Source: an uncultured Chloroflexales bacterium (GTDB taxonomy: Bacteria > Chloroflexota > Chloroflexia > Chloroflexales > Chloroflexaceae). Taken from it: DNA of 64,000 bases. The first letter of the stretch is position 1, and every line of letters starts with the position of its first letter. A model generated the notes under the pieces. That model had not been told where the DNA came from. It searched no databases and was given only the letters and a program-made list of their open reading frames with translations. Shown one piece after another: positions 1 through 64,000 of this stretch. A program made the translations under genes and the position numbers. The stretch lies in the NCBI GenBank assembly GCA_937918935.1, contig CAKZSI010000028.1:62001-126000 (forward strand), written 5' to 3'.

Positions 1-795
1 ACCTTGAGCGCCCTGTTGAGTCGCGCGGGCTACGTGGTAACCGCCGCGGCCACCGGCGAAGAGGCAGTCGCGCTGTTCGACCGCCAGCGCTTCGATCTCA
101 TGCTGGTTGATTTGCAGATGCCCGGGATCAACGGTATTCAGGTGGTCGAGGCCCTCCGCCAGCGTAACCTGGATACCATGGTGATCGTGCTGACCGGGCA
201 CGGTTCGCTCGAGACGGCGATCGAAGGGATGCACCAGGGCATCTTCGACTACATGTTGAAGACCAGTGATCCGGAACAGATCCTCGAGCGGGTCGCGGCA
301 GGTCTGGCCGAGCGGGCCAGGCGCCTGCGCCAGTCCGCACTGATCTCGGCGATCAGCGCGGCGGCCCAGGCGCTCACCGGTGGCGGCCCGGTGCCAGAGC
401 CGCTCGATCAACTGGTTGGTGGCGCGCAGCCCGGTCCCGCGCCGGCAACTCCGCCGGCTACGGCTTCCAGCACCCCGAATAGCGATCGCCAGTTGACCAT
501 TGGTCAGTTGCAACTCGACACCTGGCACCAGACGGCCACCCTCGGCGGTCGCTCGCTCAACCTTACCCCGACGGAGTTCCGCCTCCTGCTGTGTCTGGCC
601 GAGCACGCCGGTCAGATGCTCTCGTACACCCAACTGGTCCGTTGCGCCCAGGGTTACGAGGCCAGCGATATGGAAGCGGGCGAGTTGATCAAGCCCCATA
701 TCCATCACCTGCGCCAGAAAATCGAGCCTGATCCGAGCACGCCCCGCTATCTGCTCAACGTGCGCGGCAAGGGTTACATTCTGCAGATTGACTGA
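1..795 (+). CDS. OmpR/PhoB-type response regulator (5' end cut by window edge)
   Basis: The reading frame is open from the first base, so the true start and the N-terminal acidic pocket lie to the left. What remains is most of a receiver domain followed by a winged-helix DNA-binding domain. Counting from the first in-frame TTG, the phospho-acceptor is D36 in MLVDLQMPG, the conserved Thr is T64 in VLTGHG and the conserved Lys is K86 in YMLKTSD. A roughly 60-residue Pro/Ala-rich linker leads to the C-terminal domain (about 164-263) with TPTEFRLL, LRQKIEPDP and VRGKGY, typical of the OmpR/PhoB effector. It should act as a phosphorylation-controlled transcription factor; the partner histidine kinase is not in view. 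SufE starts 3 nt after its stop, so the two are probably co-transcribed. Confidence 0.93.
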   Translation, partial: TLSALLSRAGYVVTAAATGEEAVALFDRQRFDLMLVDLQMPGINGIQVVEALRQRNLDTMVIVLTGHGSLETAIEGMHQGIFDYMLKTSDPEQILERVAAGLAERARRLRQSALISAISAAAQALTGGGPVPEPLDQLVGGAQPGPAPATPPATASSTPNSDRQLTIGQLQLDTWHQTATLGGRSLNLTPTEFRLLLCLAEHAGQMLSYTQLVRCAQGYEASDMEAGELIKPHIHHLRQKIEPDPSTPRYLLNVRGKGYILQID

Positions 796-798
796 GCT

Positions 799-1230
799 AT
801 GAGCGACACCAGTGCCATTCCGCCGCGTCTCCAGGCGATTATCGAAGAGTTCAAGGGCTGCGACCGGAACGAGAAGCTCGAGTTGATGCTCGAGTATGCC
901 GACCGGCTGCCGCCGCTGCCCGAGCACTTACGCGGGCGGGCGGGCATGGAGCAGGTCGATGAGTGCGCCAGTCCCGTGTTCCTCCACACTGAACGCCAGG
1001 GTGAAGGGTTGGTGTTTCACTTCGATGTGCCCCCCGAGGCCCCCACGACCCGCGGCTATGCCTCCCTGCTCGCCGAAGGGCTGCGCGGCGCCACCCCCGC
1101 CGAGGTGCTGGCCGTGCCGGCCAATTTTTTCGTCGAGATGGGCCTGCACCAGATCCTCAGTCCCCAGCGACTCAACGGCATCAGCGCCATCCTGGCCTAC
1201 ATGAAGCGTCAGGCCCTGGCGTTCATGTAG
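799..1230 (+). CDS. sufE: SufE-family sulfur acceptor for Fe-S cluster assembly
   Basis: A 143-residue protein with the SufE fold signature: an N-terminal helix (RLQAIIEEFKGCDRNEKLE), LEYADRLPPLPEHLR, and the loop QVDECASPV holding C56, which matches the Cys that accepts persulfide from SufS. The C-terminal half (LRGATPAEVLAVPANFF, LSPQRLNGISAIL) is also characteristic. In the family, SufE takes sulfur from the cysteine desulfurase SufS and passes it to the SufBCD scaffold in the cytoplasm. No suf gene is adjacent; it sits 3 nt behind a response regulator gene, an unusual neighbour. C21 is a second cysteine of unknown importance. Confidence 0.92.
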   Translation: MSDTSAIPPRLQAIIEEFKGCDRNEKLELMLEYADRLPPLPEHLRGRAGMEQVDECASPVFLHTERQGEGLVFHFDVPPEAPTTRGYASLLAEGLRGATPAEVLAVPANFFVEMGLHQILSPQRLNGISAILAYMKRQALAFM

Positions 1231-1621
1231 GAACGTCGGGGCGGGTTGGAAAGGGTCATGCCCTGACCCTGCGTTCCCTCCCACAGGCTCGCCGCGCCCT
1301 CCGTCCGAGCTTCGTTGTCGGGTTGCGCTCGTTGTTGGGCCGAGGCATTGGCAGCGCCAGTGCTTCGGCCTTACCGGGCGAGCGCCGACCCCATCCCATG
1401 CGCCCGGACGGGTTACGTGGCTCTGTAGCCGTTCCTTACCGCGGCGTTGCGGGTTGTTTTCTCGCCGCACCCCCTTCGCCTGCTACAAAGAGATGGGTCT
1501 TGCGCGCCCGGCGCCCCTTAATAGCCTGTCTGGACGCCTCCTTCGGGAGGGGCCGGGCGGGCGAGGAGCTCCCAGAATGCCATCGGCTGCCCCGGGTTAT
1601 CTGGATGGGCGCTCAGGATAT
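1231..1621. other. Intergenic region without a convincing gene
   Basis: A small inverted repeat (GGGTCA at 1253-1258, TGACCC at 1264-1269) follows sufE and lacks a T-tract, so it is at best a weak or Rho-assisted terminator. The rest is GC-rich with open frames on both strands, none of which has a ribosome binding site or recognisable protein. I see no RNA gene here. Confidence 0.5.
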
Positions 1622-1690
1622 TGTGCAATATAATGCACAGCAAATGCGCAGAAACTACTGCTTGACGCAGCGCGGCATAGCCGCTATGAT
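1622..1690 (+). promoter_or_regulatory. Strong sigma70-type promoter with upstream palindromic operator
   Basis: TTGACG at 1662-1667 and TATGAT at 1685-1690 are separated by exactly 17 nt, a near-consensus promoter. A perfect inverted repeat, TGTGCA (1622-1627) and TGCACA (1634-1639) around ATATAA, lies 22 nt upstream of the -35 box, where activators or repressors commonly bind. Transcription would begin near 1697 and run into the short frame at 1729. This is read from sequence only. Confidence 0.65.
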
Positions 1691-1728
1691 GGCTTTGTGA
1701 GAGAAGACACGAGCATAGCGAGCGACCT

Positions 1729-1920
1729 ATGATCGTTCACCTTTTCCCTGAACCTGCCCCACACCGCCACCCCTGCCGGCGCCTCTGTTCGTTCGCCCCC
1801 GCCTCGCTGCATGTCTACCGGCGCGCGCTCATTCGCCGCATCGGGTTGCCAGCGGCCAACCGGCCTGCCGCCGTGCTCGACGCCGTCGCGCGCGCGTTGC
1901 TGCAGGCCCGCGTGTCGTAA
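1729..1920 (+). CDS. Possible 63-residue Arg/Pro-rich small protein, unrecognised
   Basis: The frame starts 39 nt after the -10 box of a very good promoter and uses G or C in the third position of most codons, as the real genes here do. The product is basic, with several His and Cys residues near the N-terminus (PHRHPCRRLC) and an amphipathic-looking C-terminus (AAVLDAVARALLQ). I recognise no family and see no clear ribosome binding site. It could equally be the 5' part of a non-coding transcript. I list it because the promoter needs a product. Confidence 0.3.
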   Translation: MIVHLFPEPAPHRHPCRRLCSFAPASLHVYRRALIRRIGLPAANRPAAVLDAVARALLQARVS

Positions 1921-1994
1921 CGCCACCCGGTTGCCGAGTCTGTGCTCCTGGAGGCAGGAGTAGGGGTGAAACCCGGTTTCCCCGTATTTCGAGG

Positions 1995-3146
1995 TCAGGG
2001 GCGCGCCATGGCACGCCCCTGACATGCTGTTACAACCACCATCTCAGCCGAAATGGCATGCATGCACTCCGGACCGGTGGTGCCCCGTGGGCAGCGATTG
2101 ATGCTATGGCACGGGCTGCAGACCAACCCGGCCCGCAACACCCGATGGCGCCCCGGGTCGCCCCACGGCCCAAACCGCCCCGGATCGGTAGGGCCAAAGA
2201 GGTGCACCGTCGGCGCCCCCTGGCTCACGGCAAGATGCAACGGCCCGCTATCAACCCCCAGCACCAGGTCGGCCCGCGCGAAGAGGGCCGCCAGTTCGCC
2301 GATACGGGTCGCGCCCACCAGTTCCAGCGGTTGATGGCGCATGGCGCTGGCTACCTGGCGCACCAGGCCCTCCTCCCCGGGGCCGCCGGTCAGCAGCACC
2401 CGCGCGCCGGGGCGCGCCGCCAGGGTGTCACCCACGACTGCCCAGCGTTCAGCCGGCCAGAGCTTGGTCACTCCTCCGCTCCCTGGATGGATAATCGCCA
2501 GACGTTCGGTGGGAGCAAGGTGGGCCGCGATCCAGGCGTCGGCCCAGGCCCGTTCGGCGGGGGTGGGCGCGAAACGCAGCGGCGGGGTTCCAGGATAAGC
2601 GGGTAGCGTCACACCGGTGAGCCGGGCCACCACGTCGAGCGATTGCCGGGTCACGTGTTTGTGCCCTTCGAAGGGCAGCGCCTCGCTGAGCAGCGGCGCG
2701 CACAGGGGACAGGCATGGCCGATGCGCCGGGGGATACCCGCCAGCAGCGCCAGCAGCGCCCCCCACCAGTGATCGTCGCGGAGGATCAACGCGGCGTCGT
2801 AGCCTTCGCGGCGCAGCAACGCCGCGTAACGCAGCAGCATCAGGTAAGGTTGCAGGGGGTTGGGCCGGCGCGCGGTGTCGCGTTCAAAGCCGGGAAAGGG
2901 CAATTCACCCAGTGTATCCACCTCGGGGAGACCCTGCCACATCCGCCGGGACCAGGGGCCGACCAGGGCGCCGATGTGGGCCTCGGGCAGCGCAGTGCGG
3001 AGGGCCTGAAGGGCCGGTGTCGCCAGCAGCAGGTCGCCGAGGTGGTCAGGCTTGATCACTAACACACGGCGCGGCAGGCCAGGGTTGGCTCGTCGCGTCC
3101 ATGGCCGCGCAAGGAGCGCCAGCAGGCGCAGGAAGATCAGCTTCAT
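1995..3146 (-). CDS. Glycosyltransferase family 9 (heptosyltransferase-like)
   Basis: A 383-residue cytoplasmic GT-B enzyme of the ADP-heptose:LPS heptosyltransferase type. The N-terminal Rossmann half begins at about residue 28 with VLVIKPDHLGDLLLATPAL, the family hallmark. The C-terminal half has the nucleotide-sugar site IHPGSGGVTKLWP and GVDSGPLHLAVSQGAP, then GPTDPGRFGPWG. Because Chloroflexales lack classical LPS, the acceptor is probably another surface polysaccharide or glycoconjugate (inference). On this strand the CpXC gene lies directly upstream; the two seem to have been 6 nt apart before a 160-bp element inserted between them. The ATG has no good Shine-Dalgarno, consistent with former translational coupling. 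Confidence 0.9.
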   Translation of the reverse strand: MKLIFLRLLALLARPWTRRANPGLPRRVLVIKPDHLGDLLLATPALQALRTALPEAHIGALVGPWSRRMWQGLPEVDTLGELPFPGFERDTARRPNPLQPYLMLLRYAALLRREGYDAALILRDDHWWGALLALLAGIPRRIGHACPLCAPLLSEALPFEGHKHVTRQSLDVVARLTGVTLPAYPGTPPLRFAPTPAERAWADAWIAAHLAPTERLAIIHPGSGGVTKLWPAERWAVVGDTLAARPGARVLLTGGPGEEGLVRQVASAMRHQPLELVGATRIGELAALFARADLVLGVDSGPLHLAVSQGAPTVHLFGPTDPGRFGPWGDPGRHRVLRAGLVCSPCHSINRCPRGTTGPECMHAISAEMVVVTACQGRAMARP

Positions 3147-3149
3147 ACC

Positions 3150-3329
3150 CGCTTAGAACCAATACGGTTCACATACGCGCGTTGCTCCCTCCCAACCCTC
3201 TCCCGCCGGGGAAGGAACCGCGCTCCTCCCCCCAGCGGGGGGAGGCTGGGAGGGGGGCCCCCCAATGGGGGTTGGGAGGGGGGCCGTGCCGTGAGCCTTG
3301 TCGTATTTGCAAGGTATTGCGCTTAGAAC
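3150..3329. mobile_element. MITE-like element with 18-bp TIRs and 10-bp target duplication
   Basis: The element proper is 3160-3319 (160 bp). Its left end CAATACGGTTCACATACG (3160-3177) and right end CGTATTTGCAAGGTATTG (3302-3319) are imperfect inverted repeats (14 of 18 positions). Outside them lies a perfect direct repeat, CGCTTAGAAC, at 3150-3159 and 3320-3329, which is what a target-site duplication looks like. The interior is a GC-rich, self-complementary string of C and G runs with no reading frame. Removing the element and one repeat restores a 6-nt spacing between the CpXC stop codon (inside the right repeat) and the GT9 start codon. Confidence 0.8.
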
Positions 3330-4630
3330 AGCATCGCCCCGGCCTCGCGGGCGAGTTGCCGCAGGCGTTCGGCCCCCGCGGAGTTGGCGCGCCGCTCTTC
3401 CTGGGTGGCCAGTTCATTGAGCTTCTTAACGAGCTCGGGCGTGATTTTCGCCACGTTCTTGCGGAGCAGGGCCGTGGCTTCCTTCGGCGTCTCAGCGAGG
3501 AGCAGTTCGTTGATGAAACGCTCTTCGGGGGAGAGCCGGCTCTGAATGATCTCAACTGCCGCTGCGGCGAGTTGTTCCAGACGCCGCGCCAGGTCCTCGC
3601 GTCCGGAGCGCTGGGCGGCTGCGGCATTGGCCGAGAGGGCGATCAAGAATCCATCGTCCACCTGGTCGGCCCGGGCGTGGAGCGCAGCGAGCGGGTCGGG
3701 CGCTTCGAGCACCTCGGCGAGCAGGGCGTTGCCCGCCTCGAACAGCGCCTGCGCCTCGCGGTCCAGTTCCTCCACCAGGGCCAGGATGCGCGCGCGGCGC
3801 CCGGTCAGGCGGTCAGCCTCCTCGGTCTGTCCGGCGGCCTGCGCCGCCTCGATGCGCTCCGTCCATGCCTGGAAGAAGCCATAGTCAATCACCGGCCGCA
3901 ATTCGGTCACGGCCTCTTCAAGCTGATCATCGGGAACGCTCAGCAGCCGTTCGAGGGCCTGGCGCACCTCTTCGGCGCCGGCCTCGGCCCCGGCTTCGCC
4001 CACCAGTTCGTTGAGGCGTTCATGCACCTCGAGCAGTAACTCACGCGAATCAGCCTGCGAGTCGGGCACAGCTTGAATGAACGCTTCGAGAGTGGCGAAG
4101 AACTCCGGGGTCAACTCGGCGCGACGTTCGGCAACCAGGGCGTTGAAACGCTCTTCATCCTTCACGACGGTGGCCAGTTCGCTGATCAGATCGACGTAGG
4201 CCCGCTGGCGTTCCAGGGTCTCACGGCTGACGCCATCGGCTTCGAGAATGGCATCGAGCAGCGAAGGCAGCGTGAGGAAGCGACGCGGGGCCAGCAGGTA
4301 GGCCCGCGGAGCATCGGCCGGCAGCGAGCGGATCAAGAAACTGGTCGCCTCGCCGATGAAGCGCTCTTGCTCCTCCGGGCGGGCGTTCAATTCCTGGGGA
4401 AAGTAGACCAGGCAGAGTTGCTTGCGCGCGTCGTGGTAGATCAACGGCGCGCCGAGCATAGCCCCCGTGCCACAGTTCGGACAGACGGCCACGTTAAGCT
4501 GGCCGCTGAGCAGGGCTACCTTGAGGGCAGGCTGATCGGTGGCGTCGACCAGGGTGTAGATATTCGCGCGAAAGGGGGTGCCACAGGCGGGGCAGGTGAT
4601 CTGAACGGGCTGAGGGGCAACGGCAGGCAT
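3323..4630 (-). CDS. CpXC-domain protein, mostly helical, function unknown
   Basis: The first third carries a CpXC-type zinc-ribbon domain: paired knuckles ITCPACGTPF and VAVCPNCGTG within the first 65 residues, followed by LCLVYFPQ. The remaining ~300 residues are charged and helical, with repeated ERFI/LLLAE segments near the C-terminus. I chose the ATG at 4630 (435 aa) rather than a longer frame to 4678 because GGGAGAG sits 5-6 nt upstream and the protein then starts MPAVAPQPVQITCPACG. CpXC proteins are common in Chloroflexota and Firmicutes but have no assigned biochemistry. Its stop codon lies inside the right target duplication of the adjacent MITE. Confidence 0.82.
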   Translation of the reverse strand: MPAVAPQPVQITCPACGTPFRANIYTLVDATDQPALKVALLSGQLNVAVCPNCGTGAMLGAPLIYHDARKQLCLVYFPQELNARPEEQERFIGEATSFLIRSLPADAPRAYLLAPRRFLTLPSLLDAILEADGVSRETLERQRAYVDLISELATVVKDEERFNALVAERRAELTPEFFATLEAFIQAVPDSQADSRELLLEVHERLNELVGEAGAEAGAEEVRQALERLLSVPDDQLEEAVTELRPVIDYGFFQAWTERIEAAQAAGQTEEADRLTGRRARILALVEELDREAQALFEAGNALLAEVLEAPDPLAALHARADQVDDGFLIALSANAAAAQRSGREDLARRLEQLAAAAVEIIQSRLSPEERFINELLLAETPKEATALLRKNVAKITPELVKKLNELATQEERRANSAGAERLRQLAREAGAMLF

Positions 4631-4922
4631 ACACTCTCTCCCTGAGGCGAAGGGCAGCAGGCAGACCGCTCCACTCACTGGCCCCGCATATGCTTCTACG
4701 GCCAGAGGCGCGGGAAAATCCGGTTTCCCGGCACCACTTCAACTGGCGATATTCACATCCGCAACGCTGTGGTGATTATAACAAACCCTTTGTGATCGTG
4801 TGCAGAGCTTTCATCGTCTCCAGGGCCGATGCTAACATGTGTCGCCGGTGAGGGATTGCGGTATGCCCCGCGGACTCTGCACCAACCCTGGCAACCCGGC
4901 CAACCTCACAAAACGGGAGGGG
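4631..4922. other. Intergenic region with a type-B palindrome
   Basis: It holds one member of the dispersed GGGAAA-n-TTTCCC palindrome family (about 4711-4729). The remainder looks non-coding. It probably carries the promoter of the CpXC gene, but I cannot identify a convincing -35/-10 pair. Confidence 0.45.
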
Positions 4923-5552
4923 CTATCTGGCGCGGCCGATGACCGCGTAGAGCGGATCGCTGAGCCAGCGGCGCGGCGAGCGGTCAAGGAAGCGAATGTC
5001 GGTGAAACATTCGGCCAGTTGAAAATAGCGTTGCACCAACTGGCCGTGTTGCCGGTCGCCGGTCGAAACCCAGATCCGCACCGCCTTGCTGGGGAAACAC
5101 CGGTTCGAGAAGGTGACGATGAATGGCGCGCCGGGGTGCAGCACACGCCCCACCTCGGCGAAGACGGCGACCGGATGGACCAGGTATTGCACCGAGACGG
5201 TACAGGCGGCCCCGTCGAACGAGGCATCGGCAAAGGGCAGCGTGGGGTTCTGGTTCAGGTCATGAACCAGGTATTCGTCAAGTTGCGGGTTGAGCCGCAG
5301 TTCCTCGGCGTTCAACCCCAGACCCACCACACGGTCGTAGCGCACCTCTGGCGGGAGATGGCTAACATAGCTGCTCATCAGGTCGAGGATGCGGCCCCCT
5401 GGGGGCAGTTCCTCGCGGAACAACCGGGTCACAGCGGCGCAGGCGGCCTCATCAATATGCGCCGTCAGCCGGGGATAGGTGTAAAAGAGGCGATCATCGC
5501 TCTCATCGTAGCGCACAAAATAACTTCGGGGAAGCTGATTCTCCCGGCGCAC
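4923..5552 (-). CDS. Class I SAM-dependent methyltransferase
   Basis: A 209-residue protein with a methyltransferase-11-like core. Motif I is degenerate (GGRILDLMSSYVSHLP, Asp in DLM), motif II is VVGLGLNAEEL, motif IV is LPFADASFDGAACTVSVQYL, and post-motif GRVLHPGAPFIVTFSNRCF closes the fold. The substrate cannot be inferred. The N-terminus (RRENQLPRSYFVRYDESDDRLFYTYPR) fits a conserved cyanobacterial/Chloroflexi subgroup of small-molecule methyltransferases. It stands alone between two intergenic regions, transcribed toward the CpXC gene. Confidence 0.85.
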   Translation of the reverse strand: MRRENQLPRSYFVRYDESDDRLFYTYPRLTAHIDEAACAAVTRLFREELPPGGRILDLMSSYVSHLPPEVRYDRVVGLGLNAEELRLNPQLDEYLVHDLNQNPTLPFADASFDGAACTVSVQYLVHPVAVFAEVGRVLHPGAPFIVTFSNRCFPSKAVRIWVSTGDRQHGQLVQRYFQLAECFTDIRFLDRSPRRWLSDPLYAVIGRAR

Positions 5553-5925
5553 GGCATCTCCTTAGTACGGTTCCAGGCAACTCTTCGGGCGTCAGCACGA
5601 CCTCGACTGGACTGACAGGAGCATCTGGGATAGCGAAGCCCTCCCAGAAACGGTCTTCCTCAATCAGTCGTGTGCGGGAGCTTGCCGGAGGCGCCGCCCA
5701 TGGCGGCGTGATGTGGCAAGAATCCTGTTATAGTATAGGCCGACTTTCGATCGCGACGCAAGGGAGGCTCCACTATCAGGCAGGGCGTAGGCAACGTCGC
5801 CTGGTGCGCCGGAAGCGCACCCCCGCCAATCACCCGCTCCGTCAATGGGCCGGGGCGTGAGGAAACCCGGTTTTCCCGAAACCTTAGCCGCTTCGCGGCG
5901 TCAGAGCAATGAGGCGAGAAAGCGT
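5553..5925. other. Divergent intergenic region with -10-like box and hairpins
   Basis: TATAGT at 5729-5734 resembles a -10 box facing the oxidoreductase gene, but no good -35 is visible. A hairpin (GGTGCGC at 5803-5809, GCGCACC at 5815-5821, loop CGGAA) and a type-B palindrome (GAAACCCGGTTTTC, about 5862-5875) lie in the putative leader. No gene is seen. Confidence 0.45.
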
Positions 5926-6894
5926 ATGCGCGCAATTCGAGTTCATCAGACCGGCGGTCCAGAGGTCCTGCGTTACGAGGAGACGCCCGTTCCAGAACCC
6001 GCGCCCGACCAGTTACGCATCAAGGTGGTCGCCGCCGGGCTAAACTATATTGAGACCTACCACCGCACCGGGTTGTACAAACTGCCGCTGCCGTTCATCC
6101 CCGGCTCGGAGTTCGCCGGAATTGTGGACGCCGTCGGCGCCGAGGTGCAAGGGTGGAGCGTGGGCGACCGGGTGGCGACGGCCTCAGGTATTGGTGGCTA
6201 CGCCGAGTATGCCCTGGCGCCAGCGGCAAAGGTGGTGCGCGTCCCTGACGAGATTGACCTGAAACTCGCCGCGGCGGTGATGTTGCAGGGCGCCACCGCC
6301 CACTACCTGACCCACAGCACCTACCCGTTGAAAGCTGGCGAGACCTGTGTAGTTACGGCGGCGGCGGGGGGCGTGGGTCTGCTGCTGGTGCAAATGGCCA
6401 GTCGCCTGGGCGCGCGGGTGTTCGGGCTGGTTTCGACCGAGGCCAAGGCGGCCCTGGCCCGTGAGGCCGGCGCCCACGAGGTGATCCTGTACACCCAGGA
6501 ACGTTTTGACCAGCGCGTTCGCGAATTGACCGGCGGGCGCGGGGCGGATGTCGTCTACGACTCGGTTGGGCGGAGTACCTGGGAGCAGAGCCTCGACTGC
6601 CTGCGCCCGCGGGGCTACGCGGTCTTCTTTGGCAACGCCAGCGGCCCGGTGCCGCCGATCGAGCCCCTGCTGCTCAGCGTGAAAGGCTCGCTCTACCTCA
6701 CCCGGCCCACGCTGGCCAACTACATCGCCACCCCCGAGGAACTGGCCTGGCGCGCCGGCGATCTGTTCGCCTGGATGGCCGCGGGCGCCTTGCGGGTACA
6801 CGTGGAGCGCGAATACCCCCTGCCTGAGGCCGCCGAGGCCCACCGGGCCCTGGAGGGTCGCCAGACGACCGGGAAGGTGTTGATTGTTCCTTAG
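5926..6894 (+). CDS. NADPH:quinone oxidoreductase (zeta-crystallin-type MDR)
   Basis: A 322-residue medium-chain dehydrogenase/reductase. The N-terminal GroES-like domain ([43 protein letters not shown]) lacks the zinc ligands of alcohol dehydrogenases, as expected for quinone oxidoreductases. The Rossmann domain has [16 protein letters not shown] at about residue 145, the NADPH-binding motif, and [13 protein letters not shown]. It should reduce quinones or other electrophiles in the cytoplasm. The start at 5926 is preferred over an in-frame ATG at 5845 because GAGGCGAGA precedes it and the homologous N-terminus begins [13 protein letters not shown]. Confidence 0.92.
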
Positions 6895-6941
6895 CGCGAT
6901 CTTGACAGGGGAGGCTCACGGGGGCGAAGCCCCTCCGAAGG

Positions 6942-6983
6942 CCCCTATCGGATGCGGCTTCAGCGTGCCGTATCCGATAGGGG
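6942..6983 (+). other. 16-bp hairpin upstream of aspartokinase
   Basis: The arm 6942-6957 (CCCCTATCGGATGCGG) pairs with 6968-6983 through 16 bp, including one G-T wobble, around a 10-nt loop. It follows a type-A palindrome (GGGGGC-gaa-GCCCCT) and ends 84 nt before the lysC start. It may end transcription of the oxidoreductase gene or form a leader structure of lysC. There is no T-tract. Confidence 0.5.
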
Positions 6984-7067
6984 GATCTTGTGGGGGCCGC
7001 ATGCCCCCAACCCTCGCCGAGACGAAGTTTTGTTACAACAGCAATCGCCATTGCATCGGGAGCGCGT

Positions 7068-8468
7068 ATGCGGGTTGTGATGAAGTTCGGCGGCACGTCG
7101 GTCGGCAGCGCCGACGCCATCCGCCAGGTGGCCAGGATCGTGGCCGAGAGCCGCCGCGAGCACGAGGTGGTGGTCGTGGTGTCGGCAATGAACGCCCCGG
7201 ATCTGCGTACAACCGACACCCTGATCGCCGCCGCGCGCGCCGCCGCCGAGGGTGACGGCGAGGCGACCGCCATGGCCGCGCCGCGGTTGCTTGACCTGCA
7301 CATGCAGGTCGCCGCCGAGCTGGTCAGCGCCGAGGAGCGCGAGGCCCTGGCCCCCGAACTGCAAGCCATGCTCGACTACATGAGCGACCTGTCGCGGAGC
7401 ATTGCAGTGCTCGGCGAATTGACCCCGCGCGCCCTCGACCTGTTCAGCGGCCTCGGCGAGCGCCTCAACGCCCGCCTGATCGCCGCTGCGCTGCGGAGCG
7501 CCGGTGTCCCGGCCCAGGCCGTGGATGCCACCGGGCTGATCATCACCGATGAACGCTACGGCGCCGCCTCGCCGCTGATGGCCGAAACCCGCGAGCGTTC
7601 ACGCGAGCGCCTCCTGCCCCTGCTGGCCGAGGGGGTCGTACCGGTCGTCACCGGCTTTATCGGCGCCACGCGGGCCGGCGTGCCCACCACCCTGGGGCGC
7701 GGCGGCTCTGACTATTCCTGCGCCATTCTCGGCGCGACCCTCGACGCCGACGAGGTCTGGTTCTGGAAAGAAGTTGACGGGGTGCTTACCACCAACCCGA
7801 AGGTAGTGCCGGAGGCCCGCACCCTGCCGCGCCTGACTTACAGCGAGATGGCCGAACTGGCCTATTACGGGGCCAATGTGCTGCATCCCAAGACGGTGCT
7901 GCCACTGGTGCAACGGCGCATTCCCATCCGCATCCGCAACACCTTCAACCCCGATCATCCCGGCACCCTGATCAGCGCCGAGGAGAGCACCGGGGCAGCC
8001 AAGGCGGTAACGGCGATCAAGGACGTGAGCCTGATCACCGTGGGCGGGCCGGGCATGCTCGGCGTCGCGGGGGTTGCCGCGCGCATCTTCGGGGCCGTGG
8101 CCCGCGCCGGGGCCAATATCCTGCTCATCTCCCAGGCCAGCAGCGAACAGAGCGTCTGTCTGGCCGTGCCGCGCGCCGAGGCCCCCGCGGCGGTAGCCGA
8201 ACTGCGCCACGAACTCGCCAGCGAGTTCTCGGCCCACGATGTTGAACACATTGATGTGCAGGACCCGGTGGTGATTGTCGCCCTGGTTGGCTCGGGCATG
8301 CGCGGCACGCCGGGGATCGCCGGGCGCCTCTTTGGCGCGATGGGCGCAGCCGGCATCAATGTCATCGCCATCGCCCAGGGCAGCACCGAGAACAACATCT
8401 CGCTCGTCGTAGCCGCAGAGGAGGGCGACCGGGCCGTGCGGGTCATTCATCAGAGCTTTGAGTTGTAA
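7068..8468 (+). CDS. lysC: Aspartate kinase
   Basis: A 466-residue monofunctional aspartokinase, the first step of the Lys/Met/Thr pathway (ATP + L-aspartate to aspartyl phosphate). KFGGTSVGSADAI opens the amino-acid kinase domain. GRGGSDYSCAILGATLDAD and FWKEVDGVLTTNP hold the nucleotide and aspartate sites, followed by AELAYYGANVLHPKT. Two C-terminal ACT-type regions (about 310-466: LITVGGPGMLGVAGVAARIF, VALVGSGMRGTPGIAGRLF, NNISLVV) indicate feedback regulation by an end-product amino acid. The ATG at 7068 has GGGAG upstream and gives the normal N-terminus MRVVMKFGG. No homoserine dehydrogenase domain is attached. Confidence 0.96.
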   Translation: MRVVMKFGGTSVGSADAIRQVARIVAESRREHEVVVVVSAMNAPDLRTTDTLIAAARAAAEGDGEATAMAAPRLLDLHMQVAAELVSAEEREALAPELQAMLDYMSDLSRSIAVLGELTPRALDLFSGLGERLNARLIAAALRSAGVPAQAVDATGLIITDERYGAASPLMAETRERSRERLLPLLAEGVVPVVTGFIGATRAGVPTTLGRGGSDYSCAILGATLDADEVWFWKEVDGVLTTNPKVVPEARTLPRLTYSEMAELAYYGANVLHPKTVLPLVQRRIPIRIRNTFNPDHPGTLISAEESTGAAKAVTAIKDVSLITVGGPGMLGVAGVAARIFGAVARAGANILLISQASSEQSVCLAVPRAEAPAAVAELRHELASEFSAHDVEHIDVQDPVVIVALVGSGMRGTPGIAGRLFGAMGAAGINVIAIAQGSTENNISLVVAAEEGDRAVRVIHQSFEL

Positions 8469-8518
8469 GTCGCAGGGGCAAACGGCTTTTCCCATCCCCC
8501 TGCCCGACGGGAGGGTCC

Positions 8519-8537
8519 GGGAGGGCTACGCCCTCCC
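8519..8537. repeat. Type-A palindrome (GGGAGGGC-tac-GCCCTCCC)
   Basis: Perfect 8-bp arms around TAC directly after lysC, a member of the dispersed palindrome family of this genome. It is preceded by a half-degenerate type-B sequence (GGCTTTTCCC near 8483). It may serve as a terminator or mRNA 3'-end stabiliser. Confidence 0.7.
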
Positions 8538-8556
8538 AGCGACATCCTTAGCAGCC

Positions 8557-8687
8557 GGTAAACAACGTCTTTCGCTGAACCCCGGCCCCCTCCCCAATCC
8601 CCCCCGCTGGGAGAGGGAGTCCGGCGCCTCCCCGCAACGGGGGGAGGTTGGGAGGAGGGGCGGAAAGGCAAGCAAACTTCGTTTACC
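8557..8687. repeat. Hairpin-type repeat with GGTAAAC / GTTTACC ends
   Basis: Left end GGTAAACAACGTCTTTC (8557-8573) and right end terminating GTTTACC (8681-8687) share a perfect 7-bp terminal inverted repeat plus scattered further matches. The interior is filled with C-run/G-run blocks much like the MITE at 3160-3319. No target duplication is evident. It may be a third, divergent member of the same class of elements. Confidence 0.45.
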
Positions 8688-8738
8688 GACCACTTAGTTT
8701 CATCTGATGGTGTGTGGCGCAGCCGAGGGATGCGTGGA

Positions 8739-9896
8739 ATGAAAATCGCTATCTTCACCGAAACCTTTCTGCCCAAAATCGACGGCGTGGTGACGATTCT
8801 GTGCCAGGCGCTGGAACGCCTGCAGGAGAAGGGCCATCAGGTATTGCTCTTCGGGCCGCCGGGGGGGCCGAAGGAGTATGCCGGGGCTGAGATCGTGGGC
8901 GTGGGAGGGCCGCCGTTGCCCTTCTACCCCGAATTACGCATCAATATCCCCCGGCGCTTCGTCTGGGAGCGGGTACGCAGCTTCCAGCCCGACCTGGTGC
9001 ACATCGTCGCTCCGTTTTTCCTCGGACCGTTTGGCCTCTCGTATGCGCGCCGCCTGAACGTGCCGATCCTGGCCTCCTTCCACACCCACGTGCCGCGCTA
9101 CGTGCGCCACTACGGCGGCGCGTTCATCGAGCCGGTCGTCTGGTCGTACCTCCGCACGTTGCACAATCAGGCGCACCTCAACCTCTGCCCGAGCACTGAA
9201 ACGCTCAAAGATCTGCGCCACCACGGCTTCGAGCGGGTGCGCTGGTGGAAGCGCGGTATTGACACGCAACGCTTCAGCCCCGGCCCGCGCGACCCTGCGG
9301 TGCGCGAGCGGTTGAGCGGCGGGCGCCCCGACGAGTTGCTGGTAGTGTACGTGGGCCGCCTCTCGCCGGAGAAGCGCCTGGAGACCATCCGCGACCCGCT
9401 GTTCAGCGTGCCGGGCGTGCGCCTGGCGATGGTTGGCGGCGGTCCCAGCGAAGAGCAACTCAAGCGTCATTTCCGCGGCACCGCGACTACCTTCCCCGGC
9501 TATTTGCGCGGCAACGATCTGGTGGCGGCCTACCGAGCCGCCGATGTGTTTCTGTTCCCTTCCACCACCGAGACCTTTGGCCTGGTGGCCCTGGAAGCGA
9601 TGGCCTGCGGTGTGCCGGTGATTGCCGCTAATGCCGGCGGCGTGCTCGATATTATTACCCATGGGGAAAACGGGTTGCTCTTCGACCCCGAGCGCCCCGA
9701 ACAGATCGGCACCCTGGTGGGGCGTCTGAAGGACGATCCGGATCTGCGGCACGGGCTGGCTCAGCGTGGTGTGCTTCACGCCCGCGGGCGTTCCTGGCAG
9801 GCCACGATGGACCAGTTAATCGAGTACTATCGCCTGGCGACGCGGGTGTTTCAATGTTCGCAGGCGCGTCGCCGGCGCCTGGCGGGTGCTATGTAG
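8739..9896 (+). CDS. GT4-family glycosyltransferase (mannosyl/glucosyltransferase-like)
   Basis: A 386-residue GT-B enzyme. The N-terminus MKIAIFTETFLPKIDGV and the segment SFHTHVPRYVRHYGG are typical of the GDP-mannose-dependent / MgtA-like lipid glycosyltransferases. The C-terminal domain has VYVGRLSPEKRLE, MVGGGPSEEQLK and the catalytic EX7E segment FPSTTETFGLVALEAMACG. It probably glycosylates a membrane diacylglycerol or phosphatidylinositol-like lipid facing the cytoplasm (inference from family). Starts at 8730 and 8739 are both possible; 8739 gives the canonical N-terminus. It is separated from lysC by repeats, so it is likely a separate transcription unit. Confidence 0.9.
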   Translation: MKIAIFTETFLPKIDGVVTILCQALERLQEKGHQVLLFGPPGGPKEYAGAEIVGVGGPPLPFYPELRINIPRRFVWERVRSFQPDLVHIVAPFFLGPFGLSYARRLNVPILASFHTHVPRYVRHYGGAFIEPVVWSYLRTLHNQAHLNLCPSTETLKDLRHHGFERVRWWKRGIDTQRFSPGPRDPAVRERLSGGRPDELLVVYVGRLSPEKRLETIRDPLFSVPGVRLAMVGGGPSEEQLKRHFRGTATTFPGYLRGNDLVAAYRAADVFLFPSTTETFGLVALEAMACGVPVIAANAGGVLDIITHGENGLLFDPERPEQIGTLVGRLKDDPDLRHGLAQRGVLHARGRSWQATMDQLIEYYRLATRVFQCSQARRRRLAGAM

Positions 9897-9919
9897 GCGG
9901 GTGGGGGACCCCTCTCAGA

Positions 9920-9958
9920 TAGAGAGTTTTTCGGGATGATGCGCCAGAAAACTCTCTA
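9920..9958. terminator. Bidirectional terminator-like hairpin between convergent genes
   Basis: TAGAGAGTTTT (9920-9930) pairs perfectly with AAAACTCTCTA (9948-9958) around a 17-nt loop, between the convergent GT4 and selA genes. The stem base carries a T-run on each strand, so it could end transcription from both sides. Confidence 0.55.
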
Positions 9959-10055
9959 CCTGCGAGGAGGTGGGAAGGGGCGGGGGTTCAGCGAAAAACT
10001 CTGTTTACTTATTGATGGGCGAGCAATGGAGAGATGTTCCCCTCCCTCCACACCT

Positions 10056-11438
10056 CTACCCTGCCCCGACGACCTCAATTACCCGGCGCACGAGTGCCGG
10101 CTCATCTTCGGCAAGGACCGTGCGGAGATCGAAGAGCAGCCGTTCATCAACGATGCGCGCCACGATGGCAGGGGCGCCGCGACGCAGCCGCGTCGCGCAA
10201 TGTTCGGCGCCTTCCGGCCCGGGGGCCACGGCCACCCCCGCGCCGGGCAGGGTTTCCCCGGGCAGCGAGCCGCCACCCACGGCGCTCTGGCAGGCGACGA
10301 CTTCGGCCCGCAGACCGGCTGCGCTCAACGCCGCCGCTACGGCCGTGGCACGTGCCCGGAGCGTTTCCAGGGGAATGCCGATCATGCGCCACACCGGGAT
10401 CTCGTCGGTCGCGCGGCCCCGCAGATAGCTCTGCAGCGTTGCCGCCAGACCGGCGATGGTGGTCTTGTCTACGCGCAGGGCGCGGGCCAGAGGGTGCCGG
10501 CGTAACTGCTCAACCAGATCGCGCCGGCCAACGATCAGGCCGGCCTGTGGCCCGCCGAGCAGCTTATCGCCGCTGAAGGTCACCAGGTCAGCCCCGGCAT
10601 CCACGCTTTCCTGGACCGTCGGTTCCCGCGCCAGGCCGTAGGGGGTGGTAGGGAGGAACGTGCCGCTCCCCAGATCATCGAGCAGGGGCACGCCGTGGGC
10701 GCGGCCCACCTCTGCCAGCTCGCCCAGCGCCGGTTCGTGAACGAAGCCGGTCAGGCGGAAGTTGCTGCTGTGAACGCGCAGCAGCAGAGCGGTGCGTTCA
10801 TTGATGGCGTCCGCGTAGTCACGGGCATAGGTGCGGTTCGTCGTGCCGACCTCGACCAGTATGGCGCCGCTCTGGCGCAGCACGTCGGGGATGCGAAACC
10901 CGCCGCCGATCTCCACCGCCTGCCCGCGCGAGACGATCACCTCGCGTCCGGCTGCCAGGGCGATCAGCGCCAGGTAGACCGCGGCGGCGTTGTTGTTCAC
11001 TGCCATGGCCGCCTCGGTGCCGCTGAGGCGAGTCAGCAGGCATTCCAGGTGGACGTTGCGGCTACCCCGTTCGCCGCGCTCCAGATCGTACTCCAGGTTC
11101 GAGTAGCCCGCGCCCACCGCGGCCATGGCCGCGAGGGCCGCGGCGCTGAGGGGCGCCCGACCCAGGTTGGTCTGGATGATCACGCCGGTGGCGTTGATCA
11201 CGGGGCGCAGGCTGGGGGTGAGCCACTGTTCGATGCGGGCGCGCACGCCGCGCGCCAGGGCCTCGATCGACAGGGCCTCCGGATCGGGCGCCTCGCCTTG
11301 CTGGAGGGCGCGACGAGCGGTGTCGAGTTCGGCGCGGGCGGCCGCGCGCAACAGGGCCTGTGGCGTCGCTTCATCCAGTTCGGCGCGCGCGGCAAGCATG
11401 AGCCGATCAACGCTGGGCAGATCGCGCAGGTGGGTCAT
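10056..11438 (-). CDS. selA: L-seryl-tRNA(Sec) selenium transferase
   Basis: A 460-residue PLP enzyme that converts seryl-tRNA(Sec) to selenocysteinyl-tRNA(Sec) using selenophosphate. The N-terminal domain has LPSVDRLML. INATGVIIQTNLGRAPLS, the family signature, sits near residue 83. NNNAAAVYLAL and EIGGGFRIPDVL follow, then FSGDKLLGGPQAG with the PLP-binding Lys at about residue 290. Full family length, no truncation. selB, selC and selD are not in the window, and I saw no gene here with an obvious in-frame UGA selenocysteine codon. The downstream genes on this strand are unrelated, so the locus alone does not prove an active selenocysteine pathway. Confidence 0.93.
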   Translation of the reverse strand: MTHLRDLPSVDRLMLAARAELDEATPQALLRAAARAELDTARRALQQGEAPDPEALSIEALARGVRARIEQWLTPSLRPVINATGVIIQTNLGRAPLSAAALAAMAAVGAGYSNLEYDLERGERGSRNVHLECLLTRLSGTEAAMAVNNNAAAVYLALIALAAGREVIVSRGQAVEIGGGFRIPDVLRQSGAILVEVGTTNRTYARDYADAINERTALLLRVHSSNFRLTGFVHEPALGELAEVGRAHGVPLLDDLGSGTFLPTTPYGLAREPTVQESVDAGADLVTFSGDKLLGGPQAGLIVGRRDLVEQLRRHPLARALRVDKTTIAGLAATLQSYLRGRATDEIPVWRMIGIPLETLRARATAVAAALSAAGLRAEVVACQSAVGGGSLPGETLPGAGVAVAPGPEGAEHCATRLRRGAPAIVARIVDERLLFDLRTVLAEDEPALVRRVIEVVGAG

Positions 11439-11538
11439 CGCGGCGCCTTATTCGATTTTCTGTTGAACGGACTGCACACGCATCATCACCAGGCTTCATA
11501 GGGCCGCTATCGACGGCAATCCACGATCCAGAATGGTA

Positions 11539-12867
11539 TTACCCCCGCACCGCCTCGGCCTCGGCGCGGGCCAGGGCCGCTTCGCTTTCGGGCGTCGAGG
11601 GCGGCGTCGCGCCACGGCCCGGCCGGGTGTGCTCGAACGCCGCGCGCAGCACGGCCTCGTACTCCGGGGCCAGTTGCCGCTTGCGCCGGCCCATCACCGT
11701 GCGGGCCACGCTGATCATGCTGTCGATGCGGTACTCGCGGAAGACCTCGCCACCCCAGGTGAAATGCGGCACATTCTTTGGCGCGCTGTGCAGGCCAAAG
11801 ACATTGCTGCCCGTGCCGATAACCGTGCCACCCGTGAGGTGCAACCCGATGCCGAGTTTGACGTGGTCGGCCAGAAAACAGCCCAGCTTGATCAAACCGC
11901 TGTCGAACTGGCCCAGACCTTCAAGCACCACGCGGATATGGCCGTAATTGTTCTTCAGGTCGCTGTTCGTGGTCATCGCGCCGATATTGACCCATTCGCC
12001 GAGCCAGGAGTGACCCAGGAAGCCATCGTGGTGCTTGTTGCTGTAGCCATGGATGATGCTGGCTTCCACCTCGCCGCCGACGCGGCAGACCGGGCCGATA
12101 GCGGTTTCGCCGCGGATGCGGGCGCTGGCAATCAGGCTGCCCGGGCCGATGTACACCGGCCCCTGGATGAAGCTGAACGGTTCAACGTGCGCGCCGGCGT
12201 CGATAAATACCGGCCCATCACGGGCATCAAGCACCAGCGGCCCGTCGAGGCGCGCGTCAGGCGCGACATAGACGTGTTCACCACGCACGACCACCTGCCG
12301 GTCATCGCCTGTATAGAGTGGCAGACGCTGCTGCAGGGTGGGCAGGTCACGTATCAGTTGCTCGCCACAGTGGGCGATCAGATCCCACGGGTAGCGTAAC
12401 AGCAGCGGCGGCTCGTCGGGGCCGATCTCGCGCGCGCGGGCGAAGCGCAGCAGTTCGTCGCGGGCATCGGCGGCGGCCTGGTCGCGCAGAAAATACAACA
12501 CCGCCGAGGCCAGCCCTGGTGAAAGACGCGCGCCGAGGAGCGTCTCACCGGCAAGGTAGACCGTATTGAGCGGTTCGGCAAGGAGTTGCCCCAGCCAGCT
12601 CAGGTCGAGCGCGCGGCCATTGATCAGCACGATCGCCTCGCCCACGCGCAGGAACGCCGCCATCCCTTCTTTTGGCCCGTAGAAACCCATCAGGTACGAC
12701 CGGCCCAGCCCCAGGGTCTCACACTCCCTGGCCTGGATCGCGCCCGCGACGGCGGCGGCCCGCTCACGGGTGGAAAAAGCGCCGCAGCGCATCTCAAAAA
12801 CCGGGCGGGCCTGTGTCAGCGTGGCGAAGTTGCGCCAGAGTTCGTCTTCGAAAACGATGATGGTCAT
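11539..12867 (-). CDS. GlmU-like putative sugar nucleotidyltransferase with left-handed beta-helix
   Basis: A 442-residue protein of the Bacteroidetes/Chloroflexi GlmU-like group. The N-terminal ~200 residues start MTIIVFEDELWRNFATLT and have LVFEMRCG-like and EAIVLINGRALD segments. The classical GXGTRM loop of pyrophosphorylases is absent. The C-terminal ~200 residues form a left-handed beta-helix of hexapeptides (VFIDAGAHVEPFSFIQGPVYIG, ASIIHGYSNKHHDGFLGHS, GSNVFG), as in acyltransferase domains. The ATG at 12867 is chosen because the upstream extension to 12939 runs through a dispersed repeat. It is followed on this strand, across a gap of ~100 nt, by selA. Its role in sugar-nucleotide synthesis is an inference from the fold and the phosphohexomutase neighbours. 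Confidence 0.78.
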   Translation of the reverse strand: MTIIVFEDELWRNFATLTQARPVFEMRCGAFSTRERAAAVAGAIQARECETLGLGRSYLMGFYGPKEGMAAFLRVGEAIVLINGRALDLSWLGQLLAEPLNTVYLAGETLLGARLSPGLASAVLYFLRDQAAADARDELLRFARAREIGPDEPPLLLRYPWDLIAHCGEQLIRDLPTLQQRLPLYTGDDRQVVVRGEHVYVAPDARLDGPLVLDARDGPVFIDAGAHVEPFSFIQGPVYIGPGSLIASARIRGETAIGPVCRVGGEVEASIIHGYSNKHHDGFLGHSWLGEWVNIGAMTTNSDLKNNYGHIRVVLEGLGQFDSGLIKLGCFLADHVKLGIGLHLTGGTVIGTGSNVFGLHSAPKNVPHFTWGGEVFREYRIDSMISVARTVMGRRKRQLAPEYEAVLRAAFEHTRPGRGATPPSTPESEAALARAEAEAVRG

Positions 12868-12897
12868 AGTTTGCGGGGGGCAGCCATTCCAGATGTG

Positions 12898-12929
12898 AAA
12901 ACCGGGTTTTGGAGGGGCGAAGCCCCTCC
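12898..12929. repeat. Type-B plus type-A palindrome pair
   Basis: AAAACCGGGTTTT (12898-12910) is followed directly by GGAGGGGC-gaa-GCCCCTCC (12911-12929). The pair sits between the YvcK-like gene and the GlmU-like gene and shows the usual bipartite arrangement of this repeat family. Confidence 0.7.
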
Positions 12930-12948
12930 GAGTCTCCACGACGTCGTG

Positions 12949-14130
12949 CTACGTTCGCCGGATCAGTTCCAGAATAGCATGGCCAAGTTTCTGACTATCG
13001 TGGCGCAGCACGCGCACGGCGCGACTCTCCGTCGGATTGCTGAGCGAGGCAGTGTATTGAATGACCGATGAGGCCAGGTCGGCTTCAATGACCACACTGC
13101 CCTCGATCATCACCTGCTGGTGCGTGACCTTGCCCCCGGGCAGCAGGGTGGTCTCTTCGTACTCCTCAGGGTCGAGGTAGACGGGCGACTGGTTGGCCGC
13201 TGCGTAGAGATGGTAAATCTCCGGGTCAATGCGCTGGGCGTTCACCAGCACATAATCGGGGGTGAAGCCGCCGAAGCGTTTGATCGCCGCGATATGCTCG
13301 GCGACCCCGAATCCGGTCGTGCGGCCGGGTTCGGTCATGAGATTGCAGACGTAGATCTTCCGCGCCGGGCTATTGGCGATGGCTTCGCGCAATTCATCAA
13401 TCAGCAGGTTGGGCAGGATGCTCTCGAACAGGCTGCCTGGCCCCAGCACGATTGCGTCGGCGTCGCGAATGGCTTCAGCGGCCAGGCGAGTAAGCCGGGG
13501 CGGTTCGGGGCTGGTGTGCTCCAGGAACAGCCGCTCCACGTGACGCTCGGCGATGCTCGGGTCGAGGTTAAGCCGCCGCACGTCCATGCGCGTCCCATCG
13601 TCAAGTTCAGCGACGACCCCGATCGGTTCGGGGGTGGGCACCACATAGTAGACGTTCTGCATATTGAAGAGGCCGGCGGCCCGATAGTAATACTCAACCG
13701 GGTCCTGTACGGGTACGATACCGGTCAGCCGGCGCACCTGCTCGCCCATCGCGCTGAGGACGAGCAGCCCTGGCCCGCCCGAGAGCACCGTAATGGCCGG
13801 CGGCGCGTCGCGCCGGTAGCCGAGCACCAGATCATCACCGCCTTCAGTTTGCGGGTCAGGCATAGGGATGACCACGACCCCGCTCAGGCGCCAGATCCCA
13901 AAGGCCAGCACCCCCAATCCTGCCAGCATCAGGAGCACGCCCCGCAGCGGACGCGGGAGGAATTGCAGGGTCAATATGGAGACGTAAGGGGGTAATCCCT
14001 CAACCGTTCGATAGATATGGATGAACAGATAAGCGACGCCGAGGGAGAGCAACACGACGCCGACGAAGGTGAATGCGAGGGGCCAGGTAAGATGGCTCAG
14101 AGACGAGAGGCGACGGGTGACTGATTGCAT
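12949..14130 (-). CDS. Membrane-anchored YvcK/CofD-like protein
   Basis: A 393-residue protein. Two hydrophobic helices (about 15-40, FTFVGVVLLSLGVAYLFIH; about 60-85, LRGVLLMLAGLGVLAFGIW) precede a YvcK-like domain. That domain is recognised by ITVLSGGPGLLVL (in place of the usual GGGTG), AIVLGPGSLFESILPNLL, KIYVCNLMTEPGRTTGFGVAEHI and a C-terminal segment ending near VRVLRHD. The DDGGSSGRLR segment that YvcK uses right after strand 2 is not present; TGIVPVQDPVEYYYRAAGLF stands in its place. YvcK proteins bind UDP-sugars and help coordinate peptidoglycan synthesis, while CofD transfers lactyl-phosphate. Which, if either, applies here is open. It lies 51 nt downstream of the pseudo-phosphohexomutase gene. 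Confidence 0.85.
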   Translation of the reverse strand: MQSVTRRLSSLSHLTWPLAFTFVGVVLLSLGVAYLFIHIYRTVEGLPPYVSILTLQFLPRPLRGVLLMLAGLGVLAFGIWRLSGVVVIPMPDPQTEGGDDLVLGYRRDAPPAITVLSGGPGLLVLSAMGEQVRRLTGIVPVQDPVEYYYRAAGLFNMQNVYYVVPTPEPIGVVAELDDGTRMDVRRLNLDPSIAERHVERLFLEHTSPEPPRLTRLAAEAIRDADAIVLGPGSLFESILPNLLIDELREAIANSPARKIYVCNLMTEPGRTTGFGVAEHIAAIKRFGGFTPDYVLVNAQRIDPEIYHLYAAANQSPVYLDPEEYEETTLLPGGKVTHQQVMIEGSVVIEADLASSVIQYTASLSNPTESRAVRVLRHDSQKLGHAILELIRRT

Positions 14131-14181
14131 ACATTCCTGGAAGGGGTGTGAGGATTATTGGAGACCGGGGACGCCAGCGGA

Positions 14182-15321
14182 TCAGGCTTGCAGTAACTGT
14201 TTTCGCTGAGCATCGATCAGATCGCGCAGATTGCCGCCGCTCCGGGCGACCATCTCGGCGCAGAGCAAGCCGGCCAGAATGCCATCAGGATAGCCGGCAT
14301 AGCGTCCCAGTGTGAACTGCCCGTCGATGGTTGCCGCCAGAACGGGCAGGGTGCGATCGCGAGCCAGGAGCGTCGCAAGGTGCGCTTCCGGATCACCGGC
14401 GATCTCGATCTTCAGGCCAGTTGCGTCCTCCCAGGCCGTCAGATGAGCCGATCCGGCGAGTGGCGTCCCGGCGGCTGGCGCGGGAACGACAACCGTTCCA
14501 CGCTGGCGATGCTGGCGGGCCAGGTAGGCGGCGAGCAGCAACCCCATTTCGGCCGGATCGAGTTGCTCACCGTGCCTGTCAACCAGGGCCATCGCCGTGC
14601 CATCAGCGGAGATGGCCAGACCCAGGTGCGAGTCACTCTCGCGCACCAGCTTTTTCAGCCGGTTGAGACTGCTCTCAACCGGCGTCGGAGGCACCCGGGC
14701 AAACAAGGGGTCGGGTTCACGGTTGATTTCGATCGCCCGGGTCTGCCCGCTCTCGCCGAGCAGGGCAGGGAGGATGCCGGCGCCAGCGCCATTCATCGCA
14801 TCAACAAAGAGGGTCATGGACGTCCGGCGGATAAGATCAACTTCAACCGCATCGCGCAGCGCTTTTAGATACAGACCGCGCACATCAACCATCCCCTCGG
14901 CGGGCGGATCACCAACCGGCGGGAAGGTCACGGGTGGCGGCGCGGAGTCAACGGGATCGAGCGAAAGGTCGGCCTTGTCCGCGAGAAGCATCAAGCCGTT
15001 ATAGTAGTAGGCCCGGTTCCCGGCCGAGATGCACAGGGCCGCATCGGCAACCCGCTGATCAAGGGCGTGGTACACCGCCGGCAGTGGCGCCGGGCCAGTG
15101 GCAAGCGCAGTGCGGACGCCGTTCATTTGCAGCAGGGTAGCCAGGTCACGGGCGAAGAGGCTGCCCATAAAGCGCGTATCGTAGGCGACCAGACAGCTCA
15201 GGCCACGCTCGACAAGCTGGCCGGCGATCGACAGGCCGCGCCGGCGCACCTGATCGAGCGTAAAATCGGCAGCGACAACCGCTGCCCACACCTGGGCGTA
15301 GGGACGATAGCGCACACTCAT
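14182..15321 (-). CDS. Phosphohexomutase-like pseudoenzyme
   Basis: A 379-residue protein with the alpha-D-phosphohexomutase layout: VVAADFTLDQVRRRGLSIAG, CLVAYDTRFMGSLFARDLA, a middle domain with TLFVDAMNGAGAGILPALLGE, and GRYAGYPDGILAGLLCAEMVA. The catalytic features are gone. The phosphoserine loop (normally TASHNP) reads CISAGNRAYYYNG, and the metal loop (normally DGDGDR) reads AISADGTAMALVD. The C-terminal phosphate-binding domain is shortened. It overlaps the stop of the intact phosphohexomutase by 4 nt (ATGA), so it is co-translated with it. A regulatory or structural partner of that enzyme is a reasonable guess; loss of catalysis is an inference from missing residues. Confidence 0.85.
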   Translation of the reverse strand: MSVRYRPYAQVWAAVVAADFTLDQVRRRGLSIAGQLVERGLSCLVAYDTRFMGSLFARDLATLLQMNGVRTALATGPAPLPAVYHALDQRVADAALCISAGNRAYYYNGLMLLADKADLSLDPVDSAPPPVTFPPVGDPPAEGMVDVRGLYLKALRDAVEVDLIRRTSMTLFVDAMNGAGAGILPALLGESGQTRAIEINREPDPLFARVPPTPVESSLNRLKKLVRESDSHLGLAISADGTAMALVDRHGEQLDPAEMGLLLAAYLARQHRQRGTVVVPAPAAGTPLAGSAHLTAWEDATGLKIEIAGDPEAHLATLLARDRTLPVLAATIDGQFTLGRYAGYPDGILAGLLCAEMVARSGGNLRDLIDAQRKQLLQA

Positions 15322-16697
15322 ACGCGCCTTCGGAACTCTTCCACCGCGCCCATCATCAGGTCACGAATGGCAAGAGCGCGTTCCATGGTCTGCGCCTCGA
15401 AGCGGTTGGTGAGCGCAGGCTCGGTATTCGAGGCGCGGAGCAGCCCCCAACCGTCTCCGAAGTCAACACGAACGCCGTCCACATCGATCACCCGATATGT
15501 GGCGCTGAACCGTTCGCGCACGTACTCGATGGCCTGGAACTTGAGCTCCTCCGGAAAGGGGATGCGGCCCTCATCGAGCGAGGGCAACTGTGGGTACGGC
15601 GCCAGCACCTCGGCGAGCGTTGTTCCCAACTGCGTCAGGGCATAGAGGAGGTACGCGCCGGCGAAGGCGCCATCATCGTAGAAATGGCGCGGGATGGGGA
15701 ACATGATGTGCCCGCTGAGTTCTCCGCCCAGGACGGCGCCGGTCTCGCGCATCTTTGCCGAGAGATTGGGGTAGCCGGTCTTCCACATCACCGGGGTGCC
15801 GCCGAGGTTCTCGATGGCGCGGGTGAGCACGGCGCTGCACTTCACATCGAAGACCACCGGCCCGCGTCGCTGTCTGAGGAGATAGGTCGCCAGGGCGATC
15901 AGGTAGCGGTCGGCAAACACGATGGCGCCATCGCGATCGACCACCCCGAGGCGGTCACCGTCGCCATCGAGACCCACACCCAGGTCGGCCTCGTGCGCGC
16001 GCACGGCGGCGATCAGGTGTTGGAGATTCTCGGCCTTGAGTGGATCAGGGTGATGGTTGGGGAAGGCGCCATCAGGTTCAATGAACAACGGCACGACCTC
16101 CAGCCCGAGGGCTTCGTAGAGGCGCAAACTGATCGGTCCGGCGACCCCGTTGCCGGCGTCGAGCACCACCCGTGGTCGTGGTCCGCTGAAGGGCAGCACA
16201 CTGGCGACACTCGCTACGTAGGCCGCGCTCACATCAACGTGGCTCAGGCTGCCAATACTGCCGGGAAACACGCCGGCGAGCGCGATGCGTCCAATCGTCT
16301 GGATCTCCTCGCTGCTCAACGGCTCACTGCCGTAGCGCGGATGCGCGCGGCGCAACTTGAGCCCATTGAACTCAGGGGGGTTGTGGCTGGCGGAGACGAT
16401 CGCGCCCCCATCGGCGCCGAGGTATTCGACCGCAAAATACATCACCGGCGTTGGCGCCTGGCCGATGTCGATCACGTCACATCCGGTAGCCCGCAAGCCC
16501 TGGATCAAGGCCGCCTGGAACTGCGGCGAACTTAGCCGGGCATCGCGCGCGACCACGATGCGTCGTAGACCTTGCTCGCCAAAATAGGCCCCCACAGCCT
16601 GCCCGAGACGGACATAGGCCGCCTCGTCGAGGTCGCTGCCAACAACGCCGCGGATGTCATAGGCGCGAAAGATCGTCGGGTTGAGCGATACACCCAT
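15318..16697 (-). CDS. manB: Phosphomannomutase/phosphoglucomutase
   Basis: A 459-residue alpha-D-phosphohexomutase interconverting hexose 1- and 6-phosphates, feeding nucleotide-sugar synthesis. FRAYDIRGVVGSDLDE opens the protein. The active phosphoserine loop is IVSASHNPPEFNGLK (near residue 105), the metal-binding loop GLDGDGDRLGVVD (near 240), the sugar-binding loop GGELSGHIMF (near 325), and the phosphate-binding loop LLRASNTEPAL lies near the end (RASNTEP). All catalytic parts are present, in contrast to the neighbour. AGGAG stands 6 nt before the ATG. The gene heads a minus-strand run with the pseudoenzyme, the YvcK-like and the GlmU-like genes. Confidence 0.94.
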   Translation of the reverse strand: MGVSLNPTIFRAYDIRGVVGSDLDEAAYVRLGQAVGAYFGEQGLRRIVVARDARLSSPQFQAALIQGLRATGCDVIDIGQAPTPVMYFAVEYLGADGGAIVSASHNPPEFNGLKLRRAHPRYGSEPLSSEEIQTIGRIALAGVFPGSIGSLSHVDVSAAYVASVASVLPFSGPRPRVVLDAGNGVAGPISLRLYEALGLEVVPLFIEPDGAFPNHHPDPLKAENLQHLIAAVRAHEADLGVGLDGDGDRLGVVDRDGAIVFADRYLIALATYLLRQRRGPVVFDVKCSAVLTRAIENLGGTPVMWKTGYPNLSAKMRETGAVLGGELSGHIMFPIPRHFYDDGAFAGAYLLYALTQLGTTLAEVLAPYPQLPSLDEGRIPFPEELKFQAIEYVRERFSATYRVIDVDGVRVDFGDGWGLLRASNTEPALTNRFEAQTMERALAIRDLMMGAVEEFRRRV

Positions 16698-16763
16698 GGC
16701 GCGCTCCTGGGAGCCACTGACTACGCGTGATCCTAACGTATCGGGGCATATCCGTCAAGGTTC

Positions 16764-16792
16764 TTTACAAGCCGTATATCATCCGCTATAAT
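16764..16792 (+). promoter_or_regulatory. greA promoter, TTTACA-17-TATAAT
   Basis: TTTACA (16764-16769) and a perfect TATAAT (16787-16792) are spaced 17 nt apart. Transcription should start near 16799, giving a ~168-nt leader before greA. Confidence 0.85.
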
Positions 16793-16848
16793 CGTTGTGT
16801 CAACGGTAAACAATAGCGTAGCCGATGGGGTCTGCGATCGTTGACCTG

Positions 16849-16879
16849 ACTGAGAGCAACGCTCTCGGTTTCTTCTTTT
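16849..16879 (+). terminator. Attenuator-like terminator in the greA leader
   Basis: Nine base pairs (16849-16857 with 16861-16869, one G-T wobble) close an AAC loop and are followed by a T-rich tract (TTTCTTCTTTT). It lies ~50 nt after the predicted start site and ~90 nt before greA, so part of the transcripts should stop at ~80 nt. Escherichia coli greA has a comparable leader terminator that generates the GraL RNAs; the parallel here is inferred. Confidence 0.65.
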
Positions 16880-16966
16880 CGTCGCCTGGAGCAGGGTTCG
16901 CACCCTCTGCGGCCCTTCCACGCTGTAGCTCCTACGGCGATTGGTCAGCACAGAGGCAGCCACACA

Positions 16967-17440
16967 ATGACAGACAAGACAACGTACCTCACACGTGAGG
17001 GCCGCGCCAGGCTCGAGGCAGAACTCGAGCACCTCCAGACGGTTGAGCGTAAACATGTTGCGGAGCGTATTGCCGCCGCCAAAGAGCTCGGCGACATCTC
17101 CGAGAGCGGGGAGTACGAAGACGCCAAAAAGGCGCAGTCCCTGCTTGAAGGTCGCATCCGCGAATTGAAGAGCCTCCTTTCCCGTGCCGAAACGATCGAC
17201 GACGAGCAGACCAGTAATGGCGAGGTTCGCGTCGGTTCCTCGGTGACCGTGCGCTTTGATGAAGACGGTGAAGAGGAGACCTGGATGATCGTCGGGAGCG
17301 CCGAAGCCAATCCCCGTCAGGGTCGCATCTCCAACGAGTCGCCGATCGGCGCCGCCATTCTCGGCAAGCGCCCGCGCCAGAAGGTCACTGTGCAAACTCC
17401 CTCTGGCGTGATGAAACTGACCATCGTCAGGGTGCGCTAG
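16967..17440 (+). CDS. greA: Transcription elongation factor GreA
   Basis: A 157-residue GreA: an N-terminal antiparallel coiled coil (about 10-75) with the tip GDISESGEYEDAKKAQ, carrying the acidic residues that act in RNA polymerase's secondary channel to stimulate transcript cleavage. The C-terminal FKBP-like domain (about 85-157) has VRVGSSVTVRFDEDGEEE, NESPIGAAILGK and VQTPSGVMKLTIVRV. Length is typical. A strong promoter and a leader attenuator lie upstream and an excellent intrinsic terminator lies downstream, so greA is most likely monocistronic. Confidence 0.97.
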   Translation: MTDKTTYLTREGRARLEAELEHLQTVERKHVAERIAAAKELGDISESGEYEDAKKAQSLLEGRIRELKSLLSRAETIDDEQTSNGEVRVGSSVTVRFDEDGEEETWMIVGSAEANPRQGRISNESPIGAAILGKRPRQKVTVQTPSGVMKLTIVRVR

Positions 17441-17523
17441 ACGGATTGCCGGCCCCGGGGTCTATACCTGAGTCAAAGCCTCTCCAGTTTCGCCTGGTGC
17501 GCTTGTTGTCTATGGCCCACCTT

Positions 17524-17558
17524 GCTCCACCTCTCCGCCGGAGAGGTGGAGCTTTTTT
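17524..17558 (+). terminator. Intrinsic terminator of greA
   Basis: A 13-bp perfect stem (17524-17536 with 17540-17552) with a GCC loop is followed by six T residues (17553-17558). This is the best Rho-independent terminator in the window. Confidence 0.92.
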
Positions 17559-17602
17559 CCTCAGGCGTGGTTTCGCTGCGCGGCGAGCGACGCAAGCGAT
17601 GG

Positions 17603-17608
17603 TATAAT
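17603..17608 (+). promoter_or_regulatory. lysS -10 box
   Basis: A perfect TATAAT 65 nt before the lysS start codon. The -35 region (around 17580-17585) is poor, so an activator or an extended element may be needed. Confidence 0.55.
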
Positions 17609-17672
17609 GAAGCGAGTGCGCCACGCTCGGTGCAGTGGCCTTTTTGCATGCTTCTGTTGACCATACGGATCC

Positions 17673-19145
17673 ATGGAGCTCAACGATCTTCAGGCCCAGC
17701 GGGCTGCCAAGCTGGAACGGCTGCGCGGCGCGGGCGTTGACCCCTTTCCTACCCGCGCCGCGCCCACCCATCAGGTGGCCGAGGTGCTCGCGCGCTTCGA
17801 TGAGTTTGCCGCCGCCGCTATGCCGGTGACCATCGCCGGGCGCATTGTCGGCGCGCGTCGCATCATGGGCAAGATCGCCTTCGCGCACCTCGAAGATGGC
17901 ACCGGGACGATACAGCTCTGGATCAGCCGCGCCGATCTGGGTGAGGTCTGGTTCGAGCGTTTTCGTGATGAGCTTGACACCTTCGATATCGTGCAGGCCA
18001 GCGGCGCCCTGCGCCGCACAAAGACGGGCGAAGCCTCGCTCTTCGTCACCGAATTGACGCTCCTCGCAAAGGCGATCAACCCGCCGCCCGAAAAATGGGC
18101 CGGTTTGCAGGATGTCGAGGAGCGCCACCGCCAGCGCTACCTCGATCTGATTGTCAACCACGAGGTGCGCGAGATCTTCCGCGCCCGCGCGCGGGCCATT
18201 ACTGCGATGCGGCGCGTGCTCGATGCGCGCGGCTTCCTCGAAGTGGAAACGCCGGTGCTTCAGCCCGTCTATGGCGGCGCCGCGGCGCGACCCTTCACGA
18301 CCTATCATAACGCGCTGGGCCAGGGGCTGTACCTGCGCATTGCCACCGAACTCTACCTCAAACGCCTGATCGTCGGGGGCTACCCCGGGGTCTATGAGAT
18401 CGGCAAGAACTTCCGCAACGAAGGCGTTGACCGGAGCCACAATCCTGAGTTCACCATGATGGAGTGCTACCAGGCCTACGCCGACTATACGCACATGATG
18501 CTGCTGGTCGAGGAGCTGATGCGTGAGATGGCGGTCGCCGCCACCGGCGCGCCACGCACGCGCTACCAGGGCCAGGAGCTTGACTTTGAGCGTCCATGGG
18601 TGCGCATGACCATGGCCGAGGCCATTGTGGAGCGAACGGGAATTGATATCCGCGAGGTCAGCACCCTCGGCGCCCTGCGCGAGGCCGTCGCGGCGGCCAA
18701 TCTGAAGCTCGAACCGAAACCGACCTGGGGCAAACAGGTTGATGAGTTGTTCAGCGAGTATGTGCAGCCCCACCTGGTGCAGCCGACCTTCATTCTCGAC
18801 TACCCGGTGGAACTGTCGCCGCTGGCGAAACGCAAGCCCGATGATCCCGCCTTTACCGAACGTTTCGAGGCCTTTGTCGCCGCGATGGAAGTCGGCAATG
18901 CCTTCACTGAGTTGAACGACCCTTTTGACCAGGAACAACGCTTTCTGGAGCAGGGCCGTGATTTCGCCGCCGGCGACGAAGAGGCCCACCAGATGGACAC
19001 GGATTTTCTCAACGCGCTGCTCTATGGCATGCCGCCGACAGGCGGCCTGGGGATGGGTATTGATCGGATCATGATGGTGCTGGCGGATCGGCCCAACATC
19101 CGTGAGGTGATCCTCTTTCCCCATATGCGCAAACGCGAAGAGTAA
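17673..19145 (+). CDS. lysS: Lysyl-tRNA synthetase, class II
   Basis: A 490-residue class IIb synthetase charging tRNA(Lys). The N-terminal OB-fold anticodon-binding domain covers about residues 50-160 ([24 protein letters not shown]). Catalytic motif 1 region is [14 protein letters not shown], motif 2 is [18 protein letters not shown], and motif 3 is [19 protein letters not shown] near the C-terminus, all intact. [18 protein letters not shown] marks the domain junction. It starts at ATG 17673, 58 nt after the probable transcription start. It directly follows greA, a neighbourhood seen in many bacteria, although a strong terminator separates the two. Confidence 0.97.
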
Positions 19146-19208
19146 GGAAGGTTGCGATCCCCTTTCCCCCACATCCCTCCAGGATGGACGGGGATGGTCG
19201 TGCCCTGC

Positions 19209-19226
19209 TGCAACAACGCTGTTGCA
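19209..19226 (+). promoter_or_regulatory. Palindromic operator candidate upstream of the AbrB/Doc pair
   Basis: TGCAACA-ACGC-TGTTGCA is a perfect 7-bp inverted repeat ~100 nt before the antitoxin-like gene. Toxin-antitoxin operons are usually autorepressed through such sites. No promoter could be assigned with confidence. Confidence 0.4.
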
Positions 19227-19326
19227 TCCGGATGTTGAACCGTGCAGTCGCCTGGCGTCCGATGTGCCGAGGCGCTGCGACGGGGTCTGCGTCGTCGTAT
19301 GGTTGACCGATATAAGGAGTATGCCG

Positions 19327-19542
19327 ATGCCCCGCTCGTTTACGATCGAGCGCGAGAATCTGCCGCCCGTGGTGCAGGGCTGGCTGCGCGCCGTAGGTCT
19401 GGGGGAGGAGGAGATCGTCGAAATCGTCTTCACCGAGCAGGAAGTGCTGCTGCGCCGCCCCATGAGCCCGCAGCTCCGCGCCTGGGCCAAAGAGGTAAGC
19501 GATAAGTACGACAAGGCCTTCCGCCAGATCGCCGGGCTGTAA
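19327..19542 (+). CDS. Small AbrB/MazE-like protein, probable antitoxin partner
   Basis: A 71-residue protein. The first ~45 residues (RSFTIERENLPPVVQGWLRAVG, EEEIVEIVFTEQEVLLRRP) resemble a swapped-hairpin AbrB fold and the C-terminal helix (QLRAWAKEVSDKYDKAFRQIAGL) looks like a toxin-binding tail. AAGGAG at 19314-19319 lies 7 nt before ATG 19327 and only 1 nt before ATG 19321, so 19327 is preferred. A Doc-like gene follows 35 nt downstream. The antitoxin role is inferred from size, fold and position. Confidence 0.7.
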   Translation: MPRSFTIERENLPPVVQGWLRAVGLGEEEIVEIVFTEQEVLLRRPMSPQLRAWAKEVSDKYDKAFRQIAGL

Positions 19543-19577
19543 GCGTATGGGCTGCCGTGGCAGCGTCGCCTCGGTAG

Positions 19578-19973
19578 ATGGTTCGTAGTATGAATTACCT
19601 GACCAGAGAAGAGCTCCTCGACCTGCACGCCTACGCCGTGGAACGCTATGGGGGCCTGCTCGGGATCAAGAGCCAGGATCGTTTGCTGACGGTGGTGAAT
19701 GCCCCGCGTCAGGAGATGTTTGGCGCCGAGTTGTATCCCGATGTGTGCGCCAAGGCGGCGGCGCTGGTTTATTTGATCGTTAAGAGCCATCCGTTCGTAG
19801 GAGCAAATGAAGCGACGGCGTTGCTGGCTCTACTACGGTTTCTTGAAGTGAACGGGGTTGCGCTCAAACCCGAGATCAGTTCCAGTGAACTTGCTTATGT
19901 CTTCCGGGCGCTGAGCAACTCCGATATGGACAAAGAGGGTCTCGAGCGGTGGCTGCGCGACAGTGTTGCGTAG
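19578..19973 (+). CDS. Doc/Fic-family protein with degenerate catalytic motif
   Basis: A 131-residue protein with the Doc architecture: YLTREELLDLHAYAVERYGGLLGIKSQDRLLTVV, a helical core and a C-terminal LRFLEVNGV segment. Doc toxins (kinases of EF-Tu in phage P1) use HxFx(D/N)(A/G)NKR. Here the segment reads HPFVGANEATA: His and Asn are kept, but the Mg-binding Asp is Gly, and the Lys and Arg that hold ATP phosphates are Glu and Ala. The fold seems kept and the reading frame intact. An inactivated toxin, or one repurposed with its AbrB-like neighbour, is likely. ATG 19578 and ATG 19590 are both possible starts; neither has a strong ribosome binding site. Confidence 0.83.
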   Translation: MVRSMNYLTREELLDLHAYAVERYGGLLGIKSQDRLLTVVNAPRQEMFGAELYPDVCAKAAALVYLIVKSHPFVGANEATALLALLRFLEVNGVALKPEISSSELAYVFRALSNSDMDKEGLERWLRDSVA

Positions 19974-19983
19974 GAGCAAGGCC

Positions 19984-20973
19984 ATGACCCGGGTTTTTAT
20001 TAACGGGATTGATGGGCTGCTCGGCGCGCGAGTGGCGGAGTTGATCAGTCGTGATCGCGAGGCGCGTATCGTTGGCCTGGGGCGCGCCCGCCCTCCCGCC
20101 CCCGTCGGACGTGCCGAATGGTTCGCTGCCAGGCTTTCGGGGAAGCAGTTCGTTGAGTTGCTGCGTGCCGAGGCGATCGAGGTAGTGGTGCACCTCGATT
20201 TTGCCGGTGCTGAACGGCCCGCCGAGGATCGCGAACAGGCGGTCCAGCAGAATGTGATTGGCTCGATGGAGTTGTTTGGGGCCTGCGCCGCCGCGGGGGT
20301 GCGGCGCGTCGTGCTGCTCAGCCACGTCGGCGTGTATGGCGCCAGCGCCCTCAACCCTGCCATGATCACCGAGGACCGCCCTATCGCCCTTGCGACCCTC
20401 AGCGGTCTCCTGCGCGACTTTGCCGAGGTTGAGCAGTTCGCAATCGATTTCGTCGCCCGGCGCCCAATGCTACAGGTCGTGCCTCTGCGCCTGGCTTCCC
20501 TCATCGGCGGCTGGTCGCCCATGGTTGACTATTTGACCAATCCCGGCCCGCCGATGCTGGTGGGTTTCGATCCGCGTATCCAGTTGCTGGGGCTTGATGA
20601 CGCCGCTGAGGGTTTCGCGCGGGCCGCCCTGTCCACCGTGGCTGGCCCGTTTAATCTGGCCTCTGATGATGTGCTGCGTCTCTCCCAGGCCATCCGCCTG
20701 GCCGGCCAGCAGCCCGCGGCCCTGCTCGAACCGGTGGTGGAGCTGGCGCTCTCGCTGGGTAATCACGCCATCCTTGGTCACTGGCCGTTTGGCCCGAGCT
20801 TTTTGCGCTATAGCTGTGTGGTGGATACGCAGCGCGCGAAGTGTGAGCTTGGCTGGGCGCCCACGCGCAGCGCCGCCGAACTTATCCAGATGCTGCGCGC
20901 CAATGGGCGCCTTGTTGAGGATCGCGCGGAGTCCGAAGCGGCGCTCCGCGAGTTCCTCGCCCGAAGGAGCTAG
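19984..20973 (+). CDS. NAD-dependent epimerase/dehydratase-like (extended SDR)
   Basis: A 329-residue extended-SDR protein. The nucleotide-binding loop is RVFINGIDGLLGARVAEL (GxxGxxG), followed by VVVHLDFAG and VVLLSHVGVYGAS. The catalytic YxxxK is not evident: after SHVGVYG comes LATLSGLLRDFAEVEQFAID, where Lys and Tyr are missing. A binding rather than catalytic role is therefore possible. The C-terminus contains FLRYSCVVDTQRAKCELGWAPT, typical of sugar epimerases. GGAG precedes ATG 19984, which overlaps the frame end of the Doc-like gene region by spacing of only 10 nt. The acyltransferase gene begins 3 nt after its stop. Confidence 0.82.
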   Translation: MTRVFINGIDGLLGARVAELISRDREARIVGLGRARPPAPVGRAEWFAARLSGKQFVELLRAEAIEVVVHLDFAGAERPAEDREQAVQQNVIGSMELFGACAAAGVRRVVLLSHVGVYGASALNPAMITEDRPIALATLSGLLRDFAEVEQFAIDFVARRPMLQVVPLRLASLIGGWSPMVDYLTNPGPPMLVGFDPRIQLLGLDDAAEGFARAALSTVAGPFNLASDDVLRLSQAIRLAGQQPAALLEPVVELALSLGNHAILGHWPFGPSFLRYSCVVDTQRAKCELGWAPTRSAAELIQMLRANGRLVEDRAESEAALREFLARRS

Positions 20974-20976
20974 CCC

Positions 20977-22752
20977 GTGAGTGATGATACCAGCCCCAAT
21001 GGGCGCCCCACCGAGGCGACCGAGAGTCAGCCTGATCCGGGCATCGCTGGCGCCGATCAGGTCGCCGCGCCCGAGGCCTTGAACAATGCCGTCGTCGGCC
21101 CCGATGAGCGCGTGCCCCCGCCAGAACCTGCGCCTGATGCCGCGCAGGGGGCCATTCCTGGAAGTTCTGAGGGCGCGCCTCCTCCCGAAAGCGTGCCCGC
21201 CGTCGCGCAGGAGCCTGCCGCCGGCCCCGATGAGGCCGCCCCTGTGGCGGACGCTCCGCCTGCCCAGGGCGCCGCGCCGAAGAAGGGTGCCCGGCGCGCA
21301 CCCTCCTCCACCGCCGCGAGCGGCAAAGGCAGCCGCAAGAACGCCGCCGCGTCGGCCGCCAGCACCACCAGCCGGGCCAGGACCAGCGGCCGGGCGAAAC
21401 AGGCGCCTCCGGCGGTGATGGAGGCGCCCTCCGCCGAGGCGGAAGGCGCCCTCTCGGTAGACGCTGCCGAAGGGGGCTTCGACGTGCCCGTCGGGGAGAC
21501 GAAGACCGCGCCCCCCTCTGCCCCGAGCTGGTTCGATGTGCCCGTGGCCGACGCCACCCCGGCGTCAGGCGCCGCGCCATCCACCGCCCCGACCACGTCA
21601 TTCTGGTCAGAACGCCCCATTGAACTCGCGACGCCTCCCTCCGCCGGGAGCCTCTATGAGGCCTCCAATGCCGAGCGCGCCGCCGGGCCGGCCGATGCGC
21701 GCTTCGAGTTCGAGGTGGAGGTGCGCAACAATGTCGCTGAGAGCGTTACCAGCGAAGTGAGCGAGATGCAGAACATGGCCGCTGGCCTGCTGCGCCTGGT
21801 GGGTGAAAACATGCGCCGCATGACCGACCGGCAGGTCGAGCGGGCCAATGAGATTCTGCGGAACATTGACCTGAAAGATTATCTTGACCCCGATTTCTGG
21901 AAGGGTATCGGGATGGTCTTGCGCTACCAGATTGATGAGCAGGTCGGCTTCATCAAGCGCCGGCTCAACGGGGAGTACTCCACCGACCCCTTCGGTATGG
22001 ACCCAGAGGTGATCGCGGTGGTCCGGCCCTTCCTGAATTTTATGTACCGCACCTGGTGGCGCGTCAGGGCCGAGGGGTTGGAGAACGTGCCCGCCACGGG
22101 GCGCGCGCTGCTCGTCGCAAACCATAGCGGTGTGTTGCCCTGGGACGGGGCTATGATCGCCGCGGCGGTGGCCGAGGATCACCCGGCGCAGAACGACCGT
22201 ATCGTTCGCAGCCTGCACCTGCACTGGTTCAGCACGTTGCCCTTCGTCGCGCCGATGCTGGCGGCGATGGGGCAGGTGCCCGGCTTGCCCGAAAACGCCA
22301 TCCGCCTGCTGCAAAACGATGAACTGGTCTGCGTCTTCCCGGAGGGCCTCAAGGGCGTGGGCAAGCTCTACAAGGATCGCTACAAACTCGCCCGCTTCGG
22401 TCGCGGCGGCTTTGTGCAGGCCGCCCTGCGCGCGCAGTCGCCCATTGTGCCCGTGGCGGTGGTGGGCGCCGAAGAGATCTACCCTATGCTCGGCAATGCC
22501 CAGCCGATCGCCAGGCTCCTGGGGATGCCCTATTTCCCGATTACCCCCTTCTTCCCCTGGCTGGGCATCTTCGGGGCCATTCCCCTGCCCACGCGCTGGT
22601 CAATTACCTTCTGCGAGCCGTTGCCCACCGATACCTACGATCCCTCGGAGGCCGATGATCCCCTGACTGTCCTCGGTCTGACCGAACTGGTCCGCGAGCG
22701 TATCCAGGCGACGATTGACGCGAAACTGGCCGAGCGGAAGATGGTCTTTTAG
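20977..22752 (+). CDS. PlsC/LPLAT-superfamily acyltransferase with long disordered N-terminus
   Basis: A 591-residue protein starting at GTG 20977 (AAGGAG upstream, inside the previous gene). Residues 1-240 are Ala/Pro/Glu-rich low-complexity sequence with a basic stretch (about 103-150), likely disordered. Residues ~245-340 are helical (SEMQNMAAGLLRLVGENMRR). The acyltransferase domain follows: VANHSGVLPWDGAMI near residue 380 and VFPEGLKGVGK near 454. The His-to-Asp spacing is that of the MGAT/DGAT-like subgroup (HSGxxPxD), not the HX4D of PlsC. It probably esterifies a glycerolipid or carotenoid-type acceptor at the membrane. Tight coupling with the epimerase-like gene suggests they act together. 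Confidence 0.85.
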   Translation: MSDDTSPNGRPTEATESQPDPGIAGADQVAAPEALNNAVVGPDERVPPPEPAPDAAQGAIPGSSEGAPPPESVPAVAQEPAAGPDEAAPVADAPPAQGAAPKKGARRAPSSTAASGKGSRKNAAASAASTTSRARTSGRAKQAPPAVMEAPSAEAEGALSVDAAEGGFDVPVGETKTAPPSAPSWFDVPVADATPASGAAPSTAPTTSFWSERPIELATPPSAGSLYEASNAERAAGPADARFEFEVEVRNNVAESVTSEVSEMQNMAAGLLRLVGENMRRMTDRQVERANEILRNIDLKDYLDPDFWKGIGMVLRYQIDEQVGFIKRRLNGEYSTDPFGMDPEVIAVVRPFLNFMYRTWWRVRAEGLENVPATGRALLVANHSGVLPWDGAMIAAAVAEDHPAQNDRIVRSLHLHWFSTLPFVAPMLAAMGQVPGLPENAIRLLQNDELVCVFPEGLKGVGKLYKDRYKLARFGRGGFVQAALRAQSPIVPVAVVGAEEIYPMLGNAQPIARLLGMPYFPITPFFPWLGIFGAIPLPTRWSITFCEPLPTDTYDPSEADDPLTVLGLTELVRERIQATIDAKLAERKMVF

Positions 22753-22756
22753 GTTC

Positions 22757-22803
22757 CTCCTCGGAAGGTCGGAAACAGGTTGCCTTTCCCACCTTCCGAG
22801 GAG
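22757..22803. repeat. Bipartite palindrome / terminator after the acyltransferase gene
   Basis: Thirteen bp (22757-22769 with 22791-22803, CTCCTCGGAAGGT-type arm) flank an inner type-B-like GGAAA/TTTCC pair. It stands just after the stop codon and probably ends the Doc-epimerase-acyltransferase transcript. Confidence 0.65.
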
Positions 22804-22901
22804 AGAAGCTATTCGGCCAGGCAGATTGCCCCTGCCCCCGCCGCTGGCGCTGTGGTATCCTGATTCCAGGCTCGATCATCTGGAAAGGATACCTCAACCT
22901 C

Positions 22902-24137
22902 ATGCCAGGACGGCTCATTGTCGTGTTGCTGATCATGGCCCTGCTGGCCGGCTGTGGGGCGGCCTCCAGCGCCGCAACGCTTCCCACGCCCACGTCCTCG
23001 GCGCGCCCTCCGGCGACCCCGGCCGCGCCCCGCGCCACCCCCGCCGCGCCCGCCAATGATCTCGAACGGCTCTCCTTCCGCCTCGCGCCAGTTGTGCAGG
23101 GCCTCCGCCGTCCCACCCATGTGACCAGCGCCGGTGACGGCAGCGGTCGGCTCTTCGTGGTCGAACAGGCCGGACAGGTGCGCATCGTGCGCGATGGGCG
23201 GTTGCTGCCCCGCCCCTTTCTCGACATCGCGGCCCTGGTTGGCTCGCGCGGCAATGAGCAGGGCCTGCTCAGCGTCGCCTTCCATCCCCGTTTCGCCGAG
23301 AATGGGACGTTCTTCGTTAATTACACCAACCATGACGGCCATACCATCGTGGCGCGCTACCGCGTCAGCCGGGACGACCCCGACCGCGCCGAGCCGTCCA
23401 GCGCCACTGTGCTGCTGACGATCGAGCAACCCGCCGCCAATCACAATGGCGGCCTGGTGAAGTTCGGCCCCGATGGTTACCTCTACATCGGCACGGGTGA
23501 CGGCGGCGCCGCGGGCGACCCCTGGAACAACGGGCAGCGCCTCGATACGCTGCTCGGCAAACTGCTGCGTATTGATGTGAACGGCGCCGCGCCCTACGCC
23601 GTTCCTGCCGATAACCCCATGCTCAACCGCGCTGGCGCCCGTCCGGAGATCTGGGCCTATGGGCTGCGGAACCCCTGGCGCTTCTCCTTCGACCGCGCCA
23701 CGGGCGACCTGTTCATCGCCGATGTGGGCCAGAATGCCTGGGAAGAGGTGCACGTTCAGCCCGCCGGCAGCCGTGGCGGCGAGAACTATGGCTGGAAGAT
23801 CATGGAGGGCGAGACCTGCTTTCGCGCCGAGCAGTGCGACCAGAGCGGCCTGGAGTTGCCCATCGCGGTCTACGGCCACGGTTCGCCTGCTGGGGGCTGT
23901 TCGATCACCGGAGGCTACGTCTATCGCGGCGCGGCCTTCCCGCGGCTCGTGGGGACGTACCTGTACGCCGATTACTGCAGCGGCAACCTCTGGGGGCTGC
24001 GCGCCAGCGGCGCCGGGTGGAGCGGCGCGCTGCTGGGCGTCCTGAACATTCGCCCCAGTTCCTTTGGCGAGGACGAGGCTGGCGAACTCTACCTGACCGA
24101 TCACAGCGGGGGCCTGTACCGTCTCGTGGTCGAGTAG
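22902..24137 (+). CDS. PQQ-dependent sugar dehydrogenase-like lipoprotein (GSDH family)
   Basis: A 411-residue exported lipoprotein. The signal peptide RLIVVLLIMALLAGCG has a lipobox LAGC, followed by an Ala/Pro/Thr linker to about residue 52. The six-bladed propeller belongs to the soluble glucose dehydrogenase / HHIP-like family: HVTSAGDGSGRLFVVEQAG, GLLSVAFHPRF, NHNGGLVKFGPDGYLYIGTGDGG, WAYGLRNPWRFSFD, IADVGQNAWEEV and GENYGWKIMEG. Such enzymes oxidise aldoses with PQQ outside the membrane, or act as lactonase-like propellers; PQQ synthesis genes are not in the window. It is separated from the preceding gene by a terminator-like palindrome. Confidence 0.92.
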   Translation: MPGRLIVVLLIMALLAGCGAASSAATLPTPTSSARPPATPAAPRATPAAPANDLERLSFRLAPVVQGLRRPTHVTSAGDGSGRLFVVEQAGQVRIVRDGRLLPRPFLDIAALVGSRGNEQGLLSVAFHPRFAENGTFFVNYTNHDGHTIVARYRVSRDDPDRAEPSSATVLLTIEQPAANHNGGLVKFGPDGYLYIGTGDGGAAGDPWNNGQRLDTLLGKLLRIDVNGAAPYAVPADNPMLNRAGARPEIWAYGLRNPWRFSFDRATGDLFIADVGQNAWEEVHVQPAGSRGGENYGWKIMEGETCFRAEQCDQSGLELPIAVYGHGSPAGGCSITGGYVYRGAAFPRLVGTYLYADYCSGNLWGLRASGAGWSGALLGVLNIRPSSFGEDEAGELYLTDHSGGLYRLVVE

Positions 24138-24207
24138 GGCTGCCCCTGACGGTCGCAACGCTTCTTCGCCGGACCCCCGGATACGACGCCTTGAGGCGCT
24201 GCACAGC

Positions 24208-24624
24208 TTACCAGCCGTATAGCTCCACGGAACAACTCCGCAGCAACCTGCGCTCGACCCACGAACGGGACTCGACCGGCGGAACGCTGTCACCCTCTAT
24301 CGTTTCGGACATCACAAAACGCTCGCCGCGCTTCCAGACCGCGATGCGGTAGCGTCCGCTCATCAGGTTGCGGATGTACGCGGTAGCCTGTGCCACGTCG
24401 TCCTCGGCGTCAGGGTCGAGGGGACTGCCGAAATGCCCGTGGTGCAGGTCAAAGCCCACGGTGATCTCGTCGCCGCTCGTGCTCAGCCAGAACTGCCGTC
24501 CGGACGGCGATTGCAGCTCCACCAGCAGCGAGCCATCATCCTGTTCGCGCGACACGGGCAGCAGTTCCGGCAGGTGGGCGGCGATGGCCCGGCGTGCGGC
24601 TTCGGTGTAGGGGTTCAAGGGCAT
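24208..24624 (-). CDS. Conserved hypothetical protein, 138 aa
   Basis: I do not recognise a family. The frame extends to 24786, but ATG 24624 is the likely start because the upstream part runs through a repeat and has odd composition (His/Met/Arg-rich). The product is soluble with an alpha/beta pattern: ARRAIAAHLPELLPVSREQDDG, LVELQSPSGRQFWLSTSGDEITVGFDLHHGHFG, and a C-terminal YRIAVWKRGERFVMSE. It may be a small immunity-like or adaptor protein; nothing in the sequence shows activity. It is convergent with the sugar dehydrogenase gene. Confidence 0.7.
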   Translation of the reverse strand: MPLNPYTEAARRAIAAHLPELLPVSREQDDGSLLVELQSPSGRQFWLSTSGDEITVGFDLHHGHFGSPLDPDAEDDVAQATAYIRNLMSGRYRIAVWKRGERFVMSETIEGDSVPPVESRSWVERRLLRSCSVELYGW

Positions 24625-24841
24625 AGGATTTGGATTGTGGATTGCTGGATGTGGCGTATCGGTGCATACCGGGGTCTGGGAAGGCGCTGCCCTCCCAGGA
24701 ACCTCGATTATATCATTTTGGATTTTGGATTGCCGTATAGGGCGTCTCAATGCTACCCGGCGATGATGCATATGCATTCTGTTCAACCGGAATTGGCATT
24801 AGAATACGGCGCTGCGCACCAATCCAAAATCCAGGATTGTA
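24625..24841. repeat. Intergenic repeats: 13-bp inverted repeat GGATTTTGGATTG and a type-A palindrome
   Basis: GGATTTTGGATTG (24720-24732) and its exact complement CAATCCAAAATCC (24820-24832) bracket a 113-bp segment. Related GGATTGTGGATTG text lies at ~24632-24645. A type-A palindrome (GGGAAGGC-GCTGCCCTCCC type) is at ~24677-24700. No coding capacity is evident. Confidence 0.5.
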
Positions 24842-26320
24842 TTACCCTCCAATCGCTACTGAAGCGGTCATGTTCCAACGCAGGCGCTCGTCCCAGGTGG
24901 TGGGCTTGACTACAATGGTGTAGACGATGTCGCCCTGGCGGTTCTTGCCCAGGGGCTTGATCCGCTCCACCACACCGGGCAGTTCAAAGCCGGGCAGGGC
25001 GTCAAAGGTGATCCGCGCCGGGTCGCCCTCACGGATCTGCACCACGCTCAACTCGGTAAGATCCTCGGTCTCGATCTGCCAGTTGCTCAGGTCGGCCAGC
25101 ACGACTGCGGGGGTGGTCGGGCTGGCGACCTCGCCGATCTTGAGGTTCAACTCGGCCACCGTGCCGGCGATGGGGGCCTCCAGGGTGGCCCGTTCCAGGG
25201 CCAGTTGGGCCTGTTTGAGGGCCACTTCGGCGCCGCGCACCCGTGCCGCCGCGCCGCTGAGGGTGGCATCGGTAGGGGCGGCCTGTAACTCGGCCAGGCG
25301 GGCCTCGGCGTTGCGCACCCCGGCCTCGGCGGCCGCCACGTTGCCCGCTCGCTCCCCGCCGGTGAGTCGCGCCAGGCGGGCCTCGGCTGCGGCGATCTGT
25401 GCGCGCGCCGCGGCGATGGCATCGGTTTCGGCGGGGCTGACCAGGCGCTCGTAGCGCGCCTCGGCGTCGCGCACGCTGGTCTCGGCGGCCTGGATGCCGG
25501 TGATCTCGGCCTGGCGGGCCTGCTCCAGGGTCAGTTGGGCCTGGGCCAGGGCGGTCTCGCCGTCGGCCACTGCCCGTTGCGCGGCGGCCTCGCGGTCGCG
25601 GAACTCCTGGGGCAATTCGCCGGGCAGCCGCTCACGCTCGCGGTTCTGCCAGTAGACCCGGCTGTACTCGTCCTGGGTGTTGCGCAGGGCGTTGGCGGCC
25701 CGTTCGAGGTTCAGTTCGGCGTTGACCCGCGCCTGCGAGAGCGCGTTGCGCTGCTGCTGCAACCCGATGCGCGCCTGGTCCACCGCGGCCTGAGCCGAAG
25801 CGATGTCGGGGTCTCTGGGGCCGGCCAGCAACTCGGCCAGGCGGGCGCGGGCGCTTTCCAGTTCGGCGCGGGCCGCGGCGATGTCCGCGGGGGTGACACT
25901 GCCGGCTGTGGCCTGCAACTGGCCCCGGGCGCGGGCGATCTCGGCCTCGACAGCGGCGATCTGCTCGGGGGTGGCCCCCTCCAGCAGCCGGTCGTAGTCG
26001 GCCCGGGCCTGCTCCAGGTTGACCTGGGCCTGCTCGACCCGCAGGCTCAGGTCGCGGGTATCGAGGCGGGCCAGCGGGGCGCCGACCTGTACCGTGTCGC
26101 CCTCCTTGATCAGGATCTCGGCGACGGTGCCGCTGGTCTCGAAGTTCAGATTGACGGTGCTGGCCGGAACGACCTTGCCCTCGGCGATGACCGTGCTCGG
26201 CGCCTGCACTGCCGGCAGCGCGGTCGCCTGTGGTTCCTGCGCGCCAGGGGTGGGGGCGGCGCATGCTACCAGGCCGGCCAGGACCAGGCCGGCAAGGGTC
26301 CCGATGAGGATCTTCCGCAT
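24842..26320 (-). CDS. HlyD/MacA-family periplasmic adaptor lipoprotein
   Basis: A 492-residue membrane fusion protein. The signal peptide RKILIGTLAGLVLAGLVACA has a lipobox VAC. A split lipoyl/barrel-sandwich domain (GTVAEILIKEGDTVQVGAPLARLDT; later APIAGTVAELNLKIGE) brackets a very long coiled-coil hairpin (about 85-370), rich in Ala/Arg/Glu with repeated ARLAEL and AQL units. A beta-barrel follows (GDPARITFDALPGFELPGVVERI). Adaptors of this class link an ABC transporter to an exit route. In an organism thought to lack an LPS outer membrane, the adaptor may instead present cargo on the outer face. Permease and ATPase genes lie upstream on the same strand. Confidence 0.93.
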   Translation of the reverse strand: MRKILIGTLAGLVLAGLVACAAPTPGAQEPQATALPAVQAPSTVIAEGKVVPASTVNLNFETSGTVAEILIKEGDTVQVGAPLARLDTRDLSLRVEQAQVNLEQARADYDRLLEGATPEQIAAVEAEIARARGQLQATAGSVTPADIAAARAELESARARLAELLAGPRDPDIASAQAAVDQARIGLQQQRNALSQARVNAELNLERAANALRNTQDEYSRVYWQNRERERLPGELPQEFRDREAAAQRAVADGETALAQAQLTLEQARQAEITGIQAAETSVRDAEARYERLVSPAETDAIAAARAQIAAAEARLARLTGGERAGNVAAAEAGVRNAEARLAELQAAPTDATLSGAAARVRGAEVALKQAQLALERATLEAPIAGTVAELNLKIGEVASPTTPAVVLADLSNWQIETEDLTELSVVQIREGDPARITFDALPGFELPGVVERIKPLGKNRQGDIVYTIVVKPTTWDERLRWNMTASVAIGG

Positions 26321-26567
26321 TGCGGTAGGCTCCTTTTCTCTGGCTACCCGGGGTAGCCGCGTATGGGATTGCCGATGTTAGATTGCCGCCTCCGGGGGCG
26401 GCTCTTGTGGATGCGGGCGCTGCGCCCGTACCAGAAGCCGGAACGTTGCTTCGGGAGGGTCCGGGAGGGCAAGGCTCTTCCAGGACCCATCGGTTGGAGG
26501 AGGGTGGAGCAACCAGGTTTCCCCGCGCCCCTACCGGTACGGCGCAACCCTCTGCGCCGCGCGCTGC
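26321..26567. repeat. Intra-operon gap with degenerate palindromes
   Basis: Between permease and adaptor genes lies 247 nt holding a type-A-like pair (GGGAGGGTCCGGGAGGGC and CTCTTCC near 26451-26485) and a half type-B (ACCAGGTTTCCCC near 26514). No gene is seen. These repeats within an operon suggest mRNA processing or stabilisation rather than full termination. Confidence 0.5.
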
Positions 26568-28958
26568 TCATTCATAGGCCAGCACGTCGCGAACGGTGAC
26601 CCGCGAGGCATTCCAGGCGGGCAGGAAGCTGGCAATCGTCGCCAGCACGACCACGATCCCCAACCACTGGGCCACACCCAGGAACGAGAATACAAAGGTG
26701 AACGCGTTTTCGGCCTGGAAGATCGTCTCCAGTCCCTGGTTCATCGCGAAGCTGACCGGGGCGGCCAGAATGGCGCCGATGATCCAGCTTATCAGGCCAA
26801 TGAGCAAGCCTTCGACGATCACAATGCGCTGGATAGCCCGGTCGCCGGCGCCGATGGCGCGCATCACGCCGATCTCGCGGGTGCGCTCCAGCACGTTGAT
26901 GCTCATGGTGCCCATCAGCCCCAGGCCGCCAACCAGGGCCAGCAGCCCCGCCATCAGCAGCAGGAACAGGATGAGCATGTCGATACCGATGCTGTTCTGG
27001 GCGCGAAACTGGGCCAGGGTGCGGGTAAAGCCCACCTCGAGCCCATGGCGCTTGAGCAACTCCCCGGCGGCGGCGGCCACCCGCTCCTGGGTCGCCGCGT
27101 CGCGCTGGTCGGTGATCAGGCGCACTTCGGTGGCCATGCCTGTGTCACCCATCTGCCGGCTGAAGGTCGGCAGGTTGACGTACATGGCCGCGAGGGGGAA
27201 AGGCGTTCGTGAGAGGCCCGCCACGGTCAGGTTCAGTTCTCTGCCGGCGACCTTGATCCGCACCACGTCGCCCACCCGAGTGTCAGGGTAATCGGTCAGG
27301 TAGCCGCTGGTGAGCACCGCCGCCCCGTAGTCGTCGGGCAGGAGCCAGCGGCCCTCGTCGATCTGCACCTGCAGCGCATCACCGTCGGCGGGTGCGGCGA
27401 TGATGCTGTAGGTTTCGCTGCTCTCGCGGTCGCCTCTTTCGATGATCCGTGCATTGTAGCTGTTCCAGTACTCCACGTCCGTCACACCAGGCAGCGTGGC
27501 GAGCTGATCAAGCGCCGTCGTGCGATAGGGCCGGCTCATGGAGATGAAGACATCAATGTTGAGCTGCTGGTAGACGCGGTCAATGGTCGTGTACAGGCTC
27601 GCCCGCTGGCTGATTACGGCCATAAAAATCAGGCCCGCCAGGGTCAGGGTAGAGAGAGTAAGCGCCAGGCGCCCCTTGCGGCGAAAGGTGTTGCGCAGCG
27701 AGAGCAGCATGGGGCGTGAGAGAAAGCGAATGTGCTCCAGCAGCCGGTCGAGCGGGCTGCGCCCGAACCGGCCCTTGCCCAGCCCGTAGCTGCCAATGGC
27801 CTCGCGCACGGTCACGCGCGTGCCGCTGATGACCGGGATCAGCGCTGCCAGCACGGGGATCAGCAGGCCGGCGGCGATCTGCTGGACGAGGACCGCGGGC
27901 GTGGGGGCCACGGTGGAGATGTTGAAGTTAAACAGGCTTACGAAGAAGGCGGCGAGGCCCCAGGCCCCCAGAATGCCGAGGGGAATGGCGATGAGCAGCG
28001 AAAGGGCGCCAAAGGCCAGCACTGTCACCAGGTAGAGCTGCACGATATCGCTGTTGCGCGCCCCGATCGCCTTCATCACCCCGATCTGGCGGATCTGCTG
28101 GGTGAGCAGGGCGCTGATGGTGTTGATCACCAGGAAGCCGCTCAACAACAGGGCGAAGAGACCGATGATGCTGAGGAGCAGCGTGAAGGCTTGCACGAAA
28201 TCATCGGCGGGGTAGACGCCTGGCCTGTTGATGAAGATGCCCCCGGAGACTCGCCCGCTCTTCTCGATCTTCGCCTCCACCTCCTCGGCGATGGCGCGCA
28301 CGTGGGCCTGGTCGTAGGGGTTTTCCGCCACAAGAATATCCACCGAGTTGTAGCCGCCCGGCGCGCCGAGCAGTTCGGCCGACTGGTCGCTGATGTAGCC
28401 GTAGCCGATACTGGCCAGGGCGGTGGGGAAGCCGCTGCCGAGGTTGTAGACCACGCCGCTCACCGGCAGGTCGAACTGCCTGCCGTCGCGCCGTTCGACG
28501 CGCAGCATCTGGCCCTCGGCGGCGCCCAGGAAGGGCAGGGCCGAGCGTTCGAGCACGATCGTGCGGCGGGCGGGCGGCCACTGGCCGCTGAGGGGCGTGG
28601 GGACGTACATCCGCAGGTCCTCGACCCTGCCGATCACCTGGAGTTGCAGGTCCTTCCACTCGCCGGTGGGTGTCAACGCGCGCACGGTCACGCTGCGCGT
28701 GGCCTGGGCGTCGGCGATGCCAGGCATGCGCCGGATGGACTGCACCAGCGCGTCGTCAATATCATTGGCGGCGATGGAGGCGCTGGCCGGATTGGTCGCG
28801 TTCCAGTCGCCGTTCAGGTCGCGCATCAGAATGGCGCGCCCGCCGGAGACCATGCCGATGGCGAAGACGCCGATGGCGATGGCGAGCACGACCAGCAGCG
28901 TGCGGGTCTTGTTGCTCCACAGATCGCCGAGCACTTTGCGCCAGCGTGGTGCGAGCAT
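26568..28958 (-). CDS. ABC transporter permease, MacB/FtsX family (duplicated)
   Basis: A 796-residue permease with two FtsX-like halves. TM1 is LLVVLAIAIGVFAIGMV, followed by a large extracytoplasmic MacB_PCD domain (about 45-250). Three TMs follow (FTLLLSIIGLFALLLSGFLVINTISALL; QIGVMKAIGARNSDIVQLY; LLIAIPLGILGAWGLAAFF). A second half has its own N-terminal TM (LALTLSTLTLAGLIFMAVI), extracytoplasmic domain and C-terminal TMs (LLILFLLLMAGLLALVGGLGLMGTMSINVLERTREIGVMRAIGA). The duplicated ERTREIGVMRAIGA / QIGVMKAIGA couplings are typical. The ATPase gene ends 14 nt upstream, so the two are co-translated. It probably exports a lipoprotein, peptide or lipid; substrate unknown. Confidence 0.94.
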   Translation of the reverse strand: MLAPRWRKVLGDLWSNKTRTLLVVLAIAIGVFAIGMVSGGRAILMRDLNGDWNATNPASASIAANDIDDALVQSIRRMPGIADAQATRSVTVRALTPTGEWKDLQLQVIGRVEDLRMYVPTPLSGQWPPARRTIVLERSALPFLGAAEGQMLRVERRDGRQFDLPVSGVVYNLGSGFPTALASIGYGYISDQSAELLGAPGGYNSVDILVAENPYDQAHVRAIAEEVEAKIEKSGRVSGGIFINRPGVYPADDFVQAFTLLLSIIGLFALLLSGFLVINTISALLTQQIRQIGVMKAIGARNSDIVQLYLVTVLAFGALSLLIAIPLGILGAWGLAAFFVSLFNFNISTVAPTPAVLVQQIAAGLLIPVLAALIPVISGTRVTVREAIGSYGLGKGRFGRSPLDRLLEHIRFLSRPMLLSLRNTFRRKGRLALTLSTLTLAGLIFMAVISQRASLYTTIDRVYQQLNIDVFISMSRPYRTTALDQLATLPGVTDVEYWNSYNARIIERGDRESSETYSIIAAPADGDALQVQIDEGRWLLPDDYGAAVLTSGYLTDYPDTRVGDVVRIKVAGRELNLTVAGLSRTPFPLAAMYVNLPTFSRQMGDTGMATEVRLITDQRDAATQERVAAAAGELLKRHGLEVGFTRTLAQFRAQNSIGIDMLILFLLLMAGLLALVGGLGLMGTMSINVLERTREIGVMRAIGAGDRAIQRIVIVEGLLIGLISWIIGAILAAPVSFAMNQGLETIFQAENAFTFVFSFLGVAQWLGIVVVLATIASFLPAWNASRVTVRDVLAYE

Positions 28959-28972
28959 CGGTGGTTCCCCTC

Positions 28973-30124
28973 TCAGGATAGCGCGTGGGCGCCGCTGTTG
29001 GCGGCGCGGCGTTCAGCCGCCACTCGCTCGACATCGGCGCGCGTGCCCGCCGACTCCTCCAGCAGAGCGTGGAACTCGTTGCGGTCGAGGGCCACCACCT
29101 CCACCAGGCCATTGTCGTGGGCCGCCCGCACAGTGGCGTTGCGCACGCCGCCGCCGAGCAGGGCCTGCTCGCCGAAGTACTGGCCCTCGCCGAGCACCTC
29201 GGCGATCAACTCGCCGCCGCCGGGCTGGTCAATGATCACCTCGACCCGGCCCCTGGTGATAATGTAGAAGTACTCGGCCTCGGCCCCCTGGCACACAATC
29301 GGCTGGCCCGGCTCAAAGGTGAGCCGGTCAATCTGGCGCGTGACGGTGATCAACTGGTCGAGGCTGAGGCGCGGCAGCGCCCTGGCCAGGTACTGGTTGA
29401 CAATCTCGCCGTCGGAGACGATCACCGAGCGGGTGGCGCGCCGGGCCAGGTCGTTGTCGTGGGTGACCATCACGATCGTCTTGCCCTCGCTCACCAGGCG
29501 CTCGAAGAGCTGGAACACCGCCTCCGAGGTCTTACTGTCGAGGTTGCCCGTCGGCTCGTCGGCGATGAGGATGGGGGGGTCATTGGCCAGGGCGCGGGCG
29601 ATGGCGACGCGTTGCTGCTGGCCGCCAGAGATGGCGGACGGCAACTTGTGGGCCTGATCGGCCATCTCGACCTGCTCGAGCAGGTGCACGGCCCGGGCGT
29701 GGCGCTCGGAGGGTCGGTACATGTTGCAGAAGTCCATCGGCAACATGACGTTCTCAATAACGCTGAGCGAGGGCAACAACTGGAAGAACTGAAAGATAAT
29801 CCCCAGATTCCTGCCGCGCCACACCGACATGCGGCCCTCGCCGAGGGTGTGCACCGGCGTATCGCCCACGAACACCTCGCCGGAGGTGGGCCGGTCAATG
29901 CCAGTGATCATATTGATCAGGGTGGACTTGCCGGAGCCAGACTTGCCGATGATCGCCACAAACTCACCGGCGTCCACCGTGAGGCTGACGTTCTTGAGGG
30001 CGGTAAAGCTCCCGGCGGCGCTCTGGTAGGTCTTGACGACGTTCCGCAGATCGATCAGATGGTTACCAGCAGCATCGCTTCGCGAGCTGTTCGCGCCGTT
30101 TCGGTTGAGCCAGCGTCCGAACAT
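28973..30124 (-). CDS. ABC transporter ATPase fused to a cyclic-nucleotide-binding domain
   Basis: A 383-residue fusion. Residues ~20-250 are a MacB/LolD-type ATPase: Walker A IGKSGSGKSTLINMI, Q-loop region GIIFQFFQLLPSLSVIENV, signature ISGGQQQRVAIARAL, Walker B PPILIADEPTGNLDS, switch His in VMVTHDNDLA. Residues ~265-365 are a Crp-type cNMP domain (RLTFEPGQPIVCQGAEAEYFYIITRGRVEV, EGQYFGEQALLGGGVRNATVRA). GAGGAG 5-9 nt upstream fixes the ATG at 30124. The permease and adaptor genes follow directly. The C-terminal domain should let a nucleotide ligand or a purely structural contact tune export; ligand binding is unproven. Confidence 0.93.
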   Translation of the reverse strand: MFGRWLNRNGANSSRSDAAGNHLIDLRNVVKTYQSAAGSFTALKNVSLTVDAGEFVAIIGKSGSGKSTLINMITGIDRPTSGEVFVGDTPVHTLGEGRMSVWRGRNLGIIFQFFQLLPSLSVIENVMLPMDFCNMYRPSERHARAVHLLEQVEMADQAHKLPSAISGGQQQRVAIARALANDPPILIADEPTGNLDSKTSEAVFQLFERLVSEGKTIVMVTHDNDLARRATRSVIVSDGEIVNQYLARALPRLSLDQLITVTRQIDRLTFEPGQPIVCQGAEAEYFYIITRGRVEVIIDQPGGGELIAEVLGEGQYFGEQALLGGGVRNATVRAAHDNGLVEVVALDRNEFHALLEESAGTRADVERVAAERRAANSGAHALS

Positions 30125-30328
30125 TGTCTTCTCCTCTGGTGCGACCAGTGTACGCTCCTGCCACCAGGGTATCACATGCCGTCAACGACGGCATGGGTCT
30201 CTGGTAGGGTTGTGGGGGCTGGTCTGGCCGGTCCTCGGCGGCAGGCCAATCGGCCTTAAGTATGAGACGAGTAACGTTCTTGCCAGGGTGCAACTCTCCC
30301 TCCCTCTCGTGCGGGGGGCCATGGTTTC

Positions 30329-30398
30329 CTGGGAGGGCGAAGCCCTCCCAGACCCTCCCACGGGCGGGGGCATGGGGAAACCAGATTTCCCCATGCCC
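30329..30398. repeat. Archetype bipartite palindrome: type A plus type B
   Basis: Type A: CTGGGAGGGC (30329-30338), GAA, GCCCTCCCAG (30342-30351). Type B: a 13-bp stem, GGGCATGGGGAAA (30368-30380), loop CCAGA, TTTCCCCATGCCC (30386-30398). This is the cleanest copy of the repeat family in the window, located between divergent transcription units. Confidence 0.85.
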
Positions 30399-30448
30399 AT
30401 CCCAGGCGGCCACTTTCACCTCGGTTGTCGCACCACCACCTGACGCGC

Positions 30449-30477
30449 TTGACAGTTCGCCGTGACCGCGGTAATGT
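30449..30477 (+). promoter_or_regulatory. Promoter of the FMN riboswitch-ribXY unit
   Basis: Perfect TTGACA (30449-30454), 17-nt spacer, TAATGT (30472-30477). Transcription should begin near 30484, only a few nt before the riboswitch P1 stem. Confidence 0.8.
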
Positions 30478-30490
30478 ACCATTAACAAAT

Positions 30491-30609
30491 GATCTTCGGG
30501 GCAGGGTGAAATTCCCGATCGGTGGTACAGCCCACGAGCGTGTTGCGAGGCACGCAGGATCCGGTGCAACTCCGGGGCCGACGGTTACAGTCCGGATGTA
30601 AAGAAGATC
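30491..30609 (+). ncRNA. FMN riboswitch (RFN element)
   Basis: All conserved RFN blocks are present in order. P1 is GATCTTC (30491-30497) pairing with GAAGATC (30603-30609). The core segments are GGGGCAGGGTGAAATTCCCG, ATCGGTGGTA, AGCCCACGAGC, GGATCCGGTGCAACTCCGG, GGCCGACGGTTACAGTCCGG and ATG. FMN binding normally shuts off downstream genes. The expression platform is a hairpin at 30712-30739. The aptamer identifies the downstream transporter as a flavin importer. Confidence 0.97.
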
Positions 30610-30711
30610 CAGACGACGCAGTGGCGCGCGATGGAGCTGGAGCTCGTTCGCGTGTGCTGTCATCCGGTGCATACGGCGTTCCGTGCTGTTATGCATTGTC
30701 TGGTTAGTTCT

Positions 30712-30748
30712 GCCCCGGTGTGCTCATGCACAGCGGGGCTTTCTGTTG
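30712..30748 (+). terminator. Riboswitch expression-platform terminator
   Basis: GCCCCG (30712-30717) pairs with CGGGGC (30734-30739), with an inner TGTGC/GCACA stem, followed by TTTCTGTT. It lies 100 nt after the aptamer and directly before the ribX ribosome binding site (GGGAGGG), so it can act by premature termination. Confidence 0.8.
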
Positions 30749-30759
30749 GGAGGGTGAGC

Positions 30760-31584
30760 ATGCAGCAAACGTTACCGATGCAGCGGGAGATCGGGGCGCC
30801 GCGGGCGGCGCGCGCGCCGTGGGCGGCCCTGGGCAGCTTGCAGTGGGCGGGGCTGCCCGCGGCGATTATGGGCCTGCTGCTCCTGTGGCAGGCGCTGGTC
30901 AGCCTGGGGGGCTACCGCCCCTTCATTCTGCCCGGCCCGGCCCTGGTCGCTGAACGCTTCGCGGCAGCGGCGCAGAGCGGCCTGCTCTGGAAGCACACCG
31001 CGGCGACGCTGCTGGTGGCCCTGGGCGGCTTCAGCCTGGCCCTGGTCGTCGGGCTGAGCCTGGGGTACGTCCTGGCCCACCTGCCCTGGCTGGAGCGAGC
31101 CACGGCCCCCGTGCTGGCAGCCAGCCAGGCCATTCCAGTGGTGGCGGTGGCGCCCTTGATCATCCTCTGGTTCGGTCCGGGCGTGATCGGCAAGTTGCTG
31201 ATCGCCGCGCTGATCACCTTCCTGCCGGTGCTGATCAGCACGGTGGTGGCGCTCCGCTCCATTCCCCGCGAGTTGCGCGAAATGGCCCTGATCAGTGGGG
31301 CGAACCACTGGCAGATGCTGCGCTACGTCGAGGCGCCTCTCAGCCTGCCGGTGCTCTTTGGCGGCATCCGTACCGGGCTGGCCCTGGCCACCACCGGGGC
31401 GGTGGTCGGCGAGTTCGTGGCCGGGCGCGAGGGCCTGGGCGCGCTGATCAACATCGCCCGCGGCCTCTTTGATACGCCGCTGATCTTCGTGGCGCTGATC
31501 ACCCTCGCGGCCATTACCCTGTGCCTTTACCTCGCCGCATCGCTCCTTGAACGGGCCCTGGTGCGCTGGGAGTTGGGGTCATAA
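30760..31584 (+). CDS. ribX: Riboflavin ABC transporter permease RibX
   Basis: A 274-residue BPD-type inner-membrane permease. About six TM segments are visible: WAALGSLQWAGLPAAIMGLLLLWQALV, LLVALGGFSLALVVGLSLGYVL, AAPLIILWFGPG-like core, LLIAALITFLPVLISTVVAL, TTGAVVGEFVAGREGLGALI, LITLAAITLCLYLAASLL. The cytoplasmic EAA loop is YVEAPLSLPVLFGGIRTGLALA. The family is NMT1/THI5-associated (SsuC/ThiX-like); the FMN riboswitch gives the substrate. RibXY systems are known from comparative genomics of Chloroflexi. GGGAGGG 5 nt before ATG 30760 sets the start; a longer frame from 30631 would run through the terminator. No ATPase gene is adjacent. Confidence 0.92.
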   Translation: MQQTLPMQREIGAPRAARAPWAALGSLQWAGLPAAIMGLLLLWQALVSLGGYRPFILPGPALVAERFAAAAQSGLLWKHTAATLLVALGGFSLALVVGLSLGYVLAHLPWLERATAPVLAASQAIPVVAVAPLIILWFGPGVIGKLLIAALITFLPVLISTVVALRSIPRELREMALISGANHWQMLRYVEAPLSLPVLFGGIRTGLALATTGAVVGEFVAGREGLGALINIARGLFDTPLIFVALITLAAITLCLYLAASLLERALVRWELGS

Positions 31585-31620
31585 GGTGTTTTTCCTCCAC
31601 AATCTGAAAAAGGGAGTGAT

Positions 31621-32658
31621 ATGCTCAAGCGTCTCTATCTCATCCTCACCCTGGCCGCGCTCCTCGCTGCCTGCGGGCAGCCGGCGGCGCCCGCGGCCAC
31701 GCCGACCGAACCAGCGACGCCCGCGGCCACAGGCGCCTCGGCGCTGCGTAAGGTGACCCTGGCGATGTCGTACATTCCCAACGTGCAGTTCGCGCCCTAC
31801 TATATGGCCGCGGCCAAAGGCTACTACGCCGAGGCCGGGCTTGAGGTGGTCTTCGACTACAACTTTGAGAGCGACGTGGTGCAACGGGTGGCGAGCTGGC
31901 CCGAGAGCGGCGTTGATTTCGCCACCGCCTCCGGCACCTCCACCCTTCTGGCCCGCCAGCAGGGCCTGCCGGTCAAAACGGTCCTGACCCTCTACCAGCA
32001 GTTCCCGGTCGTCTTTTTCGCTAAATCGAGCACCGGTCTCAAGAGCGCCGATGACCTCAAGGGCAAGACCGTGGGCATTCCCGGCAACTTTGGCGAGAGT
32101 TTCTACGGCCTGCTGGCCCTGCGCTACGCCAACCAGTTCGATGAGAGCGCCTTCACGGTGCAGGAGATCGGCTTCACCCAGGCCCAGGCAGTGCTGGAGG
32201 ACAAGGTGCAGGCAGCCACCGGCTACGCCATGAACGAGCCGGTGCTCCTGCGCCAGCAGGGCGTCGAGGTGGACGTGCTGCGTGTCGCCGATGTGTACAA
32301 CCTGGCCGCGAACGGCATCGTTGTCAGCGAGCGCCTTATCGCCGAGGCGCCCGAGGTGGTGCGGGGCTTCGTCACCGCCTCGCTGAAGGGCCTGCGCGCC
32401 ACGCTGGACAACCCCGATGAAGCCTTCGAGGTCAGCCTGGGCTTCATCCCCGAGGCCAATCTGGGCGACGTCGATCTGCAGCGCCAGGTGCTCCTGGAGA
32501 GCCTGCCCTACTGGTACAGCGAGAAGACCAGCACCGAAGGGCTGGGCTACACCGATGCCGACCTGTGGAAAGCAACGGAGCAGTTCATGCGCGATGCCGG
32601 GTTGCTGGCCGGCCCGGTGGAAGTGGCCGATGCGTTTACAAATGAGTTTATTCGGTAG
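31621..32658 (+). CDS. ribY: Riboflavin-binding lipoprotein RibY (NMT1/THI5-like)
   Basis: A 345-residue substrate-binding lipoprotein. The signal peptide LKRLYLILTLAALLAACG has a lipobox LAAC, and an Ala/Pro/Thr linker runs to ~40. The NMT1/THI5-like domain starts KVTLAMSYIPNVQFAPYYMAAAKGYYAEAGLEVVF, continues with ASGTSTLLARQQGLPVKTV and DDLKGKTVGIPGNFGESFYG, and ends LWKATEQFMRDAGLLAG. It lies 36 nt after ribX with GGGAG before the ATG. It should capture riboflavin (or a close flavin) outside the membrane for RibX. The identification rests on the shared FMN riboswitch; the fold alone would also allow a thiamine-precursor pyrimidine. Confidence 0.91.
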   Translation: MLKRLYLILTLAALLAACGQPAAPAATPTEPATPAATGASALRKVTLAMSYIPNVQFAPYYMAAAKGYYAEAGLEVVFDYNFESDVVQRVASWPESGVDFATASGTSTLLARQQGLPVKTVLTLYQQFPVVFFAKSSTGLKSADDLKGKTVGIPGNFGESFYGLLALRYANQFDESAFTVQEIGFTQAQAVLEDKVQAATGYAMNEPVLLRQQGVEVDVLRVADVYNLAANGIVVSERLIAEAPEVVRGFVTASLKGLRATLDNPDEAFEVSLGFIPEANLGDVDLQRQVLLESLPYWYSEKTSTEGLGYTDADLWKATEQFMRDAGLLAGPVEVADAFTNEFIR

Positions 32659-32708
32659 ATGGGCGGGGTGTGGGGAAACGGGGTTTCCTTACACCCCGGT
32701 CGGCTCGT

Positions 32709-32738
32709 TTGACACCCCCGCCTCCAGCGTGCTATACT
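32709..32738 (+). promoter_or_regulatory. Promoter of the T-box-trpB unit
   Basis: Perfect TTGACA (32709-32714), 18-nt spacer, TATACT (32733-32738). Transcription should start near 32745 and enter Stem I of the T-box. A type-B palindrome (GGGGAAACGGGGTTTCC, about 32673-32690) lies just upstream and may end ribY transcription. Confidence 0.85.
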
Positions 32739-32749
32739 CCCTCGCGAGA

Positions 32750-33085
32750 CATACAGCAACGGCCATGATCGGGAAGAGTACACAGCGCACGGCGGCCCAG
32801 CGAGCCGGCGGATGGTGCGAGGCCGGAGCGAACGGCGCAGTGGAATGGACCCGGGAGCTGCGGAGCGAACGGATGTGAGCAGTGTGACATCACGAAGCTA
32901 GCATCCTGGTAGGAGCCGCCGGAGACGCCACCGTTATCAGGGCGAGGGGTATGGAACGCGCAAGGCCCCCGGGCCGCGGCGACAGTACCCACAGAGCGCG
33001 CGGCGCGTGAGCGCCCGCGAAGAGAGAGTGGCACCGCGATCCCTGATCGCCTCTCGACCCGCCAGTGGGTCCGAGGGGCGTTTTT
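32750..33085 (+). ncRNA. T-box leader, tRNA(Trp)-sensing
   Basis: Stem I carries the GGGAAGAGTACA block (about 32771-32782). A specifier-like TGG (Trp codon) sits at 32846-32848 in GGAATGGACC. The T-box core AGAGTGGCACCGCG is at 33025-33038. Its bulge TGGC pairs with the tRNA 3' end GCCA, fitting the G discriminator of tRNA(Trp). The competing terminator is 33048-33085: CGCCTCTCGACCC against GGGTCCGAGGGGCG, then TTTTT. Uncharged tRNA(Trp) should favour antitermination and expression of the downstream tryptophan synthase gene. The boundary at the 5' side is approximate. Confidence 0.92.
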
Positions 33086-33292
33086 GTTGGGACAGTGATG
33101 TTCCTGGGAGGGCGCAGCCCGTCTGCGCCTCCCAACGGGCAGGGGCGCCTGGGGCAACCAGGTTGCCCCCGTGGGTAGGGGCGCAGAGACATCCCGGCAG
33201 ACCCCGATGGCACGGTCCTGCGGTTTCCCCTGCGGGCAGGGGCATGGGGAAACCTGGTTGCCCCACTTTTAGATAGGAGGAACGCACCAACG
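33086..33292. repeat. Tandem degenerate type-A/B palindromes before trpB
   Basis: One degenerate type-A (CTGGGAGGGCGCAGCCC around 33103-33120) and two type-B-like copies (GGGGCAACCAGGTTGCCCC around 33152-33170; GGGGAAACCTGGTTGCCCC around 33245-33263) fill the gap between the T-box terminator and the trpB start. They will be part of the trpB mRNA leader. Confidence 0.6.
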
Positions 33293-34651
33293 ATGGACAC
33301 CGTCAAGTATCTACTCAACGAAGAGCAAATGCCCGCCACCTGGTACAACATCGCCGCCGATCTGCCCGTGCCGCCGCCCCCGGTGCTGCACCCCGGCACG
33401 GGCCAGCCCATCGGCCCTGCCGACCTGGCGCCGCTCTTCCCCATGGCCCTGATTATGCAGGAGGTCAGCACCGAACGGGCCATCACCATCCCCGAGGAGG
33501 TGCAGGCGATCTACCGGCAGTGGCGCCCGACGCCCCTCTTCCGGGCGCGGCGCCTGGAACGGCTCCTCGATACGCCGGCGAAGATCTACTACAAGTACGA
33601 GGGCGTCAGCCCGGCGGGCAGCCACAAGCCCAATACCGCCGTCGCCCAGGCTTACTACAATAAACAGGAGGGTGTCAGGCGCATCGTCACCGAGACCGGC
33701 GCGGGGCAGTGGGGTTCGTCGCTGGCCTTTGCCGGGGCGCTTTTCGGCCTGGAGATCAAGGTCTACATGGTGCGGGTCAGTTACGATCAGAAGCCCTATC
33801 GCCGCGCGCTGATGGAGGCCTACGGCGCCAGCGTGGTCGCCAGCCCCAGCGAGGAGACGGCCGCGGGGCGGGCCATTCTCGCCGAACATCCCGACAGCAC
33901 CGGCAGCCTCGGCATCGCCATCAGCGAGGCGGTTGAGGTGGCGGCCCAGAGTGAAGATACGAAGTATGCCCTGGGCAGCGTGCTCAACCATGTGTTACTC
34001 CACCAGACGGTCATTGGCCAGGAGGCCATGGCGCAACTCGAAATGGCCGGCGATTACCCCGATGTGGTGGTCGGCTGCACCGGCGGCGGCAGCAACTTCG
34101 CCGGCATCGCCTTCCCCTTCATCGGCGCAGCACTGCGGGGCGAACGGGCGGTGCGTGCGGTGGCCGTGGAGCCGGCGGCCTGCCCGTCCATGACCAGGGG
34201 TAAATACGCCTACGATTTCGGCGATACGGCCCACCTCACCCCGCTGGTGAAGATGCACACCCTGGGCAGCACCTTTGTCCCCTCGGGCTTCCATGCCGGC
34301 GGTTTGCGCTACCACGGCATGGCCCCGCTGGTGAGCCATCTGGTGCAGTTGGGGCAGATTGAGCCGATTGCCGTTCAGCAACTCGAGACCTTCGCCGCCG
34401 GCATTCAGTTCGCCCGCACCGAGGGCATCCTTCCCGCGCCCGAGGCCAACCACGCCATCGCCGGGGTGATCCGCGAGGCCCTGCGCTGCAAGGAAGAGGG
34501 CGTCAGCCGCACCATTCTCTTCAACCTCTGCGGCCACGGTCACTTCGATATGCAGGCGTACATGGACTACCGGGCCGGCAAGCTCCACGACTTCGAGTAC
34601 TCCGATGCCGAGGTGGCCATGGCCCTGGCCGGGCTGCCCGTTGTGGGGTAG
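33293..34651 (+). CDS. trpB: Tryptophan synthase beta chain, TrpB2 type
   Basis: A 452-residue PLP enzyme joining indole and serine. It is the TrpB2 (long, TrpA-independent) form: the N-terminal extension [20 protein letters not shown] with [15 protein letters not shown] is diagnostic. [13 protein letters not shown] leads to the PLP Lys in [13 protein letters not shown] (residue ~107). [14 protein letters not shown] and the phosphate-binding [11 protein letters not shown] follow. AGGAGG precedes the ATG. A Trp T-box directly upstream shows tryptophan-responsive control. No trpA is adjacent, in keeping with TrpB2 acting alone on free or salvaged indole. Confidence 0.96.
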
Positions 34652-34660
34652 TGAAGCGGT

Positions 34661-34683
34661 CCGGGAGGGCCATGCCCTCCCGG
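34661..34683. repeat. Type-A palindrome between convergent trpB and glycosidase genes
   Basis: CCGGGAGGGC (34661-34670), CAT, GCCCTCCCGG (34674-34683): a perfect 10-bp stem in the 41-nt gap between convergent genes. It very likely works as a bidirectional transcription end. Confidence 0.75.
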
Positions 34684-34692
34684 AACCTCGCG

Positions 34693-36645
34693 TTAGCGGA
34701 AGGTTACCTGTATGTTCACAATCGGCCCGGGCGCTTCCACCACCACGTAGCGGCTGGGGCCGATGCTCTCCAGGCGCAGGGGCGCGGGCTGGCCGTTGAG
34801 GGTTACGGCGCGCGCCTCGCGGGCCAGGGGCGGCAGCAGCATGCGCGCCCGCAGCGTCTCGCCCGAGCCGGTGGCCTCCAGGGTGATGCGGCCCTCGGCG
34901 AGGCTGGTCGTGGGCGCGTAGCTCCAGCGGTAGGCTGCATAGCCATCGGAAGCGGCGTAGCGCGCCGAGGCATAGACAGAGGTGATCGTGTCACGGGGGG
35001 CGGCCAGCCAGCGCGGGCTGATAGTGGCGGCGTTGTAGGCGATTCCGTCGTCGCTCAACCCGGCGGCGCCCTCCAGCAAGGCGCCGAGCATGGCGCTCGA
35101 ACCCCATCCGTCGGTGGGCAGGAACTCATTCGCCGGGGCCACTCCGCCGGTGGGGTAGTACCAGAGGTAGGTTGAACCGGTGCGGCTGATCAACTCGTGG
35201 TAGCGGTAGAGAATATCGAAGCCGTAGGACTCGTAGCCGAAGCGAAAGGCGCCCCGCGCCAGTTCGCCGCCGACGAGGGGCATCACACCGCCGTTGACGT
35301 ACTCGCCCGGGCGCTCCCCCAGCCGCCCGGCGAGACCAAAGGCCCCCACGGGAAAGGGCGGGTCAATGCTGTACCACTCGGCGAAGGCGGTGCGTTCCGG
35401 GTCGTTCAGCCGCCGCTGGTACTCCGCCAGTATGGCGCGCCCCTGCTCCGCCGTCAGCACGCCGCGGTTGAGAGCGATGGCGTTGGAGAGGCTGAGTTGC
35501 CGCCCTTCGTCTACCCCGGGCACATCGAAGGGGACGAGTTTGACGTGATGGGTGTAGAACGCGCCGTTCCAGCTCAACCGGTTCAGGCGCACCATGATGT
35601 CGTTGGCGAGGGCGCGCCGCTGCGCCGCCAGCTCGCGTTGGCCCGCCTGCTCCTCCATGGCCGCCAGCGAGCGCAGGGCTTCCGCCAGGCCGGTGTTGTC
35701 GCCGTGGAAAATGCCCCAGCGGGTCTGCTCGTCAATCCAGTGGCGCGGCGCCGCCTGACCGGTATTCGGATCGCGGGTCGTGGGTCCGTACTCGAAGTCC
35801 CAGGTGTCAATCGTGAAGGGGCGCTTGACCAGGCCCAGGGTTGGCTCCCAGCGCAGGGGCGAGGTCAGCGTGTAGTGGATGGCCTTCTGCGCCGAGGGCA
35901 GCATGCGCAGCATCCAGGCGGTGTCGCCGGTCGTCTTCCAGGTCTCGTAGATCAACTGGACGTAGAGGTACTCCACGTCGGCTTCGACCGGTGTGCGCAG
36001 GGCGGCGATGTTCCACTCCGGGCGGGCGACAAAATCGGGCAGGCTGCCATCAGGGGCCTGGGCGCGGGCATTGGCCTCGATCAGGCTGGTCAGATCCGTT
36101 TCAAAATAGCGGAAGGCGCGGTTTTGATAGTAGTGATCGCGCAGCCAGAGCAGCGGGCTATCCGGCGAGCGGTAGCCGGTGACGGTCTGGCCCTCGAGCT
36201 GGTAGCTCAGTCGCTTGGCGGCCATAAAGCCGCGCACGCGGTCGTAGAGACCATCAAAGGCGGCGGCACCGGCGCGCACGGTCGTAGTCGCATCCAGACG
36301 GTAGAGCGGCCCCGCGGCCACCTGCGCGCCGGAGGGCAGGTACAGCGCCCCCCAGTGGGCGCCGAGGGCTCCGCGCGGGGTTACCTCGACCGCCCCGAAG
36401 CCGCCGGCCAGGGTGAAGGCGAAGCTGCCGGCGAAGCGTCCGCGCGCGTCGAAGACCAGCAGCGTGGCGGGGCCGCTATAGTCTTGAACGTTCACATTGA
36501 CCACCACCGGCGTGAGGGGCTCCACCACGGGCCGGGCGCTGGCGAACGAGGCCCCACGCTGGGCGCGGACGGGAACGAGGGGGAATCCCATGGTCAGCAA
36601 CACCACCAGCAGGGCTGCCAGAAGGGTACGGCGCGGGCGCGGCAC
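34693..36645 (-). CDS. Secreted six-hairpin glycosidase-like protein
   Basis: A 650-residue exported protein. GTG 36645 is preferred as start: GGAAAGGA lies ~7 nt upstream, and it gives a clean signal peptide RRTLLAALLVVLLTMGFPLVPVRAQ. After a beta-rich N-terminal domain (to ~165), an (alpha/alpha)6-barrel follows: SPLLWLRDHYYQNRAFRYFE, ANARAQAPDGSLPDF, GDNTGLAEALRSLAAMEEQAG, AEWYSIDPPFPVGAF, EYVNGGVMPLVGGELARGAF, PTDGWGSSAML. A small beta domain ends the chain (RARMLLPPLAREARAVTLNG). This resembles the amylo-alpha-1,6-glucosidase/GH63/GH65-like clan. The substrate is unknown. A TATACT box on this strand (36700-36695) is a plausible -10. Confidence 0.85.
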   Translation of the reverse strand: MPRPRRTLLAALLVVLLTMGFPLVPVRAQRGASFASARPVVEPLTPVVVNVNVQDYSGPATLLVFDARGRFAGSFAFTLAGGFGAVEVTPRGALGAHWGALYLPSGAQVAAGPLYRLDATTTVRAGAAAFDGLYDRVRGFMAAKRLSYQLEGQTVTGYRSPDSPLLWLRDHYYQNRAFRYFETDLTSLIEANARAQAPDGSLPDFVARPEWNIAALRTPVEADVEYLYVQLIYETWKTTGDTAWMLRMLPSAQKAIHYTLTSPLRWEPTLGLVKRPFTIDTWDFEYGPTTRDPNTGQAAPRHWIDEQTRWGIFHGDNTGLAEALRSLAAMEEQAGQRELAAQRRALANDIMVRLNRLSWNGAFYTHHVKLVPFDVPGVDEGRQLSLSNAIALNRGVLTAEQGRAILAEYQRRLNDPERTAFAEWYSIDPPFPVGAFGLAGRLGERPGEYVNGGVMPLVGGELARGAFRFGYESYGFDILYRYHELISRTGSTYLWYYPTGGVAPANEFLPTDGWGSSAMLGALLEGAAGLSDDGIAYNAATISPRWLAAPRDTITSVYASARYAASDGYAAYRWSYAPTTSLAEGRITLEATGSGETLRARMLLPPLAREARAVTLNGQPAPLRLESIGPSRYVVVEAPGPIVNIQVTFR

Positions 36646-36806
36646 AACACATCCTTTCCAGACACAGGCGAGCATTGATGCGTAATGCGCGGCCAGTATA
36701 CCATGGGCGCAGTTGGGGGGGCGCAAATTGAAACCCGGGCGACCTTGCAGGACGGTATCACCCTCGCGCTGCAACTGGAACCGTAACAGGGAGGAACAAA
36801 CGCTCG

Positions 36807-37820
36807 ATGACCACGAGAAAGCGCATTCTGACTGGAGATCGGCCCACCGGCAAGCTGCACCTGGGCCACTACGTCGGCTCGTTGCAGAACCGGGTGGCTT
36901 TGCAGGATACCTACGAGTGCTTCTTTATCATCGCGGATCTGCACGTTTTGACCACCAAACCCACCCGCGCGGATATTGCCGAGATTCCCCAGAACATCCG
37001 CGATCTGGTGCTGGATCATCTTGCGGTGGGAATTGATCCCGAAAAGGTCACATTTTACGTGCAATCAGCGGTGAAGGAGATTTACCAGCTTAACCTGATC
37101 TTCGAGATGCTGGTGACGGTGCCGCGCCTGACGCGCCTGCCGAGCATCAAGGACATGGCTCGCAACGCCAACATTGACGAGGAACAACTGCCCTTCGGGC
37201 TGCTGGGCTACCCGGTGTTGCAGGCCGGGGACATTCTGATGCCACGGGCGCACCTGGTGCCGGTGGGCAAAGATAACGAGGCCCACGTGGAGATTACCCG
37301 CGAGATCGCCCGTCGCTTCAACTACCTCTACGGCGAGGTCTTCCCCGAGCCGGAGGCCCTGGTGCCCGAGGTGGGCACCCTCCCCGGCACCGATGGCCAG
37401 GGCAAGATGAGTAAGAGCGCCGGCAACGCGATCTTCCTCTCCGATGACGCGAGGACCGTGGAGCAAAAGGTGCGCGGGATGTACACCGACCCTAACCGCA
37501 TCCGCGCCGACATCCCCGGGCGGGTGGAGGGCAACCCGGTGTTCGCCTACCACGACGCCTTCAACCCCGATGTCGAGGAGGTCAACGACCTGAAGGAGCG
37601 TTACCGCCAGGGCCGCGTGGGTGACGTGGAGGTGAAACGCAAGCTCTATACGGCCCTGGAGAACTTCCTGGCGCCCATCCGCGAGCGCCGCGCCCACTAT
37701 GAGGCCAACCCGCGCCTCGTGGACGAGATCATCGCCGCCGGCAACGAACGAACCCGCGCCGTGGCCCGCGAGACCATCCACATGGTCGAGGAGGCCATGG
37801 GGCTGACGTACTTCCGTTGA
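36807..37820 (+). CDS. trpS: Tryptophanyl-tRNA synthetase
   Basis: A 337-residue class Ic synthetase. The HIGH-like motif is [12 protein letters not shown] (residue ~14) and the KMSKS loop is [28 protein letters not shown] and [29 protein letters not shown] are typical TrpRS segments. GGGAGG stands ~18 nt before the ATG, further than usual. trpE follows 28 nt downstream, so both are probably one unit. Unlike many trpS genes in Firmicutes it has no T-box of its own here; the nearest is in front of trpB on the other side of the glycosidase gene. Confidence 0.97.
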
Positions 37821-37848
37821 TGGCGCGTGACGCTGGAAAGCCATACCT

Positions 37849-39369
37849 ATGTACACCCCGACACTGGAAGAGGTGCGCGCCCTGCGTGGTCAGGGCAACC
37901 TCTGCCCGATCTACCGTGAAATCCTGGCCGATCTGGAGACGCCCGTCTCGGCCTACCTCAAGGTGGCCCGGGGCGCCCATAGCTTCCTGCTGGAGAGTGT
38001 GGAGGGCGGGCAGCACATCGCCCGCTACTCCTTCATCGGCAGCGATCCCTATCTGACCCTGCGCCTCGACCGGGGCGTGGCCCAGGCCGTCCAGGGGGGC
38101 TACAAGCAGACGCTCAACTTCAGCGACCCCCTGGTGGTGCTGGGCAGTTACCTCAGCGCCTACCGGCCCGTGCGCCTGCCCGACCTGCCGCGCTTCGTCG
38201 GCGGGGCGGTGGGCTACCTGGGCTACGAGACGGTGAGCTACTTCGAGCGGCTGCCCGTGCCCGAACCCTGTGATTACCAGATGCCCGAGGGCTTCTGGAT
38301 GTTCGTGGACACGCTGCTGATTTTCGACCACCTGCGCCACAAGCTCAAGGTGCTCTCGCACGTCCATCTGGACGCCGAGGACCTGGAGGCGGAGTACCGC
38401 CGCGCCACGGCGCGGATCGAGGCCCTGGTGGCCCGCCTGCGGCAACCCGTGCCGTCCGCCGCGCGTCTGGGGGCCCGTGAACTGGAGCCGCGCAACTACG
38501 AGCCCCATTCGCCGGTGGAGCCGCCGCACCCGCGGCCCGCGCCCGTCTCCAACCTCACCCGCGAGCAGTACCACGCCAATGTGCTGCGGGCCAGGGAGTA
38601 CATCCTCGCCGGCGACATCTTCCAGGTGGTGCCCTCGCAACGCTTCACCCGCCCCACCGGTGCCGACCCGGTGACGATCTACCGCGCCCTGCGCACGATC
38701 AACCCCTCGCCGTACATGTTTCTGCTGCGCACCGGCGAGGGCGACCTGGTGGGCGCCTCGCCCGAGTTGCTGGTGCGCGTGCAGGAGGGCGAGGTGCAGA
38801 CCCACCCCATTGCCGGCACGCGCCGCCGCGGGCGCGACATGGCCGAAGATGCCGCCCTCGCTGAGGAGTTGCTGAACGACGAGAAGGAGCGCGCCGAGCA
38901 TCTGATGCTGGTGGACCTGGGGCGCAACGACATCGGGCGGGTGAGCGAGCCGGGCACGGTGCGCGTACCCACCTTCATGATCGTCGAGAAGTACAGCCAC
39001 GTGATGCACCTGGTGAGCCACGTCACCGGGCGTCTGCGGAGCGACATGACCGCCCTCGACGCGCTGCGGGCCTGCTTCCCGGCGGGCACGGTGAGCGGGG
39101 CGCCCAAGATCCGCGCCATGGAGATCATCGCCGAACTCGAAGGCGCGCGCCGCGGCGTCTACGCCGGCTGCGTGGGCCATGTCGGCTTCAACGGAGACCT
39201 GGACACCTGCATCGCCCTGCGCACCCTGGTTATCCAGAACGGCGTGGCCTATATGCAGGCCGGCGGCGGCGTCGTGGCCGACAGCGACCCCGAGGCCGAG
39301 TACCAGGAGAGTTGCAACAAGGCCGCGGCGCTCCTGCGGGCCATTGATGTGGCCGAGGAACTGGTGTGA
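37849..39369 (+). CDS. trpE: Anthranilate synthase component I
   Basis: A 506-residue chorismate-utilising enzyme making anthranilate with the TrpG amidotransferase. The N-terminal regulatory domain has the LLES element that binds feedback Trp (SFLLESVEGGQHIARYSFIGSDP). The catalytic domain has QVVPSQRF, RTINPSPYMFLL, ASPELLVRVQEGEVQTHPIAGTRRRG, NDEKERAEHLMLVDLGRNDIGRV and GTVSGAPKIRAMEII. All catalytic segments are intact. trpG is not in the window, so the cluster is partial; the remaining trp genes must be elsewhere. Confidence 0.97.
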   Translation: MYTPTLEEVRALRGQGNLCPIYREILADLETPVSAYLKVARGAHSFLLESVEGGQHIARYSFIGSDPYLTLRLDRGVAQAVQGGYKQTLNFSDPLVVLGSYLSAYRPVRLPDLPRFVGGAVGYLGYETVSYFERLPVPEPCDYQMPEGFWMFVDTLLIFDHLRHKLKVLSHVHLDAEDLEAEYRRATARIEALVARLRQPVPSAARLGARELEPRNYEPHSPVEPPHPRPAPVSNLTREQYHANVLRAREYILAGDIFQVVPSQRFTRPTGADPVTIYRALRTINPSPYMFLLRTGEGDLVGASPELLVRVQEGEVQTHPIAGTRRRGRDMAEDAALAEELLNDEKERAEHLMLVDLGRNDIGRVSEPGTVRVPTFMIVEKYSHVMHLVSHVTGRLRSDMTALDALRACFPAGTVSGAPKIRAMEIIAELEGARRGVYAGCVGHVGFNGDLDTCIALRTLVIQNGVAYMQAGGGVVADSDPEAEYQESCNKAAALLRAIDVAEELV

Positions 39370-39373
39370 GCAG

Positions 39374-39392
39374 GGGGAAACCGGGTTTCCCC
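39374..39392. repeat. Type-B palindrome GGGGAAACC-G-GGTTTCCCC
   Basis: Perfect 9-bp arms in the 30-nt gap between the convergent trpE and membrane-protein genes. Confidence 0.8.
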
Positions 39393-39399
39393 ATATCTT

Positions 39400-39732
39400 C
39401 TACGGCCCTTGCCCGCTGACCAGCAAGTAGACCACCATGATCATCACCAGCGGCGCCAGGCCCATCAACAGGGCCAGGCCGCTGACCAGCACCACCCGCT
39501 GCGGCCCGCGCCCGTCAATAAAGCGACGCGTAATCACCACCAGCAGCCCGACCGCGCTGCCCAGGGCCGCGACTATGGTGCAACCCATGCACAGCGCCGT
39601 CCGAAAGGGAGCCTCCTGCTCCAGCCCGGCGCGCAACTCCCACGCCAGCACGGCGCTCAGGCCCCCCGCGCCCAGCAGCGCCGCCAGCGTCGCTGCGCCG
39701 ATCAACCAGGGCCAGAGACGGGGGTTGTTCAT
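39400..39732 (-). CDS. Small integral membrane protein, unrecognised
   Basis: A 110-residue protein with three clear TM segments (LWPWLIGAATLAALLGAGGLSAVLAW; ALCMGCTIVAALGSAVGLLVVI; VVLVSGLALLMGLAPLVMIMVVYLLV) and short loops. A CxxC (LCMGC, about 45-49) at the start of TM2 could bind a metal or form a disulfide. I start it at ATG 39732 because the longer frame to 39801 reads through a type-B palindrome. No family recognised. Confidence 0.65.
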   Translation of the reverse strand: MNNPRLWPWLIGAATLAALLGAGGLSAVLAWELRAGLEQEAPFRTALCMGCTIVAALGSAVGLLVVITRRFIDGRGPQRVVLVSGLALLMGLAPLVMIMVVYLLVSGQGP

Positions 39733-39754
39733 AGGTTTATCCTGATGTGAAAAT

Positions 39755-39773
39755 GGGGAAACCAGGTTTCCCC
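39755..39773. repeat. Type-B palindrome GGGGAAACC-A-GGTTTCCCC
   Basis: Perfect 9-bp arms upstream of the membrane-protein gene and just past the end of the DNA methyltransferase gene. Confidence 0.8.
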
Positions 39774-39800
39774 ACGCCCCTGCCGGAAGAGGAAGGAGCA

Positions 39801-40970
39801 TCAGGCATGCACTATGTGCGGCTGTTCGACCTGATCCGGGTCGTGCTCCAGCCGGTACCGCTCGCGCAGCGCATCAATACTCACCAGGTTGCCCGCCTCA
39901 TCCTCGCAGTACCAGAACTCCCAGCCGTTGAAGGCCGGCTTGTTCTGCGCCAGGGCGGCGATCTGGTGGATCGAGCCGGAGGTATCGCCCCACAACAGGT
40001 GCCCGTCGGCCTTGACTGTCGCCGCCACCCGGCGATCCCTGGAAAAGACCCGCTGGCCCACCGCGAGGTACTGCGCCTCGACCAGTTGCCCGAAACTGAC
40101 GCGCGGCGCGGTGCGCCTGGACCGGGTGATCAGTTCGGCCTCGCCAGGGAGGCGCACTGCCACACTCGCCAGCCTGCGCCAGGCAATCTCAACGTAGGCT
40201 GGTTCGAGTTCAACGCCGATGAAGTTGCGACCGAGTTTGCGGGCCACTGCGCCGGTGGTGCCGGTGCCGAAGAACGGGTCGAGCACCACATCGCCGGGGT
40301 TGCTGGAGGCCAGGATCACCCGGTACAACAACGCTTCAGGCTTCTGGGTGGAATGGGCCTTCTTGCCGTTGAGCTTCACCCGCTCCGGGCCGGTGCAGAG
40401 GGGAATGCGCCAGACGTTCTGCATCTGCTTTTCATCATTCAGATGCTTCATGGCGTGGTAGTTGAAGATGTACCGCTTCTGATCGGCCGCTTTTTTGGCC
40501 CAGATCAGGGTCTCGGTGGCATTCTGGAAGCGCGTGCCACGAAAATTGGGCATGGGGTTGGTTTTGTGCCAGATGACATCGTTGAGAATCCAGTAGCCCA
40601 GATCCATCAGGATGGCCCCGACACGGAAGATATTGTGATACGAGCCGATCACCCAGATCGTCCCATCGTCCTTCAGCACACGGCGGCATTCACCGAGCCA
40701 GGCGCGCGTAAAGGCGTCATAGTCAGCGAAGCCGGCAAACCGATCCCACTCATCATTAACCCCGTCAACCACCGTCTGGTTTGGGCGCAGCAGGGAATGC
40801 CGAAGCTGCAAGTTATAGGGTGGATCGGCGAAGATCAGATCCACCGACCGGTCGGGAAAGGTCCTCAACACCTCGACGCAGTCGCCCTGAATAATGGTAT
40901 TGAGGGGGAGTTGCGAACGGTCAGTCTGGTTTTGGGAAGACGTACGGGGCATGATCGTGGTAGCGTGCAC
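39801..40970 (-). CDS. CcrM/HinfI-type DNA adenine-N6 methyltransferase with RAMA domain
   Basis: A beta-class amino-methyltransferase of up to 389 residues. Motif order is IV (DLIFADPPYNLQL) before I (DPFFGTGTTGAVARKLGRNFIGVE). Internal text matches what I recall of Caulobacter CcrM closely: LKDDGTIWVIGSYHNIFRVG, ILNDVIWHKTNPMPNFRGTRF, STQKPEALLYRVIL. The C-terminal ~90 residues (PRVSFGQLVEAQYLAVGQRVFS, VKADGHLLWGDTSGSIHQI, NKPAFNGWEFWYCED) are the CcrM-like RAMA extension. GANTC is therefore the likely target. No restriction endonuclease is adjacent, so it looks solitary. Start is GTG 40970 or ATG 40952; neither has a strong ribosome binding site. Confidence 0.92.
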   Translation of the reverse strand: MHATTIMPRTSSQNQTDRSQLPLNTIIQGDCVEVLRTFPDRSVDLIFADPPYNLQLRHSLLRPNQTVVDGVNDEWDRFAGFADYDAFTRAWLGECRRVLKDDGTIWVIGSYHNIFRVGAILMDLGYWILNDVIWHKTNPMPNFRGTRFQNATETLIWAKKAADQKRYIFNYHAMKHLNDEKQMQNVWRIPLCTGPERVKLNGKKAHSTQKPEALLYRVILASSNPGDVVLDPFFGTGTTGAVARKLGRNFIGVELEPAYVEIAWRRLASVAVRLPGEAELITRSRRTAPRVSFGQLVEAQYLAVGQRVFSRDRRVAATVKADGHLLWGDTSGSIHQIAALAQNKPAFNGWEFWYCEDEAGNLVSIDALRERYRLEHDPDQVEQPHIVHA

Positions 40971-41119
40971 CTAGGAGAGCGGGCCTTTGCCGATGAAGCG
41001 CCGCATTCGCCAATTGTACGCGCCTGGCCGATCGTCGTCAAACCCGCGGTTCCGGGAACAGGCGGACCCCGCAACCCGCGCCAGGGGCAACGTGACCGGG
41101 TAGAGCTAGCGTGGGAACG

Positions 41120-43507
41120 TCATTCGTAAGCCAGCACCTCACGCACGGTCAGGCGCGTGGCCGTCCGTGCGGGCAGCAGGCTCGCCGCCATGGCGATCAG
41201 CAGCGCTGCCACGAGCCAGGCCCCGACGGCGGGCAGGGCGTAGACCCAGCGCAGCGGTATGTTGAGCAGGCTTTTTCCGAATCCGTAGCACATGGCGTAA
41301 CTCAGCGGCATCGAGAGCAGTGTGCCCACGAGCCAGGCCAGCAGCGCAATCGCCACGCTCTCGCTGGCAATGACGCGCTGGATCGCCCCATCGCTGGCGC
41401 CGATGGCGCGCATGATCCCGATCTCGCGGGTGCGCTCCAGCACGTTGATGCTCATCGTCCCCGCCAGGCCCAGCCCGCCGACCAGGCCGATGAGCAGGGC
41501 CAGGATCGAGAGAACGACGCTGATCAGGTTGAACCGCTCGGCCAGAATGGCCCGATCCTCCGAGCGGCTGTGGATGACCCGCACGTCGAAACCGGCATCG
41601 GCCAGCCGCCGTTCCAGGGCCGTGACCATCGCGCCATGGCCGGCGGCGTCGTGGATGGTGGTGGCCACGCGCAGCGTATCGCTGCGACCCGCCCCGCCCT
41701 GCGTCGCCGTGTAGCCGTCGAGGGTCATGTACACCCAGACCGGGTTGACCGGCGGCATAATCTCTTCGATCAGGCCCACGACCTGGAAGGTGGACGTCTT
41801 GCCGTTAATCTCCAGGTGGATGGGATCGCCGACGCCGATGCCCCGCTCTTTGTAGGTGATGTTGGTGCTCAACACCACGGCCTGGGTATCGCCGGGGCGC
41901 AACCAGCGCCCTTCGGCCATGCGTGGAGCGTACATGGTCGTGTCGGCGGGCATGGCCCGCACGGCCATGGCCTCGCCGGTGCTGCCATCGGCCCGCATGG
42001 GGAAGGCCGTAGTGCGGAGCAGACTCTCGACCTCGGTCACGCCGGGCGCGCTCGCCACGACCGAGGCGATCCGCTCCGCGCGGTAGGGGCGGCTGAACTG
42101 GATCTCGATGTCGTAGCGCTGCGAGGCGATGCTGGCGTCGAGAGTGGCGAACAGCGACAGGCGCAGGGTCATCGCCGCAACGAACACCGCCCCGCCGAGG
42201 GCCAGGGCAAACACCGTGCGCGCCAGGCGCGCCCGGCGGCGAAAGGTGTTGCGGAGCGCCAGGCGCGTGGGGCGCCCGAGGAACGTGAGCCGGCCAATCA
42301 GCCCGTCCAGGGGCGTGGAGGTCACCGGCGCGGTCGTGGCGCCGGCCAGGGCCGCGTGCGCGGGCTGCCTGACCACCGCACGAATGGGCAACCCGGCCGC
42401 GACCAGCGGCACGAGCAGCGCGGCGATCAGTTCGATCACCAGCACCTCGGGCGGCAGTCTGGTAGCGTGGAGGTCAACGTTGAGTTGCCCGGCCAGGAAG
42501 CGCGAGAGCGCCCTGGCGCCAAGGGCGCTGAGCGGCGCCGCAAGCAGCAAGGCCAGGGCGCCGAAGGCCGCCGCCAGTCCCAGGTAGAGCCGGGCGATCT
42601 GCCCCGCGCCGGCCCCGATGGCCTTCATCACTCCGATCTGGCGCGTCTGCTGCGTCAGGATCGCATTGATGGTATTGATAATCAAAAAGGTGCTGATCAC
42701 CAGCGCCAGCGAGCCGATGGTGGTCATAATCGCCATCATCGTCGGCAGCAGGATCTCGACGGGATGCTGGAGCGGCGGGGGGATCTCGACGGTGTGGACT
42801 TCGCGGCCGCTGCGTTTCAACAGGCGCTCCACGGCGGCGGCGACGTGGCGAATGTGCTCCGGGTCAGTGCGGTCCCCCTCCACAACGATGGCGAGTTGCT
42901 GGTAGCCCCGCGTTCCGCCGAGCCATTCGAGCGTGTCGAAGGTGATGTAGCCGAAGACCTGACCGCTAATCACCGCTGGCGGCAGGCTCAGGTCATGGGT
43001 CAGTCCGGCCACCGGCAGTTCACGGGCGTGCTGGCCCGGCAGGGCGATATGGAGCGTGTCGCCGAGCGCGGCCCGCGCCCTGGCGGTTGACGCGCGCTCG
43101 ATCAGTACAGCATGATCAGGAGGGGGCCAGGCCCCCGCGTAGGGTCTGACGATGCTCACCTCCATTGCGCCATCGTCGGGCAGCACGTACAATACGGCTT
43201 CCTGCCAGGCGTTCGGGCCGACCTGGATACGCGCCGGGACCGCGCGGCGACCCTGGGCCTGGGCCACGCCGGGGACGTCCCGTGCCGCCTCGACCAGTTC
43301 ATCATCGAAGGGCACGGTGGTGATGATTGCGCTGGGGGGGTTGGTGGCAAGAAAACTGGCGCGCAACTCGCGCTGCAAGGTGATCCGCGTGGCCATAATC
43401 GTGCCAAACACGAAAACGCCTACCGTGATTGAGAGCACCACCAGCAGGGTGCGAGTAGGGGTGTGGATGAGGTCACGCTTGACCTTGCGCCAGCGCACAC
43501 CAGCCAT
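41120..43507 (-). CDS. ABC transporter permease, MacB/FtsX family (second copy)
   Basis: A ~795-residue permease with the same two-half architecture as the one at 26568-28958: TM1 TLLVVLSITVGVFVFGTIM; a MacB_PCD-like domain; TMs with LALVISTFLIINTINAILTQQTRQIGVMKAIGAG; then a second half ending LSILALLIGLVGGLGLAGTMSINVLERTREIGIMRAIGASDGAIQR and LLIAMAASLLPARTATRLTVREVLAYE. Both paralogs end in the same VREVLAYE-like tail, pointing to duplication. No ATPase or adaptor is adjacent, so it may share those of the 24.8-30.1 kb system. ATG 43507 has better spacing to GGGAG than ATG 43516. Confidence 0.9.
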   Translation of the reverse strand: MAGVRWRKVKRDLIHTPTRTLLVVLSITVGVFVFGTIMATRITLQRELRASFLATNPPSAIITTVPFDDELVEAARDVPGVAQAQGRRAVPARIQVGPNAWQEAVLYVLPDDGAMEVSIVRPYAGAWPPPDHAVLIERASTARARAALGDTLHIALPGQHARELPVAGLTHDLSLPPAVISGQVFGYITFDTLEWLGGTRGYQQLAIVVEGDRTDPEHIRHVAAAVERLLKRSGREVHTVEIPPPLQHPVEILLPTMMAIMTTIGSLALVISTFLIINTINAILTQQTRQIGVMKAIGAGAGQIARLYLGLAAAFGALALLLAAPLSALGARALSRFLAGQLNVDLHATRLPPEVLVIELIAALLVPLVAAGLPIRAVVRQPAHAALAGATTAPVTSTPLDGLIGRLTFLGRPTRLALRNTFRRRARLARTVFALALGGAVFVAAMTLRLSLFATLDASIASQRYDIEIQFSRPYRAERIASVVASAPGVTEVESLLRTTAFPMRADGSTGEAMAVRAMPADTTMYAPRMAEGRWLRPGDTQAVVLSTNITYKERGIGVGDPIHLEINGKTSTFQVVGLIEEIMPPVNPVWVYMTLDGYTATQGGAGRSDTLRVATTIHDAAGHGAMVTALERRLADAGFDVRVIHSRSEDRAILAERFNLISVVLSILALLIGLVGGLGLAGTMSINVLERTREIGIMRAIGASDGAIQRVIASESVAIALLAWLVGTLLSMPLSYAMCYGFGKSLLNIPLRWVYALPAVGAWLVAALLIAMAASLLPARTATRLTVREVLAYE

Positions 43508-43516
43508 AGGAGGCAT

Positions 43517-43748
43517 CTCCCGATGTTTACGAAGACGGGTTCACACTCAGATTAAGAGCATGTCCGGAACCTCCCTGGGAGGGTCTGGGAGGGCGCTGCC
43601 TTCTCAGGAACGCTCCTTCCTCGCTCGTCTGGAGAAGAGCGGGGAAACCAGGTTTCCTCACCCCCCTGCCGGAGGGGAGTCGCGGCGGGCGCAGCCCGCC
43701 GCACCTTACTGCACATGGTAACGCAAAAGGTCGCGCAAAGGAGCTTCT
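43517..43748. repeat. Intergenic palindromes between divergent permease genes
   Basis: A degenerate type-A (CTGGGAGGGTCTGGGAGGGC with GCCTTCTCAG, about 43578-43605) and a type-B (GGGGAAACCAGGTTTCC, about 43640-43656) are present. A C/G-rich AGCCCGCC-type repeat follows. Promoters for both divergent genes must lie here but I cannot define them. Confidence 0.55.
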
Positions 43749-44654
43749 ATGCGCCTCTCTTCTAACCCCGTCCTGACGCGCGAGTTGCGCGGACGCATCC
43801 GCGGCAAGCGCGCGATGGTCATGCTGGTGGCTTACCTCGCCATCACCGCCCTTGTCACCCTGCTGGTCTATGCCGCGTCGGCCAGCGCGTTCGAGCGCGG
43901 CATCAACGACCCCGAGGCCGGTCGCGGCATTGGCAAGGGCATCTTTCTCACTGTCATGGTGGCGACGCTCGTGCAGGTCTGTGTGATCAGCCCCGCGCTC
44001 ACTGCCGGAGCGATCTCCGGCGAGAAGGAGCGCCAGACCTACGATCTGCTGCTCATCTCGCTGCTCTCGCCCTGGCAGATCGTCGTGGGCAAGCTGGTCG
44101 CGGCGCTGGGCTTTGCCTTGCTGCTGATCATCGCCGCCCTCCCGCTGGCGGGCCTGGCCTTCCTCTTCGGCGGCGTCAGCGGCGCGGAGTTGATCATCGG
44201 CGTCATCGGCATCCTCGTCACCGCCGTGAGCTACGCCACCGTCGGGTTACTGGCATCGGCGCTGATGCGCTCGACACTCTCGGCCACGGTGCTGGCCCAG
44301 GGCATCGTGATCGCCCTGTTACTGGGGGTGCCGTTTCTGTACGTGGTCATCTCCACGCTCACCGATGCTTTCAACGGCCCCTTTGATCGATGGTACGTCT
44401 ACGTGATGGGCCTGTTCCTCTCCATCCACCCCTTTATCGCCCTCGGCATCACCGCGGCATCGCTCGCCGGCGGCGAAAATCCCTTCTTCTTCGACATCCC
44501 TACCCGCACGGGCCAGGTGGTTGTGCCTTCACCCTGGATGGTCTACGTAGCATTGTCGTTGCTTGTCACGCTGGTCTGTCTGTTGCTCTGCATACGGCTG
44601 CTCAGGCCGGTGGAGTATGCCGCGCCGCGTCCTAAAACGTCTTCGCGGCCCTAG
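43749..44654 (+). CDS. ABC-2-type transporter permease
   Basis: A 301-residue membrane protein with about six TMs: VMLVAYLAITALVTLLVYAASA, IFLTVMVATLVQVCVISPALTAG, LVAALGFALLLIIAALPLAGLAFLF, VIGILVTAVSYATVGLLASALM, VIALLLGVPFLYVVISTL, WMVYVALSLLVTLVCLLLCIRLL. The segment AISGEKERQTYDLLLISLLSPWQIVVGKL is the hallmark of the ABC-2/gliding-motility permease family (GldF/NosY-like). Such permeases work with a separate ATPase, which is not adjacent. AAGGAG lies 6 nt before the ATG. Substrate unknown. Confidence 0.88.
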   Translation: MRLSSNPVLTRELRGRIRGKRAMVMLVAYLAITALVTLLVYAASASAFERGINDPEAGRGIGKGIFLTVMVATLVQVCVISPALTAGAISGEKERQTYDLLLISLLSPWQIVVGKLVAALGFALLLIIAALPLAGLAFLFGGVSGAELIIGVIGILVTAVSYATVGLLASALMRSTLSATVLAQGIVIALLLGVPFLYVVISTLTDAFNGPFDRWYVYVMGLFLSIHPFIALGITAASLAGGENPFFFDIPTRTGQVVVPSPWMVYVALSLLVTLVCLLLCIRLLRPVEYAAPRPKTSSRP

Positions 44655-44850
44655 TCACGCGGCGCGGCCCTCTGCGATTGTTCCGCCCGCGGCGGGTAAA
44701 CGCCTGGCGAAGCAAGGACACCCCCCTGCCGCCGTGGGCGGAACGGGAGTGGGTGGGGTGAGGATCGCAACGCATTGGAAGGCCGAAAACCCCTCCTCGC
44801 TCGAAAAACCCTCCACCTGAGAGGGCTACGCCGCCCCACACCTCTCCAAA
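44655..44850. other. Convergent intergenic gap with inverted repeats
   Basis: TTCCGCCC near 44680 and GGGCGGAA near 44735 form an 8-bp inverted repeat. A short GAGGGC/GCCGCCC remnant lies near 44820. No gene; likely termination region for both flanking genes. Confidence 0.4.
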
Positions 44851-46908
44851 CTAGGGAACGCCAAGCAGCTCCACCGCGTCTATTTCCGCCCAGGTAGCCC
44901 CGGGCCGCTGGTCCACCGTCAGGCGGGCGCCGACGATGCGCGTCAGGGTCTGGGCGAAGGTGACGCTCAGTACGCCGGGGCACGTCTCCGCCGGGGCCGG
45001 GGTGGCGGTGTAGACGGTTCGGGCCTCGCCGCGCTCGTCGAGCAGGTCGATCTTGCTGATGAAGCCGGGGTTGTAGCTCTGGTGGACGTTGATGCCGACC
45101 GCGAACACCGGGGTGGCAAAGCGCACCTCGAGGGTCTCGACAGTGTTCGGCGCGGCGGCGGCCCAGGCATTGGGACTGTCCTGGCAGCCCTCCACGTCGG
45201 GCGGGCCGGTGACCCCGGCGGGGTCGTAATCAGGGGCGTAGAACGTGCTGGCGCTGGCCTCGCCGGCCCACTGGCGCAGCAGATTTTCGCTGGGAAGGGC
45301 CACGCCAGGCGTGCCCGTGGCCGGCTGGGCCAGCGCGGTGGCCACGGCGGCCTCGTCGGTGCTGAGACGCAGGGCGGTGACGGCGCTGTACTCGCCGCTG
45401 TTGTCGCTGACCCAGACCACGCCGCCCGGTCCGACGGCGATGCCGTTGGGCAGGCTGAACGCGCCGGGCGCGGGGATCTTGCCCGGCGCGCCCGCGCCCC
45501 CGCCCCGCGCGATGACCAGGCCCGACGGGGCCAGTTTGAGCACCCCCGCCGCGTAGGTGGCGACGTAGATATTGCCCTGCTCATCCAGGTCAATCGCGCC
45601 GCCGGCGAAACTCTCGCGGGCGGCGGGATCGCCGAAGCGGGCCACCTCCGCGCCGCGCGGGTCGAGCTTGACCACCACGCCGCTGAAGCTATCGGCCAGG
45701 TAGACAAAGCCCGCGCCGTCCACTGCCAGGTCGGCGGGCGCGAGATCGGCGGGCAGTTCAATGCGTTCGCGCAGGTTGCCCTCCGGGTCGAAACGCGCCA
45801 CACTGCTCACCACGCGCCCGCTCTCCGGGCCAGGGCGGGTATCGAGGGCGTAAATGCTGCTATCCGGCCCCAGGGCGATGCGCTGGGGCGACGAGAAGCC
45901 GAACTGCTCCGGGGCATTGCCGGGACCGCCCCAGCGCCCCACGAACGTGCCGTCGGTGCGGAAACGGGCGACAGCGTTGCGCCCGTAATCGGCCACGAAC
46001 AGGTCGCCATCGGGGGCGCGCGCCACATCATAGGCCTCGAGCAACTCCTCGCCGCCAAAGGTTCCTATGAGCGCGCCGTCGGGGGCGAAGACCCACACGC
46101 CCTGGCTTCTCTCGGCCAGATAGAGCGTACCATCGGGGGCAGTAGCCAGACCCCGGGCCGAAACGAAGCGCCCTCGGGGCGGCCCATCGCTACCGCCGAG
46201 GCGTAACACGAACCCCGCCGGCCCGGTGGTGAGGATCGGCGGCTGTTCGGCCCGTTGTCCTGCTGGAGGTGTTGCGGTCACTGGCTGGAAGAAGCGCACA
46301 CTGGCGAGGATCGCCGCGTACAACTCGGCGCCGCCAGCAGCCCATGCTTCAGGCGCCGCCTGCCCGAGCACCCGCACCGCCGTGTTGGGGCCAATCAGCA
46401 CCGTAAGCCGCCCGGCGCCCCCGGTGGCGCTCAGTTCGGCGGAGAGACCGGGGTAACCGTCCACGCTGATGGCGCTGGTGGGGCTGAGGAGATAGCCGGC
46501 CTCCTGGGCCGCGCTGCTGCTCACCTCGAAGAAACTTTCCGGATTCTCGACCGCTCCCGGCCCGAAGCGGGTCGCCAGCACCTCCAGGGGCGTAGCGTCA
46601 ACCGTCACCAGCAGTTCGTCGCCGGGCGCCACACCGGCCAGCGTGGTCGCACTGGGGGCCAGGGTCGCGGTGGACGATAGCACCCGGGTTGCCCACCCAT
46701 CGGGGTAACCCAACGCGACCCCGGCCTCCTCCAGCCGCAGGGTCGCGTCGAGGCGTATCGGCGTTGGTGACGGTGGCGGGACGGTGGCGACCGGCGCCGG
46801 CGTCGGTGCGGGCGCGGCGGGCAACCCGGGAGCGCAGGCCGCGAGCAACACGGCCGTCAGGGTGCAGTACCCCGCCCAACGCAACAATGAGATAGACGTT
46901 CTCAACAT
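44851..46908 (-). CDS. NHL-repeat lipoprotein with C-terminal discoidin-like region
   Basis: A 685-residue exported lipoprotein. The signal peptide WAGYCTLTAVLLAACAP has a lipobox LAAC, followed by a Pro/Ala/Thr linker. Residues ~50-210 form a PsbP/Mog1-like domain (VALGYPDGWATRVLSS, GYPGLSAELSATGGAGRLTVLI). Residues ~230-520 hold at least five NHL/propeller units (GRFVSARGLATAPDGTLYLAE, YDVARAPDGDLFVADYGRNAV, LAVDGAGFVYLADSF, IDLDEQGNIYVATYA, NGIAVGPGGVVWVSDN). The end (about 545-685) is a beta-sandwich with WAGEASASTFY and VRFATPVFAVGINVHQSYNPG. Probably a surface sensor or binding protein; no catalytic residues recognised. Confidence 0.88.
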   Translation of the reverse strand: MLRTSISLLRWAGYCTLTAVLLAACAPGLPAAPAPTPAPVATVPPPSPTPIRLDATLRLEEAGVALGYPDGWATRVLSSTATLAPSATTLAGVAPGDELLVTVDATPLEVLATRFGPGAVENPESFFEVSSSAAQEAGYLLSPTSAISVDGYPGLSAELSATGGAGRLTVLIGPNTAVRVLGQAAPEAWAAGGAELYAAILASVRFFQPVTATPPAGQRAEQPPILTTGPAGFVLRLGGSDGPPRGRFVSARGLATAPDGTLYLAERSQGVWVFAPDGALIGTFGGEELLEAYDVARAPDGDLFVADYGRNAVARFRTDGTFVGRWGGPGNAPEQFGFSSPQRIALGPDSSIYALDTRPGPESGRVVSSVARFDPEGNLRERIELPADLAPADLAVDGAGFVYLADSFSGVVVKLDPRGAEVARFGDPAARESFAGGAIDLDEQGNIYVATYAAGVLKLAPSGLVIARGGGAGAPGKIPAPGAFSLPNGIAVGPGGVVWVSDNSGEYSAVTALRLSTDEAAVATALAQPATGTPGVALPSENLLRQWAGEASASTFYAPDYDPAGVTGPPDVEGCQDSPNAWAAAAPNTVETLEVRFATPVFAVGINVHQSYNPGFISKIDLLDERGEARTVYTATPAPAETCPGVLSVTFAQTLTRIVGARLTVDQRPGATWAEIDAVELLGVP

Positions 46909-47319
46909 TGTTCACGTACCTTGAACCGAGACTTCCTACCGGGCAGCACCCGCATCGCGGGCAGCGGCGCAACACGTCGAGAAGGCTCATTACCGCGTGT
47001 CTGCGTGCCAATCTTCCAGGCGATCTGTTCGAGCATCATAGGACGCCGGCCATTCCTACGCCGGCTCATTCAAAATCAAAGCTCCACAGTCCAGAATCGT
47101 CCTGGGCGCAATACGTTTCACCTACGCGCGTTGCCCCCTGTCACACCTCCCTTGCTGGGGGAGGGCTTCCGGCTCCGCTCCCCGTTGAGCGGTCAGGAGG
47201 CATACCGACGGCTCGCCAGCGGGTACCCGCCGCGTGTAGCCGTGCTCCTCCCTCCAGCGGGGGGGGGGGCGGAAGGGGGGCCATGCCGTGAGCCCTGGCT
47301 TATGTGCAAGGTATTGGTC
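46909..47319. mobile_element. Intergenic region with second MITE-like element (47109-47316)
   Basis: CAATACGTTTCACCTACG (47109-47126) and CTTATGTGCAAGGTATTG (47299-47316) match the ends of the element at 3160-3319. Both copies start CGCGTTGC inside and end with TGCCGTGAGCC before the right terminus. Flanks GTCCTGGGCG (47099-47108) and GTCCTAGGTC (47317-47326) agree at 7 of 10 positions, as a decayed target duplication would. The 208-bp element has a longer interior than copy 1. The part 46909-47098 shows nothing coding. Confidence 0.65.
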
Positions 47320-48438
47320 CTAGGTCTCGCGCTCGCTCGTCGCCTGTGACCTGTCTCCCGTAGCGCGATCGTTCCGGCCCGGCGTCTGATCGTACAGATA
47401 GACCTGCTGGGTCGGATAAATAATGTCAATCTCCTCGGCGCGGAAACGCTCAATCAGCGCCAGGTTGATCGCATGCTGAACATCCATGTACACCTGAAAC
47501 TCTGGCGAGAGCACGAAGTAAACGACTTCATAGACCAGATCATACGCATCAATCCGGGCCAGATGGGCCCGGTCGAAGCGCACCTGCTCCTGGGTCTCGA
47601 TGATCGAACGGATGATGCCCGGAATGGCCCGCAGGGTGTCAATGCCGGTTTCATACGAAACACCGATCGAAAAAACGATCCGTCGCTCCTGCATCCGCCC
47701 GAAGTTGCGAATACGGCTCCCCAGCAGGTCGGTATTCGAGAAGATCAACTGCTCGCCCGAAACACTGCGCACGCGGGTGGTTTTCAGGCCGATCTCTTCG
47801 ACCGTCCCCGTTTCGCTCCCCACACTGATGAAGTCGCCCACGACAAACGGCTTGTCAAGCGCGATGGAGAGCGAAGCAAAGAGATCGCCGAGGATGTTCT
47901 GCACCGCCAGGGCGATGGCGATGCCGCCAATGCCGACACTGGCCAGCAGGGCCGTCACCTCGACGCCGGGAATGTTATCGAGGATGAGCAAAAAGAGCAG
48001 CACGTAGAGCGCCAGCCGGGCGACGAAACCGAACAGCCGGGCCGTGCCGGCGGCGGCCGGGTCCTGCTGGCGGGCCTCGTAGCGCGCCATCCAGCGGGCG
48101 ATCAGCGTGTTGCCCCAGATGCCCAGTTGCACCAGGAAGAGGATGATCGCCCCGGCGCGGAGGAAGGCTTTGACCCGCGGATCGAAGGCCAGCGTCAGGC
48201 TGCCGGCGTAAAGGGCCAGCAAGAACACGATGGGCTGCGCCGTGGTTCGGGTTACCGCGTGGCCTATGTCGTCAAGGATGACGTTGGTGATCGGCGGGCC
48301 GAAACGCAGGCGCCGGCTGAAGATCCAGCGCCCGATGGCGAAGCCAAGCAGCACGAGGACCACAGCCAGCAGCGCCAGCAACCAGCGCAGCAGCGTATTG
48401 CCGAGGATCACCTGGTCGAGGAGAGGGAAATCAGGCAT
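47320..48438 (-). CDS. MscS-family mechanosensitive channel
   Basis: A 372-residue membrane protein. Four or five TM segments lie in the first ~190 residues (LLRWLLALLAVVLVLLGFAIGRWIF; QPIVFLLALYAGSLTLAF; AGAIILFLVQLGIWGNTLIARWM; LALYVLLFLLILDNI). The pore helix is VTALLASVGIGGIAIALAVQNILGDLFASL, followed by the beta domain with PFVVGDFISVGSETGTVEEIGLKTTRVRS and FSNTDLLGSRIRNFGR. The C-terminal alpha/beta vestibule contains RAHLARIDAYDLVYEVVYFV. It opens on osmotic downshift to release solutes. The start at 48438 begins MPDFPLLDQVILG. Confidence 0.94.
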   Translation of the reverse strand: MPDFPLLDQVILGNTLLRWLLALLAVVLVLLGFAIGRWIFSRRLRFGPPITNVILDDIGHAVTRTTAQPIVFLLALYAGSLTLAFDPRVKAFLRAGAIILFLVQLGIWGNTLIARWMARYEARQQDPAAAGTARLFGFVARLALYVLLFLLILDNIPGVEVTALLASVGIGGIAIALAVQNILGDLFASLSIALDKPFVVGDFISVGSETGTVEEIGLKTTRVRSVSGEQLIFSNTDLLGSRIRNFGRMQERRIVFSIGVSYETGIDTLRAIPGIIRSIIETQEQVRFDRAHLARIDAYDLVYEVVYFVLSPEFQVYMDVQHAINLALIERFRAEEIDIIYPTQQVYLYDQTPGRNDRATGDRSQATSERET

Positions 48439-48652
48439 AAGACTGCAAATGAAGCTCCGTTCCCACCAGTACCTGCCGTGAGGGGCTGTGAACGGAGCGA
48501 TAGATCACACAGCCTTATGATAGCAGATGTTCTTCAGGTAAAAATAGGCCGAACGGGAGTGGGACAGGCTATTTCCAGATCCGCTGCGCCCCGCCAGCGT
48601 GCTCTGTGGTGAACCTGAACCAGCACCGCAGCGGCTCGCCAGGTTTCTCGTG

Positions 48653-48658
48653 TATCAT
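48653..48658 (+). promoter_or_regulatory. -10 box placed for a leaderless crp-like mRNA
   Basis: TATCAT ends exactly 7 nt before the ATG at 48666, so the transcript should begin at or next to the start codon. There is no Shine-Dalgarno in this interval. Confidence 0.5.
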
Positions 48659-48665
48659 GAGCAGT

Positions 48666-49319
48666 ATGGCGACCACAGACGAATTGCGTTTCATCGCCCT
48701 GTTTGCCAGCCTCGACGCGCCGACCCTTGCCGACACGGCGCGCCGGGTGCGCCGGTGTACCTTTCGCCCTGGACAGCACATCATGCTTGAAGGCGAGCCG
48801 GCGCCCGGTCTGTTCATGGTGCTGCGCGGGCGCGTGCGGCTCTCCCGCACTGCACCCGACGGGCGCGAACAGGTGCTGGCCATGGTCGGCCCTGGCGAGC
48901 ACTTCAACCCCGTGCCGCTCTTCGACGGCGGCCCCAATCCCACCACGGCAAGGGCGATGAGCCCCGTGGTCTGCCTGTTGCTGCCCCGTGAGGATCTACT
49001 GGCCCTGATCCGCCGCCATCCCGACCTGGCGCTGGCCGCCCTGAGCGCCATGGCCGGGCAGTTGCGCGAGCTGGTGACCCTGGTGGAGGATCTGGCTTTC
49101 CGTTCGGTGCGGGCCCGCCTGGCCCGGCTGCTGCTGGCCGAGGCCGGTGAGGGCGCCGCCGAACTGACCCATCAGGAACTCGCCGAACGCACCGGCACCG
49201 TCCGCGAGATCGTCGGGCGGGCGCTACGCCGCCTGGCCGAGGAGGGCCTGGTGCGCCTCGAACGTGGCCGAGTCATCGTGCTTGACCCGGTGGGCCTGGC
49301 CCGTGTGGTTGAGGAGTAG
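48666..49319 (+). CDS. Crp/Fnr-family transcriptional regulator
   Basis: A 217-residue regulator. The N-terminal cNMP-binding beta-roll (about 10-115) has FRPGQHIMLEGEPAPGLFMVLRGRVRL and MVGPGEHFNPVPLFDGGPNP; the phosphate-binding Arg-Ala of true Crp is not clear, so the effector is uncertain. The C-terminal winged helix has LTHQELAERTGTVREIVGRALRRLAEEGLVRLERGRVIV, with the recognition helix in TVREIVGRALRRL. No Fnr-type cysteine cluster. I start it at ATG 48666; the upstream frame to 48606 has no support. It is divergent from the mscS gene and has no co-directional partner. Confidence 0.93.
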   Translation: MATTDELRFIALFASLDAPTLADTARRVRRCTFRPGQHIMLEGEPAPGLFMVLRGRVRLSRTAPDGREQVLAMVGPGEHFNPVPLFDGGPNPTTARAMSPVVCLLLPREDLLALIRRHPDLALAALSAMAGQLRELVTLVEDLAFRSVRARLARLLLAEAGEGAAELTHQELAERTGTVREIVGRALRRLAEEGLVRLERGRVIVLDPVGLARVVEE

Positions 49320-49591
49320 GCCGCGCGCACTTTTCCGCAGGGGTATGGGTGGGGGAACTCCCCTCAGTAATCTGGGAAGTCAGTGTCCTGGCATTTCCGC
49401 CCCCCTGGCGGCCCCCCGATTGACCCGCAACGCTGGTCTCCAGAGGGAGGAGGGAGCGCCGCTCCCTCCCAGGAACCGGAATGAGACTTTAGTAGTAGAT
49501 CGTCGCCGCTGAACTTAGTAATCTGTGTCTGAACAACCATCAGGGAGCGCCGTCGGGCGTCACCGTATAGTGTTCCTGGAGGAGTAGAGCC
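49320..49591. other. Intergenic region with GGGAGC palindrome and ferredoxin promoter
   Basis: A degenerate type-A repeat (GGAGGGAGC-GCC-GCTCCCTCC, about 49449-49469) follows the crp-like gene. TATAGT at 49566-49571 would start transcription near 49578, giving a ~14-nt leader beginning with the GGAGGAG ribosome binding site of the ferredoxin gene. No -35 was identified. Confidence 0.5.
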
Positions 49592-49828
49592 GTGGCGTAC
49601 ATCATTGCTGAGCCGTGTATCGGAACGAAGGACGCGTCGTGTGTGGCTGTCTGCCCGGTTGACTGCATCTACGAGGGTGAGGATCAGTACTACATCAACC
49701 CCGACGAGTGCATTGACTGTGGCGCCTGCGAGCCTGAGTGCCCCGTCGAGGCCATCTTCCCCGACGACTCCGTCCCGGAGCAGTGGAAGAGTTATATCGA
49801 GAAGAACCGCAATTTCTTTGGCGCCTGA
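49592..49828 (+). CDS. fdxA: 7Fe ferredoxin ([3Fe-4S][4Fe-4S])
   Basis: A 78-residue electron carrier starting at GTG 49592 behind GGAGGAG. The first cluster region is [18 protein letters not shown]9-x7-C17-x3-C21-P, where the second position of a normal CxxC is Thr. This is the spacing of 7Fe ferredoxins such as Azotobacter FdI and Thermus ferredoxin. The second motif [15 protein letters not shown] is a full CxxCxxCxxxCP. So a [3Fe-4S] and a [4Fe-4S] cluster are expected. Length equals that of the Thermus protein. It is monocistronic. Confidence 0.95.
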
Positions 49829-49850
49829 ACACAGGCTATAGCCGCGATAG

Positions 49851-49875
49851 GTTGGGAGGGCGAAGCCCTCCCAAC
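49851..49875. repeat. Type-A palindrome after the ferredoxin gene
   Basis: GTTGGGAGGGC (49851-49861), GAA, GCCCTCCCAAC (49865-49875): an 11-bp perfect stem, likely the 3' end of the ferredoxin transcript. Confidence 0.8.
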
Positions 49876-49920
49876 ACGATTCTTCAGGGGAGTCCGGGGG
49901 GTGCCTGGCTCATCTGACAA

Positions 49921-49967
49921 TCCCGTTCCGGTGCGGTGCGGGGAAGCCGCGCCGCACTGGAACGGGA
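49921..49967. terminator. 21-bp hairpin between convergent ferredoxin and mocA genes
   Basis: The arms 49921-49941 and 49947-49967 pair over 21 bp (two G-T wobbles) around GGAAG. It is unrelated in sequence to the type-A/B family. There is no T-tract on either side. It may be a bidirectional end or a structured RNA element. Confidence 0.6.
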
Positions 49968-50050
49968 CACATTGTAGGGGCCTGCGGTCCCCGCACTTCC
50001 CATCGAGGCAAAGTCTCAAGGTCGTGTAGGCGGAGATGTCGCTGAATGCG

Positions 50051-50689
50051 CTACCGGGTTTCCCTCAAGAGGTGCGCGTAATCTTCGGGCGTGTCCACAT
50101 CTTCCAGAACTGCGGGGTCATCCACATCGATCCAGTGCATTGCATCGGCGTAGCGGGCCAGCACCGGACGCGCTCCCAGGTCTCCCTCCAGGGAGCGCAC
50201 CTCGGCGAACAGACGCTGCGCCAGCAACACCGGTGTGCCCCGCTGCCCCCGGTAGCGTGGCGCTACCGTCACGGCCTCCGGCGCGGCCTCGAACGCGGCA
50301 ATGAGGCGGTTAATCAACTCTGCGGTGACACGAGGCTGATCAACCAGCAGCACCACCGCGGCGCCAGCGCTGGCGGGCAGAGCTTCAAGGCCGCAACGCA
50401 GCGAAGCCGCCTGCCCGTGGGCGTACTCCGCACATACCACCTGCCGTAGTGCGCCATTCAGATCTTCTAGCGTCCTGGCCACCTCCTCAGCATAGGCCCC
50501 CAGCACCACGACCAGTCCCGCCAGGCGGCTCGCCAGCGCGACTTCGGCGACGTGGCGCGCCAGCGGACGCCCGTGCCAGGGCAGCAATTGCTTGGGGCGG
50601 CCCATGCGCGTCGAGCGCCCCGCGGCCAGGAGGAGGCCATAAATGGCGTTGCTTCGCTCCTTCGTCCATCGGGGTGAAGGTTGCGCCAT
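50051..50689 (-). CDS. MocA-like nucleotidyltransferase (molybdenum cofactor cytidylyl/guanylyltransferase type)
   Basis: A 212-residue NTP_transf_3 enzyme. GLLLAAGRSTRMGRPKQLLPW is the nucleotide-binding signature. VVVLGAYAEEVARTL, GQAASLRCGLEAL, VVLLVDQPRVTAELI (metal-binding Asp in DQP), GQRGTPVLLAQRLF, and the tail WIDVDDPAVLEDVDTPEDY follow. The group attaches CMP (or GMP) to molybdopterin. A molybdoenzyme or other mob/moa genes are not in the window. ATG 50689 is preferred (GAGGG upstream); the frame to 50842 runs through repeat sequence. Confidence 0.9.
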   Translation of the reverse strand: MAQPSPRWTKERSNAIYGLLLAAGRSTRMGRPKQLLPWHGRPLARHVAEVALASRLAGLVVVLGAYAEEVARTLEDLNGALRQVVCAEYAHGQAASLRCGLEALPASAGAAVVLLVDQPRVTAELINRLIAAFEAAPEAVTVAPRYRGQRGTPVLLAQRLFAEVRSLEGDLGARPVLARYADAMHWIDVDDPAVLEDVDTPEDYAHLLRETR

Positions 50690-50866
50690 CTCAAACCCTC
50701 CTGTCGGGCAGGGGCATAGGGCAACATGGTTGACCGTATGTTGAGGCGAAACAGCTTTCGCTTCAACACCACCGGTGACAAAAAAAAGGTAGACTGGGAG
50801 GCGAAGCCCTCCCAGTCCCTTCCATGCGGGGCCTATGTTCACATCAGCGTCAGGGCCGGGCAGCAG

Positions 50867-52177
<1,311 letters not shown>

Positions 52178-52181
52178 GTAA

Positions 52182-52214
52182 GGCCGAAGGAGTGGCGCAG
52201 GCACTCCTTCGGCC
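52182..52214 (-). terminator. 13-bp perfect hairpin after the MBL hydrolase gene
   Basis: GGCCGAAGGAGTG (52182-52194) pairs with CACTCCTTCGGCC (52202-52214) around a 7-nt loop, directly abutting the stop codon of the hydrolase gene. On the minus strand only TTACTTG follows, so termination would be modest. Confidence 0.6.
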
Positions 52215-53135
52215 CTACGCAGACCCGCGCTTCTGCCAGTACCGCGCCAGGCCACGCCAACTCAACGCCAGGTCGCCCGTCTGTTGGGCCAGCACGGCCC
52301 GTTCGGGCGCGCTGAGGCTGGCAATCTCGGCGGCGCCGAGGGCTTCCAGCGCCGCGATCTGCTCGGCTTCGCTGCGCCCATGGCGCAGCCCGTCGCGCAC
52401 CAGTTCGGCCCATTGCAGTAGCCGTTCGCGAAAGTCGGCCAGGTGGAACCCCACGTCGTTGAAGGCGCCAAAATGGGTCAGGCAGAGCCACTGCGGCGTC
52501 AGGGCGGCGATCATATCGAGCGTTCGCAGCCAGGCCTCGACATCAACATCGGGGGGGGGCGTGGCCGGGCGGGTGAAGGACCTGCCTGGCAGGCGCACAC
52601 CGGTATTGTCGCCCACGAATGCCGCGCCACTCTGCTCATCGAACCAGACCAGATGGTGCTTGGCGTGCCCGGGGGCATCGTAGGCCCGCAGTGTCCGCCC
52701 GCCGAGACGCAGGCTCTCGCCACCTACCAGGGTAGAGATGACCCCTGCCGGCACGGGGATGGTACGGCCCCAGAGGGCCTCCAGACGATCGCCCCAGAGC
52801 ATCTCGGCGCTGCTGACCAGCCGGGAAGGGTCAATCAGGTGCGGCGCACCCTTCTGATGAACGTGGACCTGGACGTGGGGGTTACGGGCGAGGATCATGC
52901 CGGTGGCCCCGGCATGGTCGAGGTGGATGTGGGTCAGCACCACATGGCGAAAGTCTTCCAGGGTCAGGCCATGGGCCTGGACCCCGGCCTCAAGGCTGGG
53001 CAGGGTGCCCGCCGGACCCGGATCCACCAGGGCGGGCTCATCACCCAGAAGGACGAAACTCGCCACCACATGGGCGCGGCCCATGTGATGCGTGTCAATG
53101 ACGGCCACGCCGTCGGGGTGGTGTAAGGATTCCAT
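52215..53135 (-). CDS. MBL-fold metallo-hydrolase (glyoxalase II-like)
   Basis: A ~306-residue metallo-beta-lactamase-fold enzyme. The metal motif is VLTHIHLDHAGATG (HxHxDH), with downstream ligands in YDAPGHAKHHLVWFD, GAAFVGDNTGV (bridging Asp) and LCLTHFGAFND. The C-terminal helical extension (DFRERLLQWAELVRDG to the end) resembles that of glyoxalase II/MBL hydrolases acting on thioesters or lactones. The substrate is unknown. ATG 53135 is chosen because TATGAT lies 7 nt upstream on this strand, fitting a leaderless mRNA; ATGs at 53147 and 53144 overlap that box. Confidence 0.9.
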   Translation of the reverse strand: MESLHHPDGVAVIDTHHMGRAHVVASFVLLGDEPALVDPGPAGTLPSLEAGVQAHGLTLEDFRHVVLTHIHLDHAGATGMILARNPHVQVHVHQKGAPHLIDPSRLVSSAEMLWGDRLEALWGRTIPVPAGVISTLVGGESLRLGGRTLRAYDAPGHAKHHLVWFDEQSGAAFVGDNTGVRLPGRSFTRPATPPPDVDVEAWLRTLDMIAALTPQWLCLTHFGAFNDVGFHLADFRERLLQWAELVRDGLRHGRSEAEQIAALEALGAAEIASLSAPERAVLAQQTGDLALSWRGLARYWQKRGSA

Positions 53136-53142
53136 GGCCGCC

Positions 53143-53148
53143 ATCATA
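53143..53148 (-). promoter_or_regulatory. -10 box placed for a leaderless MBL hydrolase mRNA
   Basis: On the minus strand TATGAT (53148-53143) is followed by 7 nt and the ATG at 53135. No Shine-Dalgarno is present between them. Confidence 0.5.
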
Positions 53149-53284
53149 CCATGGTTCGACGGTGAAAATGGGCGGTTGGATGGGGGTAGGAAAACCCGCT
53201 TTCCCCACCTTTGAGCGCCCCCCGCCCCCCTTCGGCGCCGCTCAGGGCAAGCCGTTCCGCATGCGGGAGCGGGGGCATGCGCCA

Positions 53285-53992
53285 TCACTCCTCGCGCTGC
53301 TCATCGGGGGCCGGTTCGCGGCGGGGGCCAGCAACACGGGCAGGGCGGCTCTGCCACTCGCCGAGGAGCACCCGCGCCTGATCGGCGCTCAGGGCGCTGC
53401 TGTCAACCCCGAAACGGCGAACCAGTTCCTCTTCCAGGTCAAGGCCGCGCGAGTGGGCCAGTCGCGCCAGGGCCTGCAACTGCTTCTCGGTCGCCTGCGG
53501 GGCGCCGTTGGTGACGCTGCGCACCTCTTCGGGGCCGCGGGGCCGCGGTTCGACGGCGTAGCGGGCGCGCTCTTCGGCCAGTCGCTTCAGGCCGTCAATG
53601 AAGGTCGAAGCCTGGCCCTTGGTCATTGTCACCAGGTCCACGCCATGCTCGCCGGCAAAGGCGGCCAACTGATCGCTCGTCCAACTCAACTGGTCCTGGA
53701 GCGTTGCGATGTAGTTACGCTGCTTCTCGCTGGCGGGCGCGTCGGGATCGCGCACCATGATCGCCGGATGCGCCCCCTGGGCCTCGCGCACACTGGCAAC
53801 CTGCTGTTCGATCGCCTCGCGTTGCGCACGGTAGATGCGCCAGCCGAGGTCAACGGCCCGCTGAACCTCCTCATCGCTGGCGTCAATGGGCAGGGTAATC
53901 GTTTCTTCAAGCGTGATATAGTCTTCGCCCAGGCGTACAGCCGCGCGATAGGTACGCGTGACCGTACGCTCGTCGCCATGGGGGGTGGTCAT
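53285..53992 (-). CDS. Hypothetical protein with two tandem (S/T)EKQ modules
   Basis: A 235-residue soluble protein. Residues 10-70 form a conserved-looking alpha/beta region (TYRAAVRLGEDYITLEETIT, VDLGWRIYRAQREAI). Residues 87-138 and 167-213 are two copies of a module beginning (S/T)EKQ, with a helix, a central Gly/Asp-rich turn and a second helix starting LTxxQAS-like: ASEKQRNYIATLQDQLSW and ATEKQLQALARLAHSRGLD. Similar (S/T)EKQ modules occur in small uncharacterised actinobacterial and phage proteins that may bind DNA; I assign no function. AAGGAG 7 nt before ATG 53992 supports the start. The promoter is TTGTCG-17-TATACT at 54169-54141. Confidence 0.8.
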   Translation of the reverse strand: MTTPHGDERTVTRTYRAAVRLGEDYITLEETITLPIDASDEEVQRAVDLGWRIYRAQREAIEQQVASVREAQGAHPAIMVRDPDAPASEKQRNYIATLQDQLSWTSDQLAAFAGEHGVDLVTMTKGQASTFIDGLKRLAEERARYAVEPRPRGPEEVRSVTNGAPQATEKQLQALARLAHSRGLDLEEELVRRFGVDSSALSADQARVLLGEWQSRPARVAGPRREPAPDEQREE

Positions 53993-54140
53993 AGCTGCGC
54001 TCCTTGGAGGGGCGCCAGCAGGGGGGCGCCGCTGCCGGTATCTATTTCTCCGACGCTCCGTATCCGATCGCGTTTATCACCCGGGTTGGTGAGGAGGCGG
54101 CCTCCTCCCTGTCGTCCGGCCTGCGGGCAGGTGTGTAAGG

Positions 54141-54169
54141 AGTATAGCACATTTGTACGAACTCGACAA
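54141..54169 (-). promoter_or_regulatory. Promoter of the (S/T)EKQ protein gene, TTGTCG-17-TATACT
   Basis: On the minus strand TTGTCG (54169-54164) and TATACT (54146-54141) are 17 nt apart. Start near 54134 gives a ~140-nt leader. It stands back-to-back with the livK promoter, the two -35 boxes being 12 nt apart. Confidence 0.7.
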
Positions 54170-54181
54170 GAGGCCCGCAAC

Positions 54182-54253
54182 TTGACAATCTCCCGCCGAT
54201 CCGCTAGACTGCGCAACTGTTACCATCCAAAAATGTATATAATATTTGGTAAC
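54182..54253 (+). promoter_or_regulatory. livK promoter with AT-rich palindrome at the start site
   Basis: TTGACA (54182-54187), 17-nt spacer, TAGACT (54205-54210), start near 54217. From 54219 to 54253 an AT-rich segment is bounded by GTTACCA and TGGTAAC (perfect 7-bp inverted repeat), with an overlapping CCAAAAAT/ATATTTGG pair. Its position over the first transcribed bases suits a repressor operator. A TATAAT at 54238-54243 inside it has no matching -35. Confidence 0.7.
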
Positions 54254-54529
54254 GTGTGATGCCGTGACGCATTCCACGGACAGCTCTCACGCTCAGAGTT
54301 GAGGCCTGCCCACCGGTAGGGAACAAAGCTCCGAAAGGGGGTGGGATGCGCTATTGTTGCGATGGCGCGCATAGGGCATGGGGTGGCGCCCCACAAACAC
54401 TGGCCGACGCGCCTGCCTTCGGGCAAGGCATGAACCCGCGGTGCTACGGTTCGTGCCGGTAAGGATTAAAGGTTCGGGCCGGTTGCGCCCGACACAGATG
54501 CTCTGCAAGTCGTAAGGAGTGATCACGCC
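54254..54529 (+). ncRNA. Long structured leader upstream of livK, unassigned
   Basis: About 275 nt lie between the operator region and livK. Several helices can be drawn: CCGTG/CACGG (near 54264-54281), CCCACC/GGTGGG (near 54310-54344), TGGGG/CCCCA, and TGCC-TTCG-GGCA flanked by GCC/GGC (near 54413-54431, a UUCG tetraloop). I compared it with FMN, TPP, cobalamin, glycine, SAM, c-di-GMP and T-box consensus by eye and found no match. It could be a riboswitch, a leader with an embedded small RNA, or merely GC-rich sequence. Confidence 0.4.
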
Positions 54530-55888
54530 ATGATGCGACGATTGAGTTTGCTGATGCTGGTTGCGCTGCTGGGCGCGCTGCTTGCCGCCTGCGGCGGCGC
54601 CCCTGTCGCACAGCCGACTGCCGCGCCCACCGAGCCGCCTACGGCGGCGCCTACGGAAGCTCCAACTCAGGCTCCTACAGAAGCTCCTACTGCGGCGCCG
54701 ACCGCCGCTCCTGCTCCGACGAAGGCCCCTGAGGCGGCCTCGGGTACGATAGTTGACTACGTCGGCGAGTGGGCCGCCAGGTTGAGCGGCGAAATCGGCA
54801 CGATCAAGATCGCCTCGCAAAGCCCCTTGAGCGGCGGGCAGGCTGCCCTGGGCACCGGCATCCGCAACGGCGCCGAGCTGGGTATTACCCAGGCCAATGC
54901 ACTGCTCAAGGACGCCGGCATCCAGTTTGAACTGGCGCCCTTCGATGACCAGGCCAAGCCCGAGGTTGGCACGGCCAACGCCAAGAACATCGTCTCCGAC
55001 GCCGATATCCTCTGCGTGGTGGGGCACCTCAACTCGGGCGTGGCCCTGGCTTCGCTGCCTGACTACAAGAGCGCCTCGCTGCCGATGGTCTCGCCGGCGA
55101 ACACCAATCCGAACATCACCGAGGGCGGCTATGAAGTGGCCTTCCGCATCGTGGGTCGCGACGATGTGCAGGGAACGGTGGGCGAGCAGTTCGCGCGCGA
55201 AGAGCTTAAGGTGAAGTCGGTGTATATCATCCACGACACTACGGCCTACGGCCAGGGCGTGGCCGAGTTCTTCCGCCAGGCGGCCGAGGCGAATGGTCTG
55301 GAGGTGCTGGGCTTCGAGGGCACTGAGGAGAAGAGCGACTTCTCGGCCATCCTCACGCCCATCCTGGCCGCTAACCCCGACCTGATCTACTTCGGCGGGA
55401 TCTACGACCAGGCCGGCCCGCTCTTCCGCCAGGCCCGCGACCGTGGCATCACTGCGCAGTTCCTCGGGCCAGACGGGCTGGATGCCGCGGATCTGGGCAA
55501 ACTGGCGGGCGACGCGGTGAAGGATATGCACTACACCTCGGTAGCCGCACCGGTGAGCCAGTTCCCCAACGCGGCCAGGTTCGCCGAGGACTACAAAGCG
55601 GCTTATAACGCCGACGCGCCGCCCTTCTCGGCCCAGGCCTACGATGCGTCGCACTTCTGTGTGGCCGCCATCGTCAAGGCCGCCGCTGATGCCGGCGGTA
55701 AGCCGACCCGCGCTCAGGTGCTGGCGGCGCTCAAGAGCCTGCCGGAACTGCTGGGTATCACCGGCGCCTACAAGTTCAATGGAAAAGGCGACCCGGAAGT
55801 GGCCACCTACTTCGTCCTCAAAGTAGTGGACATTAACGACTGGAACAAGAACGAACTGGTGGCGCGTCTGGACATCCCTGCCCCGTAG
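54530..55888 (+). CDS. livK: Branched-chain amino-acid-type substrate-binding lipoprotein
   Basis: A 452-residue lipoprotein with signal LSLLMLVALLGALLAACGG (lipobox LAAC) and a long linker (about 22-70) of repeated APTEAPT/PTAAP units. The periplasmic-binding-protein type I domain (Leu/Ile/Val, ANF-receptor-like) follows: GTIKIASQSPLSGGQAALGTG, VVGHLNSGVALASLPDYKSA, MVSPANTNPNITEGG, VYIIHDTTAYGQGVAEFF, LIYFGGIYDQAGPLFRQARDRG, QAYDASHFCVAAIVKAA. It binds amino acids, or possibly urea or amides, for the LivHMGF transporter encoded next. It is preceded by a strong promoter and a long leader. Confidence 0.95.
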   Translation: MMRRLSLLMLVALLGALLAACGGAPVAQPTAAPTEPPTAAPTEAPTQAPTEAPTAAPTAAPAPTKAPEAASGTIVDYVGEWAARLSGEIGTIKIASQSPLSGGQAALGTGIRNGAELGITQANALLKDAGIQFELAPFDDQAKPEVGTANAKNIVSDADILCVVGHLNSGVALASLPDYKSASLPMVSPANTNPNITEGGYEVAFRIVGRDDVQGTVGEQFAREELKVKSVYIIHDTTAYGQGVAEFFRQAAEANGLEVLGFEGTEEKSDFSAILTPILAANPDLIYFGGIYDQAGPLFRQARDRGITAQFLGPDGLDAADLGKLAGDAVKDMHYTSVAAPVSQFPNAARFAEDYKAAYNADAPPFSAQAYDASHFCVAAIVKAAADAGGKPTRAQVLAALKSLPELLGITGAYKFNGKGDPEVATYFVLKVVDINDWNKNELVARLDIPAP

Positions 55889-55899
55889 TGACTGAGGTT

Positions 55900-55930
55900 G
55901 GTCTGGGAGGGGTGTGGCCCCTCCCAGACC
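55900..55930 (+). terminator. Type-A hairpin after livK
   Basis: A 13-bp perfect stem (55900-55912 with 55918-55930, arm GGTCTGGGAGGGG), loop TGTGG, followed by CTTTCCC. A type-B copy (GGGAAACCGGCTTTTCCCC, about 55951-55969) comes next. Partial termination or 3'-end protection here would make livK mRNA more abundant than that of the permease genes, as is usual for binding proteins. Confidence 0.7.
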
Positions 55931-56077
55931 CTTTCCCGAAGATTTTCCTGGGAAACCGGCTTTTCCCCAACCTGCATTATGCCGTAATAAAGGCAGCTTT
56001 TCTTAATTCTTGATAGTTTGTGGCGAAGCGGCGCAGCATGAGGCTTGCGCCACGCGATTGACGCCCCGGTGAGGGTT

Positions 56078-57250
56078 ATGGCTGCGGAAGCAAAGGCAAC
56101 CACATCTCCACAGGCCGGTCAGCGCTCCCTTGCCGAGGTGCTGCGAACGGTGCTCGGTCCGGTAGGGCAGATGCTCCTGTTCGTCATCGGGAGCGCCGTT
56201 GCCCTGAGTCTGCTGGTTACGCTGCTGGCGCTGCTACAGATCGGCGCGCGCCCTGATGTGCTGGTGCGCACGTGGACGATTCTGCCCCAGGTGCTTATTG
56301 ACGGGTTGGTGCGCGGGTTCCTCTTCGCCTCTATCGCTCTGGGCTACACCATGGTCTATGGTGTGCTCGAATTCATCAACTTCGCTCACGGCGAGATCTT
56401 CATGGTTGGCGGCGTCGTCGGTGCGGGCGTGGCACTGGCGCTCGCCGCGTCGGGTCTCCTCGGGGCCATGCCCGGTTTGCTGTTTGTGTTACTGATCATC
56501 GCCACAGGCATGCTGGTCAGCGGCACGCTGGCGGTCACCGTCGAGCGGGTGGCCTACCGGCCGCTGCGCGGCGCGCCGCGCCTGGTGCCGCTGATATCGG
56601 CCATCGGCGTGTCGCTGGTGCTGCAGGATGTTGCCCGCCTGATCATGACCAGCACCCCGCTGGGCTTCAACGCGCGCTTCAATACGCCCGATTTTGGTCC
56701 CCCCATCCGCCTCTTCGAGATGAACCTCGGCGAGCGCCCGGTGCCGGTGATTATCAGCCCCAAGGCGTTGATCTTCGTGAGCGCCGCGGTGGTTATGCTG
56801 GTCGTGCTCAACTATCTGGTCAACGCCACGCGACTCGGCAAGGCCATCCGCGCCACGGCCCAGGATCGCTCCACCGCCAGCCTGATGGGCATCAATGTCA
56901 ACCAGATCATCTCGCTCACCTTTCTCATCGGCGGGGCGCTGGGCGGCGCGGCCGGGGCGCTGTTCGGGATGTACGTGGGCACGGTTAACCCCTACATGGG
57001 CTTTATCCCCGGGCTGAAGGCCTTCACGGCCGCGGTGCTCGGCGGCATCGGCAACATCACCGGGGCTCTGGTCGGCGGAATCGTGCTGGGCTTCCTGGAG
57101 GCCTTCGTGGCCTCCTACCTGTCGCTCTTCACCGGGGGCGCCTTCTCCGGCGCGGCCTATGCCGACATCGCCGCCTTCAGCATTCTGATCCTGATCCTGA
57201 TCTTCCGGCCCTCCGGCCTGCTGGGCGAGGCGACAACCCAGAAGGTGTAA
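56078..57250 (+). CDS. livH: Branched-chain amino acid ABC permease LivH
   Basis: A 390-residue permease with ~8-9 TM segments, starting with an extra N-terminal TM (MLLFVIGSAVALSLLVTLLALL) compared with the usual ~300-residue LivH. Core signatures: VRGFLFASIALGYTMVYGVLEFINFAHGEIFMVGG, TVERVAYRPLRGAPRLVPLISAIGVSLVLQD, GKAIRATAQDRSTASLMGINVNQIISLTFLIGGALGGAAG, FTAAVLGGIGNITGALVGGIVLG. ATG 56078 is preferred over TTG 56045 (GAGG upstream). It forms the membrane pore with LivM. Confidence 0.95.
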   Translation: MAAEAKATTSPQAGQRSLAEVLRTVLGPVGQMLLFVIGSAVALSLLVTLLALLQIGARPDVLVRTWTILPQVLIDGLVRGFLFASIALGYTMVYGVLEFINFAHGEIFMVGGVVGAGVALALAASGLLGAMPGLLFVLLIIATGMLVSGTLAVTVERVAYRPLRGAPRLVPLISAIGVSLVLQDVARLIMTSTPLGFNARFNTPDFGPPIRLFEMNLGERPVPVIISPKALIFVSAAVVMLVVLNYLVNATRLGKAIRATAQDRSTASLMGINVNQIISLTFLIGGALGGAAGALFGMYVGTVNPYMGFIPGLKAFTAAVLGGIGNITGALVGGIVLGFLEAFVASYLSLFTGGAFSGAAYADIAAFSILILILIFRPSGLLGEATTQKV

Positions 57251-57349
57251 TCCTATTTTCGATTGCTGCATCCCGTGTGTCGTTTTCAACAGGAATTGGT
57301 GTAAATCCACGCAGGCACGGGAGGGCGAAGCTCTCCCAGCAACATTCTT

Positions 57350-58696
57350 ATGACGCCTACGACGCAAACCGAAAGTTTCTGGGAGCGGATCAAGGCGACC
57401 CTGGCAAGCGGCCCGGGCGCGTATGCCTTCTTTGGTCTCTACGCGGCGATCTGCACCTGGCAACTCTTTACCAACCCCCGCACCAGCCTGCGAACTGACA
57501 TTGTCTTCGTGCTGTTCCTGCTGCTGGTGTTCCTGGTCTTCCGGTCGGCCACGCCGCTCTGGTTCCGAGGCGGGCTCGCGGCGGCGCTGTTGCTGGTGGT
57601 GATGCCGATCTTCGGTACGCTTAACCCGTTCTACATTGACGTGGCCACCCAGGCGGGCATCTTCGTGGCCCTGGCTCTGGGGCTGAACGTGGTGGTGGGT
57701 TTCGCCGGTCTGCTCGACCTGGGCTACGTGGCCTTCTTTGCGGTGGGGGCCTACCTCTGGGGTATTCTCAGCACGCCCCAGATCTCCCAGATCAACCCGG
57801 CCTGGAGTCCGGTGCCGCCGATCATGTTTTACCCCTTCGTGGCGCTCGGGCTGGCGCTCGGCGCGGTCTTCGGCATTCTGCTCGGCCTGCCGGTGCTGCG
57901 GCTGCGGGGCGACTATCTGGCGATTGTGACGCTGGGGTTCGGCGAGGTGATCCGTGTGCTCGCCAATAACCTCGATCGCCCGATCAACATTACCAATGGC
58001 TCGCAGGGCATCCGCGAGATCGAACGTCCACCGTTGATCATGGCCAGCTTCGTCCGCGATACCCTGGGCTGGAATCTGAGCGATAGCCAGCTCTACCAGC
58101 AGTTTTTCTACTTCGTGGTGCTGCTGATCGTGCTCTTCACCGTAGTGGTGGTGAGCCGTCTGAAGAACTCGCGGATCGGACGGGCCTGGGAGGCCATTCG
58201 TGAGGACGAGACCGCCGCGGTGGCCCAGGGCATTCCGCGAGTGCGCATGAAGCTTATGGCCTTCGCCGTCGGCGCGTCCTTTGCCGGGGCGATGGGGGTG
58301 GTGTTCGCCTCCAAGCAGTTGTTCATCAATCCGCCGACCTTCGACCTGCTGCGCTCGATCAACATTCTGGCAATGGTGATCCTGGGGGGAATGGGTTCCA
58401 TTCCCGGCGTGATCCTCGGGGCAGTCATTGTGACGCTGCTTGACCTGCAGATCCTCCCGCGCATGGCCACGGTGTTGCGCGATGCCCAGCGGGCAGGCGT
58501 GCCCATCCCCGCGGCCTTCGACCCGACCCAGTACCAGCGTCTGCTCTTCGGGATTCTGCTGGTGCTGATGATGATCTTCCGGCCTCAGGGCATTTTGCCC
58601 GACGAGCGGCGGAGCGAGGAGTTGCACGTCGGCGACGAGCCGCCGTCGAAAGAAGAGACGCCGCCCGCGGCGCGTCCAGCCGCCGAGTCAGCATAA
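57350..58696 (+). CDS. livM: Branched-chain amino acid ABC permease LivM
   Basis: A 448-residue permease with ~10 TMs. Signatures: IFVALALGLNVVVGFAGLLDLGYVAFFAVGAYLWGIL, GLPVLRLRGDYLAIVTLGFGEVIRVLANN, RLKNSRIGRAWEAIREDETAAVAQGIPRVRMKLMAFAVGASFAGAMGVVFA, ILAMVILGGMGSIPGVILGAV. An acidic cytoplasmic tail (ERRSEELHVGDEPPSKEE) ends the protein. It lies 99 nt after livH; the gap has a type-A palindrome (GGGAGGGC-gaa-GCTCTCCC, near 57319-57337). Confidence 0.96.
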   Translation: MTPTTQTESFWERIKATLASGPGAYAFFGLYAAICTWQLFTNPRTSLRTDIVFVLFLLLVFLVFRSATPLWFRGGLAAALLLVVMPIFGTLNPFYIDVATQAGIFVALALGLNVVVGFAGLLDLGYVAFFAVGAYLWGILSTPQISQINPAWSPVPPIMFYPFVALGLALGAVFGILLGLPVLRLRGDYLAIVTLGFGEVIRVLANNLDRPINITNGSQGIREIERPPLIMASFVRDTLGWNLSDSQLYQQFFYFVVLLIVLFTVVVVSRLKNSRIGRAWEAIREDETAAVAQGIPRVRMKLMAFAVGASFAGAMGVVFASKQLFINPPTFDLLRSINILAMVILGGMGSIPGVILGAVIVTLLDLQILPRMATVLRDAQRAGVPIPAAFDPTQYQRLLFGILLVLMMIFRPQGILPDERRSEELHVGDEPPSKEETPPAARPAAESA

Positions 58697-58837
58697 GGGT
58701 GTTTCTGGAAGGGCTTTGCCCTCCCGGACCCGGGCGGCAGGCAGGGGTCCGGGGCAATCTGGTTGCCCCTATGGGTACGCTGGTTCCTGGGACGGCGCAG
58801 CCCTCCCGGACCGTTCCATTTGCAGCATAACGAACGT
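58697..58837. repeat. Two type-A and one type-B palindromes between livM and livG
   Basis: GGAAGGGC-ttt-GCCCTCCC (about 58708-58726), GGGGCAATCTGGTTGCCCC (about 58751-58769) and GGGACGGC-GCAGCCCTCCC (about 58789-58807) fill the 141-nt gap inside the operon. Confidence 0.6.
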
Positions 58838-59623
58838 ATGGCGGCACATATCCTCGAAGCGCGCAATGTGACCAAAACCTTTGGCGGCCTGGTCGCGGTC
58901 AACGATGTCACCCTGACTGTGGAAAAGGGCCGCATCGTCAGTGTGATCGGCCCCAATGGCGCCGGAAAGACCACCTTCTTCAATATCCTTACCGGGATCT
59001 ACAAGCCCGATAAGGGCACGGTGGTCTTCGATGGCACCTCCATCGCCGGGGCCCGTCCCGACATCATCGCCGGTCTGGGTATGCGCCGCACCTTCCAGAA
59101 CATTCGACTGTTCGACAACATGACTGTGCTGGAGAACGTGCTGGTGGGGATGCACACCCATTTGCACGCGCCCTTCTGGGGGATCATCGCCAGGGCCGCG
59201 GGGGTGCGCCGCGAGGAGGCCCGGGCGCGCCAGAAGGCCCGGGAACTGCTGGCATACGTGGGGCTGGAAGACAAGCGCGACGAACTGGCCAAGAACCTGC
59301 CCTACGGCGATCAGCGGCGCCTGGAGATCGCCCGCGCCCTGGCCGGCGAGCCAAAGCTCATCCTGCTGGATGAGCCGACCGCGGGAATGAACCCCCAGGA
59401 GACCGATGCGGCCACGGGCCTGATCCGCCGCCTGCGGGATGATCTTGGCCTCACCGTGGTGCTGATCGAGCACGATATGCGCCTGGTGATGGCTATCTCC
59501 GAGCACATTACGGTGCTTGACTACGGCACCAAAATCGCCGAAGGCGACGCCGCGGCCATCCGCAGTAATCCCCGGGTCATCGAGGCCTATCTGGGCAAGG
59601 GCGCCGCCGGCGCCGCGGCGTAG
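58838..59623 (+). CDS. livG: Branched-chain amino acid ABC ATPase LivG
   Basis: A 261-residue ATPase. Walker A is VIGPNGAGKTTFFNILTG, Q-loop MRRTFQNIRLFDNMTVLENV, signature LPYGDQRRLEIARALAGEP (LivG-type YGDQRR variant), Walker B LILLDEPTAGMNPQE, H-loop VLIEHDMRLVM. The LivG-specific insert GMHTHLHAPFWGIIARAAGVRREE is present. ATG 58838 gives the standard N-terminus; the frame to 58763 reads through palindromes. It powers LivHM import with LivF. Confidence 0.97.
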   Translation: MAAHILEARNVTKTFGGLVAVNDVTLTVEKGRIVSVIGPNGAGKTTFFNILTGIYKPDKGTVVFDGTSIAGARPDIIAGLGMRRTFQNIRLFDNMTVLENVLVGMHTHLHAPFWGIIARAAGVRREEARARQKARELLAYVGLEDKRDELAKNLPYGDQRRLEIARALAGEPKLILLDEPTAGMNPQETDAATGLIRRLRDDLGLTVVLIEHDMRLVMAISEHITVLDYGTKIAEGDAAAIRSNPRVIEAYLGKGAAGAAA

Positions 59624-59643
59624 ATGTGTCCCCCGTTCGGTAG

Positions 59644-59672
59644 CCGAATCCCTGGCGAAGCCAGGGATTCGG
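59644..59672 (+). other. 13-bp perfect hairpin between livG and livF
   Basis: CCGAATCCCTGGC (59644-59656), GAA, GCCAGGGATTCGG (59660-59672). The GAA loop is the same as in many type-A palindromes but the arms differ. With no T-tract and livF following at 59691, an mRNA-stability or processing role is more likely than termination. Confidence 0.7.
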
Positions 59673-59690
59673 CCCTGACATAAAGAAATT

Positions 59691-60407
59691 ATGGCCCTGC
59701 TTGAACTAGCAAACGTCCACACCTACTACGGTAAAATCCACGCCCTCAAGGGCATTTCGATCACCGTTGAAAAAGGCGAGATCGTGACCCTCATCGGCTC
59801 GAATGGGGCGGGGAAGAGTACGACCCTGCGCACCATCTCCGGGCTGTTGACGCCGCGGATGGGCGAGGTGCACTTCAATGGCCGGCGGATTGACCGGCTG
59901 CCCGCCCACGAGATCGTCAGGCTGGGCATCGCCCAGGCCCCCGAGGGTCGGCGGATCTTTCCGCGACTGACCGTGCTGGAGAACCTCGAGATGGGCGCCT
60001 ACCTGCACGATACCCGCAGCCAGACCTATCAGGACGATCTCGAGCGCGTTTTTACCCTCTTTCCGCGGCTGCGTGAGCGCACCGCGCAGAAGGGCGGCAC
60101 CCTGTCCGGCGGCGAGCAGCAGATGCTGGCCATCGGGCGTGCGCTGATGACTCGCCCGCAGGTGTTGCTGCTCGATGAGCCTTCGATGGGCCTGGCCCCG
60201 GTGCTGGTCGAGCAGATCTTCGAGATCGTCAAGACGATCAACTCCCAGGGCACCACGGTGCTTCTGGTGGAGCAGAATGCCCTCCAGGCCCTCGGCATCG
60301 CCCATCGGGGCTACGTGCTTCAGAGCGGCGAAATCGTGCTCGAAGATACCGCCCACGCCCTGCGTGAGAATGAGATGGTGCAGAAAGCGTATCTGGGTTT
60401 GGAGTAG
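59691..60407 (+). CDS. livF: Branched-chain amino acid ABC ATPase LivF
   Basis: A 238-residue ATPase. It opens LLELANVHTYYGKIHALKGISI; Walker A is LIGSNGAGKSTTLRTISGL; the LivF-type Q-loop stretch is GIAQAPEGRRIFPRLTVLENLEMGAY; signature LSGGEQQMLAIGRALMTRP; Walker B VLLLDEPSMGLAPVL; H-loop LLVEQNALQAL (Gln/Asn variant normal in LivF). It completes the livKHMGF set. A weak inverted repeat (CTGTGGAG at 60408-60415, CTCCACAG at 60453-60460) follows before the convergent murF-alr gene. Confidence 0.97.
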   Translation: MALLELANVHTYYGKIHALKGISITVEKGEIVTLIGSNGAGKSTTLRTISGLLTPRMGEVHFNGRRIDRLPAHEIVRLGIAQAPEGRRIFPRLTVLENLEMGAYLHDTRSQTYQDDLERVFTLFPRLRERTAQKGGTLSGGEQQMLAIGRALMTRPQVLLLDEPSMGLAPVLVEQIFEIVKTINSQGTTVLLVEQNALQALGIAHRGYVLQSGEIVLEDTAHALRENEMVQKAYLGLE

Positions 60408-60480
60408 CTGTGGAGGTGTGGAGATGAAAAAAACAGCTCTCCAGCTCTCTAGCTCCACAGAAGGATAAGGGGTACAGCGG

Positions 60481-63021
60481 TCAACCCCACCCCGTTAACT
60501 CCTCGCCAACCTCACGGGGGACTCTGGGTAGGATGCCGGTGACGACTTCGTAGGTGATCGTGCCCAGCCAGGCGGCCACTTCTTCGGCACTGATGGCCTC
60601 TTCTCCCTGCGCGCCGATCAGCGTCACCGCGTCACCCCGGCGCACGCCGGGAATGCCGGTCACGTCCACCATGGCGTAATCCATACAGATACGCCCGACA
60701 ATTGGCGCGCGCTGCCCGCGTATGAGCACCTCGCGCCAGGGGGGGGTGCGGCGCAGCCCGTCGGCATAGCCCACGGGGATGGTGGCGATACAGCCTGGCC
60801 GCGTGGTCACAAATGCGCCACCGTAGGAGATGGGTGTGCCGGGCGGGTATTCGCGCACCCGGGCCACTTCGCTGTGGAAGCTCAGAGCGGTGCGAAAGCC
60901 CTCCGGGAGTGAGATGCCGGGGCCAGGGGCCAGGCCGTAGCAGGCGATGCCCGGGCGCGCCATATCGAGGCGCGCTGCCGGCAGGCGCAGCAGCGCGGCG
61001 CTGTTGGCAGCGTGGGCCGTGGGCGGGCGCAGCCCGGCTGCGGCGAGTTCGCGCAGCAGGCCGATGAAAACGGCCAGTTGCGCTTCGGTCTGGCGCAGGT
61101 CGGGGGCGTCGGCGCTGGCGAAGTGGGTGTAGATGCCGGTCACCTCCAGGCCCGCCAGCGCCCGGAGCCAGGCCAGGAAGGGGCCGGTTTCCGCCGGCGG
61201 CAGGCCCAGGCGGGCCATGCCTGTGTCTACCTTGACGTGCACCCGCGCCGGGCGGCCCAGGGCCACGGCCGCGGTGTGGAGGGCCTCGGCGGCGGCGGCG
61301 TCGAAGAGGGCGCATTCCAGACCCAGGGCCACAGCCTCTTCGGCCTGCCAGGGGGGCAGATAGCCCAGCACAAGGATGGGCGCGCTGATACCGGCCTGCC
61401 GCAGCGCCCGCCCCTCCCCCAGGGTAGCCACGGCCACGGCCGCCGCTCCCGCTCCCAGGGCGGCTCGCGCCGCGCGCGCGGCGCCGTGGCCATAGCCGTC
61501 GCCTTTGAGCACGACCATCAGCGGCACGCCCGCCAGGGCGCGCAGTCGCCGCACGTTGCCGGCGATGGCGTCGAGGTCAATGCGCAGCCAGGTTGGGCGA
61601 TCGGGAGCGCCAACGCGCACGCTGTGCCAGGCGGGCTCCTGACGCACCAGGTGCATGCTGGCGCCGGGTTCGACCAGCCGGGCGACAACGCGCTCCATGC
61701 GCGCCTCGGCGCTGCCCTTAACAAGGATCAGGTCGCCCGGCCCAGGGTTGGCCGGCAGGGCGCTGACAGCGGCGGTGCTGGTATCAACCACACTGATGGG
61801 CAGATCGGGGCGCTCGGCCCGTGCGGCATCGGCGGCGGCGACCCCCCAGTCACCCTTGAGGATCAGCCTGTCAACGCAGCGGGCGGCCAGGGCGCCGAGT
61901 TCGCGAGCCACGGCGTTCTCCACCTCTGGCGGCAGGTCGGAGAGGGCGCCCAGGATGGCGATTCGGCGCCGGGCCGGGAGCGCGGCGAGAGCGTGCAGGG
62001 CAGCCCGAACCGACGGGACCGTGGCGCTGAAACTATCGTCAAGCAGCGTGGCCCCGCTGGCTGCCGGCAGGGGCCGCAGGCGCCCGGCGGGCGGTTCAAT
62101 GTGTGCCAGAGCCGCTGCGCAGGTTGCCAGATCCATTCCACAGACCAGACCGATCGCGACGGCAGCCAGGGCGGCATACACCCCCGGCTCTCCCAGAAGG
62201 GGCACGTGGGCCTCAACCGTCTCGGCGCCCCGCCGCAGGCGCAGGCGGGCGCCTTCGAGAGTGTAGCGCGGCGCCTCGGCCCACAGATCCAGGCCGGGAG
62301 TGAGGCCGTAGAAGAAGGTGTGCGACACGCCTCCGGCCAGGGCGCGTACCCGGGGATCGTCGCCGTTCAGCACCGCGATGCCGTCAGGGGGCAGGGCCGC
62401 GACCAGGGCGCCCTTCTCGGCGGCGACGCCGTCGAGGTTCCCCAGGCCGCGCAGGTGGGTCTCGCCCACGGTGGTGACCACGGCGATATGAGGCGGAAAG
62501 AGGGCCGCGAGCCGGGCAATCTCGCCGGGGCGGTCGCTGCCGTACTCCAGCACAGCGAAGCAGTGTTGCATCTCCAGGTGCGCCAGGGCGATGGGCAGGC
62601 CCAGCAGCGAGTTGAAGCTCCGCCGGGTCTGGAAGGTGGGGGCCAGCGTCGCCAGCACGGCGGTGATAGCGCGGCGAGTAGTGGTCTTGCCGACGCTGCC
62701 GGTCACGCCGATGACCCGTGGAGCGACGGCGGCCAGGCGAGCGGCGGCCCAGCGTTGCAGCAGGGCCTGGGGATCGTCGCTGAGCACCACCGTGGCGGCG
62801 CCCGGGTCGGCGGGGGGCCAGCGGCAGAGCACACCGGTAGCTCCCGCGGCCAGCGCCGCAGGGATGTAGTCGTGCCCGTCGGCGCGCGCCGTGCGCAGAG
62901 CGATGAAACACGCCCCGGGCGTGGTGAGGCGCGAGTCGTAGGACCAGTCGGCGAAGGTGGTCGCACGGGGAGCGGCATGCAGGCGCCCACCCGCGGCGAG
63001 CAATTCGTCAAGCGCAATCAT
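60481..63021 (-). CDS. murF-alr: Bifunctional MurF / alanine racemase fusion
   Basis: About 846 residues from ATG 63021. The N-terminal ~450 residues are MurF, which adds D-Ala-D-Ala to UDP-MurNAc-tripeptide: DSRLTTPGACFIALRTARADGHDYIPAA, ATP loop GVTGSVGKTTTRRAITAVL, LEYGSDRPGEIARLA, and GATLLDDSFSATVPSVRAAL. The C-terminal ~375 residues are alanine racemase: the PLP Lys in LMVVLKGDGYGHGAARAA, HVKVDTGMARLGL, ANSAALLRLP, and the catalytic Tyr segment GTPISYGGAFVT. Both sites look intact. Such fusions are known in Bacteroidetes and here couple D-Ala supply to its use. TATAAT sits 7 nt before the ATG, suggesting a leaderless mRNA. Confidence 0.95.
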   Translation of the reverse strand: MIALDELLAAGGRLHAAPRATTFADWSYDSRLTTPGACFIALRTARADGHDYIPAALAAGATGVLCRWPPADPGAATVVLSDDPQALLQRWAAARLAAVAPRVIGVTGSVGKTTTRRAITAVLATLAPTFQTRRSFNSLLGLPIALAHLEMQHCFAVLEYGSDRPGEIARLAALFPPHIAVVTTVGETHLRGLGNLDGVAAEKGALVAALPPDGIAVLNGDDPRVRALAGGVSHTFFYGLTPGLDLWAEAPRYTLEGARLRLRRGAETVEAHVPLLGEPGVYAALAAVAIGLVCGMDLATCAAALAHIEPPAGRLRPLPAASGATLLDDSFSATVPSVRAALHALAALPARRRIAILGALSDLPPEVENAVARELGALAARCVDRLILKGDWGVAAADAARAERPDLPISVVDTSTAAVSALPANPGPGDLILVKGSAEARMERVVARLVEPGASMHLVRQEPAWHSVRVGAPDRPTWLRIDLDAIAGNVRRLRALAGVPLMVVLKGDGYGHGAARAARAALGAGAAAVAVATLGEGRALRQAGISAPILVLGYLPPWQAEEAVALGLECALFDAAAAEALHTAAVALGRPARVHVKVDTGMARLGLPPAETGPFLAWLRALAGLEVTGIYTHFASADAPDLRQTEAQLAVFIGLLRELAAAGLRPPTAHAANSAALLRLPAARLDMARPGIACYGLAPGPGISLPEGFRTALSFHSEVARVREYPPGTPISYGGAFVTTRPGCIATIPVGYADGLRRTPPWREVLIRGQRAPIVGRICMDYAMVDVTGIPGVRRGDAVTLIGAQGEEAISAEEVAAWLGTITYEVVTGILPRVPREVGEELTGWG

Positions 63022-63028
63022 GCCGGGT

Positions 63029-63034
63029 ATTATA
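63029..63034 (-). promoter_or_regulatory. -10 box placed for a leaderless murF-alr mRNA
   Basis: On the minus strand a perfect TATAAT (63034-63029) is followed by ACCCGGC and the ATG at 63021. No Shine-Dalgarno is present. The alternative ATG at 63045 would place this box inside the coding region. Confidence 0.55.
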
Positions 63035-63132
63035 ATGTCTCCCAACGCCCATCGCTGCCCGACGGCCGGGTCCGCGAGGGCGAAGCCCTCCCAGAAACAT
63101 TCTTTCTATCGAATATCGAAGCAGGCATTCCA

Positions 63133-64000
63133 ATGAACGAAGTTGCCGTCGCGCGGCGCGCCGAGCGGGCCACCTGGGTATGGATGGGGGTGGCGCTGCT
63201 GGCCCACACCGGCTGGGGCGCCTATCCGGTGCTGGCGCGCTACCTCCAGACCGTGAGCGCCCTGCCCAGTATGGCCTTGCTATCCCTCGGTAACCTGATC
63301 GCCCTGCTGGTGTATGCGCCGTTCGCGCTGCGGCATGTCGACAGGCGCGTGCTGTGCTCGCGAGTGATCTGGGCCTTCGCGCTGGTCGTGGTGCTTCGAG
63401 CAATCACCAATCTTCTTGCCGCCCGCTACACGCTGGCGATCTACGTCCAGTTGATCACCCTGATGACGCCCCTGCTGGTGGCCTTGCTCAGCGCGGGGCT
63501 GTTTCGCGAGGCCCTGCCGCCCTTCACCTGGCCCGCGATAGGCTTCTCGTTCGCCGGCTCGCTGCTGATGATGAGTGGCGATCTCGGTGGCGAAGGCCCC
63601 CTGTTCCGTATCGGCAGGGGCGACCTGGCGGGTCTGGCCCTGGCGTTGACCTCGGCCCTGTGTCTGGCCTTCTACATGCTCCTGGTGCCGCGCGCGGCGA
63701 AGCAGGCCGTTTCGGGCGAAGCGGTGCTTCTGGTGCAGTTGATTGCTCTGACCCTGACCACCGGGGCAATCAGCGTGTTGCTGGGCGAGGATGCGGGGCG
63801 CTTCACCGCCATCGGCGCGAGCGACTGGGCGGTGTTTGGCGCCTTCGTCGGCTTCGTGCTGCTTGGGGCCAACGTGGGGCAGATCGCCGCCCTGCGGCGT
63901 CTGGGCGCGCCGCGGGTCAGCAGCACGATGGCCTGGCGGCTGATTGCCACCCTGGCGCTGGCGGCGCTGCTGCTCGGCGAGCGCCTGACCTCGTTCTGGC
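63133..64000 (+). CDS. EamA/DMT-superfamily transporter (3' end cut by window edge)
   Basis: The frame from ATG 63133 stays open to the last base (289 codons), so the C-terminus is outside. My translation begins MNEVAVARRAERATWVWMGV. It shows at least eight hydrophobic helices, including VALLAHTGWGAYPVLARYL, MALLSLGNLIALLVYAPFAL, YTLAIYVQLITLMTPLLVALLSAG and AIGFSFAGSLLMMSGDL. The second half repeats the pattern (LALALTSALCLAFYMLLVPRA, ASDWAVFGAFVGFVLLGANVG, TMAWRLIATLALAALLLGERL). This is the duplicated EamA architecture of metabolite exporters. The substrate is unknown. It is divergent from murF-alr, with a type-A palindrome (GAGGGC-gaa-GCCCTC, about 63076-63090) between. Confidence 0.88.
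   Translation, partial: MNEVAVARRAERATWVWMGVALLAHTGWGAYPVLARYLQTVSALPSMALLSLGNLIALLVYAPFALRHVDRRVLCSRVIWAFALVVVLRAITNLLAARYTLAIYVQLITLMTPLLVALLSAGLFREALPPFTWPAIGFSFAGSLLMMSGDLGGEGPLFRIGRGDLAGLALALTSALCLAFYMLLVPRAAKQAVSGEAVLLVQLIALTLTTGAISVLLGEDAGRFTAIGASDWAVFGAFVGFVLLGANVGQIAALRRLGAPRVSSTMAWRLIATLALAALLLGERLTSFW

Follow-up and report, generated by a model that had tools for sequence, protein, structure and literature searches.

A GT9 glycosyltransferase gene and a gene with a CpXC domain lie next to each other on the minus strand near the start of the window, i.e. the whole 64-kb stretch of DNA that was analysed (Table 1). The CpXC gene is the upstream partner of the pair. The two genes are separated by a short element, spanning positions 3160 to 3319, whose 160 bp leave no room for a transposase gene. 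As a consequence of this layout, 176 nt lie between the CpXC stop codon and the ATG of GT9 (3144-3146). When the element and one of its two flanking repeats are removed in silico, the gap shrinks to 6 nt; the same value had been given in a preliminary description of this DNA and was obtained again upon recomputation.

Table 1. Positions of the genes and repeat features in the window
Feature	Position	Strand	Remarks
GT9 glycosyltransferase gene, downstream partner	1995-3146	-	PF01075, E 5.5e-33
Left target-duplication copy, CGCTTAGAAC	3150-3159		exact repeat
Left terminal inverted repeat, CAATACGGTTCACATACG	3160-3177	+	14/18 vs other end; common to sibling copies
GC-rich double-hairpin core	3187-3280		inverted arms; common to second repeat family
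Right terminal inverted repeat, CAATACCTTGCAAATACG	3302-3319	- (read on minus strand)	14/18 vs left end
Right target-duplication copy, CGCTTAGAAC	3320-3329		exact repeat; contains CpXC stop codon (3323-3325)
CpXC-domain gene, upstream partner	3323-4678	-	PF14353, E 4.5e-23
Family-2 copy, 141 bp, TAGTCTGTAAA-type ends	8552-8692		7 mismatches over both ends
Second CAATAC-family copy, 208 bp	47109-47316		flanks GTCCTGGGCG / GTCCTAGGTC, 7/10

The preliminary description had recognized 18-nt imperfect inverted repeats at the two ends of the element and an exact direct repeat on both sides. Both observations hold at the positions given: the inverted repeats match at 14 of 18 positions and the two 10-bp copies of the direct repeat are identical. 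An exact 10-bp repeat (copies 80-330 bp apart) around inverted ends that agree at 14 or more of 18 positions is found at this sole place in the window; 50 windows randomized by shuffling 2-base blocks inside 4-kb blocks contain none. Bacterial MITEs are gene-less elements of 70-300 bp with paired inverted repeats, and with its 160 bp, its 14/18 ends and the absence of a gene the element conforms to this description.

The state of the locus before the insertion can be read from close relatives. With window positions 2700-3900 as query, the locus was retrieved from four other genomes of the genus (five including its own). In all four, the CpXC gene adjoins GT9 and the MITE is absent. The gap between the CpXC stop and the GT9 ATG amounts to 6 nt in G002, G003 and G004 and to 0 nt in G001. 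In the former three the two halves of the query meet within a few bases, and in G001 the alignment of the GT9 half begins deeper in the gene. Two further contigs, JAOACN010000359 (Chloroflexaceae SKW209) and CAKZKA010000080, show junctions as in G003 and G004 and were left out of the count of independent empty sites; in JAAXUL010000402 the gap is 3 nt. More widely, 13 of the 38 GT9 loci found were read by eye, and the end of a CpXC gene lies upstream of GT9 in 11 of them and is absent in two. Because the genus relatives have empty sites and CpXC is commonly found upstream of GT9, the genome of the window most simply represents the derived state, in which the MITE would have been inserted after the split from G003 (DNA identity of 92% and 89% on either side of the insertion). 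The recent insertion proposed in the preliminary description thus agrees with the empty state kept in the closest relatives.

Three of the 11 loci with CpXC upstream (L065, L069 and L072) have a longer spacer between the two genes. In L069, from an uncultured Chloroflexus, a perfect palindrome, GTAGAGACGTTGCA..TGCAACGTCTCTAC, occupies the junction and immediately precedes the GT9 match at 5001. Judging from this palindrome, the CpXC-GT9 junction seems to have been struck in another lineage too, by a repeat of a different kind. The spacers of L065 and L072 are long and repetitive.

The terminal repeats of the window MITE recur elsewhere in its genome. At up to three mismatches, the end consensus gives 20 + 20 matches, against a single match for the reversed-pattern control. 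Both ends are present in 17 copies of 120-275 bp (window MITE included), and further copies are truncated or degenerate. This group is referred to here as the CAATAC family or family 1. The ten bases on either side of a copy match at eight or more positions in 12 of the 17 copies, whereas only 1.8% of 272 mismatched pairings of left and right flanks reach this level. Likewise, the mean flank identity is 7.65/10 for the true copies and 4.08 for the mismatched pairs, and none of 10,000 permutations attains the observed value. The remaining flanks are weaker: four copies match at 2-6 of the ten positions and one at seven. One of these four, the copy at C22:21342, has flanks that score 3/10 and align after a shift of one base. 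Similar proportions are seen in two other genomes, where 30 loci were taken per genome: flanks matching at eight or more positions surround 11 of 14 copies in G051 and 15 of 18 in G029. Taken as a whole, the preliminary description was right in what it observed and is supported in how it interpreted the locus, the relatives having empty sites and the sibling copies having independent duplications.

The family is unevenly spread over the order. The end pattern (up to two mismatches) occurs in 45 of 61 genomes, many of which contain just one to three matches and do not rise above the reversed control. At least 20 end matches are present in 14 of the 61, the own genome included, with controls of at most three (G000, G001, G007, G011, G014, G015, G022, G026, G027, G029, G035, G051, G057 and G060). 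The highest counts are those of G026 (290), G051 (215) and G035 (181). The copies of about 102 bp in G026 and of about 136 bp in G051 are very numerous, similar and short, and several contigs among the matches listed for these two genomes end near or inside copies.

The duplicated targets have a sequence preference. Taking the commonest base at each position, the target consensus of the own genome reads GNNYTARNNC (Y = C/T, R = A/G). The central YTAR occupies flank positions 4-7 in 19 of 34 flanks of the own genome, 18 of 28 in G051 and 26 of 36 in G029, compared with a background of 0.11% of window positions (69 sites in the GC-rich 64 kb). At the CpXC-GT9 junction, the target on the minus (coding) strand is GTTCTAAGCG, which contains the TAA stop codon of CpXC. 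Because the duplication spans this stop codon, CpXC has retained its stop and its C-terminus despite the insertion. The second copy of the window, at 47109-47316, has a comparable position: the TAG of its target serves ORF 47320-48438(-) as stop codon, and we take this ORF, from reading alone, to be a mechanosensitive channel gene.

A predicted in-frame stop is located at the target centre in 8 of the 17 own copies (seven exactly, one shifted by one base), compared with 16 of 90 non-coding YTAR sites in the background (Fisher P 0.02, binomial P 0.005); these counts come from a simple purpose-made gene caller, and the window background includes the duplications of both window copies. A tally by hand with a looser rule gave a higher count. 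The corresponding numbers are 3 of 14 copies in G051 and 2 of 18 in G029, and the pooled Fisher P is 0.10. A general preference for stop codons was rejected on account of these low counts and the pooled test. The signal being weak when pooled, the excess of stop codons is mostly what is expected from the target motif together with selection against insertions in genes.

A candidate parent with full-length structure was found in another genus. Starting from a long pair of ends, a degenerate 1482-bp copy with a 9/10 duplication was reached in G027 (C602), and from there an intact element in G005 (C32). The latter also measures 1482 bp, has identical ends (CAATACCATTCAAATAAG), is bordered by a perfect 10-bp duplication (TCTTTACGAC) and encodes an intact transposase of 483 aa. 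Its ends match those of the window MITE at 14-15 of 18 positions, and the resemblance is confined to about the outer 18 bp. The transposase belongs to the IS4 family and is recognized by the curated transposase models NF033592 (2e-58, 198 bits with a cut-off of 115), PF13006 (4.6e-20, 72 vs a cut-off of 25) and PF01609 (1.3e-13, 52 vs 23). The catalytic residues are D160, D236 and E343, and the spacers of 75 and 106 residues fit the spacing D(60-110)D(100-150)E that is given for IS4-family transposases in PMC2266710. The Y(2)R(3)E(6)K motif is incomplete: Y336, R339 and E343 are present, and the Lys is replaced by Ala (A350). In three proteins examined from G047 and G050 this position is an Asp, and one of them also has His for Arg, whereas the Lys is intact in the YREK motif of E. 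coli IS4. With a motif that reads YRE(A/D), and once His for Arg, one published hallmark of the IS4 family is therefore lacking.

Relatives of 1598-1612 bp, in G047 and G050 (two genomes from another family of the order), share 46-47% of the transposase residues, and the E. coli IS4 transposase shares 26%. When the 18 terminal positions are compared, E. coli IS4 agrees with the other elements at 10-15 of them. The full-length elements have 10-bp duplications with TA-centred targets, e.g. TCTTTACGAC, GTTCTAAAGC and GGGTTAAACG among others. Moreover, the exact IS end CAATACCATTCAAATAAG occurs in G029 (C92:123349) as one member of an inverted pair about 106 bp apart. The preliminary description had proposed a search for a full-length IS with the same ends and duplications in the genome itself. 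An element with related ends and a perfect 10-bp duplication was found, albeit in the other genus, and none was detected in the own genome: searches with a piece of the transposase and with a five-sequence profile gave no IS4-type transposase in this genome or in the four other genomes of the genus. The three genomes with the most ends (G026, G051 and G035) gave either no match or one short and weak match, and no intact IS4-type transposase; no autonomous partner appeared among the matches listed within G026, G029 and G051. Beyond G005, G027, G047, G050 and the E. coli IS4 yardstick, the other loci from the transposase searches showed no convincing combination of ends and duplication.

In the light of these findings, the segment 3160-3319 is very probably a non-autonomous DNA transposon (MITE) that was moved by an IS4-type DDE transposase supplied from elsewhere. 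The transposase would be that of an IS of the G005 type or of a close relative. By analogy with what is known of cut-and-paste transposition by DDE transposases, the enzyme would act in trans: it would bind the 18-bp ends, excise the MITE and insert it into a 10-bp target with staggered cuts and YTAR at its centre. At the CpXC-GT9 junction the 10-bp duplication rebuilt the TAA stop of CpXC, leaving this gene intact while the gap to the start of GT9 widened from 6 to 176 nt.

The ends of the MITE could instead be served by a transposase of a different family, with the IS4 likeness of the outer 18 bp being partly fortuitous. Such an arrangement would explain why the most MITE-rich genomes have no detectable IS4-type partner, and the likeness does span only some 18 bp. 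Nevertheless, the MITE and the full-length elements concur in end sequence, duplication length and TA-centred target, and the MITE-type end in G029 equals the IS end at 18/18 positions. A different transposase family is hence improbable, and the assignment to an IS4-type enzyme is preferred.

The interior of the MITE has its own distribution. It consists of a core with two sets of inverted arms (3187-3211/3230-3254 and 3187-3198/3269-3280), and the RNA fold of the whole element is more stable than that of shuffled sequences on the minus strand (z -4.6) as well as on the plus strand (z -4.3). Matches to the core also occur at places without CAATAC ends. Out of 16 core loci of the own genome that were read by eye, 13 have at least one TAGTCTG-like end, one (L005) has a CAATAC-type end and two (L002 and L014) have neither. 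The TAGTCTG-like ends define a second repeat family, family 2, whose end TAGTCTGTAAASNNRGTTT gives 72 + 67 matches in the own genome at up to three mismatches (control: 2 + 1). From 30 loci taken, 24 two-ended copies were obtained. Their duplication signal is 5 bp long and located directly at the ends (65% identity vs 38%, z 5.4); it emerged from 80 combinations of length and offset, of which three others above z 4 contain the 5-bp one. The family-2 copy in the window (8552-8692) has a perfect 5-bp duplication, CTTAG, and lies between ORFs 6990-8468 and 8712-9896.

A match between the window MITE and a family-2 element covers positions 3191-3258 (90% over 70 bp, 88.7 bits), well above 38.3 bits, the top score when nine family-1 elements were compared with 1000 dinucleotide shuffles made from five family-2 elements. 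Real pairs of the two families match in 36 of 45 cases, some of which do not exceed 38.3 bits. In comparisons with 17 family-1 elements, the two end modules of the window MITE match over 18-38 nt in the best rows; with 25 family-2 elements they match over at most 8 nt. The middle, by contrast, matches both families, and the top match is a family-2 element (71.9 vs 58.0 bits). Since the ends match family 1 only while the middle matches both, there is, at the level of sequence, one core in two shells: CAATAC ends with a 10-bp duplication, and TAGTCTGTAAA ends with a 5-bp duplication signal. As the ends and the duplication lengths differ, the two families are probably served by unrelated transposases.

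Some loci depart from both shells. L002, L014, L187 and L188 contain the GC-rich core with neither set of ends, and the CGGCGTCCGCCGGGAACGG-like flank that L002 and L014 have in common suggests a third repeat family carrying the core. Conversely, L235, L238 and L244 of G029 have CAATAC-family ends around different interiors, with palindromes of the GACGCAAAGGCGCAAAGG or AGACCTGTGAGGTCT type, which suggests that the interiors are interchangeable.

It could be argued that the GC-rich double hairpin is itself the mobile unit, in the manner of REP elements, and that the CAATAC ends are an acquired decoration. It would fit that the core recurs in the TAGTCTGTAAA shell with its 5-bp signal and in one or more other contexts. 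However, the 10-bp duplication directly abuts the CAATAC ends, the empty site lacks both shell and core, and the three G029 copies that were read hold other interiors within the same ends. A hairpin moving on its own is accordingly a very remote prospect. Weaker still, and barely credible, is the view of the segment as an immobile, structured intergenic part of the CpXC-GT9 operon itself, an attenuator or terminator. The very stable fold speaks for it, but it is contradicted by the empty sites in four other genomes of the genus and by siblings at unrelated loci with duplications of their own. A terminator or native regulatory element was also rejected because no terminator-like site was found inside the MITE and no Rfam family reached its gathering score in 2900-3600. 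A scan for promoters of the sigma-70 type found none in the MITE.

With an inserted MITE as the preferred reading, its effect on GT9 can be considered. No ribosome-binding site is visible right before GT9, as the preliminary description had remarked, and by eye the empty-site relatives likewise have none before their GT9. That description had also regarded the insertion as the break of a coupled gene pair. This stands for the gene layout (from 6 to 176 nt); for the function, the lost adjacency, the lack of an evident ribosome-binding site and the stable hairpin together argue that GT9 would have lost its translational coupling. Expression of GT9 would now have to pass through a very stable hairpin or take place in spite of it.

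Among known systems, the IS4 subgroup is closest; De Palmenaer et al. (2008, PMC2266710) give it the end pattern -AATR--------WTW (their Table 1) and direct repeats of 10-13 bp. Both ends of the MITE fit this pattern (CAATA at 1-5 and ATA at 14-16) and its 10-bp duplication falls inside this range. The full-length relatives measure 1482-1612 bp, and the two that were scanned both have Nterm_IS4 and DDE domains. E. coli IS4 differs by its TAATGCC ends and 12-bp duplication, and the window MITE by being gene-less. In Bacillus cereus, MIC231 and other IS231-derived mobile cassettes are non-autonomous IS4-family derivatives that are moved in trans, and they are longer than the window MITE. They also differ from it in subgroup, ends and host phylum. 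Cassettes of the MIC231 type are called modular in the title of a reference in PMC2266710. The bacterial MITEs RUP, NEMIS, Nezha and ERIC have other ends and other hosts. Such MITEs are described in PMC3733652 as non-coding elements of 70-300 bp with ends of 15-30 bp, and on this description they resemble the window MITE in size, ends, strong secondary structure and gene-adjacent position. The same source reports GTAG-tagged REPs of 20-40 bp in Chloroflexi, among others, whose termini often supply a TAG stop. As described there, they are similar in being dispersed palindromes near gene ends, whereas in the window MITE the terminal repeats are paired, the target is duplicated, and it is this target, not the element, that supplies the stop. 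No report of the CAATAC family was found among the matches listed (e.g. the best 10 of 461 and 12 of 95), ISfinder and most subscription journals lying outside the scope of this search. The CAATAC family would be a new family of a well-known type, the IS-derived bacterial MITE. The unexpected part is the core that is common to two shells.

The locus is a clear example of adjacent genes recently parted by a gene-less element, with the empty state kept in the closest relatives. The three richest genomes, with no intact partner transposase detected, raise the question of what drives such bursts. The core in two shells offers a concrete system for the birth of MITEs and the exchange of their ends. 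Tentatively, and with slightly less than even confidence, the same core in two MITE families may be an interchangeable module that repeatedly gains new mobile ends or lets MITEs trade ends, and the YTAR target may make stop codons ready landing sites that are repaired by the duplication. If this is true, the non-coding palindrome could lose any single transposase and still survive, by swapping its shell.
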